This document shows positions 1 to 64,000 of a stretch of 64,000 nt of DNA, piece after piece. Below the pieces are notes generated by a model that searched no databases, had not been told where the DNA came from, and saw nothing but the letters and a program-made list of their open reading frames with translations. Each line of letters starts with the position of its first letter. Positions within the stretch are counted from its first letter, which is position 1. The DNA comes from Veillonella sp. T11011-6. Its GTDB lineage: Bacteria > Bacillota > Negativicutes > Veillonellales > Veillonellaceae. The stretch lies in the NCBI RefSeq assembly GCF_002959755.1, contig NZ_PPCW01000005.1, forward strand, positions 186,001 through 250,000, in the 5' to 3' direction. The position numbers were made by a program, and so were the translations under genes.

Positions 1-837
1 GCGGCTGGAGCAGACATTATTCAAAGCTCTGGCTATCAAGCAACTGTAGCAGGTTTTAAAGGATTAGGGCTTGGTACGGAAGAGGCCATAGAACTCGTTA
101 AGCTATCTGTTCGTCTAGCAGTACAAGCTCGTAATGAGTTCGTGGAAGCCAAAGCGAGTGGGGCGCTTACACTTAGAGGTATTAAGCTGGGAGAAGAAAC
201 AGCAGATGGCGTTAAGTACTTTTCCGAAGGTGCATTACCGAAACCATTGGTAGCAGCCTCTGTAGGCCCATACGGAGCTTTTTTGGCGGATGGCTCTGAG
301 TACCGTGGTTATCCTGATGTACAAACTGAGTATCTCGAGGTGTTCCACATTCCTCGCTTAGCCTTATTCTGTGAAGAAAATCCTGATATACTATCCTTTG
401 AGACGATACCATCTTATGATGAGGCCATTGCTATTGCTCGAGCCATGTCTGATCCATATACATCAAGGGGGATTCCTGGCTGGATTGCCTTCTCTTGTAA
501 GGATGAACATCATGTCTCTAGTGGGGAAACCATCATTAAATGTGCGGAAATGATCGATAAGGTTCGTCCTATAACTGGCCTTGGTATCAATTGCACCAAG
601 CCAGAATATGTAGAGTCCCTAGTTAAGGATATTCGTACAGTTACCGATAAACCAATTGCTGTATATCCAAATCTTGGTGAAAGCTATGATAGTGAAACTA
701 AAACTTGGTATGGTGACCCTGGATCTTTTGTTGATTACGTAGATGCATGGCGCGCGGATGGTGCTAATATTATAGGTGGCTGCTGTAGAACAACACCTGA
801 AATCATCGGTGATATTGCAAAGAAAATTCATAAATAA
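1..837 (+). CDS. mmuM: Homocysteine S-methyltransferase, 5' end cut by window
   Basis: The open frame runs from base 1 in frame 1, so the gene begins upstream of the window; 278 residues are visible of roughly 310 usual for the family. The family transfers a methyl group from S-methylmethionine (or a similar donor) to homocysteine, giving methionine in the cytoplasm. The zinc-site cysteines are visible: one in GINCTKP (about visible residue 198) and the pair in GGCCRTTPEII near the C-terminus. A GTG at 142 is an internal codon, not the start, because the upstream sequence reads as conserved family sequence (GADIIQSSGYQAT). It is closed by a strong terminator 10 bases downstream. Which methyl donor is used cannot be told. 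Confidence 0.9.
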   Translation, partial: AAGADIIQSSGYQATVAGFKGLGLGTEEAIELVKLSVRLAVQARNEFVEAKASGALTLRGIKLGEETADGVKYFSEGALPKPLVAASVGPYGAFLADGSEYRGYPDVQTEYLEVFHIPRLALFCEENPDILSFETIPSYDEAIAIARAMSDPYTSRGIPGWIAFSCKDEHHVSSGETIIKCAEMIDKVRPITGLGINCTKPEYVESLVKDIRTVTDKPIAVYPNLGESYDSETKTWYGDPGSFVDYVDAWRADGANIIGGCCRTTPEIIGDIAKKIHK

Positions 838-847
838 GTGAGACTAT

Positions 848-884
848 AAAAGGCTATTCGAAGTATCTTCGAATAGCCTTTTGT
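848..884 (+). terminator. Rho-independent terminator after mmuM
   Basis: A perfect 16-bp inverted repeat (848-863 with 867-882, loop TAT) runs into a short T-rich stretch directly after the mmuM stop codon. Confidence 0.85.
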
Positions 885-893
885 TATATAGAG

Positions 894-942
894 TTAAGAT
901 ATGAGACATAAGATATAAAATATAAGATATAAGATATAAGAT
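894..942. repeat. Heptanucleotide tandem repeat (ATAAGAT-like, 7 units)
   Basis: Seven consecutive 7-bp units are readable: TTAAGAT, ATGAGAC, ATAAGAT, ATAAAAT, then ATAAGAT three times. They lie between the mmuM terminator and the tRNA-Ser terminator, outside any gene I can support. Confidence 0.8.
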
Positions 943-1001
943 AATATATTATTTTGAAAGTATAAAAGAGGAGATAAGTATTGCCTCTCTTTAGAGAAAT
1001 A

Positions 1002-1028
1002 AAAAAGCAGTGCATAAGCACTGCTTTT
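1002..1028 (-). terminator. Terminator of tRNA-Ser
   Basis: On the minus strand AAAAGCAGTGC, loop TTAT and GCACTGCTTTTTT form a hairpin with a T tract, immediately downstream of the tRNA-Ser 3' end. Confidence 0.8.
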
Positions 1029-1032
1029 ACTA

Positions 1033-1123
1033 TGGCGGAGAGACAGGGATTTGAACCCTGGGTACGGGATAACCGCACACATGATTTCCAATCATGCTCC
1101 TTCAGCCGCTCGGACACCTCTCC
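1033..1123 (-). tRNA. tRNA-Ser (anticodon GGA)
   Basis: The reverse complement folds as a class II tRNA. The acceptor GGAGAGG pairs with TCTCTCC, followed by discriminator G and an encoded CCA. The anticodon loop within TGATTGGAAATCA gives GGA. A long variable arm (GTGCGGTTATCCCGTAC region) and the T loop GGTTCAAATCC are present. The 91-nt length suits tRNA-Ser. A promoter (1155-1183) and a terminator bracket it as a single-gene unit. Confidence 0.95.
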
Positions 1124-1154
1124 ATGTATTCTGTTGTGTAACAGGTACTTGTAT

Positions 1155-1183
1155 AGTATATTAGATAGGAGTTTAGATGTCAA
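1155..1183 (-). promoter_or_regulatory. Promoter of tRNA-Ser
   Basis: On the minus strand, TTGACA (1178-1183), a 17-bp spacer and TATACT (1155-1160) lie about 31 bp upstream of the tRNA 5' end. Confidence 0.75.
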
Positions 1184-1217
1184 GAAAATTTTTGATGGAG
1201 TATAGTATTTTCGATAG

Positions 1218-2690
1218 CTATTTATTGTGTTTATAGATATCTACCTCTGCATTGCTTTCAATACATGTCCATTCTGATTTATTTAGACTATTAGGAAACT
1301 GATCAGAATCTGTTAATAAATAGATGGCGGTATTGGAAGGTAATTCGTTAGCATAAGCTAAGGGCATGATTTTTTTTGCATCCCATGATAAACTCATAGG
1401 ATTTATAGAATTGTCTCGGGTTGCTTCCAATTTATAAATTGTGTGATTGCTATAGTACGTAGTTGATACACGATAATCATGACGCGCACTGATAATCATT
1501 GCATTATCGGAAATAGTATTGAGGATGTATTGACTGGTAATAACAGACGATGCATGATTCATTAGTGGCATCGCTACTGTATAGGTTAATATACCATATA
1601 ACATTACAGTTAATATTGCTGCTTTCCGAATGAAACGATAATGTGGTTTACATAGTATCGCTATAAGTATTGTCATAGGTGCAAGAGCTGGGAAGGTATA
1701 TGTTGTATACTTAGTAGCCATACAAGTAAAAAATATAAGTACAGTTAAGGCCCATATACCTAAAAAGATGGTGAAGGGGGTTATATGATTGTGTTTATGT
1801 AAGCGCTTTCTTTGTGTATAAAGCTTATAGGATATAATAAAAGACCATGGGAATAGGGCGATGAGTGTTACAATAATGTAGTAATACCATACATTGAATT
1901 GGGGATGTTCTGACACAGTAGCACGTAACCAGTTATGGACTCCCAAAAATACATTGATGAAATCACTACCATGCATTGTATACATATAGATATACCAACT
2001 CCCACCTATGAAAGTAAGTAGTAATAAGCCTAGTGGTATTTTTAGATATAATAATTCTTTGAGATTATGTGATACAGCTAAATATATGAGGATGATGAGT
2101 CCTGGCAATAAAAATCCAATAGGACCTTTTGTTAATACTGCTAGAGCGGCCCCTATATAAGCTATATAATAGTACGTAGCATATTTTTGATGTAACATAT
2201 GCTTTCGGTACCCAATATAAAAACTCATCAAGGTAATATTGATGAATAATACTAGCGTCATATCGGTAATGACAGCTTTGGAGATAATCCAGAATTCCGC
2301 ACAGGTAGCATATAGAATAGCGGCGATAACAGCCGTCTTTTTTCCTCGTATCTGATGTACAAAGCTATAGAGCAATCCAATATTCACCACTCCTAATAGA
2401 GCGGAGAAAAAGCGTGCTCCGAAATTAGAAATGCCGAATAGTTTGTAACTTATGATAAGCTCTACATAATAAAAGATAGGTTTATCATACCAATAGTGGT
2501 TAAAAATCTGAGGAGAAAAATAGTTTTGATTTAATAACATTTCCTTTGCTGTTAAAGCATAATTGGACTCTACAGGATCCGTAATGGCAAGGCCCGCATT
2601 TCCTAGAAGATATAGTATTCCTGAGATTATTAGGATTATTGTTATATGAAAGTATTTAGCATGGATCCATCTACTACAAATTTGTGGCAT
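1218..2690 (-). CDS. ArnT-like GT39-family membrane glycosyltransferase
   Basis: A 490-residue polytopic membrane protein with around a dozen hydrophobic segments. The N-terminal region has the family's acidic loop (ITDPVESNYALTAKEML, about residues 36-52) followed by HYWYDKPIFYY, as in ArnT and PMT-type enzymes. These use a polyprenyl-phosphate sugar on the outer face of the inner membrane to glycosylate lipid A or other acceptors. The start is ATG at 2690. It lies 32 bases downstream of a PAP2 phosphatase gene on the same strand, probably in one operon, and the pair diverges from a two-component system. The sugar and acceptor cannot be inferred; lipid A modification is a guess from family and context. 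Confidence 0.8.
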   Translation of the reverse strand: MPQICSRWIHAKYFHITIILIISGILYLLGNAGLAITDPVESNYALTAKEMLLNQNYFSPQIFNHYWYDKPIFYYVELIISYKLFGISNFGARFFSALLGVVNIGLLYSFVHQIRGKKTAVIAAILYATCAEFWIISKAVITDMTLVLFINITLMSFYIGYRKHMLHQKYATYYYIAYIGAALAVLTKGPIGFLLPGLIILIYLAVSHNLKELLYLKIPLGLLLLTFIGGSWYIYMYTMHGSDFINVFLGVHNWLRATVSEHPQFNVWYYYIIVTLIALFPWSFIISYKLYTQRKRLHKHNHITPFTIFLGIWALTVLIFFTCMATKYTTYTFPALAPMTILIAILCKPHYRFIRKAAILTVMLYGILTYTVAMPLMNHASSVITSQYILNTISDNAMIISARHDYRVSTTYYSNHTIYKLEATRDNSINPMSLSWDAKKIMPLAYANELPSNTAIYLLTDSDQFPNSLNKSEWTCIESNAEVDIYKHNK

Positions 2691-2722
2691 ATTTATTAGT
2701 CCTTATTAGTCTGAAAAATAAA

Positions 2723-3352
2723 TTATTTTGTGAAACGCTTAGTTAAGGGGCGTTGAGACTCTATAATGAGAACGCTGGATCGTTTAAATATAGTGCTAAG
2801 GTGTCTTTGCATATGTTTTAAATTACTGATATATGGTGTAATTCTTTGTTTGAGTAACTTATTATATAAAAGAAATAACACATAGGTAATAATAAAACCA
2901 CCGATAATATCTATAGGATAATGATGCCCTACAAATATTTTGGCAAATCCTGTAAGAAGTGTTAGGGCAATTAAAATGGAGCCTAATCTTTTATATACAG
3001 CAAATAGAGATAGAGCTATAGCGCTCATTCCCATAGCATGTGTACTTGGAAAACTTGGATCTGCACTGTGTACTAGCAAGAGATTAACTGTATGAGATAC
3101 GAATGGTCGTGGCTCTACATAGAAAAAACCGATTACTTGATGTATAGCAAGCGTAATTCCTAATAGTAAGATTGTATGTATGCTATTCATAGTAAGCTCT
3201 TTATCTTTTGTATAAAGGCCAAGCCCTAATAGGGTCGCTACTAGTATAGCCATGATTGGTGCACTAAATTTTACTATATAAATCATGAATTGATCTAAAA
3301 TTGGGCTTATACCTGCTAGATTATTAATGACTTGAAACAATTCGTAGTTCAT
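2723..3352 (-). CDS. PAP2-family membrane phosphatase
   Basis: A 209-residue multi-pass protein with the three-part lipid phosphatase signature: a KxxxxxxRP-like EPRPFVSH, PSFPSTHAM (the PSGH-like element) and GHHYPIDIIGG with the catalytic histidine. The family removes phosphate from undecaprenyl diphosphate or related lipid substrates; BcrC/YbjG-like enzymes are the closest resemblance. I chose ATG at 3352 (MNYELFQ) because AGGAGG lies 4-9 bases upstream (3356-3361); the open frame continues to 3397 without a better site. It precedes the GT39 gene, so recycling or trimming the polyprenyl carrier for that enzyme is a reasonable inference. Confidence 0.8.
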   Translation of the reverse strand: MNYELFQVINNLAGISPILDQFMIYIVKFSAPIMAILVATLLGLGLYTKDKELTMNSIHTILLLGITLAIHQVIGFFYVEPRPFVSHTVNLLLVHSADPSFPSTHAMGMSAIALSLFAVYKRLGSILIALTLLTGFAKIFVGHHYPIDIIGGFIITYVLFLLYNKLLKQRITPYISNLKHMQRHLSTIFKRSSVLIIESQRPLTKRFTK

Positions 3353-3511
3353 AATTCCTCCTAATGTTGAGTATGGTTTTCTTAATGCATACATCATATC
3401 GGAGAAATCTTACGAAAATCTTACGACCTTATAACAATATTAGAAAGGTGTACAGATGATATAGGATAATGTTATTTTATGCTTATAATGGAGCTATTAA
3501 AGGAGGTTTTT

Positions 3512-5011
3512 ATGAATACATGGTTTCAAAACCTAAAGGTACAATATAAATTATTGCTCAGTAATTTATTAATGCTAGTGATACCACTTATTACACTATT
3601 CCTACTGGTTGGTGGTATTTGGAGTTTGTTGCGGTTTTCTAACCCTATAGAGCAGCGCTCTTGGATGATGTTAGCACCTAGTACGATACAATCTCAAATC
3701 CTTCAATTCGAACTAGAACAAATAAATAAAAAGTTATTATCTAAAGACACGACTGTGTTTAGCTTACGTAATAATACATCTGTTATAGAAGCGCAAGGCG
3801 TTGATGTTGTTATTATGAAAGATGATACGGTACTATATATGACACCTGACAGTGATGGTGAGCATATAGTGTCTACTTTCAAGAAAATAGGATTGATTAC
3901 AGATAATGATAGTAGATACTATGAATGGGATGGTGATCGATTGACATATGTTAATCGTTATGGTGACGGTATGTTGGTCATTGGAGCGGGACACATCCCC
4001 TTTATGGCAAAATCGATGGGACATGAAACAGATGAGAAGGTACTGGTAGAGTTTCTATTTGGACTAGCTCTTGCTTTAGTAGTGGCATCGGCTGTATTTG
4101 GTGGTATTTATATTGCCAATCGCTTGTCTAAGCAAATTTTATTACCTTTACAATATCTTCAAAGGGCTGCTATAGATATTAAGAAAGGGGTTACACCTAG
4201 TCTTATTAAAGTGACCTATCATGATGAGTTAGGAGAAACTTGTGAGGCTTTTAATAATATGCAAAGATCCTTAGCCAGAGAAAAGCAATTGCGTGAAGAG
4301 TATGAAGAGAAACGGAGGCAAATGATTGCAGGCATTTGCCATGATATTGCAACACCGCTTACATCTGTTAAGGGCTATGCAAGTGGTATTTTAGATGGTG
4401 TTGCACGAACTCCAGAAAAGCAAACTCATTATGTACAAATGATATATATTATGGCTGGTAATATTGAGAAATTAGTATCTATGCTGTCTGATTTTTCAAA
4501 GCTTGAGCTTGGGCAGATTGTGTATGATTATAGACCAGTTAGTTTGAATCAAGTTATTTCTGAATATATAGAAAGACATAAAGGAGATTTTGAAGATAAA
4601 GGGATTATACTGGTAGAGTCTTATGGTGAATCTGACCAACTTCTTAGAACTGATGTAAAACAATTTGTACGAATACTGGATAATATATTTTCCAATAGTT
4701 GGAAATATAGGAGTACAGATCCACTTAAGATTAATGTTAGCACTGTCTATCAGAATCATAGGGTTCGCCTTACCATTACCGATAATGGAATAGGTGTACC
4801 AGAAGCATCATTAAATCAACTATTTGACATATTTTTCCGCACTGATGAGGCCCGTAGTGAAGTGGCTAACGGGAATGGGATAGGTCTTGCCATTGTAAAA
4901 CAAATTGTAATGGATATGGATGGAGAAATTTGGGCCGAAAAGGGTTTGAATGGTTCCGGTCTATCGATTATTATGGAATTTCCAATTATGACAGAGTTGG
5001 AGGAAGCATGA
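3512..5011 (+). CDS. Membrane sensor histidine kinase
   Basis: A 499-residue kinase. A transmembrane segment near residues 15-40, an extracytoplasmic sensor domain of about 140 residues, a second transmembrane segment near 180-205 and a HAMP-like linker precede the kinase core. The H box is GICHDIATPLTS with His277; the N, G1 and G2 boxes follow (NIFSNSWKY, TDNGIGVPEASL, GNGIGLAIVK). The start is ATG at 3512, with AAAGGAGG at 3499-3506; an upstream in-frame ATG lacks such a site. Its stop overlaps the next start (ATGA), so it is translationally coupled to its regulator. It diverges from the GT39/PAP2 pair, which it may control. Confidence 0.9.
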   Translation: MNTWFQNLKVQYKLLLSNLLMLVIPLITLFLLVGGIWSLLRFSNPIEQRSWMMLAPSTIQSQILQFELEQINKKLLSKDTTVFSLRNNTSVIEAQGVDVVIMKDDTVLYMTPDSDGEHIVSTFKKIGLITDNDSRYYEWDGDRLTYVNRYGDGMLVIGAGHIPFMAKSMGHETDEKVLVEFLFGLALALVVASAVFGGIYIANRLSKQILLPLQYLQRAAIDIKKGVTPSLIKVTYHDELGETCEAFNNMQRSLAREKQLREEYEEKRRQMIAGICHDIATPLTSVKGYASGILDGVARTPEKQTHYVQMIYIMAGNIEKLVSMLSDFSKLELGQIVYDYRPVSLNQVISEYIERHKGDFEDKGIILVESYGESDQLLRTDVKQFVRILDNIFSNSWKYRSTDPLKINVSTVYQNHRVRLTITDNGIGVPEASLNQLFDIFFRTDEARSEVANGNGIGLAIVKQIVMDMDGEIWAEKGLNGSGLSIIMEFPIMTELEEA

Positions 5012-5733
5012 AAAAAATCTTGATCATAGAAGATGATAAAGGAATTTCCGAGTTGGAAAGGGATTATTTAGAGATTGAAGGGTTTGAAGTCGAGATTGCC
5101 ACTGATGGCGTGACGGGGGTAGAAAAAGCCATACAAAATGATTATAGCTGTATTATCCTAGATATAATGCTTCCTAAAAAGGATGGATTCTCCATATGTA
5201 AAGATATCCGTATGAAGAAGGAAGTACCGATTCTAATGGTTAGTGCTAAACGTGAAGATATTGATAAAATTAGAGGGTTAGGAATAGGAGCAGATGATTA
5301 TTTAACCAAACCTTTTAGCCCTGTAGAACTTGTAGCACGTGTAAAATCTCACATTCAACGTTTTGAAAGAATACTAGCCTCTACTGCATCTCCTGTGAAA
5401 GTTGAAGAACCTAAGATTACAGCAGGGCACCTTGAAATTAATTTGGCATCCCGTATGGTACTACTTCATGATGAGGTTGTACCTTTAACACCAAGAGAAT
5501 ACGAGATTCTAGTCCTTTTAGCTACACATCCAAGCCGTGTATTTACTAAAGAAGAGATTTATGAAAGGCTGTGGGAGGCAGATTCTTTTGGTGAAACATC
5601 TACGGTTATGGTTCACGTGAATCGATTGCGTATAAAGGTGGATAAGAAATATAATGGTGAACAATATATAGATACCGTATGGGGCGTAGGGTATCGATTT
5701 CACCAATGGGACAATTATAAAATAATTAAATAG
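5008..5733 (+). CDS. OmpR-family response regulator
   Basis: A 241-residue regulator: receiver domain with acidic pocket (EDD at 9-11), phosphorylatable Asp52 in IILDIMLPK, conserved Lys in LTKPFSP, then a winged-helix DNA-binding domain ending VWGVGYRFH. The ATG overlaps the kinase stop codon and follows GGAGG at 4999-5003. It is a paralogue of the regulator at 47276-47965, sharing IEDD...IERDYL/LERDYL and KIRGLG[IV]GADDY. Targets are unknown; the divergent envelope pair upstream is the obvious candidate. Confidence 0.9.
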   Translation: MKKILIIEDDKGISELERDYLEIEGFEVEIATDGVTGVEKAIQNDYSCIILDIMLPKKDGFSICKDIRMKKEVPILMVSAKREDIDKIRGLGIGADDYLTKPFSPVELVARVKSHIQRFERILASTASPVKVEEPKITAGHLEINLASRMVLLHDEVVPLTPREYEILVLLATHPSRVFTKEEIYERLWEADSFGETSTVMVHVNRLRIKVDKKYNGEQYIDTVWGVGYRFHQWDNYKIIK

Positions 5734-5735
5734 AA

Positions 5736-5785
5736 AAAAAGCTAGAGGCTCATAGATTTTCTTGTCTACGAGCCTCTAGCTTTTT
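5736..5785. terminator. Bidirectional terminator
   Basis: AAAAAGCTAGAGGCTC (5736-5751) pairs with GAGCCTCTAGCTTTTT (5770-5785). It has A and T tracts on both sides, so it can end the regulator transcript and the converging flavodiiron transcript. Confidence 0.85.
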
Positions 5786-5793
5786 CTATTCAA

Positions 5794-7029
5794 TTATAAT
5801 ACTTCTTTAATTTCAGCTGCATCGATGGATGCTTTGATATCGTCTGCCATTTTTTCGATTTTTGGAAGATCTTCTGGTTTTAAAGAGGATTTGATATCAA
5901 GTGGTTCGGATATGATTTCAATGTCTTTGAAGTCGTTTTCAAAGTGAGCAACCATTGTTTTCATTGCAGCAGATGCCCAAGAGTGGTTACCAATGATGGA
6001 TACCTTATGGTTTTGGAAGTTAAGTGCTTTTAATTCATGAATGAAGTTTTCCATAGTAAGGTATAGGTTCAAATTGTATGTAGGTGCAATTGTTACCAAG
6101 TTAGTGTATTTCCAAGCATCAGCGATAATGTAGGAAGCGTTAGTTTTGGAAACATCATAGATTTTAATATCTGTTACGCCGCGTTTAGACAATTGTTTTG
6201 CCAATTGTTGTGCAATAGCACGAGTGTTACCGTACATAGAACCGAAGGCAATAACAACACCTTTTTTACAAGCTGTGTAGCTGGACCAGTGCAAGTATTT
6301 GCGCAAGATATAATCGATAGTTTCAGGTGTACGCCAGATAGGACCATGTAGTGGAGCAATGCGTTTGATGTCAAGACCAGAAACTTTACGAATCGCATTT
6401 TGTACTTGAGGACCGTATTTACCAACTATATTTGTGTAGTAACGACGAGCTTCATCTTCGTAGGTAGCAACGTAATCAGTTTGGTCCGCAAAGATGTTAC
6501 CATTAACTGTACCAAATGTACCGAAAGCATCTGCAGAGAATAATGTGCCTGTAGATTTTTCATAAGTACAAGTTACTTCTGGCCAGTGAACCATAGGCAT
6601 AGTGTAGGAAACAAGAGTATGTTTACCTAGGCAAATTTCATCGCCCTCTTTAACTGTGTAATATTGGTCAGGTTTTGGAGTATTGTAGAATTGTTCAAAC
6701 ATGCGGAATGTTGTAGCATTACCAACCATTTTACAGTTTGGATAGCGTTCCAATGTGTCTAACAATGTTTGGCAATGATCTGGTTCCATATGGTTTACAA
6801 TGATGTAATCAAGGTCGCGACCATTCAAAAGATGAGTCAAGTTGTCAAAGTATTCTTCGCGAATTTCTGCATCAACAGAGTCTACAACACAAGTTTTTTC
6901 ATCATCGATGAAATAGCTGTTATAGCTAACACCATTTGGAATAGGGAATAAGTTTTCAAAACGTTCTGTAGTCCAGTCATTACTACCAATCCAGTAGATA
7001 TTATGGGTCATTTTCTGAGCACAATGCAT
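5794..7029 (-). CDS. Flavodiiron protein (A-type flavoprotein)
   Basis: A 411-residue cytoplasmic enzyme that reduces oxygen to water and/or nitric oxide to nitrous oxide, protecting anaerobes. The N-terminal metallo-beta-lactamase-like domain has the diiron motif H80-x-E82-x-D84-H85 (HMEPDH), further ligands in MVHWPE and FSADAFG, and the last histidine in APLHGPIWR. The C-terminal flavodoxin domain starts near residue 260 with the FMN loop GSMYGNTRAIA. No rubredoxin or NADH-oxidoreductase domain is fused, so it needs a separate electron donor. The start is ATG 7029, with AAAGGA about 8 bases upstream; a second Met at residue 7 is possible. Oxygen versus nitric oxide preference cannot be read. 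Confidence 0.92.
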   Translation of the reverse strand: MHCAQKMTHNIYWIGSNDWTTERFENLFPIPNGVSYNSYFIDDEKTCVVDSVDAEIREEYFDNLTHLLNGRDLDYIIVNHMEPDHCQTLLDTLERYPNCKMVGNATTFRMFEQFYNTPKPDQYYTVKEGDEICLGKHTLVSYTMPMVHWPEVTCTYEKSTGTLFSADAFGTFGTVNGNIFADQTDYVATYEDEARRYYTNIVGKYGPQVQNAIRKVSGLDIKRIAPLHGPIWRTPETIDYILRKYLHWSSYTACKKGVVIAFGSMYGNTRAIAQQLAKQLSKRGVTDIKIYDVSKTNASYIIADAWKYTNLVTIAPTYNLNLYLTMENFIHELKALNFQNHKVSIIGNHSWASAAMKTMVAHFENDFKDIEIISEPLDIKSSLKPEDLPKIEKMADDIKASIDAAEIKEVL

Positions 7030-7142
7030 AATAAAATCCTTTCTTAACTCACATTTGTTATGTATAGGTTTACACGAATTCTCATGTTCGTAAATATATC
7101 ATCAACTTATAATACTAATATTTTCGAAAAAAATCAATATTG

Positions 7143-7169
7143 AAAAGCCTACCCCAAGGAGTAGGCTTT
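7143..7169 (-). terminator. Terminator of purL
   Basis: AAAGCCTAC and GTAGGCTTT form a hairpin. On the minus strand it is followed by a T-rich run, about 20 bases after the purL stop. Confidence 0.7.
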
Positions 7170-7191
7170 CACCTGAAAGAATAGTCATAAA

Positions 7192-10100
7192 TTATTTAAA
7201 GTATTTTACACCAGATGTAAAGATTGGCATCTCTAATTGACCAGGAATATTTTTGCTAATTCCTGTGCCACAGCGTTCGGAGTGTGCCATTTTACCAAAT
7301 ACGCGACCATCAGGACTATAAATACCTTCAATAGCAGCTGCAGATTGGTTAGGGTTGAAGCGGCTATCCATAGATGCAATACCATCAAAGTCTACATATT
7401 GTGTAGCAATTTGACCAGTTTTATTGAATTCCAATACTTGTTGAGGGGATGCGATGAAGCGACCTTCACCGTGAGAGATAGGTACAGTGTAGATTTCGCC
7501 TGCTTTAGCATCGCTCATCCAAGGAGATTTTGTAGAAATAACTTTAGTGTTAACCATACGAGACAAGTGACGACCAATGGTGTTGTACGTCAAAGTAGAA
7601 TGGTCAGCAGTTAAGGTTTCAATATGACCACCTGGCAACAAGCCTAATTTGATAAGTGCTTGGAATCCGTTACAAATACCAAGTACAAGGCCATCTTGTT
7701 TGTACAAGAGATTTTCTAGGCCTTCAGCAAGGTATGGATTACGGAAGAGGGTAGCCATAAATTTACCAGAACCATCTGGTTCGTCGCCAGCACTGAAACC
7801 ACCAGGGAACATAAGAATTTGAGATTCTGCTAATTTAGCTTTGATTACGTCGATAGATTCTTTTAATTGTTCTGGTGTTTGGTTTCGAATTACTACAATA
7901 TCTGTTTCTGCACCTGCACGCTCAAAGGCACGAGCAGAGTCGAATTCGCAGTTTGTACCAGGGAATACGGGAATGAGAACTTTAGGTTTGGCACCTAAGG
8001 ATGTACTGCGAGGTTTAGCGTGTTGATCATGGATGTACGCTACTGCTTCTCCAGAGCCATTTGGAGCATGCATAGGGAATATATCGTTGAGTGGAGCTTC
8101 ATAAGTTGCTTGGATCTCCTTGAGTGATACGGATTGATCCGCCCATTCAATAACTGGATTTGCTTGTGTTACACCGATTACTTTTAAACCTGGTAGCTCT
8201 AAGAGATAGTTAACAGCTTTAATATCTACCTCTACGATAAATGCACCAAGAGCAGGTTGGAAAATACCTCGTTCAGCATATTTATCGAATTTAACACCGA
8301 TGTTGTTGCCAAGAGCCATTTTTGTGACAGCTTCAGGAATACCACCTTGTTCAACTACATAAGCAGAGTAAACACGACCTTTTTCAATTTGTTCTTGCAA
8401 GGTATCGCAATTTTCTTTGAAACGATCCCAATCTGGAGTGTCATCGTACATGCGAGGTACATCGAAGAATACGAGGCGATGGTCTACGCCTTTAAGATCT
8501 TGGCTCACAATGTTATCTACATGAGCTGTGCCAACCGCAAAGGATACGAGCGTAGGAGGAACTGTAAGGTCCATAAATGTACCGCTCATAGAGTCTTTGC
8601 CACCAATAGCGCCAATTTCAAGTTCTTTTTGTGCTTTATAAGCGCCGAGAAGGGCTGCTACAGGTTTACCCCAGGATTCCTTAGAGTTGAGGCGTTCAAA
8701 GTACTCTTGTAATGTTAAGTATGCATCTTCACGGCGACCGCCAAGAGCTACTAACTTAGCAACAGATAATAGTACAGCATATTGGGCGCCATGGTATGGG
8801 CTCCAAGCAGATAATTCTGGTACAAAGCCGTGAGTCATGATGCTAGCAGTAGTAGTTTCACCGTTTAGAACCGGTAACTTTGCTACCATACCTTGAGTCG
8901 GTGTTTTCTGGAATTTGCCACCAAATGGCATGAGCACAGTATTAGCACCCACAGTGCTGTCAAAGCGTTCTGCTAAGCCCTGTTGGGACGCTGTATTTAA
9001 ATCAGATACGGCTGCGAGCCATTTTTCTTTAAAGTTATCTGCACTAGAAGAACCACGTAAGAAGTAAGATCGATCCGCTGGAGCTGTTACTATAGCTTCT
9101 TGCTGTTGGCTTGCACCATTTGTATTTAAGAAGTCGCGGCTAATATCTACAATTGTTTCGCCATTCCAGTTCATGATTAGACGATTTGTATCAGTTACAT
9201 CAGCTACAACTGTACATTCTAAGTTTTCTTCGTCGCAATATGCTTTAAATGCATTTACATCGGTAGCGGAGATAACGCAAGCCATACGTTCTTGAGATTC
9301 AGAGATTGCTAGCTCTGTGCCATCAAGGCCAGCGTATTTTTTAGGCACTAAATCAAGGTTAATAGTTACGCCATCTGTTAATTCACCGATAGCAACGGAT
9401 ACACCGCCAGCACCGAAGTCATTACAACGTTTGATAAGGGTAGTTACTTCACCGCGACGGAAGAGGCGTTGAATTTTGCGTTCTGTAAGGGCGTTGCCTT
9501 TTTGTACCTCGGCACCGCATGTGGATAGAGATTCTACGGTATGTTCTTTAGAGGAGCCAGTAGCACCACCACAGCCATCGCGACCAGTTTTACCACCAAG
9601 TAATACTACAACATCGCCTGGAACTGGTACTTCGCGGCGTACTTGATTACGTGGAGCTGCACCGATAACAGCGCCAATTTCCATGCGTTTTGCTACGTAG
9701 CCAGGATGGTAATATTCTTTTACTTCACCTGTAGCAAGACCGATTTGATTGCCGTAAGATGAATAGCCACGAGCTGCTTCTTGAGTGATTTTCTTCTGTG
9801 GTAATTTACCTTCTAATGTATCTTCAAGACTCGTATGTGGATCACCAGAGCCAGTGATGCGCATTGCTTGGTATACATAGGCGCGGCCGCTCAATGGGTC
9901 GCGGATACAACCGCCTAAGCAGGTAGCGGCACCGCCGAATGGTTCGATTTCAGTAGGGTGGTTATGGGTTTCATTTTTGAATAATAACAACCATTCTTCA
10001 GTCTTTCCGTCTACATCGACAGGAACGATGATAGTACATGCATTGATTTCATCGGATTCATCGAGATTTGTTAAACCACCAGCATGGCGCAATTCTTTTA

Positions 10101-10932
10101 CGGCTAGTGTAGCCATGTCCATGAGGGAACGAGCTTTTTTCTTAGTTGTATAGAGCTCAGCACGACCTTCCATGTATTCTTCGAGGGCTTCTTCAATAGG
10201 TCCTGTGAAGCGACTCGCTTCGATAGAGATATCCGTTAACTCTGTCATAAATGTGGTATGACGGCAGTGGTCGGACCAATATGTATCGAAGAGGCGAATT
10301 TCTGTAATCGTAGGATCCCGGTGTTCTACCTCTGCATATTGTTGTCTAATTATTTGAAGGTCTGCCAAGGTCATTGCAAGACCATAATTTTTGATGAGTC
10401 CTTCTAACTCATCATCGCTCATGGTAGTAAAGCCATCAATTGTTGCCACTGGTTTTGGATCATCTAAATCGAGGGCCAAGGTATTAGGAAATTCAAGGCT
10501 TGCTTCACGGGAATCAACAGGGTTAATATAGTACGCTTTGATGGCATCTTCTTGTTCTTTTGTGAAAGTGCCTTCGATAGCGAATACGCAAGCACATCGA
10601 ACGATGTGACCAGAGGTGAGGGTGAGCATGGAAATACACTGCTCTGCGCTGTCGGCGCGTTGATCGTATTGACCTGGTACATATTCAACAGCGAATACGA
10701 AACCTTGCAAAGCTGGAATTTCTTCTAATACTGTATCCACAGGAGGTTCGGAGAAAATTAAATTTTTTGCAGATTCTAAATCTTTGACATCTAAATTTTC
10801 AATATCATACCGCTCATAAATGGTAACACCTGTTACAGGCATAGATAACTCCTGTTGTAAGGTGTGTAACATGCGTTGTGCTTCTTGGTTGAAAGATTCT
10901 CGTTTTGTTACGAATAATCGTTGTATAGCCAT
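7192..10932 (-). CDS. purL: Phosphoribosylformylglycinamidine synthase, fused PurL-PurQ type
   Basis: A 1246-residue single-chain FGAM synthase, converting FGAR, glutamine and ATP to FGAM (step 4 of purine synthesis). Synthetase half-motifs include THNHPTEIEPFGGAAT and FGAGGVSVAIGELTDG. The C-terminal class I glutaminase (about the last 260 residues) has PGGFSAGDE, the nucleophile in GICNGFQALIKLG, and SHGEGRF. The presence of the glutaminase explains why no separate purQ or purS is seen. I chose ATG 10932 (MAIQRLFVTKR), which has GGAGG a few bases upstream; the frame extends 52 codons further without family-like sequence. It is on the strand opposite the purECFMNHD operon and diverges from a LysR gene. 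Confidence 0.95.
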   Translation of the reverse strand: MAIQRLFVTKRESFNQEAQRMLHTLQQELSMPVTGVTIYERYDIENLDVKDLESAKNLIFSEPPVDTVLEEIPALQGFVFAVEYVPGQYDQRADSAEQCISMLTLTSGHIVRCACVFAIEGTFTKEQEDAIKAYYINPVDSREASLEFPNTLALDLDDPKPVATIDGFTTMSDDELEGLIKNYGLAMTLADLQIIRQQYAEVEHRDPTITEIRLFDTYWSDHCRHTTFMTELTDISIEASRFTGPIEEALEEYMEGRAELYTTKKKARSLMDMATLAVKELRHAGGLTNLDESDEINACTIIVPVDVDGKTEEWLLLFKNETHNHPTEIEPFGGAATCLGGCIRDPLSGRAYVYQAMRITGSGDPHTSLEDTLEGKLPQKKITQEAARGYSSYGNQIGLATGEVKEYYHPGYVAKRMEIGAVIGAAPRNQVRREVPVPGDVVVLLGGKTGRDGCGGATGSSKEHTVESLSTCGAEVQKGNALTERKIQRLFRRGEVTTLIKRCNDFGAGGVSVAIGELTDGVTINLDLVPKKYAGLDGTELAISESQERMACVISATDVNAFKAYCDEENLECTVVADVTDTNRLIMNWNGETIVDISRDFLNTNGASQQQEAIVTAPADRSYFLRGSSSADNFKEKWLAAVSDLNTASQQGLAERFDSTVGANTVLMPFGGKFQKTPTQGMVAKLPVLNGETTTASIMTHGFVPELSAWSPYHGAQYAVLLSVAKLVALGGRREDAYLTLQEYFERLNSKESWGKPVAALLGAYKAQKELEIGAIGGKDSMSGTFMDLTVPPTLVSFAVGTAHVDNIVSQDLKGVDHRLVFFDVPRMYDDTPDWDRFKENCDTLQEQIEKGRVYSAYVVEQGGIPEAVTKMALGNNIGVKFDKYAERGIFQPALGAFIVEVDIKAVNYLLELPGLKVIGVTQANPVIEWADQSVSLKEIQATYEAPLNDIFPMHAPNGSGEAVAYIHDQHAKPRSTSLGAKPKVLIPVFPGTNCEFDSARAFERAGAETDIVVIRNQTPEQLKESIDVIKAKLAESQILMFPGGFSAGDEPDGSGKFMATLFRNPYLAEGLENLLYKQDGLVLGICNGFQALIKLGLLPGGHIETLTADHSTLTYNTIGRHLSRMVNTKVISTKSPWMSDAKAGEIYTVPISHGEGRFIASPQQVLEFNKTGQIATQYVDFDGIASMDSRFNPNQSAAAIEGIYSPDGRVFGKMAHSERCGTGISKNIPGQLEMPIFTSGVKYFK

Positions 10933-10949
10933 CTTAGCCTCCTGTAATG

Positions 10950-10977
10950 TATATAATTCCCTATGGGATATTGACAA
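10950..10977 (-). promoter_or_regulatory. Likely purL promoter
   Basis: On the minus strand TTGTCA (10972-10977), a 16-bp spacer and TATATA (10950-10955) sit just upstream of the purL ribosome binding site. Match to consensus is fair. Confidence 0.5.
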
Positions 10978-11058
10978 ATTAAGTATAGTCGGTCTAGACT
11001 TATAAGTAAAGATAATCTTACTTATGAAAAGATTAGAAATACTAATAAATATGAAAAA

Positions 11059-11091
11059 TTCATGAAGGTCATAAGACCTAATATTCATGAA
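11059..11091. promoter_or_regulatory. Paired TTCATGAA palindromes between purL and lysR
   Basis: Two identical TTCATGAA palindromes (11059-11066 and 11084-11091) flank a small inverted repeat AGGTC-ATAA-GACCT (11066-11079). The position between two divergent genes and the symmetry suggest an operator, possibly for the neighbouring LysR protein. This is inference. Confidence 0.45.
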
Positions 11092-11200
11092 GTTTTCTAC
11101 ATATTCATTATATATTGAGAGTTCATCGTTATAATATAATAAATGATATGTATATTTAAAAGTAAGACGTTACTATTAGTATATAACAGAGGTGAATAAA

Positions 11201-12106
11201 ATGGCAGTATCTGCAGATTTATATAGAACCTTTTTAGGGGTAGGCTTATATTTATCCTTTTCTCGTGCCGCAAAAGAACTAGGTGTTTCTCAATCCGCCA
11301 TCAGTCAAAGCATTAAACAATTAGAAGGGGAACTTAATATGCCTCTTTTCGTGCGCACTACAAAATCTGTAGGATTCACACCAGAAGGTAAAGAATTGTT
11401 TGATACAGTGGCTAAAGCGTTCTCCATCCTTGATAATGGGGTGACTCAATTACAAGAACGTGTTAGCCAAGCTTATGAAAGTTTAAATCTTGCTGCTACA
11501 GATACATTATGTCGCCATTTCTTATTACCATATTTTCATAAATGGCAATTACAAGAAAGTGAAATCGGATTGCATATCATTAATCGTCCATCCCCTGATT
11601 GCGTAGAATTGGTACTCAATAAAGAGGCTCAGTTAGCGGTGGTTAATGATTATGAAGGCTTGCGAGATAATCCACAATTAGAAGTAACTACGCTTGCTAC
11701 GATTCAAGATGTCTTCGTTGGAGGACCTGACTATAAAGGGGCAGGGTTCTTTGATCAAGGTCGTCTGCTTAACGAGCCTATCTTGTTATTACATAAGGGA
11801 TCTGCAAGTCGTACTTTCTTCGATGAAGTTACACATGGTGCATGTCGTAAACCTCGTTTTGAACTTGGTAGCGTCGATGTATTGCTCGATCTTGTAGAAA
11901 TTAATATGGGCATTTCCATGTTGCCTAACCATGTAGTGCAACAAAAGATACAAGAAGGCTCCATCGTGCGTATCGATACAGATATTCCTGTACCGACCCG
12001 TGATATTGTACTTGTCCGTTCTCGTTTGGTACCTCAATCTGAAGGGGCTGCGCGCTTCACATCCATGCTTCTTAATCGTGAAAGCACTCGTGATAAGGTC
12101 TTATAA
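11201..12106 (+). CDS. LysR-family transcriptional regulator
   Basis: A 301-residue regulator: N-terminal winged helix-turn-helix (SFSRAAKELGVSQSAISQSIKQLE, quoted here in parts: SFSRAAKELG, SQSAISQSIK, residues about 20-45) and a substrate-binding-like effector domain from about residue 90. The start at ATG 11201 has GAGGTG 6 bases upstream; GTG at 11192 overlaps that ribosome binding site and is unlikely. It diverges from purL over about 270 bp that contain symmetric sites. LysR regulators often control the divergent gene, so purL or purine/nitrogen status is possible, but the ligand is unknown. Confidence 0.85.
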   Translation: MAVSADLYRTFLGVGLYLSFSRAAKELGVSQSAISQSIKQLEGELNMPLFVRTTKSVGFTPEGKELFDTVAKAFSILDNGVTQLQERVSQAYESLNLAATDTLCRHFLLPYFHKWQLQESEIGLHIINRPSPDCVELVLNKEAQLAVVNDYEGLRDNPQLEVTTLATIQDVFVGGPDYKGAGFFDQGRLLNEPILLLHKGSASRTFFDEVTHGACRKPRFELGSVDVLLDLVEINMGISMLPNHVVQQKIQEGSIVRIDTDIPVPTRDIVLVRSRLVPQSEGAARFTSMLLNRESTRDKVL

Positions 12107-12111
12107 TCATG

Positions 12112-12150
12112 AGACACACTTTTTGAGAAATTTCAGAAAGTGTGTCTTTT
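12112..12150 (+). terminator. Terminator after lysR gene
   Basis: AGACACACTTT pairs with AAAGTGTGTCT, followed by TTTTATATTTT. Confidence 0.8.
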
Positions 12151-12290
12151 TATATTTTAGACTACTCTTATCTGTGCTATATTATATTGTTATAAACCTG
12201 TTGAATTTTATGATTCAGAGTTGAAAGTTTTTAAGTCTCTTTGATAGTTATAGTACTAGCTATATTGTTAAGGCTTTTACTTGATATAGG

Positions 12291-12320
12291 TTGACCCTAA
12301 GGGGTTATTTACGTTAAAAT
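12291..12320 (+). promoter_or_regulatory. Likely xpt promoter
   Basis: TTGACC (12291-12296), an 18-bp spacer and TAAAAT (12315-12320) lie 34 bases upstream of the xpt start. The leader is too short for a purine riboswitch, and none of the riboswitch core sequence was recognised. Confidence 0.55.
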
Positions 12321-12353
12321 TTAAAGATAGTTATACTGCGGAGGTAAGAGCAC

Positions 12354-12929
12354 ATGGAATTATTAAAACAACGCATTCGTGAAGAGGGGATTGTCCTCAA
12401 TAATCGCGTGCTAAAAGTCGATGGTTTTTTAAATCATCAAATCGATCCACAATTGTTTAAAGCAATCGGTAAAGAAATTGCTGATCGTTACCGTGATGCA
12501 GGGGTACAACGTATTGTTACTATTGAGGCATCTGGCATTGCATTGGCATTGATGGCTGCGCTTGAACTTGATGTGCCATTAGTATTTGCGCGTAAGAAAA
12601 AATCTATTCTTATGGTAGACGATGTATATCATAGTGTGGTGTACTCCTACACAAAAGAAGAAAACTACGATATTACTATTTCTAAAAAATTCTTGCCAGC
12701 TGGTGAAAAAGTGTTAATCATCGATGACTTCTTGGCATCTGGTGAGGCGGCTATGGGCCTTGCTAAATTGGTAGAAGACGCAGGTGATGAAGTGGTAGGT
12801 ATGGCTATTGCTATCGAAAAATCCTTCCAACCTGGTCGCGAACGCCTTGAAAATGCAGGTTATCGTGTAGAGTCTTTAGTTCGTATTAAAGAATTTAAAG
12901 ACAATGGTTGTGTATTTATTGAAGACTAA
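12354..12929 (+). CDS. xpt: Xanthine phosphoribosyltransferase
   Basis: A 191-residue cytoplasmic salvage enzyme making XMP from xanthine and PRPP. The PRPP-binding loop is VLIIDDFLASGEAAMG (residues about 123-138), and EASGIALALMAA and FARKKKS match the Xpt family, whose usual length is about 190. The start ATG 12354 is preceded by GGAGG with good spacing. It heads a probable three-gene operon with two paralogous proteins of unknown function. Confidence 0.93.
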   Translation: MELLKQRIREEGIVLNNRVLKVDGFLNHQIDPQLFKAIGKEIADRYRDAGVQRIVTIEASGIALALMAALELDVPLVFARKKKSILMVDDVYHSVVYSYTKEENYDITISKKFLPAGEKVLIIDDFLASGEAAMGLAKLVEDAGDEVVGMAIAIEKSFQPGRERLENAGYRVESLVRIKEFKDNGCVFIED

Positions 12930-12955
12930 TAGTCTGATTATTTGTAGAGGGAATT

Positions 12956-13402
12956 ATGAATCAAAAAGCAGAAAAATTCGACTTACTCGTTGCTGACCTA
13001 AATAAAGGTGGTAATTCTTGGTTTACAAAGGAAGAAATGACAGATGATCTTCATACAGTCGTTTATCACGGCCGTTTGGATGTTCATGAGCATAGCTTGC
13101 CTGTATTCATCGTTGTGGATGATTCTGCATTCTCCTATGCGCGTATAGCTATTACAACAACATCTATTGATGAAAAAGTGATTCCTGCTGTGTTAAAAGA
13201 ACTTAACACATTGAATCAAGATTATAAAGTATCTAAATACTATGTAAGCAATGAAGACAATAACATCTATATGGATGTATCTGTTCCTGGTTTGACAGAA
13301 CAGTTTGATCCTACAGTAGTAGTTAATTTATTGCTTGAAGTCGTTCAACCACACTTAGATGCTGTGCATAAAGGTATTCTTAAAGTAGCTGGTTTAGCTT
13401 AA
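12956..13402 (+). CDS. Unknown small acidic protein, YbjN-like, copy 1
   Basis: A 148-residue soluble protein with no signal peptide or membrane segment. It shows a VVYHGRL-DVHEHSLPVFIVVDDS strand pattern, then an alternating alpha/beta layout resembling YbjN or type III chaperone-like folds. That resemblance is by eye and weak. It starts 26 bases after xpt with GAGGGAATT before the ATG. It is clearly related to the next gene: shared FD...L..D near the N-terminus, TVVY, LP[VL]F[IV][IV][LV]D[DN]S and Y.V[SD]. The function is unknown; linkage to xpt suggests a nucleotide-related role only loosely. Confidence 0.6.
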   Translation: MNQKAEKFDLLVADLNKGGNSWFTKEEMTDDLHTVVYHGRLDVHEHSLPVFIVVDDSAFSYARIAITTTSIDEKVIPAVLKELNTLNQDYKVSKYYVSNEDNNIYMDVSVPGLTEQFDPTVVVNLLLEVVQPHLDAVHKGILKVAGLA

Positions 13403-13413
13403 TAGAGGTTGTT

Positions 13414-13854
13414 ATGAATCCTAAAGCGTTATTATTTGATAAGTTTTTAAAAGACGAAGAAATCACATCCTTTGAACGTAAGGATTTTGATGATGAAGAC
13501 GGTACTGTTGTATACCGTTCTTACATTAAATCCCCGTTGTGGGATATGCCGTTATTTGTCATTCTCGATAACAGTATTTACAGTGTTATTCGTTTAGTAT
13601 TGGGACCTGAAAAGGTAACTGCACAAAATATGAATGCCTTGAATGCTTTGGTTAACCGTGACAATGCGACATACAAAAACTATAAACTATATATTGATGA
13701 ACAAGACTCTAGTCTGTATTTGGACTGCGTATATATGTGTGGTGATGATGCGTTTGAACCTGCATTAATGTACGCATTGATGTCTTCTATTGTAGATTAT
13801 GTTCCTGAAGCTGTAGGTGAGTTGAAAGCTGCTTTTGAAAGTGGTACTCACTAA
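13414..13854 (+). CDS. Unknown small acidic protein, YbjN-like, copy 2
   Basis: A 146-residue paralogue of the preceding protein, 11 bases downstream, with GAGG before ATG. Shared features are GTVVYRSYI, MPLFVILDNSIYSVIRL and a late Y-I-D-E-Q-D-S-S-LYLD stretch that lines up with YYVSNEDNNIYMD in copy 1. It is soluble and acidic. The tandem pair probably arose by duplication and may form a heteromer; that is inference. Confidence 0.6.
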   Translation: MNPKALLFDKFLKDEEITSFERKDFDDEDGTVVYRSYIKSPLWDMPLFVILDNSIYSVIRLVLGPEKVTAQNMNALNALVNRDNATYKNYKLYIDEQDSSLYLDCVYMCGDDAFEPALMYALMSSIVDYVPEAVGELKAAFESGTH

Positions 13855-13900
13855 TCAATAACAAATATAGATTAATGGGCATAATGTTCGGAAATTAAAT

Positions 13901-13944
13901 AAAAGAGGGTATCCTATCTTTATAGATAGAATACCCTCTTTTGT
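13901..13944 (+). terminator. Terminator of the xpt operon
   Basis: AAAGAGGGTATCCTATCT pairs with AGATAGAATACCCTCTTT around loop TTAT, followed by TGTTTTTG. Confidence 0.85.
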
Positions 13945-14132
13945 TTTTGTAGAAAATATATATATGGTATGAAATAGTGCGTTTATTGCAAGGATATTTT
14001 TGTACAAATTGAGAGGGGATTTGTAATCAACCAAGTTGAATAAAGTCGATATAATTAAAATCAATATTTTCAAATAGTTCGGAGTATAACGAATAATAAA
14101 AATAATTAATTATATAATATTCGAAAATTGTG

Positions 14133-14161
14133 TTGATTTTGTAAATGTTAGGTGTTACAAT
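14133..14161 (+). promoter_or_regulatory. Promoter of the purECFMNHD operon
   Basis: TTGATT (14133-14138), a 17-bp spacer and TACAAT (14156-14161). The transcript would start near 14168, just ahead of the leader ORF ribosome binding site. Confidence 0.65.
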
Positions 14162-14186
14162 TTGTGTACAAGAAGGAGGTAGCACC

Positions 14187-14261
14187 GTGAACTATGCAAA
14201 TCAACAAACTCAAAGCAAGTCTACGGAGGCTATTTGTGCGCATTTGACCCAGTCTATTTAG
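14187..14261 (+). CDS. 24-codon leader peptide before purE
   Basis: A GTG start lies 7 bases after a near-perfect AAGGAGG (14173-14179). The frame encodes VNYANQQTQSKS then TEAICAHLTQSI and stops at TAG 14259-14261. The stop lies inside the loop of a terminator hairpin (14248-14267 plus T run), the arrangement expected of a translated leader controlling attenuation. Four of 24 residues are glutamine, the amide donor for PurF and PurL. Whether that matters is speculation. Confidence 0.6.
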   Translation: MNYANQQTQSKSTEAICAHLTQSI

Positions 14262-14275
14262 GCTGGGCTTTTTTA
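14248..14275 (+). terminator. Attenuator-like terminator upstream of purE
   Basis: CCCAG (14248-14252) pairs with CTGGG (14263-14267), followed by CTTTTTTATT. It lies between the pur promoter and purE, so it would stop transcripts before the structural genes unless overridden. Confidence 0.65.
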
Positions 14276-14287
14276 TTAGGAGGATCT

Positions 14288-14779
14288 ATGAAGGTCGGTA
14301 TTATTATGGGCAGCAAGTCTGACCTAGACACAATGAAAAAGGCATCTGCCGTACTTGATGAATTTAACATTCCTTATGAAATGGTAATCGCTTCAGCTCA
14401 TCGTACACCTGAAGCTGTAAAGGATTTTGTTACACGACTTGAAGATGAAGGGGCCATCGCTTTTATAGCTGGTGCTGGTGCAGCGGCCCACTTACCAGGT
14501 GTAGTAGCTAGCTTCACTACATTGCCTGTTATCGGAATTCCTCTTAATGCAACAGCTTTAAAAGGTATCGATTCCTTGCTTGCTATTGTTCAGATGCCAT
14601 CTGGTATGCCTGTAGCAACTATGGCTGTAGATGGTGCTAAAAATGCAGCACTTTTTGCAGTCCAAATTGGAGCAGCTTTCAACAAAGACTTGAAAGACCG
14701 ATATGTACAGTATCGCAAAGATATGGCTGAAAAAGTATTAGCGGACAATTCTGAATTACAAGGTGCCATTAAACTATAA
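14288..14779 (+). CDS. purE: N5-carboxyaminoimidazole ribonucleotide mutase
   Basis: A 163-residue class I PurE, converting N5-CAIR to CAIR. Signature MGSKSDLDTM (residues 8-17), SAHRTPE with the catalytic histidine, and GAGAAAHLPGVVA. The start ATG 14288 has AGGAGG 5 bases upstream. An in-frame TTG at 14234 would add an 18-residue extension and also has GGAGG near it, but the family begins at MKVGIIMGSKSD. No purK is seen in the window, so N5-CAIR synthesis must be encoded elsewhere or bypassed. Confidence 0.93.
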   Translation: MKVGIIMGSKSDLDTMKKASAVLDEFNIPYEMVIASAHRTPEAVKDFVTRLEDEGAIAFIAGAGAAAHLPGVVASFTTLPVIGIPLNATALKGIDSLLAIVQMPSGMPVATMAVDGAKNAALFAVQIGAAFNKDLKDRYVQYRKDMAEKVLADNSELQGAIKL

Positions 14780-14845
14780 TCGTTTGAAGCGTTTACATCA
14801 TCATTTATACATCTTTGAATAGATAAGAGTAAAAGGAGACACATC

Positions 14846-15574
14846 ATGGCTAACATCGACTTGGAAACATTAACATTATTGTACGAAGGTAAAGCAAAAC
14901 AAGTATATCAAACAGATAACAAAGACGAGTACATCGTTCATTACAAAGATGATGCTACTGCATTTAACGGTGAAAAACATGATACCATCCTTGGCAAAGG
15001 CGTATTGAACAATAAGATTTCTTCTTTCTTCTTTGAATTATTGAAAAAAGAAGGCGTTCCAACTCATTTCGTTCGTCGTGAAGATGATCGTAATCAAACA
15101 GTACTTACATTGGATATCATTCCTTTAGAAGTTATCGTTCGCAACATTGCAGCTGGTTCTATGGCTAAACGCTTTGGTATTGAAGAAGGTACTCCTCTTA
15201 AACATCCAATCCTTGAATTCTGCTACAAAAATGATGAATTAGGCGATCCATTCGCTAATGAATCCCAAATCACAGCACTCGGCTGGGCGACACAAGAACA
15301 ACTTGATGTAATCTCTACTATCACGTTAAAAGTAAACGATATTTTGAAAAAATTCTTAGCTACTAAAAATGTAACTCTTGTAGATTTTAAATTAGAATTC
15401 GGTACACATAATGGTGAAGTATTATTAGGCGATGAAATCTCTCCTGATACATGCCGTTTTTGGGATGCTACAACAGGTGAAAAACTCGACAAAGACCGTT
15501 TCCGTCGAGATCTTGGTAACATCGAAGAAGCGTACAAAGAAATGTTATTCCGTCTTACTGGCGAACGCGCCTAA
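14846..15574 (+). CDS. purC: SAICAR synthetase
   Basis: A 242-residue enzyme joining CAIR and aspartate with [15 protein letters not shown] at the N-terminus and [14 protein letters not shown] are family signatures, and the length is standard. The ribosome binding site AAAGGAGAC lies before ATG 14846. It is the second gene of the pur operon, 66 bases after purE. Confidence 0.95.
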
Positions 15575-15583
15575 GGGGGCACA

Positions 15584-17002
15584 ATGAACTACGATCCTGT
15601 TTTTGATAAATGGCATGAAGAGTGTGGTGTATTCGGTGTCTATGATAGAACCGTTGATGTAGCACGCTATGTATATTGGGGACTCTTTGCGCTCCAACAC
15701 CGTGGCCAAGAAAGTGCGGGCATTGCCGTTACAGATGGTCATGATGTAGAACTAAAAAAAGGCATGGGCTTGTTGACTGAGGCTATCAAGGAATTACCAT
15801 CTTTGCCTAGCCATATGGGTACTGGCCATGTGCGGTACTCCACAACAGGGTCCAATAATCCACGCAATATTCAACCTTTAGTTATCCATTATCAAGGCGG
15901 TCAGATTGCAGTGGCCCATAACGGTAATTTAACGAATGCTTTAGCTATTCGCAAACGCCTTGAAGCAGATGGGTCTATTTTTCAAACGACTATGGATTCC
16001 GAGGTCATTGTAAACCTCATTGCTCGCTCTAAAGCTGAGACACAAGAGGAACGCATTGCCGATGCGGCTCGTCAAATTGAAGGGGCTTTTTCTCTGGTTA
16101 TTACTACGAACGACTCTTTGGTAGGTGTCCGTGATCCCCAAGGCTTTAGACCTCTTTGTTTAGGTAAAACGGCTAATGGCTATGTCCTTTCTAGTGAAAG
16201 CTGTGCCTTAGATGCTATAAAAGCCGAGTTTATTCGTCACATCGATCCAGGCGAAATGGTAATTATCGATGACTCTGGTGTGCGTAGCACCATTTATGCA
16301 GAACCAGAAAAAATCGACAAAAAGCTTTGCGTCTTTGAATATATTTATTTTGCTCGTGGCGATAGCCATATCGATGGTCAATCGGTATATCAATCTCGTC
16401 TTAATATGGGGCGTGAATTATATAACGAAACTAAATATGATGCAGATATTGTTATGTCTATTCCTGACTCTGGCACTACAGCTGCACTAGGCTATGCTCG
16501 TGCATCGGGCATACCATTTGCAGAAGGTCTTGTTAAAAATCGCTATAGTGGTCGTACCTTTATCAAACCAAATCAAGAGGAGCGGGAATTAGCTGTTCGT
16601 ATGAAGCTTAATGCATTGCCCCACATTGTAGGGGGCAAACGGATTGTCCTTATCGATGATTCTATCGTACGTGGTACTACGAGTGGCATCATCGTTAAGA
16701 TGCTAAAAGAAGCTGGTGCCAAAGAGGTGTACATGTGCGTTAGCTCTCCATCCATTGAATATTCTTGTCACTATGGCATTGATACATCGGTGCGTAAAGA
16801 GCTCATTGCTGCTACTCATACAGTAGATGAAATAAAAGATTATATTCATGCTGACAAATTACATTATTTATCTCGTGAAGGCTTATGTCATGCTGTATCT
16901 GATATAGCGCCTAATGACTTATGTTTTGCTTGCTTTAATGGTGATTACAGTGTAGAGGTTCCTGCGGAACAAGAGGAAGGGGTCAAATATGTGCTCGAAT
17001 AA
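15584..17002 (+). CDS. purF: Amidophosphoribosyltransferase
   Basis: A 472-residue first committed enzyme of purine synthesis, making phosphoribosylamine from PRPP and glutamine. A 13-residue N-terminal stretch precedes Cys14 (EECGVFGVY), so it is the precursor type whose cysteine nucleophile is exposed by processing. HRGQESAGI and the PRPP loop VLIDDSIVRGTTSGI are visible. Cysteines in CVFEYIY, YSCHYG and DLCFAC suggest the iron-sulfur cluster of the Bacillus-type enzyme. It begins 9 bases after purC and overlaps purM by 14 bases. Confidence 0.95.
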   Translation: MNYDPVFDKWHEECGVFGVYDRTVDVARYVYWGLFALQHRGQESAGIAVTDGHDVELKKGMGLLTEAIKELPSLPSHMGTGHVRYSTTGSNNPRNIQPLVIHYQGGQIAVAHNGNLTNALAIRKRLEADGSIFQTTMDSEVIVNLIARSKAETQEERIADAARQIEGAFSLVITTNDSLVGVRDPQGFRPLCLGKTANGYVLSSESCALDAIKAEFIRHIDPGEMVIIDDSGVRSTIYAEPEKIDKKLCVFEYIYFARGDSHIDGQSVYQSRLNMGRELYNETKYDADIVMSIPDSGTTAALGYARASGIPFAEGLVKNRYSGRTFIKPNQEERELAVRMKLNALPHIVGGKRIVLIDDSIVRGTTSGIIVKMLKEAGAKEVYMCVSSPSIEYSCHYGIDTSVRKELIAATHTVDEIKDYIHADKLHYLSREGLCHAVSDIAPNDLCFACFNGDYSVEVPAEQEEGVKYVLE

Positions 17003-18050
17003 AACTAGTTTAACCTATCGCGATGCAGGTGTTGATATCGATGCAGGCAATCGCGCTGTCGAATTGATGAAAGAATCCGTGAAACGCACCTATACACCAG
17101 GTGTTGTTGGTGATTTAGGTGGTTTTGGGGGCCTCTATTCCTTAGCTGGTCACTCTATGTCTGACCCTATGCTCGTATCTGGTACAGATGGGGTAGGCAC
17201 AAAATTACGCCTCGCTATCATGATGGATAAACATGATACTATCGGACAAGACTGCGTAGCCATGAGTGTTAATGATATTCTTGTGCAAGGTGCAACGCCT
17301 TTATTCTTCCTCGATTACATTGCAGTTGGTAAACTTGATCCTGTTAAAGTAGCAGATATTGTGCGCGGTGTGGCTGAAGCTTGTGAAGAGTCCGGATGTG
17401 CTTTACTAGGCGGTGAAACTGCTGAAATGGCTGGGTTCTACGATAACGATGACTACGATGTAGCTGGTTTTGCCGTTGGTATCGTTGATCGCCCTAAATT
17501 GATAACTGGTGAAAGCATCAAAGCTGGCGATGTGATTTTAGGTTTGCCATCGTCTGGTGTACATTCCAATGGCTTCTCCTTGGTTCGTAAAATTGTATTC
17601 GACCATAAACAATTATCTATCGATACAGAAATTCCAGAGTTTGATAAAACCTTAGGCGAAGAATTATTGACGCCTACTCGTTTATATCCTAAAGCTGTAT
17701 TGCCATTGATTGAACAACAGCTTGTAAAAGGCATGGTTCATATTACCGGCGGTGGCTTCTATGAAAATATTCCTCGCGTATTGCCAAAAGGTGTTACTGC
17801 AGAGGTAGACGTCACTACATGGCCACGACTACCTGTATTTACAAAACTACAAGAATGGGGTAATGTTGCTTGGCCTGAAATGTACCGTACTTTCAACATG
17901 GGCATTGGTATGATTGTTATCGTTAATCGAAAGGATGTAGAAACGGTTAAAGAAAACCTTTCTAGTCGTGGTGAAATGGTATATGAAATTGGCCGCATCG
18001 TAAGTGGTGATGGGCCAGTTGTCCTTAAAGGGGCTGAGTTTGATGTGTAA
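16989..18050 (+). CDS. purM: AIR synthetase
   Basis: A 353-residue phosphoribosylformylglycinamidine cyclo-ligase. Signatures TYRDAGVDIDAGN, SGTDGVGTKLR, GGETAEMAGFY and HITGGGFYENIPR. The ATG at 16989 follows GAGGAAGGGG and lies within the end of purF (14-base overlap), implying coupled translation. Confidence 0.95.
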   Translation: MCSNKTSLTYRDAGVDIDAGNRAVELMKESVKRTYTPGVVGDLGGFGGLYSLAGHSMSDPMLVSGTDGVGTKLRLAIMMDKHDTIGQDCVAMSVNDILVQGATPLFFLDYIAVGKLDPVKVADIVRGVAEACEESGCALLGGETAEMAGFYDNDDYDVAGFAVGIVDRPKLITGESIKAGDVILGLPSSGVHSNGFSLVRKIVFDHKQLSIDTEIPEFDKTLGEELLTPTRLYPKAVLPLIEQQLVKGMVHITGGGFYENIPRVLPKGVTAEVDVTTWPRLPVFTKLQEWGNVAWPEMYRTFNMGIGMIVIVNRKDVETVKENLSSRGEMVYEIGRIVSGDGPVVLKGAEFDV

Positions 18051-18660
18051 TTCTAAAAAGCGGTTAGCCCTCTTTGCTAGTGGTCGTGGCTCCAATGGGG
18101 AAGCCTTGTATAAGGCTATGCAAGAAGGCTATATTAATGGTGAATTTGTTGTAATCATTACAGATCATGGTACAGCCGGAATTGTGGAACGTTCCAAATC
18201 TTGGAATATTCCAATTATTGTTATGGAACGTAGCGACTATGATTCTAAAGCTAGCTTCGAACAGGCTCAACTAGATGCTTTAGAGCCTTATAAGATTGAT
18301 GGTATCGTCTTGGCAGGCTATATGCGCATTGTAGGTGCTCCTTTGATAGAGCGATATGAACATCGTATATTAAATATTCATCCTGCTCTGTTACCATCAT
18401 TTCCAGGCCTTCATGGTCATCAACAAGCCATCGATGCAGGTGTAAAGATAACGGGGTGTACGGTACACTTTGTAGATGCAGGAATGGATACAGGCCCAAT
18501 TATCATGCAGAATACGGTTCCTGTATTACCCGATGATACAGAGGAAACCTTAAGTGATAGATTATTACCTATAGAACATAAAACATATAAAGAGGCGTTA
18601 CGGCTATTTTGTGAAGACAAGCTCACTATAAAAGGGAGAGTTGTTTATATTGAAGATTGA
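18043..18660 (+). CDS. purN: GAR transformylase, folate-dependent
   Basis: A 205-residue enzyme formylating glycinamide ribonucleotide with 10-formyltetrahydrofolate. It has the N-terminal GRGSNGEAL phosphate-binding loop, and the family signature NIHPALLPSFPGLHG followed by VHFVDAGMDTGPII. ATG 18043 (MCNSKKRLALF) overlaps the purM stop codon, which supports this start over an upstream in-frame ATG at 18004. Confidence 0.93.
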   Translation: MCNSKKRLALFASGRGSNGEALYKAMQEGYINGEFVVIITDHGTAGIVERSKSWNIPIIVMERSDYDSKASFEQAQLDALEPYKIDGIVLAGYMRIVGAPLIERYEHRILNIHPALLPSFPGLHGHQQAIDAGVKITGCTVHFVDAGMDTGPIIMQNTVPVLPDDTEETLSDRLLPIEHKTYKEALRLFCEDKLTIKGRVVYIED

Positions 18661-18686
18661 TTTATGAAAGCAAAGGAAGACGTTAC

Positions 18687-20216
18687 ATGATTAAAAATGC
18701 ACTTCTTAGTGTTTCAGATAAAACAGGTATTGTAGATTTTGCGAAGGGGTTAGTTGAGTTAGGTATAACCATTTATTCCACAGGTGGGACCCTTAAAGCC
18801 ATAACCGATGCAGGCATTGCAGCCAAAGCAGTTGAGACTTTGACTGGTTTTCCTGAAATGATGGACGGCCGTGTAAAGACATTGCATCCCAAGGTTCATG
18901 GTGGTATTTTGGCTATCCGTGATAATGCAGAGCATCAACAAGCTATGGCTGACCATGGTATTGAACCAATTGATCTTGTTGTTGTTAATCTCTATCCATT
19001 CCGTGAAACCATTGCAAAACCCAATGTATCCTTAGAGGAAGCTATTGAAAATATCGATATTGGTGGTCCTACCATGGTGCGCTCTGCTGCCAAAAACCAT
19101 GCGTATGTGGGCATCGTTGTAAACCCAAATCATTATGATGAAATCTTAGCAATGCTTAAAGAACATGGCGAGTTGACTAAAGAATATCGCTTTGGTTTGG
19201 CGAAAGAAGCCTTTGCTCATACTGCCGCTTATGACGTAGCCATTGCTAACTATATGAGCGGTATCTTAAATGAAGGTCCTACACCGCCTGAATATTTAAG
19301 TGCTTATGAAAAGGTAACAGACCTTCGCTATGGCGAAAATCCGCATCAAAAAGCGGCATTCTACAAAGAAATTGGTACAGCTCATGGTATGGGCGCGTTA
19401 AAACAACTCCATGGTAAAGAGCTCTCCTATAACAATATCGTAGATATGGAAGCGGCTTGGAACATGGTGTGGGAGTTTACAGATCCTGCAGCTTGTATTA
19501 TTAAGCATACAAACCCTTGCGGTGCGGCTACAGCGGCTACCTTGCATGATGCGTATGTAAATGCTTACGAAGCAGACTCCGTATCTGCCTTTGGTGGTAT
19601 TGTAGCTTTAAACCGTGAAGTCGATGCAGCTACTGCAGAAGAAATGAGCAAAATTTTCTTAGAAGTCATTATGGCACCTGCTTTCACAAAAGAAGCATTA
19701 GAAATCCTTGAAGGAAAGAAAAATATTCGCCTCATCCAGTTATCTAAGCCTGAATCTGGCCAAGTAACAGTGAAAAAGGTTTCTGGTGGTCTATTAGTTC
19801 AAACAGAAGATGAAATTCAAGAAGACCGGGCTAACTATAAAGTGGTTACAAAGGTGCAGCCAACAGAGGAACAATGGAAAGCCCTCGAATTTGCTTGGAA
19901 GCTCGTGAAACACGTAAAATCCAATGCCATTTTGATCTCCAATGAAAAACGTACCCTCGGTGTTGGGGCTGGTCAAATGAACCGCGTTGGGTCTGCAAAA
20001 ATTGCCCTTGAACAAGCTGGTGAAGCCGCAAAAGGCGCCGTATTAGCATCTGATGCGTTCTTCCCATTTGGGGATACTGTAGAAACGGCGGCAAAGCATG
20101 GTATTGCAGCCATTATCCAACCAGGTGGATCCATTCGCGATGAAGAATCCATTAAAGCAGCTGACGAAGCAGGAATTGCCATGGTATTTACAAGTATTCG
20201 TCACTTTAAACATTAA
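18687..20216 (+). CDS. purH: AICAR transformylase / IMP cyclohydrolase
   Basis: A 509-residue bifunctional enzyme for the last two steps to IMP. The N-terminal MGS-like cyclohydrolase domain has STGGTLKAI and DGRVKTLHPKVHGG; the transformylase half has IIKHTNPCGAA and a C-terminal PGGSIRDEE. The start ATG 18687 (MIKNALLSVSDKTG) has AAAGGAAG upstream. It follows purN by 26 bases. Confidence 0.95.
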   Translation: MIKNALLSVSDKTGIVDFAKGLVELGITIYSTGGTLKAITDAGIAAKAVETLTGFPEMMDGRVKTLHPKVHGGILAIRDNAEHQQAMADHGIEPIDLVVVNLYPFRETIAKPNVSLEEAIENIDIGGPTMVRSAAKNHAYVGIVVNPNHYDEILAMLKEHGELTKEYRFGLAKEAFAHTAAYDVAIANYMSGILNEGPTPPEYLSAYEKVTDLRYGENPHQKAAFYKEIGTAHGMGALKQLHGKELSYNNIVDMEAAWNMVWEFTDPAACIIKHTNPCGAATAATLHDAYVNAYEADSVSAFGGIVALNREVDAATAEEMSKIFLEVIMAPAFTKEALEILEGKKNIRLIQLSKPESGQVTVKKVSGGLLVQTEDEIQEDRANYKVVTKVQPTEEQWKALEFAWKLVKHVKSNAILISNEKRTLGVGAGQMNRVGSAKIALEQAGEAAKGAVLASDAFFPFGDTVETAAKHGIAAIIQPGGSIRDEESIKAADEAGIAMVFTSIRHFKH

Positions 20217-20347
20217 TTTGTCTAGCATAATTGAGGGTTACAGTCGAGCACTAGCTCGTAATCATTAATGTGTAATGATGATTATAGAGGATATAGGTGC
20301 TTACATAAATGATGTATTGATGGCGTTTAGGCGTCGATGGAGGACTT

Positions 20348-21610
20348 ATGAACGTATGTGTAATCGGTAACGGCGGCCGCGAACATGCATTAGCATGGCG
20401 ATTGTCCATCAGCCCTAGCGTAACAAAGGTATATGCCATTCCTGGCAGTGCGGCCATGTCAGATTGTGCAGAGCTAGTCGGCATTGATTGGCAGCAAAGC
20501 GATCATTTAATTCGTTTTTTGAAAGATAATCACGTTGATTTAGTCGTTGTTGGTCCAGAGGCTCCTCTTGTAGCAGGACTAGCAGATGCACTCAATACAG
20601 CTGGAATTCCTGTATTTGGCCCATCTAAAGCAGCTGCTCAACTAGAGGGCTCAAAGGTATTTGCCAAAGACCTTATGAAAAAATATAACATACCGACTGC
20701 TGCCTATGGTGTATTCCACAAGGTGGATGAAGCAAAAGAATTTATCGCTCAAACAGGTGCTCCTATCGTAGTGAAAGCTGATGGTTTAGCGGCTGGCAAG
20801 GGCGTTGTAGTGGCTATGACTATTGACGAAGCAAATGCAGCTGTAGAAGATATGCTCAGTGGAAACCGTTTTGGAGAGGCCGGTAGTACCGTAGTTATCG
20901 AAGAGTTCATGGAAGGTGAAGAGGCGAGTTTACTTGCCTTTGTAGATGGTAAAACAGTAGTTCCCATGATTGCTTCCCAGGATCATAAACGCATCTTTGA
21001 TGGCGATAAAGGCCCTAATACCGGCGGTATGGGGACCTATGCACCTGCACCAGTTCTTACTGATGCATTACGAGATGAAGCGATGAAAACAATCTTAGAA
21101 CCTATGGTAGAGGCCATGCAAAAAGAGGGCATGCCTTATGTAGGTTGTCTCTATGCAGGCCTTATGATTACGCCTCAAGGTCCTAAGGTTGTAGAATTTA
21201 ATGCACGCTTTGGCGATCCAGAAACACAAGTTGTATTGCCATTACTTGATAGTGATTTAGGTCAAATTATGATGGCTTGTGCCACAGGCACATTAACAGC
21301 TGATATGGTGAAATGGAAAGATTCCTCGGCAGCTTGTGTCATTCTTGCTTCTAAAGGATATCCTGAAACATCCTCCAAGGGTGATGTGATTCATGGTGAT
21401 ATTAAACAACATGATACAACCATCGTATTCCACTCTGGTACAAAACTTATGGGAGACGAATATGTCACAAATGGCGGCCGAGTTCTTGGCGTAGTAGGTC
21501 TTGGTAAAGACCTTAGAACGGCGCTCGATAGAGCTTATGGCCGTATAGAACACATTGATTTTGAGGGTATGCAATACCGTACAGATATTGGGGCGAAAGC
21601 TTTCAAATAA
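20348..21610 (+). CDS. purD: GAR synthetase
   Basis: A 420-residue ATP-grasp ligase joining phosphoribosylamine and glycine. GNGGREHALAW (residues 6-16), PSKAAAQLEGSK, ADGLAAGKGVVVA and FNARFGDPETQ are diagnostic. GGAGGACTT precedes ATG 20348. The 131-base gap from purH is the longest in the operon. It holds two small inverted repeats (near 20243-20256 and 20260-20280) but no clear terminator or promoter. Confidence 0.95.
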   Translation: MNVCVIGNGGREHALAWRLSISPSVTKVYAIPGSAAMSDCAELVGIDWQQSDHLIRFLKDNHVDLVVVGPEAPLVAGLADALNTAGIPVFGPSKAAAQLEGSKVFAKDLMKKYNIPTAAYGVFHKVDEAKEFIAQTGAPIVVKADGLAAGKGVVVAMTIDEANAAVEDMLSGNRFGEAGSTVVIEEFMEGEEASLLAFVDGKTVVPMIASQDHKRIFDGDKGPNTGGMGTYAPAPVLTDALRDEAMKTILEPMVEAMQKEGMPYVGCLYAGLMITPQGPKVVEFNARFGDPETQVVLPLLDSDLGQIMMACATGTLTADMVKWKDSSAACVILASKGYPETSSKGDVIHGDIKQHDTTIVFHSGTKLMGDEYVTNGGRVLGVVGLGKDLRTALDRAYGRIEHIDFEGMQYRTDIGAKAFK

Positions 21611-21616
21611 AGAAAA

Positions 21617-21692
21617 AGTATTTTGAATACAGTAACAGCGTTTTAAATACAGTAACAGCGTTTTAAATACAGCAAAAAAACGTTTTGAACAG
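21617..21692. repeat. 20-bp tandem repeat after purD
   Basis: Two exact copies of a 20-bp unit beginning AGTAACAGCG (21631-21650, 21651-21670) are flanked by a degenerate partial copy on each side (21617-21630 and 21671-21692). They lie between the purD stop and its terminator. Confidence 0.8.
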
Positions 21693-21695
21693 AGC

Positions 21696-21741
21696 AAAAC
21701 CTCTACACTCATGCATATTACATGTGATGTAGAGGTTTTTA
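21696..21741 (+). terminator. Terminator of the pur operon
   Basis: AAAACCTCTACA pairs with TGTAGAGGTTTT with further pairing toward the loop, followed by TTATTTT. Confidence 0.8.
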
Positions 21742-21769
21742 TTTTCTACCTTTTAATGGTTACCTATGT

Positions 21770-21775
21770 TATAAT
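21770..21775 (+). promoter_or_regulatory. Extended -10 promoter for the men operon
   Basis: TGTTATAAT gives an extended -10 (TGnTATAAT). The -35 region is poor (TACCTT). Confidence 0.45.
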
Positions 21776-21781
21776 AATGTA

Positions 21782-21895
21782 GATATAAAGAGGGCCCATC
21801 GACGTGTGATGGCGTTAGGCTCATCTCAAAAATTTTGAAACCTATTGATGGCGCCTAATATGTAGAAGTACATCTTCTACATATTAGGTGTTTTT
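21782..21895 (+). promoter_or_regulatory. Structured attenuator-like leader of menF
   Basis: A strong terminator (CCTAATATGTAGAAG 21854-21868 with 21874-21888, then TGTTTTT) lies between the promoter and menF. An upstream hairpin pairs GGCTCATC (21818-21825) with GATGGCGCC (21847-21855), enclosing TCAAAA/TTTTGA. TTAGGC (21815-21820) can instead pair with GCCTAA (21853-21858) at the foot of the terminator. The layout resembles a riboswitch or protein-controlled attenuator. I do not recognise a known class. Confidence 0.55.
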
Positions 21896-21930
21896 ACTAT
21901 AGTCTATTTTTCGTATAGCGACATACAACT

Positions 21931-23073
21931 ATGAAATATAACAAAGAACCGTTAAAACTGAATAGTCCGGTATCATTTTGGATGAATTTCCCCAATGAAG
22001 AACGCGTGTTTTGGGTGGATCGCCAAAGTGACCGCATCGTTGTAGGCGCTAAACGTCTAGCGACGGTTAAAGATGATGAGGACCGCCATAATTACGCGTA
22101 TGTATTTTATGGGGATACTTTTTTTGATACTCTAAAAGACCCTAAATGGTCTGGTATGGGGCATGAAATGATTGCTTTCACCCATTACTACATCGTAGAA
22201 AACGGAGAATCCTTCTATCTCCATGCTGGTGAAAGTGTTCCTATCGAGGATTTTGAAGTGCCCCTTATTCGCCATAATTACAAGGAGACTAGTGATGATA
22301 AGGCGGATTGGAACCGTTTAATGAATGCTATTGCCAAAGGTATTAGCAGCGGTGAAATGACTAAGGTCGTTTCCTCTCGTGAGGTAGAATTCACTAGTGA
22401 TACACCATATAATGTGGCAAGTATCTTGGCTAATTTGGTGGATAATAATCCAAATTGCTTTATCTTTGGCTACGAAAAGGATGGGCGTACCTTTGTAGGG
22501 GCATCGCCAGAAATTTTAGTCCGCCATCGTGGCAGTGAAATATTAAGCTATGCCTTAGCGGGCACTGCTCCAAAGGATGGTCCTAATGCGTGGACTAAGG
22601 AACAATTACTAACTAATAAGAAAAATCTTGTAGAACATAATATCGTTCGCAATCGTATCGTGAATACGATGAAACAAATTACTCCACATGTTATGGTTGG
22701 GGAAACAGGCATTATGGAGTTATCTCACCTCTATCATTTGCGAACCATAATTACCGCAAAGGATAGTACAAAATCTCTTGTGGAATGGGCTAAATTGTTA
22801 CACCCTACACCAGCCCTTGGTGGTGAACCTCGAGAAAAGGCACTAGCCTTATTACAAAAGTATGAATCCCATGAGCGTGGTATGTATGCAGCACCTTTTG
22901 GCTTTATGAAAGATATGGGGGACGGCATCGTTGTGGTTGCTATTCGATCTGCTCTTATCATGGATAATGTATTATATGCCTATGCAGGATGTGGCGTTGT
23001 AGCCGATTCTAATGCGGATGAAGAATATGCTGAAACTAATAATAAAATGCGCACCATCTTGGATGCTTTATAA
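21931..23073 (+). CDS. menF: Isochorismate synthase
   Basis: A 380-residue chorismate-binding enzyme making isochorismate, the entry to menaquinone. The C-terminal catalytic domain shows KVVSSREVEF, FVGASPEILVRH, LAGTAPKDG, HLYHLRTII, HPTPALGGEPRE and GMYAAPFGF. The start at ATG 21931 has no obvious ribosome binding site (upstream TATAGCGACATACAACT), unusual for this window. It could be poorly translated or controlled by the structured leader. It is the first gene of a men cluster. Confidence 0.92.
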   Translation: MKYNKEPLKLNSPVSFWMNFPNEERVFWVDRQSDRIVVGAKRLATVKDDEDRHNYAYVFYGDTFFDTLKDPKWSGMGHEMIAFTHYYIVENGESFYLHAGESVPIEDFEVPLIRHNYKETSDDKADWNRLMNAIAKGISSGEMTKVVSSREVEFTSDTPYNVASILANLVDNNPNCFIFGYEKDGRTFVGASPEILVRHRGSEILSYALAGTAPKDGPNAWTKEQLLTNKKNLVEHNIVRNRIVNTMKQITPHVMVGETGIMELSHLYHLRTIITAKDSTKSLVEWAKLLHPTPALGGEPREKALALLQKYESHERGMYAAPFGFMKDMGDGIVVVAIRSALIMDNVLYAYAGCGVVADSNADEEYAETNNKMRTILDAL

Positions 23074-23112
23074 TTGTTTCCGTACCTTTAGGGGTGTTTG
23101 AAAGGGAATATA

Positions 23113-24903
23113 ATGAATGAATATATTGCTGCCTTGGTAGACGAGTTCTACCAACTCGGCGTCCGTCATGCCGTGTTTAGCCCTGGCTCTCGTTCTACGA
23201 CGATGGCCATGCTGTTCAAGGAGCATGAAGGATTTGAAACCTATATGAATATAGATGAGCGCTCTGCTAGTTTTATGGCTCTTGGCATTGCAAAGGCTCA
23301 TAAAGAACCGACTGTACTCGTTTGTACCTCAGGTTCGGCTGTGGCCCATTATTTGCCAGCTATTTTAGAAGCTCAATATACTGGGATTCCACTCGTTGTA
23401 CTGTCTGCTGATAGACCTCATACACTATTGCATGTAGGGGCTCCTCAGACTGTAGATCAGCACAAAATCTTTGGTACTGCGGTCAATTATTTTGAAGAAT
23501 TAGCTGTGCCTCAAGAATCTCATTACTATACATATCCTCGCCAAGTGGCTCGTAAGGCCTATATGAAAGCGATGGACACTAAAAAGGGACCTGTCCATAT
23601 CAATGTGCCTCTCTTTGAACCATTGGTGCCAGAATTGAGTCGTAATCATTTTGAAGCTGGTCGCAGTTCCTTTAAAGTGGTTAAACCAAACTATAGTAGT
23701 GTGTTTGGCTGTGATAATAGAAATAATTTGACTCATATTAATAATGCAATTGATATTGCTCATGGAAATGATGGTACAAACGAGATTAATGATTTACTTA
23801 AAAGATATGAGCGTATCCTTATCCTAGCAGGTCCACAAATCGATATAGATGAGGCTGAAACGATTCGTTCCTTCGGTGAGGCTTTACAAGCCCCTATTTT
23901 GGCTGATCCATTGTCTAATGTAAGACGACGTTATAACTCGGCGGATAATCAAAGCAATAAAGAGGGGATTGATACTAATAATGTTGTTATCTCTACGTAT
24001 GATGCATTATTAGCAGGGCAAGCTCTTTGGAATGAGTTAAAACCAAATTGTGTAATTCAGTTTGGTCAAATTGTTGTATCGAAACGTGTACAACAGATGA
24101 TTGCTAGCTGGACTGATGTGGAGTATATCGAGGTAAATCCTACCATGGACTCTATGAATCCAACAGATAAAACTACCATGCATATCCAAGCTAGCATTGA
24201 TGTATTTACACATTTGTATGGCAAAAATAATAACTCTGATGAGTACTTAAACATATGGCAACGATTAGAACAAGAGGGTAAAAAACAACTAAGTACAGCT
24301 ATTGATGAGCCTCATTGCTTTGAAGGCCGAACTATACGCGAGATACAAGAACACATTCCTGAAGATGGACAAATTTTTGTTGCCAATAGTATGACGATTC
24401 GCGATTTTGATTACTTCTGGTTCAGTGGAGAATCTAAGGCGGTTCTTTACGGCAATCGAGGTGTCAATGGTATTGATGGTACTATTTCAACGGCTCTAGG
24501 ACTTGCCGTCAATGGTAAACCTACATATCTAGTAACAGGAGATTTATCCTTGTTCCATGATTTGAATGGCTTGGCGGTAGCGAAAACCCATAATTTAAAC
24601 TTAACTATTATTTTGCATAATAATGATGGCGGCGGTATTTTTGAATATTTACCTCAAAAGGGGACAAAGCATTTTGACTACTTGTTCTCTACATCACAAG
24701 GTTTAGATTACAGTGGGGCTGCAAAACTCTATGGTTGTGGCTATACTAAAATCTCCAGCCCCGATGAGTTGAGTTCTGTATTGGCTAATGTTAGTCAAGA
24801 AACAGGCGTTCATATCATTGAAATTCCTACAAATAGGGAATATAGCAGAGAATTGCATAAGAAATATACGAAGGTTTCAGTTGATATGGAGGCATTACTA
24901 TGA
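23113..24903 (+). CDS. menD: SEPHCHC synthase
   Basis: A 596-residue thiamine-diphosphate enzyme condensing isochorismate and 2-oxoglutarate. VFSPGSRSTTM and NIDERSASFMALG at the N-terminus, GDLSLFHDLNGL and HNNDGGGIFEYLPQKG at the cofactor site. The start ATG 23113 (MNEYIAAL) follows AAAGGG. Its TGA overlaps the menH ATG. Confidence 0.95.
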   Translation: MNEYIAALVDEFYQLGVRHAVFSPGSRSTTMAMLFKEHEGFETYMNIDERSASFMALGIAKAHKEPTVLVCTSGSAVAHYLPAILEAQYTGIPLVVLSADRPHTLLHVGAPQTVDQHKIFGTAVNYFEELAVPQESHYYTYPRQVARKAYMKAMDTKKGPVHINVPLFEPLVPELSRNHFEAGRSSFKVVKPNYSSVFGCDNRNNLTHINNAIDIAHGNDGTNEINDLLKRYERILILAGPQIDIDEAETIRSFGEALQAPILADPLSNVRRRYNSADNQSNKEGIDTNNVVISTYDALLAGQALWNELKPNCVIQFGQIVVSKRVQQMIASWTDVEYIEVNPTMDSMNPTDKTTMHIQASIDVFTHLYGKNNNSDEYLNIWQRLEQEGKKQLSTAIDEPHCFEGRTIREIQEHIPEDGQIFVANSMTIRDFDYFWFSGESKAVLYGNRGVNGIDGTISTALGLAVNGKPTYLVTGDLSLFHDLNGLAVAKTHNLNLTIILHNNDGGGIFEYLPQKGTKHFDYLFSTSQGLDYSGAAKLYGCGYTKISSPDELSSVLANVSQETGVHIIEIPTNREYSRELHKKYTKVSVDMEALL

Positions 24904-25760
24904 GTCAGTATTTTTGCAGTATTGTAGATAATGCTTTATGCAATCCCGCGCAGCGCATGTATTTTGATTTGGGCGACTATCGCTATGGTTTAACTGTGGT
25001 AGGCGATGGGGAGCCTATCGTGTGTTTTCATGGCTTTTCAGAATCTAGTTATACTTGGGATTCCATTAACTTACCAGGCTATCGTTTAATCCGTATCGAT
25101 TTGATTGGTCATGGAGATTCTGATATCCCTGAAGAGGATGAGGCCTATACAACCCCTAAAATGATAGAGGATTTGCATACCGTTATCTATCACATGGTGG
25201 GTGACAGGTATTATCTCATGGGCTATTCCATGGGGGCCCGTATAGCGCTTTCCTATGCGTTACAATATGACAGTGAAATTCAAGGGCTTATCCTTGAAAG
25301 TGGCTCTGTGGGGATTGCTTCAGAATCTGAGCGAGCAGAACGACGTAAGGCCGATGAGGAATTAGCGCACCATATCGAACATAACGATGGTTCTTGGTTT
25401 GCTTCACGTTGGGCGGAGGCGCCTATTTTTGAAAGTCAAAAGCAGCTTTTACCAGCAGTGTCTGAATTAATTTATTTACGTCGGTCCCATAATAGTCCAT
25501 ACGCATTAGCATGTACCCTTCGTGGGTCCGGCCAAGGTGTCATGACATATATAGGTGATCAGTTAGATAAATTATCATGTAAAGGCCTGTATGTGAGTGG
25601 CGCATTAGATACAAAATATACTACAATAGGAAGAGATGTATTTGGCAAGTTGCCAAACTTTAAACATGTCATCGTCGAAGGGGCGGGACATAATGTACAT
25701 ATAGAAAAACCGCAGGCCTTTGAACAAGCGGTATTAGATTTTTTACACAAGAAAGGTTAA
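24900..25760 (+). CDS. menH: SHCHC synthase, alpha/beta hydrolase
   Basis: A 286-residue alpha/beta hydrolase eliminating pyruvate from SEPHCHC. Nucleophile elbow [12 protein letters not shown] (Ser about 103), oxyanion sequence [13 protein letters not shown]-terminal histidine in [12 protein letters not shown]. The ATGA overlap with menD and the position before menB make the MenH assignment much firmer than the fold alone. Confidence 0.88.
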
Positions 25761-25764
25761 GTCC

Positions 25765-26607
25765 ATGAGCAAATTTGATTGGAAAGTATTGGATCGTAAT
25801 TATGAAGATGTAATTTACGAAACATATAATGGCATTGCAAAGATTACTATTAATCGCCCACAGGTACGTAACGCGTTCCGTCCTAAAACTGTTATGGAGT
25901 TAATCGATGCTTTCACAGTAGCTCGTGAAGATAACGAAGTAGGCGTAATCGTATTGACTGGTGCAAACCACGGTCAAGGTGAAGATAAAGAAGCATTCTG
26001 CTCCGGTGGTGACCAAAGCGTACGCGGTCATGGTGGCTATGTAGGCGAAGATAATGTACCTCGCTTGAACGTTCTTGACTTGCAACGTTTGATTCGTGTT
26101 ATCCCAAAACCTGTCATCGCTATGGTTAATGGCTTTGCTATCGGTGGCGGCCATGTATTGCACATCGTGTGTGACCTTACTATCGCGTCTGAAAATGCTA
26201 AATTTGGTCAAACAGGTCCTCGTGTAGGCTCCTTTGACGCTGGTTACGGTGCAGGTTACTTGGCTCGCATGATCGGCCATAAACGCGCTCGTGAAGTATG
26301 GTTCCTTTGCCGTCAATACACAGCTGCTCAAGCTTATGAAATGGGTATGGTTAACTGTGTTGTACCATTCGACAAATTGGAAGAGGAAACAGTTCAATGG
26401 TGTAACGAAATTCTTGAATTGTCCCCAATGGCATTGCGCATGTTGAAAGGTGCCTTCAACGCCGATACAGACGGTCTTGCAGGTTTACAACAATTTGCAG
26501 GTGATGCAACATTGATGTACTACACAATCGATGAAGCAAAAGAAGGTCGTGATGCATTTAAAGAAAAACGTAAACCGAACTTCAAACAATTCCCTAAATT
26601 CCCTTAA
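25765..26607 (+). CDS. menB: 1,4-dihydroxy-2-naphthoyl-CoA synthase
   Basis: A 280-residue crotonase-fold ring-closing enzyme. [50 protein letters not shown] and a FPKFP C-terminus match MenB closely. It starts 4 bases after menH. Codon use is noticeably more biased to optimal codons than its neighbours, suggesting higher expression. Confidence 0.95.
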
Positions 26608-26665
26608 TCGGAATAGATGTACTAGTCTAGTACTAGGGATGGAATGTATTGTAAAAATGACAAGT

Positions 26666-26690
26666 GCGCCTCAATATGAGGCGCCTTTCT
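26666..26690 (+). terminator. Weak terminator between menB and menE
   Basis: GCGCCTCA / TGAGGCGC hairpin followed by CTTTCTT. The short T run may allow partial read-through into menE. Confidence 0.55.
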
Positions 26691-26753
26691 TATAATATCT
26701 TTAGTTGTTAATTATTAATCATATGGCATTATCTTTGGATACGAGGTGAGACG

Positions 26754-28139
26754 ATGGAATGGTTACGGTATGGTGCACATCACTATCCTAATCGCATATG
26801 TATAAATGAATATACCTATAACGATATATATGGTGGTGTGCTTCATGTGGCTAGTGAATTGATACCTCTTGAAAGCTCCCGTGTGGCTATTTTATCGGAC
26901 AACTCTGTTACTATGGCAATCTATGTACTGGCAGCTATGCTAGCACATAAAGAGGTATTACTTCTAAATGTACATCTTAAGCCCAACGAGATAGAGAACC
27001 AATTGAAACAATTAGGTATCACTACCGTATTACATAGTAAAGAACGATATAATCAACTGCCTAGTTCACTACGTGCCATTGAGTTTGAACCGCTAGAATC
27101 CATTCTGTCTAATCTGAATTTAGAGGACATTTTTGATTGGAACTTTGATGATGCAGATATTGCGGCCATTATGAACACTAGCGCTACAACAGGTCAGTTT
27201 AAATCAGTACCACTTCGATGGGGGCAAATTAGAGCTCATGTACAAGCATCTCAAGAGGTGTTAGGTAAAACTGAACAAGATAATTGGCTTATGGTATTGC
27301 CCTTGTTTCATGTCAGTGGATTATCTATTTTGATGCGATCACTTTATAATGGAACGGCTATCACTATGTTGCCTAAATACGATGAGGCAAAGGTTTTAGA
27401 ACTCATTGAAACCGAGAAAATCAATATGATGTCTCTCGTGCCCACAATTTTGACCCAATTAGAACCGAAGATTACACATCATACATTACGTGTTATTTTG
27501 CTGGGTGGCGAGTTTATCCCAATGGCCTTAATCGATGCTTGCGAAAAGAAATTGTTACCAATTTATAAGACCTATGGCATGACTGAAACCTTTAGTCAAA
27601 GTGTGACCTTCTCCGTATTAGACTACCCTCATAAACGGGATTCTGTAGGTAAACCATTACCTGGAATGCAGGTTCGCATCGATAACCCTGATGCGGACGG
27701 CGTCGGTGAAATCCATTTGACGGGCCCTATGGTTATGACTGGATATATCGACAAGGAACCTATCAACGGTGACCTTAATACAGATGATATTGGCTATGTC
27801 GATGAAGATGGCTTTGTATATATTCTGAATCGCCGCAAAGATCTTATTATCTCTGGTGGTGAAAATATTTATCCTAAGGAGCTAGAGGACCTAGTCTATA
27901 CATTACCAGCGGTGAAGGAGTGTGCTGTAGTACCTGTATCTGATCCTAAATGGGGACAGGTACCAGCGCTATTTGTAGCCTTTCATGATGGTGAAAGTAT
28001 GACGGCTGATGAGATTTTATCCTTTATGACTTCTTCCTTAGCAAAGTACAAAATCCCTAAATATGTAAGAATTTTACCTGCATTGCCTCGTAATGGCACA
28101 GGTAAAATTGTGCGTAATGAACTGCGTTTAGAAGATTGA
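26754..28139 (+). CDS. menE: o-Succinylbenzoate--CoA ligase
   Basis: A 461-residue acyl-CoA synthetase of the AMP-binding family. The P-loop-like TSATTGQFKSVPL, YGMTETFSQ, DIGYVDEDGFVYILNRRKDLI and the catalytic lysine of RNGTGKI are visible. It activates o-succinylbenzoate before MenB. GAGGTGAGACG precedes ATG 26754. Confidence 0.92.
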   Translation: MEWLRYGAHHYPNRICINEYTYNDIYGGVLHVASELIPLESSRVAILSDNSVTMAIYVLAAMLAHKEVLLLNVHLKPNEIENQLKQLGITTVLHSKERYNQLPSSLRAIEFEPLESILSNLNLEDIFDWNFDDADIAAIMNTSATTGQFKSVPLRWGQIRAHVQASQEVLGKTEQDNWLMVLPLFHVSGLSILMRSLYNGTAITMLPKYDEAKVLELIETEKINMMSLVPTILTQLEPKITHHTLRVILLGGEFIPMALIDACEKKLLPIYKTYGMTETFSQSVTFSVLDYPHKRDSVGKPLPGMQVRIDNPDADGVGEIHLTGPMVMTGYIDKEPINGDLNTDDIGYVDEDGFVYILNRRKDLIISGGENIYPKELEDLVYTLPAVKECAVVPVSDPKWGQVPALFVAFHDGESMTADEILSFMTSSLAKYKIPKYVRILPALPRNGTGKIVRNELRLED

Positions 28140-28146
28140 GGCGCTT

Positions 28147-29298
28147 ATGAATGATATATTAAATTTTAAAAGTATAACTACATATCGCCTTAAACTACCG
28201 ATGAAGTTTAATTTTAAGACTGCTAAGGGCGAGGTAAAAGAACGGGAGACCATTGTTATCTGCATCGAGGATCAACAAGGTTATGTAGGTTATGGGGAGT
28301 GCGTGGCTTTCACAGATCCATTCTATACGGCAGAAACCGTAGATACATGTTGGAAGAAGTTGGTGGATGATTATATTTTTAATCTTCGTTTGATGCGGCC
28401 TAAACCTCTTATGACCTATGTACGGCAGTTGCAGTTCTGGCTGAATCGAGATCATATGCCAATGACCATTGCTGCTGTAGAAAATGCCCTTATTAATCTT
28501 CACTGTGAGAGACTGGGTGTAAATTCCGTTTCCTATATTATGGGACAGCCCTTACAAGATACAATTGAAAGTGGCGTTGTCATCGGTGATGTACCAATGG
28601 AACAATTGTTAGATACCGTAGAAGCTCATGTGGCAAATGGTTGTAAGCGTATTAAGTTAAAGGTGAACCCTACAGATGGCTATGAACGAGTATCTATCAT
28701 CCGTAAGCAGTATCCAAACTTAGTTTTAGCTGCTGACGCGAACCAAAGCTATTCGTATGATGATATCGACAAGGTTCGTCAATTTAACGATTTGAAGCTA
28801 GCTTGTGTAGAAGAGCCTTTTGCTATGACGACGCTGCAATCCTATAAGGAATGGAAGTGGGAGTGTCTTAACAACGATGACTGGAACATTGAAACGCCTA
28901 TCTGTTTAGATGAATCTATATTAGGCTATGATGATTTATCCTATGCTATTGAATATGGTCTAATTGATGTACTTAATATAAAAGTAGGGCGCATGGGCGG
29001 TCTTGTGCCAACAAAGGCAGCTATTAATCTTTGTAGAGAAAGTCATATTCCGTATTGGATTGGTAGCATGGTGGAGTCTGGAGTTTCTAAAATGCTCCAT
29101 GCTCAACTCGCTGCACTAGGTGATTCCTATATGGCAGGAGACCTATCGGATTCTAACAGATACTTTGAACGTGACTTGATCTATCCTGATTTAACATTTA
29201 AAGATGGTGTTATGCATGTGCCTGATGGTGATGGGCTGGGTGTAACTGTTTTTGATGATAGATTAGAAGCGTATTGCGTGGAGAAACGAACACTATGA
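28147..29298 (+). CDS. menC: o-Succinylbenzoate synthase
   Basis: A 383-residue enolase-superfamily dehydratase. Lys in IKLKVNP, ADANQSY (Asp ligand), EEPF (Glu ligand) and LDESI (Asp ligand) mark the active site. It sits 7 bases after menE and overlaps menI by an ATGA junction. The order menE-menC after menB fits the pathway. Confidence 0.92.
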   Translation: MNDILNFKSITTYRLKLPMKFNFKTAKGEVKERETIVICIEDQQGYVGYGECVAFTDPFYTAETVDTCWKKLVDDYIFNLRLMRPKPLMTYVRQLQFWLNRDHMPMTIAAVENALINLHCERLGVNSVSYIMGQPLQDTIESGVVIGDVPMEQLLDTVEAHVANGCKRIKLKVNPTDGYERVSIIRKQYPNLVLAADANQSYSYDDIDKVRQFNDLKLACVEEPFAMTTLQSYKEWKWECLNNDDWNIETPICLDESILGYDDLSYAIEYGLIDVLNIKVGRMGGLVPTKAAINLCRESHIPYWIGSMVESGVSKMLHAQLAALGDSYMAGDLSDSNRYFERDLIYPDLTFKDGVMHVPDGDGLGVTVFDDRLEAYCVEKRTL

Positions 29299-29672
29299 AT
29301 TTGATTGAATCTTTACAAATTGAAAAGCCTCATATGACAAGTGAAACCACATGTGTGGCAAAAATGAACTTAGGCGACTTTCACAAGCAACCGCAAGGTT
29401 ATTTAAATGGAGGGGCGACCCTAGCCTTTGCAGAAATTGCAGCGGGTATGATGAGTAACGAACTCATTGGTGCTGATAAATTTGGCGTAGGTCAATCTAT
29501 TACAGCTAACCACTTGCGCCCTGTAAGAGGTGAAGGCTCTTTAACAGCCTATGGTACACTATTGGTGAAAGGAAAAACTTCACATGTATGGCGCTTTGAC
29601 ATGAAGGACGATGCAGAACGACTTATCTCACAAGTGACCGTAACATTAGCCATTGTGGACTTTGATCGGTAA
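29295..29672 (+). CDS. menI: Hotdog-fold thioesterase, probable DHNA-CoA hydrolase
   Basis: A 125-residue PaaI/YdiI-like hotdog thioesterase. GYLNGGATLAFAEIAAG carries the family's helix and ANHLRPVRGEG the following strand. The start at ATG 29295 overlaps the menC stop, so it is the last gene of the men cluster. The expected role is release of 1,4-dihydroxy-2-naphthoate from its CoA ester before MenA. Hotdog enzymes are promiscuous, so the call leans on context. Confidence 0.8.
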   Translation: MNLIESLQIEKPHMTSETTCVAKMNLGDFHKQPQGYLNGGATLAFAEIAAGMMSNELIGADKFGVGQSITANHLRPVRGEGSLTAYGTLLVKGKTSHVWRFDMKDDAERLISQVTVTLAIVDFDR

Positions 29673-29682
29673 TAGATAATAA

Positions 29683-29705
29683 TAAATAACTAATAACTAA
29701 TAACT
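29683..29705. repeat. Short heptamer repeat TAATAAC-like
   Basis: AATAAC followed by TAATAAC twice lies just after menI. Its unit length equals that of the repeat at 894-942. Confidence 0.5.
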
Positions 29706-29732
29706 AGTGCGTAATACGTAATAGATAATGAT

Positions 29733-29775
29733 AAAAGGACAGTAAATACTATGTTAGTATCTACTGTCCTTTTTA
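29733..29775. terminator. Terminator between menI and the DUF2939-like gene
   Basis: AAAAGGACAGTA pairs with TACTGTCCTTTT, with A and T tracts usable in both directions by the converging genes. Confidence 0.8.
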
Positions 29776-29823
29776 GATTCCGTATAAGTTAATAATTGCT
29801 TATGGTTTATTACTTTTTACTAG

Positions 29824-30441
29824 CTATTTACGAGTTACTGTATATAAGTCTTCTATATCTGGAATATCATAAATAACCCATGTGCCATCGCCTAAATGAC
29901 GCATCAAAACGCGTATATCCTTTGTCATATTCTTTTTGTTATTTTGGATTGTTACTGTTACGGTAGCTGTATCTCCATCGTCTTCAGATTTGATGTTTTT
30001 TACCTCTACATCATGCTCCTTGAAGAGACGCCCATCTACAAGACGGTCGACCATGGACATATTGTCATCGTTTTGAGCCGTATTAGTAGAATCTGTTGAA
30101 GATGGCTGAGATTTAAAGCTATCTGGATCTTCGATATATTTTCGCATCACATCTTCAATTAAAGATGGACCAAATGTTTTAGCTGCTGCAATAGTAGCTT
30201 TACCAAATGGATTGGATGTATCTATATATTTGTTGCCTTCCCGTTCTAAGATATTTTTTACAATAGATTTTGTATCTATGTGGCGTAAAGCTTCATCGGC
30301 ATCTTTATCTTGTACTGCTTGATGAATGATTTTTAGCGTATAGGCTGGTGTGTGGGGAGTGTAGCACATGAAATACCATGCTGCTGCTAACGCACCTACA
30401 ATAGCAATAATTAAGATAGTTATAAGAGATTTTGATTTCAT
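29824..30441 (-). CDS. Membrane-anchored DUF2939-like protein
   Basis: A 205-residue protein with one N-terminal hydrophobic anchor (residues about 6-25) and the bulk outside the cytoplasm. The segment YTLKIIHQAVQDKDADEALR followed by HIDTKSIVKNI resembles DUF2939 proteins, in which a helical region precedes an alpha+beta domain. A Ser/Thr/Asn/Gln-rich linker (SQPSSTDSTNTAQNDDN) separates the two halves. Monocistronic; function unknown. Confidence 0.65.
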   Translation of the reverse strand: MKSKSLITILIIAIVGALAAAWYFMCYTPHTPAYTLKIIHQAVQDKDADEALRHIDTKSIVKNILEREGNKYIDTSNPFGKATIAAAKTFGPSLIEDVMRKYIEDPDSFKSQPSSTDSTNTAQNDDNMSMVDRLVDGRLFKEHDVEVKNIKSEDDGDTATVTVTIQNNKKNMTKDIRVLMRHLGDGTWVIYDIPDIEDLYTVTRK

Positions 30442-30698
30442 TGTATTGCTCCAAAGTATTTTATATTACATTCTTATTATTTATATAATATATATTTATT
30501 TTATCATAGTCAAAGATGATTCACTATAATTATTAATTAGTAATACTTAAAACAGTAGAACTTTCAAATATATGTACTAATAAACTGTAGAGAATATATA
30601 TGCTATAAAGTGGATAAGACATATTATTGCTTTACCTAACTAAAGAATATATAATAAAAGTATCTTTCATGAAAATTTCATATAAAGAAGGGGAGACT

Positions 30699-31913
30699 AT
30701 GGTTAGTAAAAAGGGTATTATCAAATCTTTAGTATGTACAGCATTGACATGTAGTTTTGCTACATGCGCATTAGCAGCAGATAAAGATAATGGAGAAAAA
30801 GTTCAATCAAGCTGGATGGATCGCACTGATATTGGTATTGGTTTTAAAGGAAGCCAGGAAGATTCCTATCATGATTATGCAATGCCTAATAAACAAATGA
30901 CTGATAATAATCTAAGCTATGATACACGATTCCATTATCGTAATCATAACTCTAAGCAGAAAGTGAATACACAGTATTTTATAGAGACGTTACAACCCAT
31001 AAAACAATATGGTAAAGATGGCAAATCCATGGTGTTTGTACAAGGACGATTAGATGGTAATGGTGGCGAAAAAGTTTCCACTACTACATATTGGAATGGT
31101 TCGGATTCAGATTTTGGAAGAATTGACGGTCAAGGTACCTATATTGATAAAGGTGAAGTAGTAGAACATGATACACTTGGTGTTGTAGGTACTGCTGGTA
31201 TTGGCTATCGCCGTCTTAGTACACATGAGCATGCCTACGTCGGTGCCAATGTATTCTATGACTATGCATTTAAGGATAAATTTTCTCGTGTTAGTACAGG
31301 ATTAGAATATGTAGCTGGTCTAAATACGATTAGTGTCAATGTATACCATGGACTATCAGAAAAAAAGGTGGGGCCTTATGACATTAACACACCTTTGCGT
31401 CAAGTACCACGGGCAATAGATTTTCATGATAGCTTAAGTTCACCACCTGATGGTATTCATAGAACACCCCGATATTCTTATGAACATGTATTGGATGGCT
31501 TTGATATACGGTATACACGAGATTATAAGAATGCCCGTTGGCTATCTAGTTATGTGGAAGGATATCATTGGAAAACAAAAGCGCCAGGAGAACATTCAGA
31601 AGAGATGTACTATATTGACCAACATAAGTGGCAATCTATACATGGATTAAAGGTAGGCGCTAAAATGAATGTGACGCCTCATATTTCTGTAGATCTAGGA
31701 ATTGGTAAAAGTAATATTAGTTCTGTAGAACCGTATGTATCTGTTATGTATACTTTAGGTAAGTCTCGATATGCGTACTTCGGTGGTAAGCATAGTGAAA
31801 ATGTGATGAGCACTGCACGTTCTAAGGTATTCGATAAGGTTAAACGTGGTGATATGAAGGTTGAGTATTATTGGGAACAAGACTTGCGTGATGGCCCTTG
31901 GGATCATTTATAA
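30699..31913 (+). CDS. Stand-alone inverse-autotransporter beta-barrel protein
   Basis: A 404-residue exported protein. The signal peptide (residues 1 to about 27) ends at ALAAD. The mature part is rich in alternating strands. GIGYRRLSTHEHAYVGANVF then YDYAFKDKFSRVSTGLEYVA corresponds to the core of the intimin/invasin beta domain (IAT_beta). It ends in a strand-like C-terminus with no Ig-like passenger, and no LysM segment was noticed. The start ATG 30699 has AAGGGGAG upstream; the frame extends 24 codons further without a better site. Outer membrane location is inferred. It is flanked by its own terminator and no partner gene. Confidence 0.72.
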   Translation: MVSKKGIIKSLVCTALTCSFATCALAADKDNGEKVQSSWMDRTDIGIGFKGSQEDSYHDYAMPNKQMTDNNLSYDTRFHYRNHNSKQKVNTQYFIETLQPIKQYGKDGKSMVFVQGRLDGNGGEKVSTTTYWNGSDSDFGRIDGQGTYIDKGEVVEHDTLGVVGTAGIGYRRLSTHEHAYVGANVFYDYAFKDKFSRVSTGLEYVAGLNTISVNVYHGLSEKKVGPYDINTPLRQVPRAIDFHDSLSSPPDGIHRTPRYSYEHVLDGFDIRYTRDYKNARWLSSYVEGYHWKTKAPGEHSEEMYYIDQHKWQSIHGLKVGAKMNVTPHISVDLGIGKSNISSVEPYVSVMYTLGKSRYAYFGGKHSENVMSTARSKVFDKVKRGDMKVEYYWEQDLRDGPWDHL

Positions 31914-31967
31914 TTTGTATCATACTTGTAAAAATACCATAATAAATAATTTTATATAATTATGTTG

Positions 31968-32015
31968 AAATTGGTACCTAGTTTTCGTTAAAGAAATTTA
32001 GGTGCCAATTTTATT
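31968..32015 (+). terminator. Terminator after the beta-barrel gene
   Basis: AAATTGGTACCT (31968-31979) pairs with AGGTGCCAATTT (32000-32011, one G-U), followed by TATTATT. The remaining sequence up to the tRNA promoter (32016-32219) is AT-rich and I see no supported gene in it. Confidence 0.75.
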
Positions 32016-32219
32016 ATTATCCTTAAGCTGGTTTTTAAGATAGTCATAAATCAGAAAAAATATCTGCTTTACAGGCATTTTGATTGCTGCAATTATAGGT
32101 ATAATTTGTAGTATATTCAAGCATACTAAATATAAATGGCTAATATTTGAGATTTTTAATAGATAGTTCCTAATTTCATATATTTTGGAAAAATTCATCA
32201 AAAAATTAGAAAAAAGTAC

Positions 32220-32249
32220 TTGCATTAGTAGGTTACCTCATGTTAATAT
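32220..32249 (+). promoter_or_regulatory. Promoter of the tRNA-Asp/Phe/Leu operon
   Basis: TTGCAT (32220-32225), an 18-bp spacer and TAATAT (32244-32249), 30 bases before tRNA-Asp. Confidence 0.65.
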
Positions 32250-32278
32250 ATACGAGTAGTCAACGAGAGTTGATACGC

Positions 32279-32354
32279 GGCCCCGTGGTGTAGCGGTTAA
32301 CATGTCGCCCTGTCACGGCGAAGATCGTCAGTTCAAATCTGATCGGGGTCGCCA
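32279..32354 (+). tRNA. tRNA-Asp (anticodon GTC)
   Basis: Acceptor GGCCCCG / CGGGGTC, discriminator G, encoded CCA. Anticodon stem-loop GCC-CTGTCAC-GGC gives GTC. T loop GTTCAAATC. Confidence 0.96.
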
Positions 32355-32375
32355 TTTTTTTTTACAAAAAAACGT

Positions 32376-32451
<76 letters not shown>

Positions 32452-32463
32452 TTTGTATTCCAT

Positions 32464-32549
32464 GCGGTTGTGGTGGAATGGCAGACACGCCATCTTGAGG
32501 GGGTGGTGAGCGTACGCTCGTGAGGGTTCAAGTCCCTCCAACCGCACCA
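32464..32549 (+). tRNA. tRNA-Leu (anticodon GAG)
   Basis: Class II tRNA of 86 nt. Acceptor GCGGTTG / CAACCGC, then ACCA. Anticodon stem CCATC / GGTGG with loop TTGAGGG gives GAG. Long variable arm GAGCGTACGCTC; T loop GTTCAAGTC. Confidence 0.95.
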
Positions 32550-32558
32550 AAATATATA

Positions 32559-32590
32559 AGGACCTACAGATTACTGTAGGTCCTTTTTGC
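32559..32590 (+). terminator. Terminator of the tRNA operon
   Basis: AGGACCTACAG pairs with CTGTAGGTCCT around ATTA, followed by TTTTT. Confidence 0.9.
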
Positions 32591-32666
32591 TATTGTTATT
32601 TTGGACTAGCTTTCGCTCCAGGCTTTAGCACGTAAGCAAATCACCTGTTTACGGACGCTTTTAATT

Positions 32667-34208
32667 TTATGAATCGGATTTATCTTTATAAAATATGTGT
32701 TTTATAATATCATAAGTCTCACCTAAGTGATGAATCATTTCTATTGAGGAAATTGGTTTAACATAAGTTCTATTTTTATTTGCTCCCATTTTTAAAATTA
32801 AATTTTGCTCAGCTAATTTGTTAAGTATTCTTGTTAAACGAGCGGAACTTATATCGGGATGTGCATTAGCAATTTCTTTTTTTGTAAATTTGATAGTTGA
32901 TTTGTTGGCATCTGGTGGATTACAGATAAATATATATACCCTTTTTTCATCCTCCTTTAGGTTAGAGGTATCTAGCATAGGTTCTGCTATCCATAGCTTT
33001 AAGTAGGTTTTTTCTAAGTTACTTTCTAATTCAGGAGCCTTAAATCTGTTTTTTACTACGACGTCAATTATTTTCTTACTTCCGCTACCCGCATGCTCTG
33101 ATGCTCCCATTCTAGTAAACAAATTTACAAGTAGTGGATTTCTAACTAAAGATCTAGCACCTCCAGTAAAAAACTCTTCTACTGGGATTTTCATAATTCC
33201 AGGATTGATAAAAATATAATATGGTTCATGAATTTCAGTAATTAAAGCTGATGTATTTAAAAAATAGTCAGCATGGATTATCATATTAACAAATGCTTCG
33301 CGTAAAGCAATTGTAAGGTCTGTTGGGTTTTTTCTAATCGTGTATTCATCAAGTTCAAAGTCTCTGTCTATGGATAATAAAAGCTTTTCACTTACTAAAC
33401 GATAATAATTAAATAAATTTAAATCAGGGAAATCTAGGTTCCCTGCCTCTATTCTATAACTCCATCTTTGAGAATTTCCACGTTTATCAAAAAAATCTAC
33501 ATGATAATGAGGAAAGCGGTCAAGGATAGCATTGTATTTACCGAAAAATAATAACCCAGCAATGGTTAAGTTCATTGTATTGGTATTTCTATTTTTACGA
33601 AATACACCAATGCTTTCTAAAAAATTTTGATTGTCCATTTCTGAATAGTTTAAGCTAGGATACCTTTTAGAAAGCATGACTTTATAACTATTAATGCTAT
33701 CTATATCTAAGTCAGATAAATCGTAATTAGGAAGTAATTCATAATCTAATTGGCTAGATTGGTTCCTTAATATTGCACTCAACTGTTGTTTGTCTACTAG
33801 ATGATCTTGCGAATGTAATCTGATATAAGTGTGAGCAATATTATTGTTGAGATAAATAGGTTTATCTGTAATTGAGGCTTCTTTGATATGTATAATAATT
33901 ATAGTTTTGTCTTCAATAATTCTTGTATTTATATCATTATTATCTATAATGTTTAGACTAATTTTAGACCGATCGGCTAGTGTTGAGCAGAAATCACTTA
34001 TTATTTTTTCTGCATCTTTTACTCCCGTTAAAATAGGATTTTTGTGTTCGTCTTCGGAAATACCTAATATTAAATAGCCACCGGCAGTATTAGCAAAGGC
34101 AGAATATGATTTCCAAGCATCTTTTGGAAACTCATTTTTAGCTTTTTTATATTCAACCTGTGAAGATTCTTTTAATGATAAAATTGATTCTAATGTAGTT
34201 AACTCCAT
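32667..34208 (-). CDS. AlbA_2 (Schlafen-like) / HATPase-type ATP-binding regulator
   Basis: A 513-residue protein. The N-terminal AlbA_2 domain (about 10-130) shows ESSQVEYKKAKNEFPKDAW and FANTAGGYLILGISED. A GHKL-type ATPase domain (HATPase_c_4-like, about 300-420) has ALREAFVNMIIHADYF, NPGIMKIP and the glycine loop EHAGSGSKKI. A C-terminal winged-helix-like segment has SARLTRILNKLAEQNLILK. Such proteins are usually annotated as putative transcriptional regulators or RecG-related helicase-like proteins; a defence role has been proposed for some Schlafen-like families, but nothing here proves it. It follows a DUF2513 gene on the same strand and sits next to tRNA-Leu, in an AT-rich stretch that looks accessory. 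Confidence 0.75.
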   Translation of the reverse strand: MELTTLESILSLKESSQVEYKKAKNEFPKDAWKSYSAFANTAGGYLILGISEDEHKNPILTGVKDAEKIISDFCSTLADRSKISLNIIDNNDINTRIIEDKTIIIIHIKEASITDKPIYLNNNIAHTYIRLHSQDHLVDKQQLSAILRNQSSQLDYELLPNYDLSDLDIDSINSYKVMLSKRYPSLNYSEMDNQNFLESIGVFRKNRNTNTMNLTIAGLLFFGKYNAILDRFPHYHVDFFDKRGNSQRWSYRIEAGNLDFPDLNLFNYYRLVSEKLLLSIDRDFELDEYTIRKNPTDLTIALREAFVNMIIHADYFLNTSALITEIHEPYYIFINPGIMKIPVEEFFTGGARSLVRNPLLVNLFTRMGASEHAGSGSKKIIDVVVKNRFKAPELESNLEKTYLKLWIAEPMLDTSNLKEDEKRVYIFICNPPDANKSTIKFTKKEIANAHPDISSARLTRILNKLAEQNLILKMGANKNRTYVKPISSIEMIHHLGETYDIIKHIFYKDKSDS

Positions 34209-34220
34209 AATATATTTTCC

Positions 34221-34250
34221 TAAAAGTGCTAAATAAGCGCTAAATAAAAT
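34221..34250. promoter_or_regulatory. Repeated motif upstream of the AlbA_2 gene, copy 1
   Basis: A 30-bp stretch carrying AGTGCTAAATAAGCGCTAAA, i.e. two AGYGCTAAAT units 12 bp apart, starting 12 bases before the AlbA_2 ATG. It is nearly identical to 34308-34337. Confidence 0.5.
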
Positions 34251-34307
34251 TAATAGTAAATTAAGCTTGATAGTTGAATCTTTGTGGAGATTGTCGAGTA
34301 GTAAGTT

Positions 34308-34337
34308 TAAAAGTGCTAAATAAATGCTAAATAAAAT
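34308..34337. promoter_or_regulatory. Repeated motif, copy 2, after the DUF2513 gene
   Basis: A second 30-bp copy (AGTGCTAAATAAATGCTAAA core) differing from copy 1 at about two positions, 87 bp away. The doubled pair of half-sites in the same intergenic region suggests binding sites for a regulator, possibly the adjacent winged-helix protein. Confidence 0.5.
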
Positions 34338-34351
34338 AGTAAGAAAATATG

Positions 34352-34714
34352 TTAAAGGCCTATAATTTTTAATGCGATATTTGAAGCAATCGTTTTTATA
34401 ACCTCTAAAGATGCAGAGCCTCCTATTTTGAGTAAATTATCTTTTGTATCTTTCCATATGTTATCATTACGAACAGCGTCTAGATAATCGTGTCCAGCGT
34501 TTGTTAACCATTGAATTTGATACATTGGATAGTTATTACCGATACAGGTAATATCATAAGCTTCAATAAAACCAGCCTCATAAATCAAATGAATATGATA
34601 TGCTAGAATGTTTTCTGGAGCTAATTCAATAAAATTACCAATAGTCAAATTTGTAGAGGTAGATGCTTCTATTTGTAATAATATATTCCTTATTAAATCA
34701 AAATCACGTTTCAT
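34352..34714 (-). CDS. DUF2513 family protein
   Basis: A 120-residue protein with the family's layout: MKRDFDLIRNILLQIE at the N-terminus, YHIHLIYEAGFIEA in the middle, WLTNAGHDYLDAVRNDNIW and a C-terminal GGSASLEVIKTIA. It resembles a small winged-helix protein. DUF2513 genes are common in phages and mobile regions, but the function is not established. GGAGGTATAAT precedes the ATG at 34714. It probably shares a transcript with the AlbA_2 gene 143 bases downstream. Confidence 0.8.
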   Translation of the reverse strand: MKRDFDLIRNILLQIEASTSTNLTIGNFIELAPENILAYHIHLIYEAGFIEAYDITCIGNNYPMYQIQWLTNAGHDYLDAVRNDNIWKDTKDNLLKIGGSASLEVIKTIASNIALKIIGL

Positions 34715-35009
34715 ATTATACCTCCTTAATTTATTATACTAATAATAAATTAATCATTAAAGTGTTATATGTGAGGTGTGTAAGGTTAAACTCGTTAATC
34801 GAATATTTATATACTAAAATAATATAAAAAGGTTAAGGATATAAATTTATAGTTGAACTGAAAATTATAAAAGTCAAATTATAATTATTATATTATTGGT
34901 AATCAGTAGAAGTTACATTAAGTTACATTGATATAATGTTATATTAAGTGTGTAATTATAGTAATAAACAATATATATTAATGTGCAAGTTTTAATATGA
35001 GAAAATTTT

Positions 35010-35528
35010 ATGAAATTTAACTATGGCGAGACGCTGAGAATCCGGAATGATTTATATACGATCCTAGGCAAGATACGCTACATTGATACTCATGGAGCGA
35101 TTGGGTATAAGTATAAGCTAGTCAAACATAAGAGTAACGCAGAATTTTGGATCCGATGGGATAAAAAACGTGGCGCATATCAGTTTACAATGTTGTGTGG
35201 TAAAGTGATGCCATCTGACATGAACGTAGTACATCGTGGTTATCAGATGGTTATAGGTACAAGAGGGGATATAGATATAGATATTGCGGATGTAGCTCGT
35301 TATGAAGAGTATGAAGATGCTAATGGCACTCATACATTTATTGTTGAAAAAGGGGTCCATACGACTGAGTATTCAAAAGGCATTTATGTTGATAAGGAAT
35401 ATGTGTCTCTTGAAAGCGATGCAGAGATACCTAAGCCTATTCTAGATAAAATGGACACTATTAAGAAGATGAGGTTTATAGGACCCATAATTTGGTTTTT
35501 GGCGAACTTATTAAATAATAAAAGGTAG
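35010..35528 (+). CDS. Hypothetical protein, possibly DUF4178-like
   Basis: A 172-residue protein, strand-rich, with a hydrophobic C-terminal segment (IGPIIWFLANLL). The opening (GETLRIRNDLYTILGKIRYI, then a W at FWIRWDK) loosely resembles DUF4178 domains. The resemblance is weak and no function is proposed. No strong ribosome binding site precedes ATG 35010. The upstream 295 bases (34715-35009) are very AT-rich and hold nothing else I can support. Confidence 0.5.
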   Translation: MKFNYGETLRIRNDLYTILGKIRYIDTHGAIGYKYKLVKHKSNAEFWIRWDKKRGAYQFTMLCGKVMPSDMNVVHRGYQMVIGTRGDIDIDIADVARYEEYEDANGTHTFIVEKGVHTTEYSKGIYVDKEYVSLESDAEIPKPILDKMDTIKKMRFIGPIIWFLANLLNNKR

Positions 35529-35553
35529 TAACAATTTCTTGTTACTACCTTTT
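35520..35553. terminator. Bidirectional terminator
   Basis: AAAGGTAGTAACA pairs with TGTTACTACCTTT, with A/T tracts both sides, between two converging genes. Confidence 0.8.
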
Positions 35554-35575
35554 TGTTTGCTCTAGAATTTAGTTG

Positions 35576-36949
35576 TTAGCTGTTAGCTTCAGCTGTTTGA
35601 AGTTGTTCAAGTTCTGCTTCTTTAGCATCTAATTCTTTTGCACCAAAGTGGGCAAGTACACAGAATGTAACGCAAAGAATACATGCTACCATTAGGAGAT
35701 AGAAACCTGCATTCCAACCGAATTTATCCGCTAAAACACCAAATAGTGTTGTACCAAGGTTGGCACCTACGATGTAACTCATAAAGCCACGAAGACCAAC
35801 AGCAGAGCCTACAGCGAATGGAGGTACGATATCCATAGTTTGTACAGAGGCTAAGAATTGAGGGATGTAAATTAGGCAACCTACAACAGCAGCAAAGAAC
35901 GTAACCCATAAGAGGGATTCACTTTGCCAATAACCAAAGATACAGAAGAAGATAATACTTACTGCAATGATTGCTGGAGGCATGCGATAACCTTTGAAGA
36001 ATTTATCGGAAATGTAACCTGCAAAAATTGTAGAAGGAATTGCCGCCCATTCAAAGAATAAGAAAGCGATGGACATTTCAGCTTTAGAGAAGCCTTTTAC
36101 TTGTAATAAGTAGATAGGCAACCATGTAAGCATACCAAAACGAATCATATAAACGAATGTATCAACTAGAGACACATACCAAGCATTTTTGTTTTTTAAT
36201 ACGTATTTTACAAAAATTTGTCGTGTACTTAGATGTGGTGCCTCAGAACTTCTATGTGTTTTATGAGATGTATCGGCAATGATTTCGCTAGTTGGTGGTA
36301 ACCCTTCTCGTTCAGGACTTTCTTTGATCAAGAAGCAAATAATAACGGCTACGATAATCGCGATAATTGCAGGAATACCATAGCTACCTAATTGCCAGTG
36401 ATCTGTAGTGGTGAAGTATAAGGCTGCAGCTACGATTGGTGCTACGATACCACCACCAAGGTTATGGGAGATATTCCAAATTGCACCAAAGCGACCACGT
36501 TCTTGCTTTGGATACCATTTAGCAAGTGTGATGAAGGATGGACCTACACCAAAGCCTTGGAAGAAACCGTTAAGAACTACTAATACTAAGAAGAAGGCGA
36601 GGCTGTCGGCAAAGCTCATGAAGATATTGATAATTGCACAGCAAATAAGACCGAAAGCCATAAATTTTGCAGGGCTTGCTTTGTCAGCAAGACTACTCAT
36701 GAAGCCTTTACTTAGACCGTAGGCGATAAGCATACCACTAGATAGCAAACCGATTTCCGTTTTGCTCATGTGTAAGATATCTGATAAAAAATGAGTTGAT
36801 AAGGCAAAGTTGTTACGAACAATATAGTATGCAGCGTAACCAATGAAAATACCAATTAAAGATTGGAATCTGTATTTATAGTATAGATTCATAATCATAT
36901 TTTGTGGTACAGATGATTTTGCCTCTTTTGGTTGTAGAAATGAAAACAT
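35576..36949 (-). CDS. OPA-family (GlpT/UhpT-like) organophosphate:phosphate antiporter
   Basis: A 457-residue MFS transporter with about 12 membrane segments. GYAAYYIVRNNFALS near the N-terminus and RGRFGAIWNISHNLGGG are characteristic of the organophosphate:phosphate antiporter family (glycerol-3-phosphate, hexose phosphate or phosphoglycerate uptake in exchange for phosphate). The substrate cannot be separated from sequence alone. Monocistronic, ending at a bidirectional terminator; ATG 36949 lies a few bases after AGAAAGG. Confidence 0.85.
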   Translation of the reverse strand: MFSFLQPKEAKSSVPQNMIMNLYYKYRFQSLIGIFIGYAAYYIVRNNFALSTHFLSDILHMSKTEIGLLSSGMLIAYGLSKGFMSSLADKASPAKFMAFGLICCAIINIFMSFADSLAFFLVLVVLNGFFQGFGVGPSFITLAKWYPKQERGRFGAIWNISHNLGGGIVAPIVAAALYFTTTDHWQLGSYGIPAIIAIIVAVIICFLIKESPEREGLPPTSEIIADTSHKTHRSSEAPHLSTRQIFVKYVLKNKNAWYVSLVDTFVYMIRFGMLTWLPIYLLQVKGFSKAEMSIAFLFFEWAAIPSTIFAGYISDKFFKGYRMPPAIIAVSIIFFCIFGYWQSESLLWVTFFAAVVGCLIYIPQFLASVQTMDIVPPFAVGSAVGLRGFMSYIVGANLGTTLFGVLADKFGWNAGFYLLMVACILCVTFCVLAHFGAKELDAKEAELEQLQTAEANS

Positions 36950-37143
36950 TATTATTACCTTTCTTTCTTAATAACCGAATTCCAGTGCACTGATAATACT
37001 ACCACTTCTAGATGATTTATGTAAATGATTTATGGTATGAAAATAAGCGTTTATGTCATGAAATTTATTAATAATACAATTTATATAAATCTTTTGCAAG
37101 TATTTATTAGTAAAATGAAAAAAGATAAAATTTTTCTAAAATA

Positions 37144-37172
37144 TTGACAAAGTTATTTTATAATTGTATATT
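37144..37172 (+). promoter_or_regulatory. Strong promoter of a probable small RNA
   Basis: Consensus TTGACA (37144-37149), a 17-bp spacer and TATATT (37167-37172). No protein-coding frame follows within the transcript. Confidence 0.75.
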
Positions 37173-37178
37173 AAAGGT

Positions 37179-37309
37179 GACATACTGGCGTGTCGTTAAA
37201 GGGACTTAGAGAGAGTTAGCCAGACTGACATACGATATAGTTCGAGAGTAACTATATACATAAAAAGGCATGCCGCTGAGAGACGAGAGAAGGGTGGTGT
37301 GCCTTTTTT
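37179..37309 (+). ncRNA. Candidate small RNA with GAGAG loops
   Basis: About 130 nt bounded by a consensus promoter and a strong terminator (37263-37309, 12-bp stem, T6). Predicted elements: CTGGC/GCCAG enclosing AGAGAGAG (37208-37215); an 8-bp hairpin ATATAGTT/AACTATAT with loop CGAGAGT (37235-37257); and a terminator loop carrying GAGAG twice (37278-37282, 37285-37289). No start codon with ribosome binding site opens a useful frame. I recognise no known RNA family. Confidence 0.65.
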
Positions 37310-37382
37310 GTATGCCTAATTTCTGCAAATATAAAATTTTATTAAAATAGTACTATTTGCAAGTTTAAGGAATAGACTAAAA

Positions 37383-37417
37383 CCTCCCTATGTAATACAA
37401 TGTATTACATAGGGAGG
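37383..37417. promoter_or_regulatory. 35-bp palindrome over the antitoxin ribosome binding site
   Basis: CCTCCCTATGTAATACA (37383-37399) and TGTATTACATAGGGAGG (37401-37417) are perfect 17-bp complements around one base. The right arm contains the AGGGAGG ribosome binding site of the antitoxin gene, whose ATG is at 37426. It is a likely DNA operator for the toxin-antitoxin complex and could also fold in RNA to hide the ribosome binding site. Confidence 0.8.
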
Positions 37418-37425
37418 TGCTTTAT

Positions 37426-37647
37426 ATGGCAAATATTTCAGTCCGTTTAAATGAACAAGAAGAAGAGTTATTTAAAACATATGCTGAGTTTATGGATGAA
37501 ACACTTTCTACTCTCTTTAAGAAGGCTTTACTAGAAAAGATTGAAGATGAATTTGATCTTAAGGTAGGTCAAAAAGCATTAGCAGAATATAAGCAAGATC
37601 CTGTTACCTATTCTGTGGCGGAAATGCGTGCAAAATATGGCTTATAA
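37426..37647 (+). CDS. Type II antitoxin, RelB/DinJ-like ribbon-helix-helix
   Basis: A 73-residue protein. ISVRLNEQEEELFKTYAEFM is a ribbon-helix-helix N-terminus for DNA binding and dimerisation. The C-terminal half (ALAEYKQDPVTYSVAEMRAK) is the usual flexible toxin-wrapping part. ATG 37426 with AGGGAGG at 37411-37417 is the start. Its stop overlaps the toxin start, and the upstream palindrome is the expected autoregulatory operator. Confidence 0.85.
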   Translation: MANISVRLNEQEEELFKTYAEFMDETLSTLFKKALLEKIEDEFDLKVGQKALAEYKQDPVTYSVAEMRAKYGL

Positions 37648-37903
37648 ACTTGAGTTTTCTAAACGGTTTGACAAGCAATTTTCTAAACTCGATAAATCAA
37701 CGCAACGTTATCTCTTTAATTGGCTTATCAAGAACGTAGATAATGTAGAAAATCCTAGATATTCAGGAAAATCACTGACAGGTAATAAGACGGGGCTGTG
37801 GCGTTATCGCATTGGTAATTATAGAGTCATTGCTGATATTAATGATGATAGATGTATTATTTTAGCGTTAGAAGTTGGACATCGAAAAGATATTTACAAA
37901 TAG
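37637..37903 (+). CDS. RelE/ParE-superfamily toxin
   Basis: An 88-residue toxin fold: LEFSKRFDKQFSKLDK, LTGNKTGLWRYRIGNYRVIA and a C-terminal EVGHRKDIYK, typical of RelE-like mRNA interferases (arginines in WRYRIGNYR, GHR and a terminal YK). The start ATG 37637 lies inside the antitoxin gene (11-base overlap). RelE-type ribosome-dependent mRNA cleavage is the likely activity; ParE-type gyrase inhibition cannot be ruled out. Confidence 0.85.
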   Translation: MAYKLEFSKRFDKQFSKLDKSTQRYLFNWLIKNVDNVENPRYSGKSLTGNKTGLWRYRIGNYRVIADINDDRCIILALEVGHRKDIYK

Positions 37904-37913
37904 AGGATATACT

Positions 37914-38126
37914 ATGAAATACTTACGTCGTGAACTGAATCAAGTAGAAAAAGAATACTTAAAACAATTTGGGCAAGACTCCTTGAACCGTGTCGTTCTA
38001 CACGATCCAAATACAAAGGATAAACAAGAGGTACAAGATACGATTGATATTCTAAAAGATGCTATGGCAAAGAACAAACCTCTAGAACAAGTTCCAGAGG
38101 ATATGTGGAAGCTTATTGAGTTTTAA
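37914..38126 (+). CDS. Small third protein of the toxin-antitoxin operon
   Basis: A 70-residue acidic, soluble, mostly helical protein (NQVEKEYLKQFG, QEVQDTIDILKDAM). GAGGATATACT precedes ATG 37914, 10 bases after the toxin stop and before the shared terminator, so it is co-transcribed. I do not recognise it. It could be an accessory regulator, a chaperone or an unrelated passenger. Confidence 0.6.
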   Translation: MKYLRRELNQVEKEYLKQFGQDSLNRVVLHDPNTKDKQEVQDTIDILKDAMAKNKPLEQVPEDMWKLIEF

Positions 38127-38167
38127 AGGATGAGTCATCTATTTCTTACATACAGCTCAATAAAAAT

Positions 38168-38235
38168 AAAAGGCACATTGTTAAATGAATGACCTTCCTG
38201 ATTTAAGGAGGTAATTCAAAACAATGTGCCTTTTT
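38168..38235. terminator. Bidirectional terminator with nested hairpin
   Basis: AAAAGGCACATTGTT (38168-38182) pairs with AACAATGTGCCTTTT (38220-38234). The 37-base loop contains CCTTCC...AAGGAGG, which can form its own small hairpin. It serves the toxin-antitoxin operon and the converging amidase gene. Confidence 0.8.
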
Positions 38236-38236
38236 G

Positions 38237-39028
38237 TTATAGGTTATAGAGTTCAGGTTTGCGATCTCTAAAGATATTAATTTTGTTACGGATATCTTCG
38301 ACTACAGCGAGGTCGATGTCTACGGAAGCAATACCTTCGTTAGTGTCCATTTCGAGTAGGTTTGTACCCCATGGATCATATACCGCGGAGTGCCCTGTAC
38401 TTTGAACGCGGCCCACTGTGCCACAGCCGTTTACGGCACAGACAAAGAGTTGGTTTTCAATAGCTCGCACTTCATTGAGTACGTGCCAGTGACGTAGACG
38501 CATAGTAGGCCATTGAGCAGGCACAAACAATAATTCTGTGCCTGGTAATGCAGCCATTCTTACTAGCTCAGGGAAACGGATGTCATAACAGATGACCGTA
38601 CTGCAAGGTATTCCGTCCAGCTCGAAATGTGTAGTATGGGTACCGCTTGCAAAGTATTTGTCTTCTTTGGCAGGGCTAAAGCCGTGCATTTTAGAATATT
38701 CTCCTACAAGTTCACCGCTTCGGTTGTAAACATAGGATGTATTAAATACGAGATTGTCTTTTGCAACTGCTACAGAACCGCCCACAATATTTACATTATG
38801 TTCTTTAGTGAATGCACTTAATAAGGCTTTTGTGCGGTCCCCATTTGTATCGGCGATATTGATTAAATCTGTAGATGGATAAAAACCAGTGTTCCAGGTT
38901 TCAGGTAATACGATAATATCTGGACTTTCAGATAGGGCCTGATTCAATAATTCTTGAACTCGATTGTAGTTATATTCTACGTCGTTTACGTGGACATCCA
39001 TTTGTATGAGGGTAAGTCGTTTTTTCAT
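38237..39028 (-). CDS. Carbon-nitrogen hydrolase (nitrilase superfamily amidase)
   Basis: A 263-residue cytoplasmic amidase. The Glu-Lys-Cys triad is visible: Glu in VLPETWNTGF, Lys in EYSKMHGFSPAKE and Cys in TVICYDIRFPELVR. The length and the ETWNTGF/CYDIRFPE motifs resemble omega-amidase/YafV-like enzymes, which hydrolyse alpha-keto acid amides in metabolite repair. The substrate is not certain. Monocistronic. Confidence 0.87.
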   Translation of the reverse strand: MKKRLTLIQMDVHVNDVEYNYNRVQELLNQALSESPDIIVLPETWNTGFYPSTDLINIADTNGDRTKALLSAFTKEHNVNIVGGSVAVAKDNLVFNTSYVYNRSGELVGEYSKMHGFSPAKEDKYFASGTHTTHFELDGIPCSTVICYDIRFPELVRMAALPGTELLFVPAQWPTMRLRHWHVLNEVRAIENQLFVCAVNGCGTVGRVQSTGHSAVYDPWGTNLLEMDTNEGIASVDIDLAVVEDIRNKINIFRDRKPELYNL

Positions 39029-39174
39029 GGTAAATCCTCTGTGTATTAAAATAGTATAGTTTACGTTATATAGTATATAATTAGAATATTAAAGCATTAT
39101 TGAGAGTATTACAATATGACAATGGTTACAGTTGAAATACTCTTTTTCAGTAGAAATGGATAGAATGGATTTAG

Positions 39175-39276
39175 ATAACACTAGATGTACAGGCTATCAT
39201 TGCCATAGGTGTTCCAGATGAGCCTATGTATCCTAGACCTAGAAAATCAATTGATGAGGTACTAGTAAAGCGTTAG
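39175..39276 (+). pseudogene. C-terminal remnant of a nitroreductase-family gene
   Basis: A 33-codon open stretch after a TAG reads ...VQAIIAIGVPDEPMYP then RPRKSIDEVLVKR and a stop. This matches the C-terminal tail of nitroreductase-family flavoproteins (AIGYP.E.P.PR.RK...EV). No start codon, ribosome binding site or upstream domain remains, so it looks like a decayed gene end in a 319-base gap. Confidence 0.65.
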
Positions 39277-39347
39277 TTTTTTTACTAATCTTCATAGAAA
39301 TGTTATAATATTCTGTATATAATTGTGTTCTAATAGAGGAGGGACCT

Positions 39348-40151
39348 ATGAAACGGATTCCATTGGTAACACTATTAGTTGTCGCATTGGCTGTGGCTTT
39401 AGCAGGATGTGGATTGCTTTCACAAAAAACCGAACCACCTAGTCCGACGGCGCCTGTAAAAGAAGTCAAAATGGTACATCCAACGGGCATCCCTGTTCTT
39501 ATGTATCATAAAATTGGCGATGATAAGGATAACGATGCAGTTATTCGTGAGGATCTATTCAGAGAACAAATGAAGTTCCTCAAAGATAATGGTTATAATC
39601 CATTAACGATGGATCAACTATATGATTATGTCGTAAATGGTGCAGCAGTGCCTGAAAAACCTGTTGTATTAACCTTTGATGACGGTTATGCGGATACGTA
39701 TTCTATCGTATATCCAATTATGAAGGAATATGGTTTTGCAGCTACTGTGTTTATCAATCCTGGCGATGTAGGTACACGGTTAACTTGGGATCAAATTCGT
39801 GAAATGCATAAAAATGGTATTACCATTTCCAATCATGGATTCCAACATATCGAAATGGGCCAATTGTCTGAAGCTAAACAAATAGAAAATATTACAAAGG
39901 CTCAAGAAGCCCTTGCAAAAGAAGTGGGTATCAAGGATAATCCTTGGTTCTGCTATCCTTATGGAGATAAAAATGAATTCACCGATGCTGCCACTAAAAA
40001 AGCGGGCATCAAAATGAGTATGGCTATGAAATCTGGCTGGGCTCATACAGGTGATAATCCATATAACATTTTGCGTGTTTGGGTTGGTAATGCTGTTGAT
40101 ATCAAACATTTTGAAGAACGCATTAGCACCGAACATTTCACTGATTTATAA
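39348..40151 (+). CDS. Lipoprotein polysaccharide deacetylase (CE4)
   Basis: A 267-residue exported lipoprotein: lipobox LAGC with Cys21, then a Pro-rich linker. The NodB-homology domain has VLMYHKIGDD, LTFDDGYAD (the Asp-Asp metal motif) and SNHGFQHIEM (H-x3-H). It likely removes N- or O-acetyl groups from a cell-surface polysaccharide or peptidoglycan. GAGGAGGG precedes ATG 39348. It is followed by two exported/anchored proteins and a glycosyltransferase, forming an envelope cluster. Confidence 0.88.
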   Translation: MKRIPLVTLLVVALAVALAGCGLLSQKTEPPSPTAPVKEVKMVHPTGIPVLMYHKIGDDKDNDAVIREDLFREQMKFLKDNGYNPLTMDQLYDYVVNGAAVPEKPVVLTFDDGYADTYSIVYPIMKEYGFAATVFINPGDVGTRLTWDQIREMHKNGITISNHGFQHIEMGQLSEAKQIENITKAQEALAKEVGIKDNPWFCYPYGDKNEFTDAATKKAGIKMSMAMKSGWAHTGDNPYNILRVWVGNAVDIKHFEERISTEHFTDL

Positions 40152-40162
40152 GGAGAAATACA

Positions 40163-41101
40163 TTGTTCAAAAAGAATTGGGTAAAGTTCATCATCATGGT
40201 GTTCCTATTTACCGTTGTAACCTCACCATTCGTGGTGCTCTTTGGACCATTTAATAATGTAAAGCGCGCCGTTATTGGTGCTATATTGCAATCTCGCCAT
40301 CCTCATTACATTACATGGCTATTCAGTGAAGATGAATTGCAATCTATTTTGGGCACAGTGGGCGTTGTTAAAAGCCAAGATTTGTTCAAGTTTAATGCTC
40401 GTGAAGATAAGAGTTTAAACCTTGAAAAAATTCAGTCTGCTCGTTATGTAGGTTATATTCTTGAAATTCCAGATCCACGTCGCATTCAAGTTGGCACAGC
40501 TGCGAATATTCAAGAGAAAGGCGATACTACAAGTAATATTGCGAAGATGAATAATGCGGTAGCAGCTATCAATGGCGGTGGTTTCCACGATCCAAATGGT
40601 ACTGGCACAGGCCGTTTGCCTTATGGCTTCATCTTGCATGATGGTGAATATATTATCGGTAAAGATGTAGGACCTGATGAAGCCGTTGATTTTGTAGGCT
40701 TCTCTAAATCTGGTAACCTTATTGCAGGTAACTATGACAAAACACAACTTGGAGATATGAAAGCCATGGAAGGTATTACCTTTGGACCGCCTCTTATCGT
40801 CGATGGTAAGAAGATGATTACAGAAGGTGATGGTGGCTGGGGCGTAGGCCCACGTACTGCAATCGGTCAAAAGAAAGATGGTACAGTACTATTCCTCGTA
40901 ATCGATGGTCGTCAACCAGGTTATTCTCTTGGCGCTACATTGCGTGACGTACAAGATATTTTATATGAAAAAGGTTGCTACATTGCAGCAAATTTAGATG
41001 GTGGTTCTAGTTCTACATTGTACCTCAACGGTAAAGTAGTGAACAAACCAGCCGATTTATTAGGGGAACGCATGATCCCAACGGCGTTTATCGTGAAATA
41101 G
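40163..41101 (+). CDS. Phosphodiester glycosidase (NAGPA-like) family protein
   Basis: A 312-residue protein with an N-terminal membrane anchor (residues about 6-26) and a NAGPA-type domain: AAINGGGFHDPNG, GPRTAIGQKKDGT, VIDGRQPGYSLGATLRD and ANLDGGSSSTLYLNG. The family includes exopolysaccharide-linked phosphodiester alpha-glycosidases acting outside the cell membrane. The start is TTG at 40163 with AAGGAG 8 bases upstream. It lies 11 bases after the deacetylase and 8 before the next gene, so it is in one operon. Confidence 0.88.
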   Translation: MFKKNWVKFIIMVFLFTVVTSPFVVLFGPFNNVKRAVIGAILQSRHPHYITWLFSEDELQSILGTVGVVKSQDLFKFNAREDKSLNLEKIQSARYVGYILEIPDPRRIQVGTAANIQEKGDTTSNIAKMNNAVAAINGGGFHDPNGTGTGRLPYGFILHDGEYIIGKDVGPDEAVDFVGFSKSGNLIAGNYDKTQLGDMKAMEGITFGPPLIVDGKKMITEGDGGWGVGPRTAIGQKKDGTVLFLVIDGRQPGYSLGATLRDVQDILYEKGCYIAANLDGGSSSTLYLNGKVVNKPADLLGERMIPTAFIVK

Positions 41102-41109
41102 GAGGACAT

Positions 41110-42051
41110 ATGAAACCTTTTACGCGTGTACTGAGCGCCTTTGCGGTAGGTATTCTTCTGCAAGGTGGGGTGTACCTATACCTTGATCAATATATGTTTG
41201 CACCGACTACAGATTTTAATGTGGCTGGTGCTTCAAAGGATGATACTAAGAACTTTCCTGATGTAAAGGAAGGAACTAAATATGTATCTTATGACCGTCA
41301 GTTCATGGCGGTTGTTACTGAAAGCTCTTTAAAAATTTATAAGGCTAATGAAAGCAAGCCTACAACGATTGATTTGAAGGGCCGTTCTATTAGTTACTTC
41401 AGCTGGATGCCTGACCGTAACTATGCTATCATGGGTCTATATGACTCTAGAGAGGTTGTTATGGCCCGTCTAAATGCGGACGATCCTGAACATGAAGTAG
41501 ATACAAAACTTGAAGATTTGCCTCGTAACAGTAAAATCGTAGATGCTGCGTATTCTGAAGCGACAAACGTTGTTTATATGAAGGTAAAGGTTCAAGAACA
41601 CGCATATCGCATTTATCGTACTGATGCTAACTATGATACGCGTCGCGTTTATATGCAAGCTACAGATATTGGTCATATTGGCGTATTCTATGATGAAGAT
41701 AGATTCTTCTACGATAATGCCAAGACTGGGGATATCTTCATGTTTAATGGTATTGAAGGTGGTTGGCGTGTTATCAACCCACCAGGACGATTCCGCTTAA
41801 TCGGTGTTGATATGGATAAAACTATCTATATTGCTCGTGTTGATGAGGATAACAATGCCTTAACTGTTTACACTGGTAAACTCGGTGTAGGCTTCAAACC
41901 AGTTTATAAATACAATCATCCAACAACATTCAATGAATTAACATTGTCTGATGTAAAAACTATCATTAAGGATGGTAGTGACGAAACTACGAAGGTAACA
42001 GAAGATGATACATCTTCTAAATCTTCTAGTGATAGCAAAAAGAAATCTTAA
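41110..42051 (+). CDS. Anchored beta-strand-rich protein of unknown function
   Basis: A 313-residue protein with one N-terminal membrane segment (residues about 7-24). The extracytoplasmic body has repeated strand patterns (FMAVVTESSLKIYKA, YFSWMPDRNYAIMGLYDS, IVDAAYSEATNVVYMKV) suggesting a beta-propeller. The low-complexity tail DDTSSKSSSDSKKKS resembles a wall- or surface-contact region. GGAGGACAT precedes ATG. It is operonic with the deacetylase and NAGPA genes; no specific function can be given. Confidence 0.65.
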   Translation: MKPFTRVLSAFAVGILLQGGVYLYLDQYMFAPTTDFNVAGASKDDTKNFPDVKEGTKYVSYDRQFMAVVTESSLKIYKANESKPTTIDLKGRSISYFSWMPDRNYAIMGLYDSREVVMARLNADDPEHEVDTKLEDLPRNSKIVDAAYSEATNVVYMKVKVQEHAYRIYRTDANYDTRRVYMQATDIGHIGVFYDEDRFFYDNAKTGDIFMFNGIEGGWRVINPPGRFRLIGVDMDKTIYIARVDEDNNALTVYTGKLGVGFKPVYKYNHPTTFNELTLSDVKTIIKDGSDETTKVTEDDTSSKSSSDSKKKS

Positions 42052-42054
42052 GAA

Positions 42055-42088
42055 AAAGCCTTTATAATGATTCATTATAAAGGCTTTA
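42055..42088 (+). terminator. Terminator within the envelope cluster
   Basis: AAAGCCTTTATAAT pairs with ATTATAAAGGCTTT, then ATTCC. The short T run makes it leaky at best. Confidence 0.6.
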
Positions 42089-42120
42089 TTCCTATACTAG
42101 TTTGTACTAAAAGGATATAT

Positions 42121-43293
42121 ATGAATATATTATTTGTACGACTCAGCTACATAGGCGATATACTACATGCTACACCTGCAGCACGCTGGATTAAAGAACA
42201 CTATTCAGAGGCAAAGCTCCATTGGATTGTAACACCTAGTATGGTAGAACTTTTAAAGAACAATCCCTATGTAGATGAAATCATTCCATGGGAACGGGAT
42301 GAATACGAAGCACATTCTAAAAAACTACATATTCCAACGATGTGGCGCATGTGGTGGGAGCTTAGAGATAAGTTGAAACCATATAAATTTGATGTGGCTG
42401 TCGATGTACAAGGGCGACTCATAACAGGGCTCGTTTTATTAGCATCAGGTGCACCTATTCGCCTTGGCCTTGGTGGTACAAAAGAATTAAACTGGCTGTT
42501 TACCAACTACAAAGCAAAGCCAAGTACGGATCATGTTATCAAGCGATATATAGAGGTAGCAGAATTACTGAATACTGCCGTTACAGAGCATAGTGACCTA
42601 AATGTATCCAGTGCTGTTTCTGAGGATAATGTAAAACCTTGTATAGCAAATGGGGTAACTGGTAAAAAGCTATACCACATGGACTTTTTTGTGCCATCTG
42701 ATTTGCATGTTTGGGCAGAAGAACAGTGGAAATCAATTAGTTATGACACATCTTTGGAGCGTAGCAAAGTAGAAAAGCCACTACGCGTAGGTCTTGTGTT
42801 AGGCACGTCCTGGGCGACGAAAGAGTGGCCTCAAGAGAAATGGTATTCTCTTATTAAATCCCTTCAGTATAGAGCTAATTTTGTTTGTCTAGGTGGTCCA
42901 AAGGAGGCTACTCAATACAAACCATTGATGGATTCCTTAACAGCTGATGGCCTTGATAAAATTATGCTAAATATGCTGGGGAAAACCACACTTCAAGAGG
43001 TAGGGGCTTTAATTGAAAGTTGCGATGTAGTAGTGACTGCTGATACAGGATCATTACATATTGCATTGGCTTTAAATAAACCAGTAGTAGCATTATTTGG
43101 CCCTACGGATCCTAAACTGTGGGGTCCATTAACGGGAAACTTTAAGGTTCTTGTTAATGATGAGTTAGATTGCTTAGGTTGTCGTAAACGACGTTGTCCT
43201 AAGCCTGATCAATATTGTATGTCTGGTATTGACTCAGTACGCGTGAAAAAGGCGATTTTCGAATTGATAGGAGATAAACATGGCAAAGTTTAA
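42121..43293 (+). CDS. ADP-heptose:LPS heptosyltransferase-family GT9 enzyme
   Basis: A 390-residue GT-B glycosyltransferase. The N-terminus MNILFVRLSYIGDILHATPA, C-terminal donor site GTSWATKEWPQEKW and VVTADTGSLHIALALNKPVVALFGPTDP are diagnostic for the WaaF/WaaC/RfaQ class acting on the LPS core at the inner membrane. A C-terminal CLGCRKRRCPKPDQYC cysteine cluster is present, as in many of these enzymes. The start at ATG 42121 has AAAGGA upstream. It overlaps the next gene by 14 bases. The heptose donor is assumed, not shown. Confidence 0.88.
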   Translation: MNILFVRLSYIGDILHATPAARWIKEHYSEAKLHWIVTPSMVELLKNNPYVDEIIPWERDEYEAHSKKLHIPTMWRMWWELRDKLKPYKFDVAVDVQGRLITGLVLLASGAPIRLGLGGTKELNWLFTNYKAKPSTDHVIKRYIEVAELLNTAVTEHSDLNVSSAVSEDNVKPCIANGVTGKKLYHMDFFVPSDLHVWAEEQWKSISYDTSLERSKVEKPLRVGLVLGTSWATKEWPQEKWYSLIKSLQYRANFVCLGGPKEATQYKPLMDSLTADGLDKIMLNMLGKTTLQEVGALIESCDVVVTADTGSLHIALALNKPVVALFGPTDPKLWGPLTGNFKVLVNDELDCLGCRKRRCPKPDQYCMSGIDSVRVKKAIFELIGDKHGKV

Positions 43294-43606
43294 AATTCAA
43301 AAAGGTTTATCCGATGCGGATATGATGAAAAACTTTAAAGATACTGAAAATTTTGAAGATACTATGCTGGATATGGAACGTTCTGCAAAGAAACCGGTAG
43401 TACATCAAAGTCCAAAACAAAAGGAAGATGCATTTTATCGTGAATTCCTTACAGATAAGGTAGAAACATTAATTGGTAAAATGTTGCTCGACATTAAGAT
43501 GGAATACTTTAAAGAAGGTGAAGGTGCTTTCTCTATTCAAGTAAAACGAGATGGTAAGAATATCGTTCTTGAAACGGCGCCTAAAAAGGTAAAACCTGAA
43601 AAATAA
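43280..43606 (+). CDS. Small charged protein of unknown function
   Basis: A 108-residue soluble, Lys/Glu-rich protein without signal peptide. It starts inside the GT9 gene (14-base overlap; ATAGGAGAT before ATG), so it is translationally coupled. Helical MMKNFKDTENFEDTML and a strand-rich C-terminal half (GAFSIQVKRDGKNIVLETAP). Not recognised. Confidence 0.6.
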   Translation: MAKFKIQKGLSDADMMKNFKDTENFEDTMLDMERSAKKPVVHQSPKQKEDAFYREFLTDKVETLIGKMLLDIKMEYFKEGEGAFSIQVKRDGKNIVLETAPKKVKPEK

Positions 43607-43627
43607 TATGATAAAGAACATTTAGTC

Positions 43628-43662
43628 AAAGAACCTACCTATAAAAGGTAGGTTCTTTTGTA
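43628..43662 (+). terminator. Terminator of the envelope cluster
   Basis: AAAGAACCTACCT pairs with AGGTAGGTTCTTT around ATAAA, then TGTATAT. The next 300 bases (43663-43964) are AT-rich with nothing I can support. Confidence 0.85.
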
Positions 43663-43964
43663 TATTTATAAAACATAAGAATTCGGGGATCTTATCAATA
43701 AAATTGATGAGGTTATAAGTGTACCGATGATTATCGAATTACTAGATTTATAAATACCGATATACTTTGAAGGCTGATAAATAATAACTAAAAATTATTA
43801 CGATATAAATTTCTATTTCTCATTAAAAAGAGCAATTAATAAGAAGAGCGTTTGATTAAAAATACACGTTAAACTCTAGCTTTTTAGCACTTTATTGTGA
43901 GTTTCATCACGAAAAAATCATAAAAGAATACATGAAATTATGAGAAAATTGCATAATGTGGTTG

Positions 43965-43993
43965 TTGACAAAGAATTCTATAAGTAGTCTAAT
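43965..43993 (+). promoter_or_regulatory. Promoter of the carboxyltransferase gene
   Basis: TTGACA (43965-43970), a 17-bp spacer and TCTAAT (43988-43993). Confidence 0.6.
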
Positions 43994-44007
43994 ATAAGTA
44001 TGTCTTA

Positions 44008-44055
44008 ACGATTTGTAGAGTATTTGCTTGTGTGAGCAAGTGCTATAAAAATCGT
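44008..44055 (+). promoter_or_regulatory. Structured 5' leader of the carboxyltransferase mRNA
   Basis: ACGATTT (44008-44014) pairs with AAATCGT (44049-44055), enclosing a TTGCT/AGCAA stem. It lies in a 130-base untranslated leader and is not followed by a T run, so it is not a terminator. Confidence 0.45.
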
Positions 44056-44134
44056 AAAAAAATAGGTATGAGATAGTTGTGTGGTGGATGTATAAAATTA
44101 CATGCACAAAACTATTTCGATTTGGAGGATTAAC

Positions 44135-45487
44135 ATGGCTAAAAAATTAAGAATCTGCGAAACCGTTCTTCGTGACGGTCATCAATCTATTTTGGCAACA
44201 CGCATGCGTTATGAACAAATGGAACCAGTGCTTGGCCTTTTAGATGAAATTGGTTATGAAGCTCTTGAATGTTGGGGCGGCGCTACTTATGATAGCTGTC
44301 TTCGTTTCTTGAATGAAGATCCATGGGAACGCCTTCGCAAATTAAAAGCTAATGTAAAAAATACACCACTACAAATGTTACTTCGTGGTCAAAACTTGTT
44401 GGGCTACAAACATTACTCTGATGATGTAGTAGAAGCATTCTGTAAAGCTGCTGTAAAAAATGGTATCGACCGTATCCGTATTTTTGACGCATTGAACGAC
44501 CCTCGTAACATGGAAGCTGCTATTAAGTACTCCAAAAAAGCAGGCGCACACGTTCAATCCGCTATGGTATATACTATTTCTCCAGTTCATACAACTGAAA
44601 GCTTCTTGAAAGTTGCTGAAACTTTGGTTGAAATGGGTACTGATTCCCTTTGCATTAAAGATATGTCCGGTTTGTTAGGACCTGCTGATGCATATGATTT
44701 AGTTTCCACATTCAAAAAACGTTTTGGCGATTTGCCAATCGACTTGCACAGCCATTTCACTTGCGGTCTTGCAAGCACTACATACTGGGAAGCTGCTAAA
44801 GCTGGCGTAGATATCATCGATACTGCTATCTCTCCATTCGCTCATGCAACTAGCCAACCAGCTACTGAAACTATGATTGAAATGTTCAAAGGTACTGAAT
44901 GGGATCTTGGTCTTGACCTTGATAAATACATTCCATTAGTTGACCACTTCCGTAAAGTAAAACAACAAATCGCTGAAGAATTCAACTTGAAACCAGCTAG
45001 CGATGTAATCCCAGCTGTTCGTCGTTACCAAATTCCTGGCGGTATGTTGTCCAATACTCAAAACCAATTGAACGAAATGGGTATGGGCGATCGCTTCTTC
45101 GACGTTATGGATGAAATGCCACGCGTTCGTGAAGACTTGGGTTATCCTCCATTGGTAACTCCAACATCCCAAATCGTTGGTACAATGGCTATGATGAACG
45201 TTATGATGGGCGACCGTTACAAAATGGTTCCTAACGAAGTTAAAGACCTTGTACGCGGTAAATATGGTGCGTTGCCTGGTAAAATTTCTGACGAAATTCG
45301 TCATACTATCATCGGTGATGAAGAACCTATTACTTGCCGTCCAGCAGATCTTATCGAACCTGAATTGGCAGGTTACACTGAAGACTTGAACTCCAAAGGT
45401 TACACTGGCATCACTGAAGAAGACGTATTAACATACGCTATGTTCCCAGAAGTTGCTATTAACTTCTTTGAAGCTAACCGTCGTTAA
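44135..45487 (+). CDS. Carboxyltransferase subunit (oxaloacetate decarboxylase alpha / 5S type), no biotin domain
   Basis: A 450-residue TIM-barrel carboxyltransferase. ETVLRDGHQS (residues about 8-17), SLCIKDMSGLLGP with the modified lysine, and DLHSHFTCG with the metal histidines. A PycB-like C-terminal domain ends at the last residues (VLTYAMFPEVAINFFEANRR). The biotinyl domain with MKM found at the end of full-length OadA/PycB (about 600 residues) is absent, so biotin must sit on a separate carrier. It transfers carboxyl between oxaloacetate or methylmalonyl-CoA, pyruvate and biotin, central to lactate/succinate fermentation. Strongly optimised codons indicate high expression. GGAGGATTAAC precedes ATG 44135. 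Confidence 0.9.
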   Translation: MAKKLRICETVLRDGHQSILATRMRYEQMEPVLGLLDEIGYEALECWGGATYDSCLRFLNEDPWERLRKLKANVKNTPLQMLLRGQNLLGYKHYSDDVVEAFCKAAVKNGIDRIRIFDALNDPRNMEAAIKYSKKAGAHVQSAMVYTISPVHTTESFLKVAETLVEMGTDSLCIKDMSGLLGPADAYDLVSTFKKRFGDLPIDLHSHFTCGLASTTYWEAAKAGVDIIDTAISPFAHATSQPATETMIEMFKGTEWDLGLDLDKYIPLVDHFRKVKQQIAEEFNLKPASDVIPAVRRYQIPGGMLSNTQNQLNEMGMGDRFFDVMDEMPRVREDLGYPPLVTPTSQIVGTMAMMNVMMGDRYKMVPNEVKDLVRGKYGALPGKISDEIRHTIIGDEEPITCRPADLIEPELAGYTEDLNSKGYTGITEEDVLTYAMFPEVAINFFEANRR

Positions 45488-45496
45488 TCTAAAAAG

Positions 45497-45529
45497 TAAA
45501 AGAGGATTCCTTAGGAATCCTCTTTTTTT
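45497..45529 (+). terminator. Terminator of the carboxyltransferase gene
   Basis: AAAAGAGGATTCCT pairs with AGGAATCCTCTTTT around one base, followed by TTTT. The 410 bases after it (45530-45938) are AT-rich and non-coding; apart from a weak TTGCTT/TAAACT promoter-like pair near 45860-45900, I see nothing in them. Confidence 0.9.
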
Positions 45530-45938
45530 ATGCCAAAATAAGGCAATTAGATTATGTATGTGAATAGTGCATTTATTATGATGATCATATTATGATGTAA
45601 AAAATTATTTTTATAGACTTAGTATTTATATTTAGAGTTTTTATAAAAAATATAGAGGCTATTGTATTGATAGATATTTGTCACTAGCTTTGATGTACTA
45701 AAAATTACTTGTAGTATATATCTATAGATTACCCGGATGCGTGTAAGTTATATTAAAAACTGAAAAATAGTAGGTAATAAAAGGCATATAGACCTTATGT
45801 AATATCTAGTAATTATAAACTGACAATGAAGAAAATATGAAGGTTAAATCATTTTTTTACTCTTTTTACTTGCTTTAAGTATTAAAAATAGCGTAAACTA
45901 TAAGAAGTATCTACTATTTATGATATTGAGGTAACCCT

Positions 45939-47279
45939 GTGAATTTACAAATACGGATTTGGATATCCAATGTTGTGCTCTTTGTAGTGCCTATTTTGAT
46001 AGCAATTATCTTATTTTTGCTATACTTTACAGGTCTGCGCATATTGGCTAATGCCGGTTACTATTTGCGTATTGAGCAGGAACAACAGTTTAAAAGTGTC
46101 AGTCGAATCACTGAAACAATTACCTTTTATGGTTTAGAAAACAACTTAATAGATACCTTAGTAAAGCCTAGCTATAGTCTACTCGATCCGAAGGAAGTAT
46201 ATGTAGAGGTACTAGATCAAGGTAATATGGTGTACAGCTATGGTAATCCTCAAATCTATAGCGCTTCTGCTATTGTTGGTCTTATTGATGTAAACCCTGA
46301 ATTACAAGGTATTGTATATCAGTCCAATAATACGTTCGTATATGAAATGCGGAAATACGATGGGCGTCATGCTTACGTATATCATATTGCTATAAAGCGC
46401 GCTACTCATGGTAGTGATAGCTTAATGGAATCAGTTTCCTTCTATATTATTGTAGTGGCTATATTACTCTTTATTGTTACATTCTTTGCTATTAACCGAT
46501 TTGTTACACGCTTTATCATGATTCATGTTAAGAATATGACAAAATCCTTAGAAATGGCTAATCGTCAGATTGAAATGGAGCAGGAGCAACAAAAAGAGTT
46601 ACTAGCAGGGATATCCCATGATATTCGAACGCCGTTAACAGCTATTAAAGCGTATGCAGAAGGTGTTCGTGATGGTATTGCACCAACAGAAGAACAACAA
46701 AAACGCTACATGGGAATTATTTTAAAACGAGCTAATGATTTAGATTCGATGTTAGAGGAGTTATTCCTCATTACAACTTTGAATTATAAAAAAGAGTCGC
46801 GTCCATCTGAACGAATTGAACTTGGTCAATATGTACGTGATTTTGTAGAAGATCATTTGGCTCCTTATCAAACAAGAGGTCTAGAAATTAAATTCCGTAT
46901 AGCAGCGGAAAATGCTTTCATTAATGCAAACCCACAATTGTTACAGCGGGTTTTACAAAATGTGTTGAACAATAGTGCTAAGTATAAAATGGCCGATGTT
47001 GGTCATTGTGTTATTGATGTAACTAGTGATGATGATTTTGTATACTGTGTTATCAGTGATGATGGCCCAGGGGTACCACCAGAATCTCTAGAACGTCTAA
47101 TGCGTCCATTCTACCGTGTAGATTCATCTCGTACGAATCCACAAGAAGGTAGTGGTCTTGGATTGTCGATTATTCGTCGAATTATGGAAATCTTTGAAGG
47201 CCGAGTTGTGATTGAAAATGTAAGACCACATGGTCTACGTATTATATTAGAATTTCCTAAACAAGGAGAAGAATCATGA
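45939..47279 (+). CDS. Membrane sensor histidine kinase
   Basis: A 446-residue kinase. Transmembrane segments near residues 10-32 and 165-185 flank an extracytoplasmic sensor of about 130 residues. After a linker come the H box AGISHDIRTPLTAIKAYAEG with His227, the N box LQNVLNNSAKY, the G1 box SDDGPGVPPESLE and the G2 box GSGLGLSIIRRI. The start is GTG 45939 with TGAGGTAA upstream. It is coupled to its regulator by an ATGA overlap. It is a paralogue of the kinase at 3512-5011. Position before htrA suggests an envelope-stress sensor; this is inference. Confidence 0.9.
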   Translation: MNLQIRIWISNVVLFVVPILIAIILFLLYFTGLRILANAGYYLRIEQEQQFKSVSRITETITFYGLENNLIDTLVKPSYSLLDPKEVYVEVLDQGNMVYSYGNPQIYSASAIVGLIDVNPELQGIVYQSNNTFVYEMRKYDGRHAYVYHIAIKRATHGSDSLMESVSFYIIVVAILLFIVTFFAINRFVTRFIMIHVKNMTKSLEMANRQIEMEQEQQKELLAGISHDIRTPLTAIKAYAEGVRDGIAPTEEQQKRYMGIILKRANDLDSMLEELFLITTLNYKKESRPSERIELGQYVRDFVEDHLAPYQTRGLEIKFRIAAENAFINANPQLLQRVLQNVLNNSAKYKMADVGHCVIDVTSDDDFVYCVISDDGPGVPPESLERLMRPFYRVDSSRTNPQEGSGLGLSIIRRIMEIFEGRVVIENVRPHGLRIILEFPKQGEES

Positions 47280-47965
47280 GTGAACATATCTTAATTATTG
47301 AAGACGATTTGGATATCGCCAATATTGAGCGTGATTATTTGATGGTGGCAGGTTATGATGTAACTATTATGACTAATGGTACTGAGGGTATTGAGGCTGC
47401 CTTAAATACTCCTGTAGACCTTATCATTCTTGATGTTATGTTGCCAGAAATGGATGGCTTTGAAGTTTGCCGCCAAATTCGTGACAAGGTTCGTGTGCCA
47501 ATCGTTATGGTAACGGCTCGTCTCGATGATATCGATAAAATCCGTGGCCTCGGCGTAGGTGCTGATGACTATATTGAAAAACCATTCTCTCCATCTGTAT
47601 TGATTGCAAAAATCAAAGCTATGTTAGCACAATATAAACGCTTAACAGAGCGTGATGCAATGGAAACTAATGCGATTCAATCCGGTGAAATTCGCCTTGA
47701 TCCTAAGATGATGAAGGTATGGGTAAACGAAAAAGAAGTTCACCTTAAAAAGAAAGAATTCCAGTTATTAGAATTCTTGATGCGCAACCGTGATATCGTA
47801 TTTAGTAAAGAAGAATTATATTCTCGCGTATGGGGGCTTGACTCCTATGGTGACTATGCTACTGTAGCGGTACACATCAATCGTTTGCGTGAAGAAATTG
47901 AAGATAATCCATCCGATAGTAAGCATATTATTACGGTATGGGGCGTTGGTTATAAATTTGTTTAA
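47276..47965 (+). CDS. OmpR-family response regulator
   Basis: A 229-residue regulator. Receiver Asp53 in IILDVMLPEMDGFEVC, Lys in IEKPFSPS, and a winged-helix domain with KEELYSRVWGL and the terminal TVWGVGYKFV. It overlaps the kinase stop and follows AAGGAGAAG. A small RNA and htrA lie directly downstream on the same strand and are the nearest candidate targets. Confidence 0.92.
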   Translation: MSEHILIIEDDLDIANIERDYLMVAGYDVTIMTNGTEGIEAALNTPVDLIILDVMLPEMDGFEVCRQIRDKVRVPIVMVTARLDDIDKIRGLGVGADDYIEKPFSPSVLIAKIKAMLAQYKRLTERDAMETNAIQSGEIRLDPKMMKVWVNEKEVHLKKKEFQLLEFLMRNRDIVFSKEELYSRVWGLDSYGDYATVAVHINRLREEIEDNPSDSKHIITVWGVGYKFV

Positions 47966-48026
47966 TGACTGAAAAATGGTTTCATTTTTAATTCACGTAT
48001 CTGTTGGCTGTTGATAAAATATGTGT

Positions 48027-48054
48027 TTGTAGAGAGTTATTATATAGATATAAT
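48027..48054 (+). promoter_or_regulatory. Possible promoter of the 48-kb small RNA
   Basis: TATAAT (48049-48054) with a weak -35 TTGTAG (48027-48032) at 16-bp spacing. Confidence 0.45.
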
Positions 48055-48060
48055 CAAAGG

Positions 48061-48293
48061 TTTAAAAAATGTTTATATACTTCCTTTGATAGTTTAGATA
48101 TTCCGTGTATACTTATCTAGGTAAGGCTGACATTTGATTCTAGATAAGAAATAACTAAACTTCTCTCTCTTAATAAGTTCTCTCTCAAACTTATCTAGAT
48201 CACATATACTCTCTCTCAACAGTCCTTACACTCTCAAACTATATGCATAAAGGGCATTCCTAGCGACGGCTAGTGAATGCCCTTTATGTTTTT
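48061..48293 (+). ncRNA. Candidate small RNA with repeated CUCUCUC motifs
   Basis: About 230 nt without a usable reading frame, ending in a strong terminator (48249-48293; 11-bp stem AAAGGGCATTC/GAATGCCCTTT, then TGTTTTT). Pyrimidine motifs lie at 48163-48170, 48180-48186, 48209-48217 and 48231-48235. One is the loop of hairpin ATAAGTT/AACTTAT (48173-48194). AGTTTAG/CTAAACT (48091-48097, 48155-48161) encloses CTTATCTAG/CTAGATAAG. The strand CTTATCTAG occurs twice (48112-48120, 48190-48198), so two alternative pairings are possible. No known family recognised. Confidence 0.62.
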
Positions 48294-48542
48294 CTATAGT
48301 TTTGTATTTATTATTTAGTCATTATATTTTTATTGTTTTAATATATTGTTATCTTGCATTGTAAAAGAATGAGTACTATAATAGTTTTATCACAATTGAT
48401 TTTATAAAATTGATTGTGATGAAAGTAGATATAACATGATATTACATTGTTGTTAACATGTTTATTTTATTCCGATTAGTATTCGAGATAATGATGAATA
48501 TTGCTCGAAGAGATTAATAAGAAATAATATAAGGAGAGATTA

Positions 48543-49637
48543 ATGAATTTTTCAAAACATAAGAAATCAATTATTGCCTGTGTGCTCGCACTTGGAATTG
48601 GCATAGGTGGAGGATACTATTTCTTTGGTAATCCTGTTACACATCAAGCTACTGTGAGAGAACAAACGAAACAGACAAAGCCAATTACAGATACACGTAA
48701 TACGTACGTGGTTCAAGCTGCTAAAGAATCTGGCCCAGCTGTAGTAGGTATTACTACGCAAGTTTTCCAAAAGGATATTTTTAATCGTACTATCTATGCT
48801 GGAGAAGGAGTAGGATCTGGTGTACTTATTGATAATGATGGACATATTATAACTAATAACCATGTTGTATCGGGTGCTAAAAATGGAGAGGTGACAGTAT
48901 CTTTGTCTAATGGTTCCACCGTAACAGGTACAGTTATCGGTACAGATGCCCAAACAGATTTGGCTGTTGTTAAAATCGATCCTCCAAAGGATATTAAACC
49001 AATTAAAATTGGTGACTCTGACTCTTTACAAGTAGGGGAACCTGCTATCGCAATTGGCAATCCTTTAGGTCTAGAATTTAAAGGTTCTGTTACATCTGGT
49101 GTAATTAGTGCTTTGGCGCGTACTATTGATGATCAAGGTCAACGATTCCCATTGATTCAAACTGATGCAGCTATTAATCCTGGTAATTCTGGTGGTGCTC
49201 TCATTAATGCAGATGGTGAGTTAATCGGTATCAATAGCTCTAAGATTTCTAAAGAAGGCGTTGAAGGTATGGGTTTTGCCATTCCAATCAATTCAGCTAT
49301 GACAGTTGTAGACTCTATTATTAAAAATGGTAAGGTTGTTCGCCCATATATCGGTGTATGGGCTGTAGATCGTCAAACGGCAGCACGCAATAATGTAAGT
49401 TATGAAGGGGATGGCCTTCTTATCGTACAATTAGATCCTAATGGTCCTGCGTCTAAAGCAGGGTTAGTAGAAGGTGATACAATCGCTCAAATTGATGGTA
49501 AGGATATTACTACATTACTTCAATTAAAAGAACAAATCGATGCTAAGAGCCCTGGAGATACAATTTTAGTATCTTATACCCATAATGGTAAAATGAAGAG
49601 CGCACAGATTAAATTAGGACAAGCATCTTCAAAATAA
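48543..49637 (+). CDS. htrA: HtrA/DegP-type serine protease
   Basis: A 364-residue membrane-anchored protease. Transmembrane anchor residues about 10-28, then a trypsin-like domain with the catalytic His in ITNNHVVSG, Asp in DAQTDLAVVKI and Ser in INPGNSGGALIN, and one PDZ domain (YIGVWAV to the C-terminus, with GLVEGDTIAQIDG). It degrades or refolds damaged envelope proteins. AAGGAGAG is 7 bases before ATG 48543. The gene lies downstream of a two-component system and a small RNA on the same strand. Confidence 0.93.
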   Translation: MNFSKHKKSIIACVLALGIGIGGGYYFFGNPVTHQATVREQTKQTKPITDTRNTYVVQAAKESGPAVVGITTQVFQKDIFNRTIYAGEGVGSGVLIDNDGHIITNNHVVSGAKNGEVTVSLSNGSTVTGTVIGTDAQTDLAVVKIDPPKDIKPIKIGDSDSLQVGEPAIAIGNPLGLEFKGSVTSGVISALARTIDDQGQRFPLIQTDAAINPGNSGGALINADGELIGINSSKISKEGVEGMGFAIPINSAMTVVDSIIKNGKVVRPYIGVWAVDRQTAARNNVSYEGDGLLIVQLDPNGPASKAGLVEGDTIAQIDGKDITTLLQLKEQIDAKSPGDTILVSYTHNGKMKSAQIKLGQASSK

Positions 49638-49641
49638 ATAG

Positions 49642-49671
49642 AAAATCCTCATCTTTGATGAGGATTTTTTT
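49642..49671 (+). terminator. Terminator of htrA
   Basis: AAAATCCTCATC pairs with GATGAGGATTTT, followed by TTTTT. Confidence 0.9.
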
Positions 49672-49802
49672 TTGATTTTCTTCATTTTAGATCATTACCA
49701 TATAAATTTCAAAAATTTTTTTTGTTAAATAAACATAGTGTTTATCTGCCTTTTAGGTGATTTTCTATCTAAAAAAAATAGAAAAAGTAAATATTTTTTT
49801 AC

Positions 49803-49839
49803 AAGGTACCTTGCAAACCAAGGTACCTTATGTTATTAT
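49803..49839 (+). promoter_or_regulatory. PadR operator-promoter, copy 1
   Basis: The palindrome AAGGTACCTT occurs twice (49803-49812 and 49820-49829), 17 bp apart. The first overlaps the -35 TTGCAA (49811-49816); the second lies in the 17-bp spacer before the -10 TATTAT (49834-49839). A dimeric repressor bound there would block RNA polymerase. Copy 2 is at 51363-51399. Confidence 0.75.
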
Positions 49840-49915
49840 GTATTTGTCAGTACAAGATAGTGACAGTAAGAGAGCTTTCATATTGGTAGATATGCACATC
49901 TTAGATGGAGGAACT

Positions 49916-50230
49916 ATGCAAGTTCAATTAAAGAAAGGTGTTATGGATATGCTTGTATTAGCATTACTAACACAAAATGATCGCTATGGATATGAAATAG
50001 TCAGTAAAATCTCCGAATATATAGAACTTTCGGAAGGTACTATTTATCCACTGTTTAACAGATTAAAAAAAGAAAAGTATGTAGAAACATATTTGCTGGA
50101 ATCACAAACAGGACCATCGCGAAAATATTACAAAATAACCTCAAATGGTACAGCCGCTTATAATCAGATGCGACAAGAATGGGATGGATTTTCTGGCGTT
50201 GTTGATATGCTCTTGAAAGGGGTAGACTAA
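49916..50230 (+). CDS. PadR-family transcriptional regulator, copy 1
   Basis: A 104-residue winged-helix repressor. MQVQLKKGVMDMLVLALLTQ, DRYGYEIVSKISEYIELSEG and TIYPLFNRLKKEKYVETY are the PadR core; the C-terminal helix (residues about 80-104) mediates dimerisation. The start ATG 49916 follows GGAGGAACT. It nearly abuts the HAAS gene (1 base between stop and ATG). It is about 80 percent identical by eye to the copy at 51497 and probably binds the doubled AAGGTACCTT sites in both promoters. Confidence 0.92.
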   Translation: MQVQLKKGVMDMLVLALLTQNDRYGYEIVSKISEYIELSEGTIYPLFNRLKKEKYVETYLLESQTGPSRKYYKITSNGTAAYNQMRQEWDGFSGVVDMLLKGVD

Positions 50231-50231
50231 A

Positions 50232-50786
50232 ATGAATAAACAAGAATTTTTGAACACATTACGTATTATTTTTAAAAAAGCAAATGTTTTAGATGTAGAA
50301 AGTATCATTGATGTATACGAAGAACATTTTGCTGTAGGGTATGAGAAAGGTCTTGATGATGAACAAATCATTAAATCATTAGGTACTCCAAAAGAAATTT
50401 ATACATCCTATGTAGAGGCAGGTATCATCACTGATGAAATCGGACAAGAAGGTACTAAAAGAACAGTTAATATGCAAGCAATATATAAACGACTTGAAGA
50501 GTATAAAGCCCTTTTGTTACCACAGTTACCAGGGGTAGCTAAAAAAGCATCTCATACATTATTAACAGTAGCTAGTGCTCTTACTTATATTGTTGGGGTA
50601 TTATTATTTATCGTGACACCTGCAATTTTATTTTTATTAAGTGGTTCATGGCAACCATTAGCAAATGTTACACCACTTCCTGCTGTATCGATTGTTACTA
50701 TGGCAGGAATTGCGGGATTAGGTTTATTTGGTGGCTTGACATGCATCTATGCTGGCAGTGAACTTAATAATGTATGTAAGCATTAA
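50232..50786 (+). CDS. HAAS-domain (DUF1700-like) membrane protein, copy 1
   Basis: A 184-residue protein. The N-terminal helical HAAS-type domain (EFLNTLRIIFKKANVLDVES, YEEHFAVGYEKGLDDEQIIK, LGTPKEIYTSYV) is followed by a charged linker and two or three membrane segments (about 112-135 and 148-172). HAAS proteins are typically encoded with PadR regulators and are thought to relay envelope signals to them. It ends before a secreted repeat protein. Copy 2 is 51813-52388. Confidence 0.85.
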   Translation: MNKQEFLNTLRIIFKKANVLDVESIIDVYEEHFAVGYEKGLDDEQIIKSLGTPKEIYTSYVEAGIITDEIGQEGTKRTVNMQAIYKRLEEYKALLLPQLPGVAKKASHTLLTVASALTYIVGVLLFIVTPAILFLLSGSWQPLANVTPLPAVSIVTMAGIAGLGLFGGLTCIYAGSELNNVCKH

Positions 50787-50830
50787 TTTGCTATATTGAA
50801 ATATTGAATAGAATGAATTAAGGAGATACT

Positions 50831-51328
50831 ATGAAACGGATTATAATTACAGCAATTTTAGCAGCTATTTGCACAGTAGGTGGCGCAACTTCTTTTGTTA
50901 TGAATGATTTACCAAGCTATACTGCATGGAAACAAGATAATGCGCAGCAATTTAAGCATACATCAAAACATGATGGCCTAGATCAACAAAAGGATAAACA
51001 GTTTAATAACGATAAAGATCATAAGAAGGTAAAAGATTCTAAGGATAATAAAGATCATAAGGATCAAAAGGACCATAAGGACCATAAAGATCAAAAAGAT
51101 CATAAGGACCATAAAGATCAAAAAGATCATAAAGACCATAGAGACTATGATCACGAAATGAATAATATGCCTAATACACCAACTCAACCACAAGGTCAAA
51201 TGCCTGCAACAGGTTCTGTACCAGCATCAGAACAAGTAGCTCAACCAGCTCAACCAGCTCAACAACCTGCTAATGGAGCAATTCAAGCACCTAATATTCA
51301 ATCAAGTGCTGACCAAAGTGGTCAATAA
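50831..51328 (+). CDS. Secreted Lys/Asp/His repeat protein
   Basis: A 165-residue exported protein: signal peptide residues 1 to about 22, a short NDLPSYTAWKQDNAQQF segment shared with the next cassette, then a highly charged repeat region of about 55 residues built from KDHKDQKDH units (27-bp DNA period, near 51045-51145), and a Pro/Gln/Ala-rich tail. No enzymatic domain. A polyelectrolyte, metal- or proton-buffering role is imaginable from the His/Asp content but not shown. AAGGAGATACT precedes ATG. Confidence 0.7.
   Translation: MKRIIITAILAAICTVGGATSFVMNDLPSYTAWKQDNAQQFKHTSKHDGLDQQKDKQFNNDKDHKKVKDSKDNKDHKDQKDHKDHKDQKDHKDHKDQKDHKDHRDYDHEMNNMPNTPTQPQGQMPATGSVPASEQVAQPAQPAQQPANGAIQAPNIQSSADQSGQ
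51050..51145. repeat. Coding 27-bp tandem repeat (KDHKDQKDH)
   Basis: About three and a half copies of a 27-bp unit with synonymous variation, inside the secreted protein gene. It is coding, not CRISPR: there are no unique spacers. Confidence 0.75.
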
Positions 51329-51362
51329 ATTACACATATAAAAAAGTAAATATTTTTTTGGC

Positions 51363-51399
51363 AAGGTACCTTGCAATTCAAGGTACCTTGTGTTATTAT
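51363..51399 (+). promoter_or_regulatory. PadR operator-promoter, copy 2
   Basis: AAGGTACCTT at 51363-51372 and 51380-51389, -35 TTGCAA (51371-51376), a 17-bp spacer and -10 TATTAT (51394-51399). Similarity to copy 1 extends from an AAAAAGTAAATATTTTTTT block upstream to a downstream TGTCAGTACA/GATAGTGAC stretch, about 90 bp in all. Confidence 0.75.
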
Positions 51400-51496
51400 G
51401 TATATGTCAGTACATGATAGTGACCGTAAATGATTTTGATTGACTAGAATTGGGTGTTCACGAGAACAAGCCTGATGGCGTCAAAAGGGAGGAACT

Positions 51497-51820
51497 ATGC
51501 AAGTCCAATTAAAAAAAGGTGTTATGGACATGCTTGTACTAGCATTATTAACACAAAGCGATCGCTATGGATATGAAATTGTTAGTACTATTTCAGAATA
51601 TATTGAAATTTCAGAAGGAACTATATATCCATTATTTAATAGATTAAAAAAAGAAAAGTATGTTGAAACGTATTTGAAGGAGTCCTCTTCTGGACCATCT
51701 CGAAAATACTATCATATTACAGATGATGGGCGTGCAGCATACAATCAGATGCGTCGAGAATGGAATGAGTTTTCTGGCGTTGTAAATATCCTGTTGAAAG
51801 GAGTCGACTATAATGAATAA
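51497..51820 (+). CDS. PadR-family transcriptional regulator, copy 2
   Basis: A 107-residue paralogue of the regulator at 49916, with the same core (MQVQLKKGVMDMLVLALLTQ, YPLFNRLKKEKYVETYLKES). GGGAGGAACT precedes ATG 51497, and the stop overlaps the next ATG by 8 bases. Near-identity of the recognition helix region with copy 1 suggests both act on both operators. Confidence 0.92.
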   Translation: MQVQLKKGVMDMLVLALLTQSDRYGYEIVSTISEYIEISEGTIYPLFNRLKKEKYVETYLKESSSGPSRKYYHITDDGRAAYNQMRREWNEFSGVVNILLKGVDYNE

Positions 51821-52388
51821 GAATAGCTTTTTAGAAGCACTACGTAATATCTTCAAAAAGGCACATGTTGCTGATGTTGAAAGTATTATAGAGGTTTATG
51901 AAGAACACTTTGCAGTAGGGTATGAAAGAGGTCTTTCAGATAGTGAAATTATTAAAGCATTAGGGACTCCAGAAGAAATCTATGCATCTTATGTAGATGC
52001 AGGTATCATTACAGAGACTTTGACTCAAGATGGTAGTAAAAGTAAATCTGTTAATATGGAAGCTATCTATGCAAGATTTGAAGATTACAAAGAGCGTTTA
52101 TTACCGCAGTTACCTGGTATGGCTAAAAAAGCATCCAAAACATTACTATCTATTGGTAGTGCGTTATCATATATTGTAGGTGTTTTAATATTTATTATTA
52201 CACCGGCTATCCTTTATTTACTAGGTAGCTCATGGCAACCATTTGAAAATATTACAGCATTTCCTGTATTATCATTAGTAACTTTAGTTGCACTTGGTGG
52301 TGTAGGTCTCTTTGGGGGCCTTACATGTATCTTTGTTGGTGTTGAACTTCGCGGTGTACGCGAACGTTATTTCAGCAATGTAGATTAA
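51813..52388 (+). CDS. HAAS-domain (DUF1700-like) membrane protein, copy 2
   Basis: A 191-residue paralogue of 50232-50786. HAAS domain (FLEALRNIFKKAHVADVESI, EEHFAVGYERGLSDSEIIKA, LGTPEEIYASYV), linker, then membrane segments near 117-140 and 155-178. Overlap with the PadR stop implies coupled translation and a working PadR-HAAS pair. Confidence 0.85.
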   Translation: MNKNSFLEALRNIFKKAHVADVESIIEVYEEHFAVGYERGLSDSEIIKALGTPEEIYASYVDAGIITETLTQDGSKSKSVNMEAIYARFEDYKERLLPQLPGMAKKASKTLLSIGSALSYIVGVLIFIITPAILYLLGSSWQPFENITAFPVLSLVTLVALGGVGLFGGLTCIFVGVELRGVRERYFSNVD

Positions 52389-52397
52389 GGAGGACCT

Positions 52398-52820
52398 ATG
52401 AGACGAATTATAATTGCTGCCATTCTAACAGTAATCTGTGCTGTTGGGGCAGGTACATCATTTGCTGTAAATGATCTACCAAATTTTGGCGAATGGATGA
52501 AAATGAATGAACAACAGTTTAGAAAACCACATAGACATGATGGTCCTAATATGCATATGGATAAACATATGATGGATGGAAATAATCAAATGATGCCTCA
52601 AGATGGTATGGGACCAAACAATGGTGAGCATATGAATCAAAATGGTCAAAATCAAATGATGCCTCAAGGCGGTATGGGGCCAAACAATGGTGGACATATG
52701 CACTCAAATGGTCAAATGTCTCCACAAGGCCAACCACCTCAAGGCCAACCACCTCAAGGTTCGCAACCTAATGGTAATGCTTCAGAACAAGCACCTAATG
52801 GTGAGACACAAGCTCAATAA
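52398..52820 (+). CDS. Secreted Met/His/Asn-rich protein
   Basis: A 140-residue exported protein. Signal peptide 1 to about 22, NDLPNFGEWMKMNEQQF equivalent to the NDLPSYTAWKQDNAQQF of the first cassette, then Met/His-rich repeats of about 20 residues (NQMMPQ[DG]GMGPNNG[EG]HM, two copies) and a Pro/Gln tail. Met and His clusters resemble metal-binding tails of periplasmic copper proteins, but that is only composition. AAGGAGGACCT precedes ATG, 9 bases after the HAAS gene. Confidence 0.7.
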   Translation: MRRIIIAAILTVICAVGAGTSFAVNDLPNFGEWMKMNEQQFRKPHRHDGPNMHMDKHMMDGNNQMMPQDGMGPNNGEHMNQNGQNQMMPQGGMGPNNGGHMHSNGQMSPQGQPPQGQPPQGSQPNGNASEQAPNGETQAQ

Positions 52821-52944
52821 AATATATAAAACTATTAATATAGATTTAGCCATATATTTTAAAGGTATTAACAGATATAGAGTTAGATATATCTGAGGAT
52901 ATCGTTGATTTCATCGTATTTAAATATTAGATAGAGGTAAAAAT

Positions 52945-53424
52945 ATGAAAAAACTTTTAATTGCTACAGTATTAACCGCAGCATTTGGGATTGGCGGTGT
53001 AACATTTGCTGCTACTAATGACGTACAAAATAATAATGAGCCAATCAAGATGAACTTGTTAGTAGAACGAAATCATGATGATGCAAACAATTTCCAAGAT
53101 AAAAAAGGTGATATGCCATCAGAATGTCAAAATAATCAAATGCATGGTCAACATCGAATGGGGCATATGCCAATGAATCATCAAGATGATAATATGCCTC
53201 CACATGTTGATGGTGACCAAATGAGACCAGAAGGTCAAAATCACCAAATGAGACCAGAAGGTCAAAATCACCAAATGAGACCAGATGGCCAAAATCATCA
53301 AATGAGACCACAAGGTCATAATCATCAAATGCCACCACAAGGCCAACCACCTCAACAGCCTAATGGCAATGCTCCACAACCACCAATGGAGCAAGGCGCA
53401 TCACAAACTACACAACACCAATAA
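52945..53424 (+). CDS. Secreted Met/His/Gln-rich repeat protein
   Basis: A 159-residue exported protein. Signal peptide 1 to about 23 (ends VTFAAT), then a His/Met/Asp region and four 9-residue repeats of the form QNHQMRPEG (residues about 92-130), a Pro/Gln-rich tail and no enzymatic domain. It follows the second PadR-HAAS cassette by 124 bases without its own PadR. TAGAGGTAAAAAT precedes ATG. It probably belongs to the same family as the two preceding secreted proteins. Confidence 0.7.
   Translation: MKKLLIATVLTAAFGIGGVTFAATNDVQNNNEPIKMNLLVERNHDDANNFQDKKGDMPSECQNNQMHGQHRMGHMPMNHQDDNMPPHVDGDQMRPEGQNHQMRPEGQNHQMRPDGQNHQMRPQGHNHQMPPQGQPPQQPNGNAPQPPMEQGASQTTQHQ
53218..53335. repeat. Coding 27-bp tandem repeat (QNHQMRPEG)
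   Basis: Four to five units of 27 bp (core ATGAGACCAGAAGGTCAAAA); the first two are identical and the later ones drift. It lies inside the secreted protein gene. Confidence 0.8.
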
Positions 53425-53431
53425 TACTCTT

Positions 53432-53597
53432 ATAGGATTCTCTCTCTGAACACTAAATAGAGACGTGGTCATGAAAGTGCATTCATGGCCACTGTAGAGC
53501 CATACACTCTACGTGATACATTCGTATCAGAATCTCTCTCTTACACACAATAACTACACACAAACAAAAAGAGCTCCTCAGTGAAGGAGCTCTTTTT
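53432..53597 (+). ncRNA. Candidate small RNA or structured 3' UTR with CUCUCUC motifs
   Basis: Two single-stranded CTCTCTCT motifs (53440-53447, 53534-53541) bracket three hairpins: GTGGTCATGAA/TTCATGGCCAC (53465-53492), GTAGAG/CTCTAC (53494-53512) and TGATAC/GTATCA (53514-53529). A 13-bp terminator closes it. No own promoter is evident, so it may be processed from the mRNA of the preceding secreted protein gene. Confidence 0.55.
53566..53597. terminator. Bidirectional terminator
   Basis: AAAAAGAGCTCCT (53566-53578) pairs with AGGAGCTCTTTTT (53585-53597). It serves the plus-strand RNA and the converging pyrFE transcript. Confidence 0.9.
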
Positions 53598-53613
53598 GTA
53601 TCTGTTTATAATT

Positions 53614-54201
53614 TTATTTGATGTGTTTAGAACCACGTTCTGTCATAGCTACGCCGTCTTTGCAAAGAGGGCATTCTTCAGGTTTGTATGTAGGAACTTC
53701 GAGGTTAAGCAATGCTTGTACTTTTTCGTGAGGCACGCCGAATTCTGCTTTACCACCAGAGCGGTTAACGAGCAAACCTACACCTACGATTTCACCACCA
53801 GATTGGTTTACAACATTTACTACTTCTTGTACAGAGCCACCAGTAGTTACGATATCTTCAACGATAAGTACGCGTGTGCCTGGCTCGATTTTGAAGCCGC
53901 GGCGCAATGTCATAACACCTTTTTCACGTTCTGTGAAGATAGCGCGTGTGCCAAGAGCTTTACCTACTTCATGGGCTAGTAAGATACCGCCAGTCATAGG
54001 TCCAATAACGAGTTCTACATTTTGATCGCGGAAGCGTTCAGCTAATTCTTTACAAAGTGCTTCTGTGTATTTTGGATGTTGCAATACATTGAATTTTTCA
54101 ACGTACATTGGGCTGTGGAGACCAGATGTCAAAAGGAAGTGACCTTCTAAAATAGCTTGAGTGTCGATGAGTAATTGTTTTACTTCTTGTTCTGTCATCA
54201 T
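53614..54201 (-). CDS. pyrE: Orotate phosphoribosyltransferase
   Basis: A 195-residue enzyme making OMP from orotate and PRPP. The PRPP loop VLIVEDIVTTGGSV and SGLHSPMYVEKF are diagnostic. A C-terminal extension with CPLC (about residue 178) is present. The double ATG start overlaps the pyrF stop by 4 bases, so pyrF-pyrE is one unit on the minus strand. Confidence 0.94.
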   Translation of the reverse strand: MMTEQEVKQLLIDTQAILEGHFLLTSGLHSPMYVEKFNVLQHPKYTEALCKELAERFRDQNVELVIGPMTGGILLAHEVGKALGTRAIFTEREKGVMTLRRGFKIEPGTRVLIVEDIVTTGGSVQEVVNVVNQSGGEIVGVGLLVNRSGGKAEFGVPHEKVQALLNLEVPTYKPEECPLCKDGVAMTERGSKHIK

Positions 54202-54917
54202 TTGGATACATTCTCCATTTCTTCAATAATTAAACGAACTGCTTCACGAGGATTTTCAGCCTGTGTAATAGGGCGGCCAATAACGAGGCGAGATGCACCA
54301 TCTTGCAATGCGCTAGCAGGTGTAGCAACGCGCTTTTGGTCGTCAGTTGTTGCAAAGGATGGGCGAATACCAGGTGTTACGATGAGGAAGTCCTCACCAC
54401 AGGCTTGGCGAATCATTTTAGCCTCCAATGCGGAGCATACAACACCATCCATGCCGCAATCTTTGGCAAGTTTAGCAAGGCGAATAACTTGGTCAGAAAT
54501 AGGTAGTTGCCCACCAGTTGCAGTCCAAGCTTCATCATCAAAGCTAGTTAACACAGTGATTGCTAATAATTTGGCTCTTTCAACCCCTAATTGTTCAGCT
54601 GTTTCATGCGCGGCTTTTACAGCTGCTTTCATCATAACAGGACCACCTTGACCATGCATAGTGATCAAGTTAGCACCCAAACGTGTTAGGGAAGATACGC
54701 CATGCGCTACTGTGTTTGGAATATCATGCAATTTCAAATCAAGAAATACTTGTTTGTTTTGCTCTTGTAAAAAGCGAACTGTTTGCTCTCCTTCGGCGTA
54801 GAATAGCTCCATACCGACCTTGTAAAAGCTAACCGCATCACCAAGGGATGTTACGATTTCTTTCATGTCATCCATTGTGGATACATCAAGGGCAACGATT
54901 AATCTGTCATCTGCCAT
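54198..54917 (-). CDS. pyrF: Orotidine 5'-phosphate decarboxylase
   Basis: A 239-residue type 1 enzyme forming UMP. VALDVSTMDD, catalytic DLKLHDIPNTV (Lys-Asp network), TPGIRPS and RLVIGRPIT are visible. GGAGGTTGCAAG precedes ATG 54917. It is the first gene of the pyrF-pyrE pair; other pyr genes are not in the window. Confidence 0.95.
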   Translation of the reverse strand: MADDRLIVALDVSTMDDMKEIVTSLGDAVSFYKVGMELFYAEGEQTVRFLQEQNKQVFLDLKLHDIPNTVAHGVSSLTRLGANLITMHGQGGPVMMKAAVKAAHETAEQLGVERAKLLAITVLTSFDDEAWTATGGQLPISDQVIRLAKLAKDCGMDGVVCSALEAKMIRQACGEDFLIVTPGIRPSFATTDDQKRVATPASALQDGASRLVIGRPITQAENPREAVRLIIEEMENVSK

Positions 54918-54959
54918 CTTGCAACCTCCATACTACATATATATCTAAATAATTTTCAC

Positions 54960-55020
54960 ATACAGAGGGCCCATCTGTCAATTAAATTTGATGTGAAAGA
55001 GGTGACTATTAGTCACCCTT
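54960..55020. promoter_or_regulatory. Symmetric elements between pyrF and the exonuclease gene
   Basis: The 203-bp divergent gap holds a GGGCCC-centred near-palindrome (ACAGAGGGCCCATCTGT) and a perfect hairpin GGTGACT-ATT-AGTCACC. On the minus strand the latter would lie at or before the pyrF transcript start. A role in pyrF control is possible but unproven. Confidence 0.35.
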
Positions 55021-55120
55021 GAATAGTAGATTATAGACTGTTTCATGCTATAATAAATGGAGAAAATGAATATAATTCTTATATATAGAGTTTAAAATAT
55101 ATAGATTTGAAAGGAGTCCT

Positions 55121-55750
55121 ATGTTAGATTTTGTTGCATTAGACTTTGAAACAGCTAATAAATTTAAAAATAGTGCGTGCTCCTTAGCGGTTATTACCGT
55201 AAAGGACGGACAGATTACCAAAAAGGCATACAGCCTTATTAAGCCACCATTCATGAGCTTCGATGATGAATGTATTGAAATTCATGGCATTCAACCAAAG
55301 GATGTTATCCACGAGAAAACATTTGATCAATTGTGGAATGCTATCTACGAAAATCACTTAAAAGGCAATATCATGGTAGCTCACAATGCAAAATTCGATA
55401 TGAATGTATTGCGTGCTACACTAGATTATTATAAAATCCCTTGGCCCGATCTTGATTATGCATGTACGGTGAAACTTTCACGTGCAGTATGGCCAGATTT
55501 AGTAAACCATAAGCTAAATACAATGGCTGCATACATCGGAGTCGAGTTTAAACATCACTACGCATTAGATGATGCGGAAACATGTGCTAAGGTTGTATTA
55601 GAGGCAGCTAAAGTTAAGGGCGTTAATAGCTTGCCAGATTTATTGAAGGCTACAGGTGTACCACTAGAACCATTTATTGATGACAAAAATCGCGCTGCTC
55701 AAGAGGCTTTGCATAAAGAACCTGAGCCAGAGCAAATGTCATTCTTTTAG
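55121..55750 (+). CDS. DnaQ-like DEDDh 3'-5' exonuclease with clamp-binding tail
   Basis: A 209-residue exonuclease of the epsilon/PolC type. ExoI FVALDFETAN (Asp, Glu), ExoII VAHNAKFDMNVL (Asp), ExoIII HYALDDAETCAKV (His, Asp). The last five residues QMSFF match the beta-clamp binding pentapeptide (QxSLF-like), implying recruitment to the sliding clamp. It sits 14 bases before deoC with its own GGAG. Together with deoC-deoA-cdd it could feed DNA degradation products to salvage. Confidence 0.88.
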   Translation: MLDFVALDFETANKFKNSACSLAVITVKDGQITKKAYSLIKPPFMSFDDECIEIHGIQPKDVIHEKTFDQLWNAIYENHLKGNIMVAHNAKFDMNVLRATLDYYKIPWPDLDYACTVKLSRAVWPDLVNHKLNTMAAYIGVEFKHHYALDDAETCAKVVLEAAKVKGVNSLPDLLKATGVPLEPFIDDKNRAAQEALHKEPEPEQMSFF

Positions 55751-55764
55751 TAAGGAGAGACACT

Positions 55765-56427
55765 ATGTTAGGTAAAGAATTATTATCTTATGTGGATCAC
55801 ACATTATTGCGTCCAACAGCTACATGGGAAGACATTAAAGAGATTTGTGAAGCCGGGGTAGCTTATAATACAGCCTCTGTTTGTATTCCGCCAGATTTTG
55901 TGGCTTCTGCTCATGAATCGTATCCAGAGCTTAATGTATGCACTGTTATTGGATTCCCTTTAGGTTATGAAACGACAGAGGTGAAGGTAGCTGAAACAAA
56001 GCAAGCCCTTGCAGAAGGTGCTTCTGAAATTGATATGGTCATAAACCTTGGCAATGTAAAACAAGGGAACTTTGATGCGGTTACTGATGAAATTAAAGCA
56101 CTTAAAGCAGCCTGTGGAGATAAAATCTTAAAGGTTATTATTGAAACTTGCTACCTTACTGATTCTGAAAAGGTAGCGCTTTGCAAATGCATTACAGATG
56201 GTGGCGCGGACTACATCAAGACATCTACAGGTTTTGGTAGTAGTGGAGCTAGTATTGAAGATATTCAACTCTTTAAAAAACACATCGGCCCTAATGTAAA
56301 AATTAAGGCTGCCGGTGGTATTCGTTCTATCTCTGATATGAAAGCTTATATTGCAGAAGGTTGTAGCCGTATTGGTGCCAGTGCAGCTGTAGAACTACTA
56401 AAAGATCACTTAGACGAAGAAGTATAA
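55765..56427 (+). CDS. deoC: Deoxyribose-phosphate aldolase
   Basis: A 220-residue aldolase splitting 2-deoxyribose 5-phosphate to acetaldehyde and glyceraldehyde 3-phosphate. Schiff-base lysine in YIKTSTGFG, second active-site lysine in KIKAAGGIR, N-terminal VDHTLLRPTAT. AAGGAGAGAC precedes ATG 55765; this GGAGAG-type site could pair with CUCUCUC RNAs. Confidence 0.95.
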   Translation: MLGKELLSYVDHTLLRPTATWEDIKEICEAGVAYNTASVCIPPDFVASAHESYPELNVCTVIGFPLGYETTEVKVAETKQALAEGASEIDMVINLGNVKQGNFDAVTDEIKALKAACGDKILKVIIETCYLTDSEKVALCKCITDGGADYIKTSTGFGSSGASIEDIQLFKKHIGPNVKIKAAGGIRSISDMKAYIAEGCSRIGASAAVELLKDHLDEEV

Positions 56428-56431
56428 TAGA

Positions 56432-56463
56432 AAACCACCTAGGCCGTGCTTAGGTGGTTTCTT
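56432..56463 (+). terminator. Weak hairpin between deoC and deoA
   Basis: AAACCACCTA pairs with TAGGTGGTTT and is followed by CTTAG rather than a long T run, so it is probably partial. Confidence 0.5.
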
Positions 56464-56480
56464 AGAATGGCGGTGTAACT

Positions 56481-57782
56481 ATGCGTATATATGATATTAT
56501 CCTGAAAAAACGAGCAAATTTACCGTTAACAGATGAAGAAATCCGTTTTGTTATCGATGGCTATGTGAATGGGGACATTCCAGATTATCAAGTGAGTGCC
56601 TTATTGATGACCATTGTGTTTAATGGCATGAGCGCTCGAGAGCTTGGGACCTTGACCTTAGCTATGGCTCAATCAGGTCATATGGTAGATTTATCTAGTA
56701 TTAATGGCATTACTGTAGATAAGCATAGTACCGGTGGTGTAGGCGACAAGACTACGCTTATCATTGCACCCCTTGTGGCGGCTTGCGGAGGCAAGGTGGC
56801 GAAAATGTCTGGCCGTGGCCTTGGTCATACAGGTGGCACTATCGATAAGATGGAATCCATACCAAATCTAAAGGTGTCATTGGACCAAGAGACATTTATT
56901 AATCAAGTTAATACAATAGGACTTGCCGTTATCGGACAGTCTGATGGTTTAGCTCCGGCGGATAAAAAACTCTATGCGTTGCGTGATGTAACAGGTACTG
57001 TAGATAGTATTCCACTTATTGCATCCTCAGTAATGAGTAAAAAATTAGCCTCTGGTGCACAAGCCATTTTGCTGGATGTAAAGGTTGGTAGTGGCGCCTT
57101 TATGAAAACTCTGGATGATGCTCGCGCATTGGCAAAAGCTATGGTAGATATTGGTAAGGAAAATGGCCGTTCTGTTAAGGCTGTTTTAACCGATATGGAC
57201 CGACCACTAGGTCACGCCATTGGTAATGCTTTGGAAATTCGTGAGGTTATTGACACCTTGAAAGGTCATGGCCCAGAGGATTTAACTCATGAATGTCTTA
57301 TCATGGCAGCCCATATGCTTGTGTTGAGCCAAATTTGTGATTATGAAACAGCTCTTAGTCGCGTACAAGAGGCCCTTAATTCGGGAGCTGCTCTTGAACG
57401 ATTGCATATGATGATTGATGCCCAAGGTGGAGATAGCCGAGTTCTTGATGATGAAAGCTTATTAGTTATCGGAAAATTTACTTATGAGGTTACAGCGCCT
57501 CTAGACGGTTATATTACACATATGAATACAGAACAATGTGGTATTGCATCTGTTATGCTTGGCGCAGGTCGTACAGTTAAGGATGGTCCTATTGATTACA
57601 GTGCAGGTATCGTAATGCATAAGAAAACAGGTGATACTGTTCGAGCTGGTGAAAGTATAGCTACTCTGTATGCTTCAGATGAAAGCTTGCTCGCCAATGC
57701 TAGTAAAACGTATTTAGAGGCAATTACCTTTGGACAAACTGCACCAGCTGTGGTGGATACGATTCTTGATATGGTGGAATGA
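56481..57782 (+). CDS. deoA: Pyrimidine-nucleoside phosphorylase
   Basis: A 433-residue thymidine/uridine phosphorylase. KHSTGGVGDKTTLI (phosphate site), SGRGLGHTGGTIDK and a C-terminal MKTL-to-GAGR domain match the Pyn/DeoA family. It cleaves pyrimidine nucleosides to base and (deoxy)ribose 1-phosphate. It shares the deo operon with deoC and cdd. The choice of Pdp (Gram-positive, broad) over DeoA (thymidine) is open. Confidence 0.93.
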   Translation: MRIYDIILKKRANLPLTDEEIRFVIDGYVNGDIPDYQVSALLMTIVFNGMSARELGTLTLAMAQSGHMVDLSSINGITVDKHSTGGVGDKTTLIIAPLVAACGGKVAKMSGRGLGHTGGTIDKMESIPNLKVSLDQETFINQVNTIGLAVIGQSDGLAPADKKLYALRDVTGTVDSIPLIASSVMSKKLASGAQAILLDVKVGSGAFMKTLDDARALAKAMVDIGKENGRSVKAVLTDMDRPLGHAIGNALEIREVIDTLKGHGPEDLTHECLIMAAHMLVLSQICDYETALSRVQEALNSGAALERLHMMIDAQGGDSRVLDDESLLVIGKFTYEVTAPLDGYITHMNTEQCGIASVMLGAGRTVKDGPIDYSAGIVMHKKTGDTVRAGESIATLYASDESLLANASKTYLEAITFGQTAPAVVDTILDMVE

Positions 57783-57813
57783 GGAAATCCATATGATAGA
57801 AAAGGAAACACAT

Positions 57814-58209
57814 ATGACAGAACAAGAAATTCAAAATCTTATCGAGCGTGCCATAGTAGCTCGTAAGAAAAGCTATAGTCCCTATTCCCATTTTGGTGTA
57901 GGTGCAGCCCTTGTATGCGAGGATGGGAGTATTTATGAAGGCTGTAATATAGAAAATGCTTCCTATGGCTTAACGAACTGTGCAGAACGAACTGCTATAT
58001 TTAAAGCTGTATCAGAAGGACATACAAAATTTAAGGCCCTTGCCGTAGTTGCTGATACGGAAGGACCTTGTGCACCTTGTGGCGCTTGTCGCCAGGTGAT
58101 TTCTGAATTTGAAATACCACAGATTATTTTGGCTAATTTAAAAGGCAATTATAGAGTTGTTAGTCTTGATGAGTTATTACCATTTAGATTTGGCTCTGAT
58201 AGTTTATAG
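57814..58209 (+). CDS. cdd: Cytidine deaminase
   Basis: A 131-residue zinc deaminase. CNIENASYGLTNCAERTAIF carries the catalytic Glu and first zinc Cys, and GPCAPCGACRQ the other two. I chose ATG 57814 (MTEQEIQNL, AAAAGGA upstream); ATG 57793 with GAGGAAA upstream would add seven residues and is nearly as good. Last gene of the exonuclease-deoC-deoA-cdd run. Confidence 0.94.
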   Translation: MTEQEIQNLIERAIVARKKSYSPYSHFGVGAALVCEDGSIYEGCNIENASYGLTNCAERTAIFKAVSEGHTKFKALAVVADTEGPCAPCGACRQVISEFEIPQIILANLKGNYRVVSLDELLPFRFGSDSL

Positions 58210-58213
58210 TAAA

Positions 58214-58243
58214 AAAAGAGACCACATATGTGGTCTCTTTTAC
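58214..58243. terminator. Bidirectional terminator
   Basis: AAAAGAGACCACA and TGTGGTCTCTTTT form a perfect hairpin between converging cdd and metQ. Confidence 0.9.
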
Positions 58244-58251
58244 TTTATACC

Positions 58252-59073
58252 TTAGAATGCAGGAACAACTGCACCTTTGTATTTTTCTTCAATGAATTTT
58301 TTGATTTCAGCGCTATGAAGTGCTTCCATTAATTTTTTGATGCGAGGATCACTTTCATTACCTTTTAGTACAGTTACAATATTTACGTAAGGGGAATCTT
58401 TAGATTCGATGAACAATGCATCTTTACCAGGGTTAAGACCTGCATTTAATGCAAAGTTTGTGTTGATAGCTGCTAATGCAACATCGTCGATGGAACGAGG
58501 TACTTGAGCTGCTTCCAATTCAACGAATTGGTAACCATTAGGGTTGGAAGCGATATCTTGTACTGTAGATAAGATATTGCTGGAGTCTTTTAATGTAATA
58601 AGACCTGCTTTTTGTAATAACAATAATGCACGACCACCGTTTGTAGGGTCATTAGGGATAGCAATTTTAGCACCTTTAGGAAGATCTTTCAAATCTTTGA
58701 TTTGACGGGAATATAAGCCCATTGGTTCAAGATGAACACCACCAGCAGATACTAATGGAAGGTTATGAGCTTTTGCGAATTCATCCATGTAAGGTACATG
58801 TTGGAAGAAGTTTGCATCGATTTCTTTATCACCCAAAGCAAGGTTTGGTGTGTTGTAATCAGTGAATTCAGTGATTTGTAAATCAATACCATCTTTTGCC
58901 AAGATAGGTTTAACTTGTTCCAAGATTTCTGCGTGAGGTACTGCTGTAGCACCGATTTTTAATACTTGCTTGCCATTGCTAGCAGCTTGCTTGCTGTTGT
59001 CGTTACCGCAACCCGCGATCAATAAAGCACCGCCAAGGATTACAGTAGCCGCTAATGCTAAAAATTTTCTCAT
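58252..59073 (-). CDS. metQ: Methionine-type ABC transporter substrate-binding lipoprotein
   Basis: A 273-residue NlpA/MetQ-family lipoprotein. The signal peptide and lipobox LIAGC have the Cys at about residue 21-22. The binding domain has KIGATAVPHAEIL, ANFFQHVPYMDEF, IPNDPTNGGRALLLL and AAQVPRSIDDVALAAIN. The start is ATG 59073 with AAAGGAG upstream; an upstream ATG at 59082 overlaps it. No permease or ATPase gene (metI, metN) is adjacent, so it is an orphan component. No SAM riboswitch or T-box was recognised upstream. Confidence 0.9.
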   Translation of the reverse strand: MRKFLALAATVILGGALLIAGCGNDNSKQAASNGKQVLKIGATAVPHAEILEQVKPILAKDGIDLQITEFTDYNTPNLALGDKEIDANFFQHVPYMDEFAKAHNLPLVSAGGVHLEPMGLYSRQIKDLKDLPKGAKIAIPNDPTNGGRALLLLQKAGLITLKDSSNILSTVQDIASNPNGYQFVELEAAQVPRSIDDVALAAINTNFALNAGLNPGKDALFIESKDSPYVNIVTVLKGNESDPRIKKLMEALHSAEIKKFIEEKYKGAVVPAF

Positions 59074-59118
59074 TAGACACACTCCTTTTACAATTAGTTC
59101 ATTTAAAATATTACATTA

Positions 59119-59147
59119 ATAGTACTAAATTATTTCCTATCTATCAA
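59119..59147 (-). promoter_or_regulatory. Promoter of metQ
   Basis: On the minus strand TTGATA (59142-59147), a 17-bp spacer and TACTAT (59119-59124). Confidence 0.6.
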
Positions 59148-59188
59148 GAAGGAATTATTGTGAGTTCTCCATAGTTTAAAGTTATAGC

Positions 59189-59248
59189 AAAAAGAGATTT
59201 TCAAACTAACATCTATAAAACGTTGTTAAAGTTTGGAAATCTCTCTTT
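59189..59248 (-). terminator. Terminator of menA
   Basis: A long imperfect inverted repeat, AAAAGAGATTTTCAAACT with AGTTTGGAAATCTCTCTTT. On the minus strand it ends in CTCTTTTTG. Confidence 0.75.
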
Positions 59249-59292
59249 GTTTTATGTAATTGTATGTAGTGTATGTACGTATTGGTAAATAC

Positions 59293-60189
59293 TTATTTGC
59301 CAATAATTAAACCTATGGACCACATGATTTGGTAAATCATAGCTGCTCCCGCAGTGGTGTCCATCGCTTTGTCGAGCAGGAATTCATCTGTTTTTGTACT
59401 TAAGGTGTGTACAGTTTTGAAAGCTAGTGGTGCTGCGAAGAAGGCTAATAGGGAAAACCATGTCATGTGACCTACAATGATCCATGCAAGGATCCAAATA
59501 AAGTTGAATAGGTAGGTGATGCTCATCAAACTGAGGGCGCGTTCTCGGCCCAAAACGATTGGTAATGTACGACGACCGTGGCTTTCATCATTTCTAATAT
59601 CACGAATGTTATTAGTGAGCATAATGGAGCCAACTAGTAATGTAGATGGAATAGCAGGTATCAATAATGCTGAGGATAAGTCACGTGTCCATGCGTATCC
59701 TGTAATGAGTACGATAGCAAACCCCATAGCGATGCCAGAAGAAATTTCCCCAAACGGTGTACGGGAAATTGGTTTTGGACCGCCAGAATAGAGGAAGCTA
59801 ATTAGAATGCAAAGGAAACCTGCTGGAATATAGTACCAAGTAATGGTTGCCGATAGGTAAAGACCGATGATAATAGGTACTACCATGAGCACCTTAATCA
59901 TGGTAACGATAAGCTCTGGTGTAATGGCACCACGCGTAATAGAACCAGCATTACCAACCTTTTGCCCCGCATCGAGACCAGATTTAAAATCTTTATATTC
60001 ATTCCATAAATTAGCTACAATTTGAGCTGTTACAACAGCTAAAAATATTAAAACTGTATGGAAAATGGCAAGACCTGTACCGTGAGTGGCACCAAATGCA
60101 TAATAGCTAAAGGCTGCACCTAAAATGGTAGGCCCTAAAGCAGCTGCTAATGTACGAGGCCTAGTGAGTGGAATTATTTCTTGTATCAT
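59293..60189 (-). CDS. menA: 1,4-dihydroxy-2-naphthoate polyprenyltransferase
   Basis: A 298-residue UbiA-superfamily membrane prenyltransferase with about eight or nine membrane segments. The first Asp-rich site is NLWNEYKDFKSGLDAGQKVG and the second NNIRDIRNDESHGRRTLP. It attaches the prenyl tail to DHNA from the men operon 30 kb away. ATG 60189 (MIQEIIPLTRPRTL) is the family-like start. The nearest ribosome binding site AAAGGAG (60213-60219) is 23 bases away, but a GCACAC/GTGTGC hairpin between them would shorten the distance to 8. Confidence 0.92.
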   Translation of the reverse strand: MIQEIIPLTRPRTLAAALGPTILGAAFSYYAFGATHGTGLAIFHTVLIFLAVVTAQIVANLWNEYKDFKSGLDAGQKVGNAGSITRGAITPELIVTMIKVLMVVPIIIGLYLSATITWYYIPAGFLCILISFLYSGGPKPISRTPFGEISSGIAMGFAIVLITGYAWTRDLSSALLIPAIPSTLLVGSIMLTNNIRDIRNDESHGRRTLPIVLGRERALSLMSITYLFNFIWILAWIIVGHMTWFSLLAFFAAPLAFKTVHTLSTKTDEFLLDKAMDTTAGAAMIYQIMWSIGLIIGK

Positions 60190-60196
60190 AATAAAA

Positions 60197-60219
60197 GCAC
60201 ACCAAGTGTGCACTCCTTT
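60197..60219 (-). promoter_or_regulatory. menA ribosome binding site with intervening hairpin
   Basis: Minus strand order: AAAGGAG (60219-60213), T, GCACAC-TTG-GTGTGC (60211-60197), TTTTATT, ATG. Folding the 15-nt hairpin leaves 8 nt between ribosome binding site and start codon. Confidence 0.55.
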
Positions 60220-60429
60220 CTATTTCTCATACCCTATATTTACATATCTATTTAAGTATTGTATAGCAGAACTGAAAGGTTGTAAATTAGACTATACAGT
60301 TATACATCTCCATATAGTATAATAATTAGTATATGCAGTATAGATTATCTTTTTGAAATCTTTATGGATGCAGTATGGATTATGAATATAATCTGTATAC
60401 GAATGTATTGTTAAATCGTGAGGTGTCTT

Positions 60430-61374
60430 ATGAGAGCTCTCAACAAAAAAATGATGACATTGGCTTGTGCTACATGCTTGACTATTGGCATGGGCGTAGT
60501 GGCATGTGCGGATACAGTAGATTTAGGCTATGGTTTATATGGCAGTACGTCACCTACGGTGAAGGCTGTAGAAGTCATGCGTGTTCCTACGGATGCAAAG
60601 CTGCGGAATAATGAGCAAAGCCAAATAATTTCAGTGGCAAACAAAGCAGCCGTTGATGCTGTTAATGCTAGTTTGAAATTGCAAGCACCGGCACAAATTG
60701 AACCTATGAAGGGTGATGTGTTAGATGGATTTTCCGTCTATCAATTGCAAGGGACGGATAAACAAGGTCACCATGTAGGTCAGTTAGTGGTTGTAGACTA
60801 TTCTAAAAATGCTATAGATCAAGTAATTGGTATGAATAAAACCATTTTAGAAAAGGTTCCAGACGCAAAAAAAACTGCAATAAAAAGCTCTATCTCTAAA
60901 TATGTAGATTCCTATTCTAAAGAGAAGGCTCAACAACAATTACAAGGCCTGAAGAGCAATACTATTGAAGGTGCTAAATTAGCTAAAGATCTAAAAACGA
61001 TAAATGATAAGTTGCCTGCTCAAATTATGGGTGCCTTTGATAAAATGCTTGCCACAGATAAGAACTTATCTCCTAAAAGTAAAGAAGAGTTCCGTTCTTA
61101 TGTAGATTTTATGGCGAAACAAGTGAGCCTTGATGCAACTCATGTGGCCTATAAGCCTGTCCAAACGCGTTATGGTACGGCTGTGACAGGCGATTTACGG
61201 GGTAGCCTTAAATATGACGGTTTTAGAAATACTTATTCCTTAATTGGTTATGCCGTTCCTACAGACAAAGGTGTAGCTTTACAGCTTTTATTATCTGATG
61301 ACTCTAGTCATGATTATTGGGCTAATGAGTTGAATCATATGTATCAAACACAATCTCTCAAGGGAGGTAAATAA
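60430..61374 (+). CDS. Exported protein of unknown function, member 1 of a pair
   Basis: A 314-residue protein with an N-terminal signal sequence (residues 1 to about 25). VVACADT could be a lipobox (VVAC) or an ordinary cleavage after ACA. The body is helical and Lys/Gln-rich in the middle (about 130-210). The segment FSVYQLQGTDKQGHHVGQLVV has a counterpart in the next gene (FDVYQLQGADKTGQ). GAGGTGTCTT precedes ATG 60430. Function unknown. It resembles other Negativicutes exported proteins only in general character. Confidence 0.65.
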   Translation: MRALNKKMMTLACATCLTIGMGVVACADTVDLGYGLYGSTSPTVKAVEVMRVPTDAKLRNNEQSQIISVANKAAVDAVNASLKLQAPAQIEPMKGDVLDGFSVYQLQGTDKQGHHVGQLVVVDYSKNAIDQVIGMNKTILEKVPDAKKTAIKSSISKYVDSYSKEKAQQQLQGLKSNTIEGAKLAKDLKTINDKLPAQIMGAFDKMLATDKNLSPKSKEEFRSYVDFMAKQVSLDATHVAYKPVQTRYGTAVTGDLRGSLKYDGFRNTYSLIGYAVPTDKGVALQLLLSDDSSHDYWANELNHMYQTQSLKGGK

Positions 61375-61375
61375 T

Positions 61376-62152
61376 ATGAAATCTTTGAAAGTCTTGGCTT
61401 GTGCAGCTTGCCTAGTGGGTACTGTATCTGGCGTAGGTTTTGCTAAGGATGTACAAACAATTGCAGGCTCCATGGTAGTGCCTAATAATGTAACTGTTGT
61501 TTCTGCATCCAAAACCAATACACGTGATTTTGTAGAAAAACAATTAAATGAGGAACCTACAAAATCTTCGATGGCGAATATGATGGTAAAGGAATTTTTC
61601 CAAAACTTTGGTACTACTTTTGATGTATACCAATTACAAGGGGCCGATAAAACAGGTCAAAAGGATGCATATGTAGTAGCGGTAGATGTTAAACAAATAG
61701 CACAGCGAGTAGCTAAAGATAAGACAAATGATCCTATGTTTGTAGCGGCTATGGCGGCTTTAGATAAAGGTCAAATTGATCCTGTTACTGAGCAACTCGT
61801 GCTAGGTGCCGTTAATAAAAAAATTCCCACAACCACAACTGTAGTCCCTTTAAATGATCCAAAACGTTATGCTAATCTTAAGACTCGGTCAGGTGAACTA
61901 CTTATAAAACCTAGAACGATTACTGTAGAAAATGCAGAACAAGTGCATCCTGTGGCAGGCACAAAATATCAAACCTATGCAGCAAGTTCTCGCTTATTAT
62001 ATGCGGATGGAGATGGTCAAACTCCGCTCTATGCAAATGCTGCATTTGTGTTGAAGCCAGGTAAACCGGTACTATACGTAGGTGTAACTACTGATGTACA
62101 ACGAGATTATTTCAAAACGATATTTGACAATGCCTTCAAATCTATTAAATAA
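61376..62152 (+). CDS. Exported protein of unknown function, member 2 of a pair
   Basis: A 258-residue protein with signal peptide (cleavage near VGFAKD, residue about 23) and the FDVYQLQGADKTGQKDAYVV segment shared with the preceding protein. Both also share a late region with a strand-rich character ([ST]RYG.../LKTRSGELL). AAGGGAGGTAAATA overlaps the end of the previous gene, and only one base separates stop and ATG, so the two are co-translated. Probably diverged duplicates. Confidence 0.65.
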   Translation: MKSLKVLACAACLVGTVSGVGFAKDVQTIAGSMVVPNNVTVVSASKTNTRDFVEKQLNEEPTKSSMANMMVKEFFQNFGTTFDVYQLQGADKTGQKDAYVVAVDVKQIAQRVAKDKTNDPMFVAAMAALDKGQIDPVTEQLVLGAVNKKIPTTTTVVPLNDPKRYANLKTRSGELLIKPRTITVENAEQVHPVAGTKYQTYAASSRLLYADGDGQTPLYANAAFVLKPGKPVLYVGVTTDVQRDYFKTIFDNAFKSIK

Positions 62153-62268
62153 TTTGTTATAGATATACTTTCACAGAGTATGTCATATACAAGGTAATTA
62201 CTAATGTGAGTATGGTGGCATTAGAATAAACTATATTATTTTTTATTATATTTAAAAGGAGAATTATT

Positions 62269-62640
62269 ATGAAAACAATTTTCACAGACAAAGCACCAGC
62301 AGCAGTAGGTCCTTACTCTCAAGCTAAAGTAGTAGGCGGTTTATTATTCGCTTCTGGTCAAATTCCACTCAATCCTGCAACTGGTTCCATTGTTGAAGGC
62401 GGTATCGTAGAGCAAACTGAGCAAGTGTGCAAAAACATTGATGCTGTATTGGCTGAAGCAGGTTCTGACTTCTCCGAAGTTATTAAAACAACTTGTTTCT
62501 TGGCTGATATCGCCGATTTCAAAGCATTCAACGAAGTTTATGCTAAATATTTCACTTCTAAACCAGCTCGCTCTTGCATAGCAGTAAAAGATCTTCCATT
62601 GGGTGCTTTGGTAGAAGTGGAAATTATTGCGGAAGTATAA
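62269..62640 (+). CDS. ridA: RidA-family reactive enamine/imine deaminase
   Basis: A 123-residue YjgF/RidA protein. PAAVGPYSQAKVVGGLLFAS, GQIPLNPATG, TTCFLADIADF and the carboxylate-binding Arg in KPARSCIAVKDLP are all present. It detoxifies 2-aminoacrylate released by PLP-dependent serine/cysteine lyases. It directly precedes a cysteine desulfidase-type gene, whose reaction yields the same kind of intermediate, which makes functional sense. AAAAGGAGAATT precedes ATG. Confidence 0.93.
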   Translation: MKTIFTDKAPAAVGPYSQAKVVGGLLFASGQIPLNPATGSIVEGGIVEQTEQVCKNIDAVLAEAGSDFSEVIKTTCFLADIADFKAFNEVYAKYFTSKPARSCIAVKDLPLGALVEVEIIAEV

Positions 62641-62641
62641 G

Positions 62642-63889
62642 ATGGATTATATTTCCTTGTTACAATCGGAGATGCGTCCTGCCTTCGGGTGCACTGAGCC
62701 AATTGCATTGGCTTATGCGGCTGCGAAGGCAGTCTCTGTTTTAGATGAGTTTCCTAACCATATTCACGCACGATGCAGCGCGAATATCATAAAAAATGTA
62801 AAATCCGTAGTCATTCCTAACTCTGGTGGTCGAAAAGGCCTTCAAGCTGCTACTACTCTTGGTGCCATCGTAGGTCACCCTGAGCGTGAGCTAGAGGTAT
62901 TAGAATCTGCTACAGATGAAGATCGTAAATGGCTCGGCACATTATTAGATGCCAACTTCTGTACCGTATCACTTGCGGAAGGTGTAGATAATCTTTATAT
63001 CGAAATCACTGCAGAAACAGATGAACATACAGCGGTCGTTCGCATTGAAAACGACCATACGAATGTAACCTATGTAGCTGTAGATGGTGGGATTGTGTCT
63101 GAAACAATCAATGAGATCAAGAAAGCCGCAAAAACGGAATATGCTATGACCTTTGATAGCATTTACGAATTTGCTAAAACGGCAGATATTTCTGGCATCA
63201 TTCCTCAAATCAAACAGCAAGTAGAATACAATACAGCTATTTCTCGAGAAGGTTTGTCCAATGATTATGGCTCCAATATTGGTCAGCTCTTATTGTTGGA
63301 TGAAGAAAATCCGTCTCTTGAAACAAAATGTAAAGCTCGTGCAGCGGCTGGATCCGATGCGCGTATGAGTGGGTGTCCATTGCCTGTAGTTATTTGTTCT
63401 GGCTCTGGTAACCAAGGGCTAACTGTATCTGTACCTATCATTACAACTGCTGAGGAACTTGGTAAAAGTGATGATGAATTGTACCGTGCTCTTGTTTTCG
63501 CTAACTTGTTAACGCTTTACGTTAAATCTGGCATTGGTAAACTATCCGCCTACTGCGGCGTTGTATCTGCTGGTGTAGTCAGTGTGGCAGGTATTGCCTT
63601 CCTAAAAGGCGATAGCAAAGATATCATTGAAAATACCTTGGTCAATGGTCTTGCTAGCCTATCCGGTATCGTATGTGATGGCGCGAAACCATCCTGCGCA
63701 GGTAAAATTGCTATCTCCCTTGATGGCGCCTTTATGGGCTATAAACAAGCCCGCCTTAACAAGAACTACCAAAAAGGCGATGGCCTTGTAGCATACTCCG
63801 TTGATGATACCATTCGCAGTATCGGTACTGTGGCTCAAGGTATGAAAGAAACGGACGTAGTAATCTTGAATGAAATGCTAAAACACTAA
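62642..63889 (+). CDS. cyuA: UPF0597/CyuA-type L-cysteine desulfidase
   Basis: A 415-residue protein of the YhaM/CyuA (UPF0597) family, related to the alpha subunit of iron-sulfur L-serine dehydratases. FGCTEPIALAYA (residues about 15-26), SGCPLPVVICSGSGNQGLT, and CDGAKPSCAGK supply the cysteines for a [4Fe-4S] cluster. It degrades L-cysteine to pyruvate, ammonia and sulfide. The start ATG 62642 is two bases after the ridA stop. Serine rather than cysteine as substrate cannot be excluded. Confidence 0.85.
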   Translation: MDYISLLQSEMRPAFGCTEPIALAYAAAKAVSVLDEFPNHIHARCSANIIKNVKSVVIPNSGGRKGLQAATTLGAIVGHPERELEVLESATDEDRKWLGTLLDANFCTVSLAEGVDNLYIEITAETDEHTAVVRIENDHTNVTYVAVDGGIVSETINEIKKAAKTEYAMTFDSIYEFAKTADISGIIPQIKQQVEYNTAISREGLSNDYGSNIGQLLLLDEENPSLETKCKARAAAGSDARMSGCPLPVVICSGSGNQGLTVSVPIITTAEELGKSDDELYRALVFANLLTLYVKSGIGKLSAYCGVVSAGVVSVAGIAFLKGDSKDIIENTLVNGLASLSGIVCDGAKPSCAGKIAISLDGAFMGYKQARLNKNYQKGDGLVAYSVDDTIRSIGTVAQGMKETDVVILNEMLKH

Positions 63890-63903
63890 TTTAGCTAAAA
63901 ATA

Positions 63904-63928
63904 AAATCCCCCGTACGGGGGATTTTTT
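63904..63928. terminator. Bidirectional terminator
   Basis: AAATCCCCC-GTAC-GGGGGATTT with T tracts on both strands, after cyuA and before the converging frame at the window end. Confidence 0.85.
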
Positions 63929-64000
63929 ATTGTAATTTTTTAGGATCTTTTAATAGCAATGATGCCCCAAGGCCCCCTATTAGGAATGGCACAAGTGTCA
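63927..64000 (-). CDS. Possible C-terminal end of a membrane protein, cut by window
   Basis: On the minus strand a frame runs in from the window end and stops at 63927-63929, encoding TLVPFLIGGLGASLLLKDPK then KLQ. A hydrophobic helix followed by a charged tail suggests the end of a transporter. The shared terminator supports a converging gene. Too little is visible for a family call. Confidence 0.4.
   Translation of the reverse strand, partial: TLVPFLIGGLGASLLLKDPKKLQ

Follow-up and report, generated by a model that had tools for sequence, protein, structure and literature searches.

The RNAs LhrC1-5 of Listeria monocytogenes depend on LisRK, a two-component system that answers envelope stress (PMC4132741). 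These multicopy RNAs are described as bearing multiple redundant CU-rich sites, located in loops and a linker, as binding the message of lapB, which encodes a cell-wall protein, and as needing Hfq neither for stability nor for lapB binding (PMC4132741). The csRNAs of streptococci, given a size range of 51-202 nt in PMC3091779, are tied to CiaRH, whose regulon also holds htrA, and they act additively by pairing around the Shine-Dalgarno (SD) sequence and the start codon (PMC3091779, PMC4507080, PMC8186281). The CiaR box is stated as TTTAAG-N5-TTTAAG in PMC8186281. For Veillonella, a study of structured RNAs in 26 bacterial genomes reported the ilvD and potE motifs, and its main text mentions neither htrA nor degP nor response regulator (PMC8632094); other Veillonella noncoding RNAs are mentioned in PMC7160235. 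Among the open-licence papers listed by our literature searches, 20 of 469 and 20 of 779 for two of them, we saw no report of the RNA described here and no experimentally described trans-acting Veillonella small RNA (sRNA).

We analyzed a window of 64,000 nt from Veillonella sp. T11011-6 (GCF_002959755.1, NZ_PPCW01000005.1:186,001-250,000, forward strand), a member of an abundant oral genus that has an outer membrane within the Firmicutes. The window's own genome is G000; the genus set comprises 14 genomes (G000-G013), the family set 28, and the order set 61. Placed between a two-component system and htrA, the window holds RNA1, a conserved, structured element that is bounded by a promoter and a terminator and displays CU sites predicted to be single-stranded. 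On balance, we favor the reading that RNA1 is a two-component-linked, multi-site anti-SD sRNA of a new family, which probably blocks messages for exported proteins. The locus is organized as follows:

45939-47279 (+): sensor histidine kinase (HK), Pfam HisKA and HATPase_c
47276-47965 (+): OmpR-type response regulator (RR), Pfam Response_reg and Trans_reg_C
48061-48077 (+): possible regulator site preceding the -35, TTTAAA-N5-TTTATA, read from the sequence; TTTA half-sites recur in homologues
48086-48113 (+): promoter TTGATA-16-TATACT, from the scan and -10 conservation
48121 to ~48290 (+): RNA1, ~170 nt with inferred ends, from the fold and a covariance-model match
48245-48293 (+): intrinsic terminator, a strong hairpin followed by T, from the fold
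48354-48382 (+): separate htrA promoter TTGCAT-17-TATAAT, by eye
48543-49637 (+): htrA, serine protease with PDZ, present in 14/14 genus genomes

A conserved, structured RNA bounded by a promoter and a terminator

The covariance model of RNA1, built from 6 of its 12 homologues, matches 48121-48246 with 156 bits, the window sequence itself having been in the model. The promoter rests on conservation, because the total of the promoter scan was at chance level (11 found versus 11.2 expected): the -10 hexamer TATACT is invariant in 12/12 homologues, and a conserved GTAAGG starts 6-9 nt after it. The possible regulator site further upstream reads TTTAAG-N5-TTTATA in G006, G008, and G012, and its spacing or letters differ in others. 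At the other end, the terminator hairpin was predicted in all 12 homologues, each folded alone; the terminator scan of the window omitted this hairpin, which is visible in both the sequence and the fold. Folding 48119-48293, terminator included, gave a minimum free energy of -52.9 kcal/mol (z -7.4). The invariant -10 and the strong terminator bear out the promoter-like and terminator ends described in a first-pass annotation of this DNA, which had also proposed a 230/233-nt RNA; since these bounds place the start near 48121, RNA1 would be ~170 nt long. The region overlaps ORFs of 38 and 41 aa, and no conserved reading frame was seen by eye in the RNA1 homologues.

The predicted fold comprises three helical elements besides the terminator:

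48121-48129 with 48220-48229 (+): P1, both-side changes in 3/9 pairs, 96.6% of cells paired
48135-48148 with 48190-48202 (+): P2 (two helices of the model), 8/14 pairs change on both sides
48158-48179 (+): P3, hairpin AACUU/AAGUU around CU site 1, predicted in 12/12 folds

Covariance analysis, which the first-pass annotation had proposed as a check, was positive, with 11 of the 28 model pairs changing on both sides yet staying paired. Across the 12 sequences (10 distinct), 95.7% of cells hold standard pairs, a figure that leans towards the model because the alignment was fitted to the model's own structure. Slid control structures reached at most 48% paired and 2 both-side-changed pairs; among 500 shuffles, none reached the observed value in four of five measures, and 90 reached it in the remaining one, further pair types. 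Folds made without the alignment recovered the closing P1, the long P2, the P3 hairpin, and the terminator hairpin in 12/12 homologues, with varying details. Covariation cannot judge P3, because its sequence never varies. The earlier proposal of a stand-alone structured RNA, whose role is presumably regulatory, is supported.

Four CU sites punctuate this fold:

48163-48169 (+): CU site 1, CUCUCUC, loop columns 11/12 invariant
48180-48186 (+): CU site 2, CUCUCUC (a shorter CUCUC-U in G006, G008, and G012)
48209-48217 (+): CU site 3, CUCUCUCUC, from motif count, folds, and alignment
48231-48235 (+): short CU site 4, CUCUC, in a conserved linker with 15/17 columns invariant

The DNA motif CTCTCTC starts at 48163, 48180, 48209, and 48211, and the last two occurrences overlap, leaving three runs, the third of which is CTCTCTCTC. 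The fourfold CUCUCUC of the first-pass annotation therefore holds if overlaps are counted; as separate copies, there are three runs and the shorter CTCTC at 48231. In 2000 dinucleotide shuffles of 48061-48293, none reached four occurrences and 6 reached three. As had been claimed for displayed pyrimidine loops, the CU sites are predicted to be unpaired in the folds of all 12 homologues (means 0.64-1.00, lowest in G001). A 7-bp hairpin with a CUCUCUC loop, also proposed at first, can be drawn (48173-48179 with 48188-48194); the loop that it encloses is CTCTCTCA, however, and P2 and P3 compete with it. Mean identity is 0.96-0.99 in the CU loops and linker versus 0.77-0.80 in the P2 arms, that is, the loops are conserved above the stem.

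This pattern of conservation bears on whether RNA1 is no more than the 3'-terminal part of the two-component operon, as a stabilizing tail or processed 3' UTR without trans function. The scan listed no terminator between the RR stop codon and RNA1, so operon read-through into RNA1 is likely. Nevertheless, a conserved promoter directly precedes the conserved fold, the CU loops are conserved above the stems, and a second RNA (RNA2, below) displays the same motif without adjoining two-component genes, all of which make the operon-tail explanation quite improbable.

The first-pass annotation had further envisaged a switchable stem, based on a repeated CTTATCTAG (48112 and 48190) and a single CTAGATAAG (48140), and a sequence check confirmed that both are real. 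In such a riboswitch-like RNA, the two CTTATCTAG copies would compete for CTAGATAAG and thereby open or close the CU hairpin, and a helix of 8-10 bp between the upstream copy and the 5' arm of P2 can indeed form in 5/12 homologues (G000, G011, G006, G008, and G012). However, the upstream copy (48112-48120) is not conserved and lies mostly outside RNA1, because it overlaps the -10 hexamer and the start region; the corresponding helix has only 4-5 bp in the other 7/12 homologues, and P2 covaries. We therefore rejected the two-state switch, which we regard as having almost no chance of being correct.

Distribution of RNA1 and its possible siblings

The covariance model found RNA1 in 12 of the 28 family genomes and 12 of the 61 order genomes, all within one genus (12/14); it did not find RNA1 in the genus members G003 and G004. 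A search at the DNA level among 60 relatives yielded matches in 14 genomes, namely 12 of the genus (G000, G001, G002, and G005-G013) as well as G021 and G031, whose weak matches lie outside the RNA1 core and were taken as chance. Among named genomes, a DNA pattern scan identified loci in V. atypica, V. parvula SKV38, V. tobetsuensis, V. rogosae, V. denticariosi, V. infantium, and one Negativicutes MAG; the RNA1 model gives each of the seven a score in the range 79-159 bits, with the core in V. parvula SKV38 at L045:2862-2988, and several of these records are probably genomes already in the G000-G013 set.

The same 12 genomes that carry RNA1 are those of the 14 in the genus that carry the RR at E<=1e-80. 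At E<=1e-40, the HK was matched in 42/61 order genomes, but the match spanned its whole length solely in the 12 RNA1 genomes (as two pieces in G001); the other HK matches listed cover the catalytic half alone, from residue 193 on. No NCBIfam model scored above its cut-off for the HK among the 25 listed. In G004, htrA comes right after a gene that matches (by eye) the window gene 44102-45487, and PadR- and HAAS-like genes come next, as they do in the window; HK, RR, and RNA1 are missing as a block between the same neighbors. In G003, htrA has other neighbors. The first-pass annotation had considered that loss of the motifs beside retained flanking genes would speak against a functional RNA; this is not the case for the adjacent full-length HK and RR, which keep to the same 12 genomes as RNA1, but htrA occurs without it in 2/14. 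Gain or loss of HK, RR, and RNA1 as a unit fits a working link among them, in which the RR would control the RNA.

We also considered RNA1 as a riboswitch or leader of htrA, in which read-through of the terminator from the RNA1 promoter would be regulated. htrA is the next gene downstream on the same strand in G000 and lies nearby in the other 11 RNA1 genomes. However, the strong terminator stands in between, the spacer is poorly conserved (mean identity 0.47) compared with the region of the separate htrA promoter that follows it (0.81 at 48346-48385), two of the 14 genomes have htrA without RNA1, and RNA2 is not beside htrA. This attenuator-like role was thus rejected and appears highly improbable.

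Searching the genus for two CTCTCTC sites 4-34 nt apart recovered RNA1 in 9 genomes and RNA2 in 7, besides a single place in G005, with no match in G003 or G004; as the pattern is identical when reversed, the control built into this search carried no information. Two further CU-bearing RNAs were considered:

G000:C4:471835-471944 (-): RNA2, second CU-loop RNA, with a promoter-like site and a terminator
53425-53598 of the window (+): RNA3 candidate, after the last acidic-repeat protein gene (z -7.8)

RNA2, whose neighbor gene (L070:1710-2330) we take to be tag, has a fold z of -6.8, terminator included, and helices with compensatory changes by eye. Its own model, R2, finds it in 7/14 genus genomes (G000, G002, G006, G008, G010, G011, and G012); weak R2 matches (E 0.01 to 1; ten in nine genomes) were taken as chance. 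Common descent of the two RNAs cannot be claimed, because RNA2 scores at most 19.9 bits with the RNA1 model. By eye, no regulator box clearly common to RNA1 and RNA2 was found, and the putative site TTTAAA-N5-TTTATA has no clear match upstream of RNA2. The G005 match was rejected as an RNA2 in view of its position opposite an acyltransferase-like gene's start. That gene (G005:C2 near 12389) sits downstream of an apparent autotransporter end and has two GAGAGAG/GAGAGA-type sites around its start, making it a possible multi-site target.

The RNA3 candidate has three hairpins in tandem, a CUCUCU(C)UUACACACA tail that is invariant, and a terminator. Its CU-bearing tail is conserved across five species, with CTCTCTC in 4/5, and homologues occur in 4/7 named loci (V. 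atypica, V. parvula, V. rogosae, and V. denticariosi), the other three probably ending earlier. The candidate may or may not belong to the RNA1 system. Between htrA and this candidate, at 49757-53424 (+), lie repeated cassettes of a PadR-type regulator, a HAAS-domain protein, and small exported repeat-rich proteins. An additional minus-strand CTCTCTC occurs at window positions 37209-37215, with more short CU runs near it, downstream of a hairpin followed by T.

Candidate targets and proposed mechanism

Candidate targets were sought among the SD sequences of 404 G000 genes (the window plus a 400-kb systematic sample), with exported proteins assigned by an in-house hydrophobicity criterion, which overlooks some signal peptides and admits some false ones. 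A GA-type SD, defined as GGAGAG or GAGAGA in positions -20 to -3, precedes 7/45 exported versus 4/359 other genes (one-sided p 3e-5), an exploratory result because many hexamers were inspected first; the statistic was fixed afterwards and then repeated elsewhere. AGGAGG showed no bias to exported genes in G000 (7/45 versus 87/359). The repeats gave 2/38 versus 7/311 in G013 (p 0.26) and 4/40 versus 12/325 in G007 (p 0.085), or 6/78 versus 19/636 when pooled (p 0.045), and some of the exported genes are neighbors or look related. GA-type SDs were not over-represented at exported genes in the RNA1-less genomes G004 (1/40 versus 5/301) and G003 (0/19 versus 10/284), which pooled to 1/59 exported versus 15/585 other genes.

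Predicted duplex energies with the CU segments were lower for exported genes in G000 (p 0.009), G013 (p 0.07), and G007 (p 0.03), and no such shift was seen in the RNA1-less G004 (p 0.87) and G003 (p 0.66). With anti-SD control duplexes, exported and other genes were alike in all five genomes. The top-5% energy fraction showed no rise in either G013 or G007, and the G000 value was exceeded by at least 1 of 20 shuffled controls. Overall, these statistics are suggestive of a preference for GA-type SDs at exported genes.

Raw counts of GAGAGAG before ATG do not separate the genomes (21 in G003 and 17 in G004, both RNA1-less; 8-38 in the twelve others). Our table of gene starts led by GAGAGAG covered 123 places, 27 of G000 and 96 of those listed for G001, G013, G004, G007, and G010; excluded beforehand were duplicates that overlap, the loci of RNA1 and RNA2, a single G004 place, and all places for G011 and G003, and G002, G005, G006, G008, G009, and G012 were not part of it. 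Usable gene starts numbered 56/123, the rules having dropped 67, including all 8 of G001. Best conserved among the matches listed was a GAGAGAG-led ABC permease, in at least 5 genomes including the RNA1-less G004; others listed were a small exported protein (at least 3 genomes), an autotransporter-like protein (at least 2), and an OmpM-like protein in G013, all named by eye. In the G000 sample, two OmpM-like genes lack a GA-type SD; htrA's own SD, AAGGAGAGA, is of the GA type. The earlier proposal that pyrimidine-rich loops cover purine-rich ribosome binding sites is plausible, with SD statistics that are suggestive and replicate weakly.

The CU repeats could instead form a sponge that titrates an RNA-binding protein or a GAGAGAG-containing RNA, rather than acting on mRNAs. 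Several near-identical single-stranded repeats are also typical of protein sponges, and the genome holds two CU-loop RNAs; however, the best-known protein sponge RNAs display GGA rather than CU, and the SD bias at exported genes better fits mRNA targets. We hence consider a sponge unlikely.

We infer the following course of events for RNA1 as an anti-SD sRNA. An envelope signal would lead the RR to switch on the RNA1 promoter, and the transcript would fold into P1 and P2, which covariation supports, as well as P3 and the terminator, with four CU sites, three of them long and one short, predicted to stay single-stranded. Each CU site may then pair with GA-type SDs such as GGAGAGA and block ribosome binding, preferably, as the target statistics suggest, on messages for exported and envelope proteins. 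Together with the neighboring HtrA protease, RNA1 would relieve envelope stress through less new cargo and more clearance, and RNA2, encoded elsewhere in the genome, might act as its sibling. Transcription of RNA1, its control by the RR, SD pairing, and the exported-protein regulon are thus parts that we deduce. Counting against this reading, the NCBIfam Hfq model had no match in the whole genome of G000, in a search whose control matched in 5/14 known genomes.

A bolder and rather doubtful extension is that the SD itself serves as a regulon code, exported genes of RNA1-bearing Veillonella tending to GGAGAGA as against AGGAGG elsewhere. One envelope-sensing two-component system might then use two or three CU-loop RNAs, without Hfq, to brake translation across much of the secretome at once.

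Comparison with described envelope-stress RNAs

RNA1 was rejected as a member of a known RNA family, since none of 4227 Rfam families matched it at the gathering cut-off, the window's matches being 4 tRNAs only; in a permissive scan, the best matches were far below the cut-offs and implausible. No LhrC match appeared in these scans, as far as the 4227 families include LhrC, and the sequence relation to the csRNAs was compared by Rfam alone. Enterobacterial envelope-stress sRNAs of the MicA/RybB type use Hfq and other seeds. Their logic, in which envelope stress leads to less envelope-protein synthesis, is like that proposed for RNA1, whereas their use of Hfq contrasts with the lack of an Hfq match in G000.

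RNA1 resembles LhrC in having several redundant CU-rich sites, here predicted to be single-stranded, and in being tied to a two-component system, here by co-occurrence and adjacency of genes. The two differ in that the LhrC sites carry UCCC (PMC4132741) and those of RNA1 CUCUCUC; LhrC is multicopy, whereas RNA1 has a single copy per genome and a dissimilar companion, RNA2; and LhrC has been worked out by experiment, whereas RNA1 is known from sequence alone. With the csRNAs, RNA1 shares the layout of an intergenic promoter followed by a terminator, and its inferred ~170 nt fall within their 51-202 nt. Its TTTAAA-N5-TTTATA resembles the CiaR box TTTAAG-N5-TTTAAG, a resemblance of letters only. 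The csRNAs are scattered targets of CiaR, whereas RNA1 adjoins its putative regulator, an RR identified as OmpR-type.

If the proposal is true, RNA1 would be a trans-acting Veillonella sRNA with a clear genetic handle, as its presence or absence follows that of its two-component system, and the SD sequence would predict which exported proteins fall. By analogy, LhrC and the csRNAs work as we propose for RNA1; kinship of either with RNA1 is not demonstrated. The design has so far been worked out in distantly related bacteria, and our reading, if correct, suggests that two-component systems of Streptococcus, Listeria, and Veillonella reached it via unrelated RNAs.
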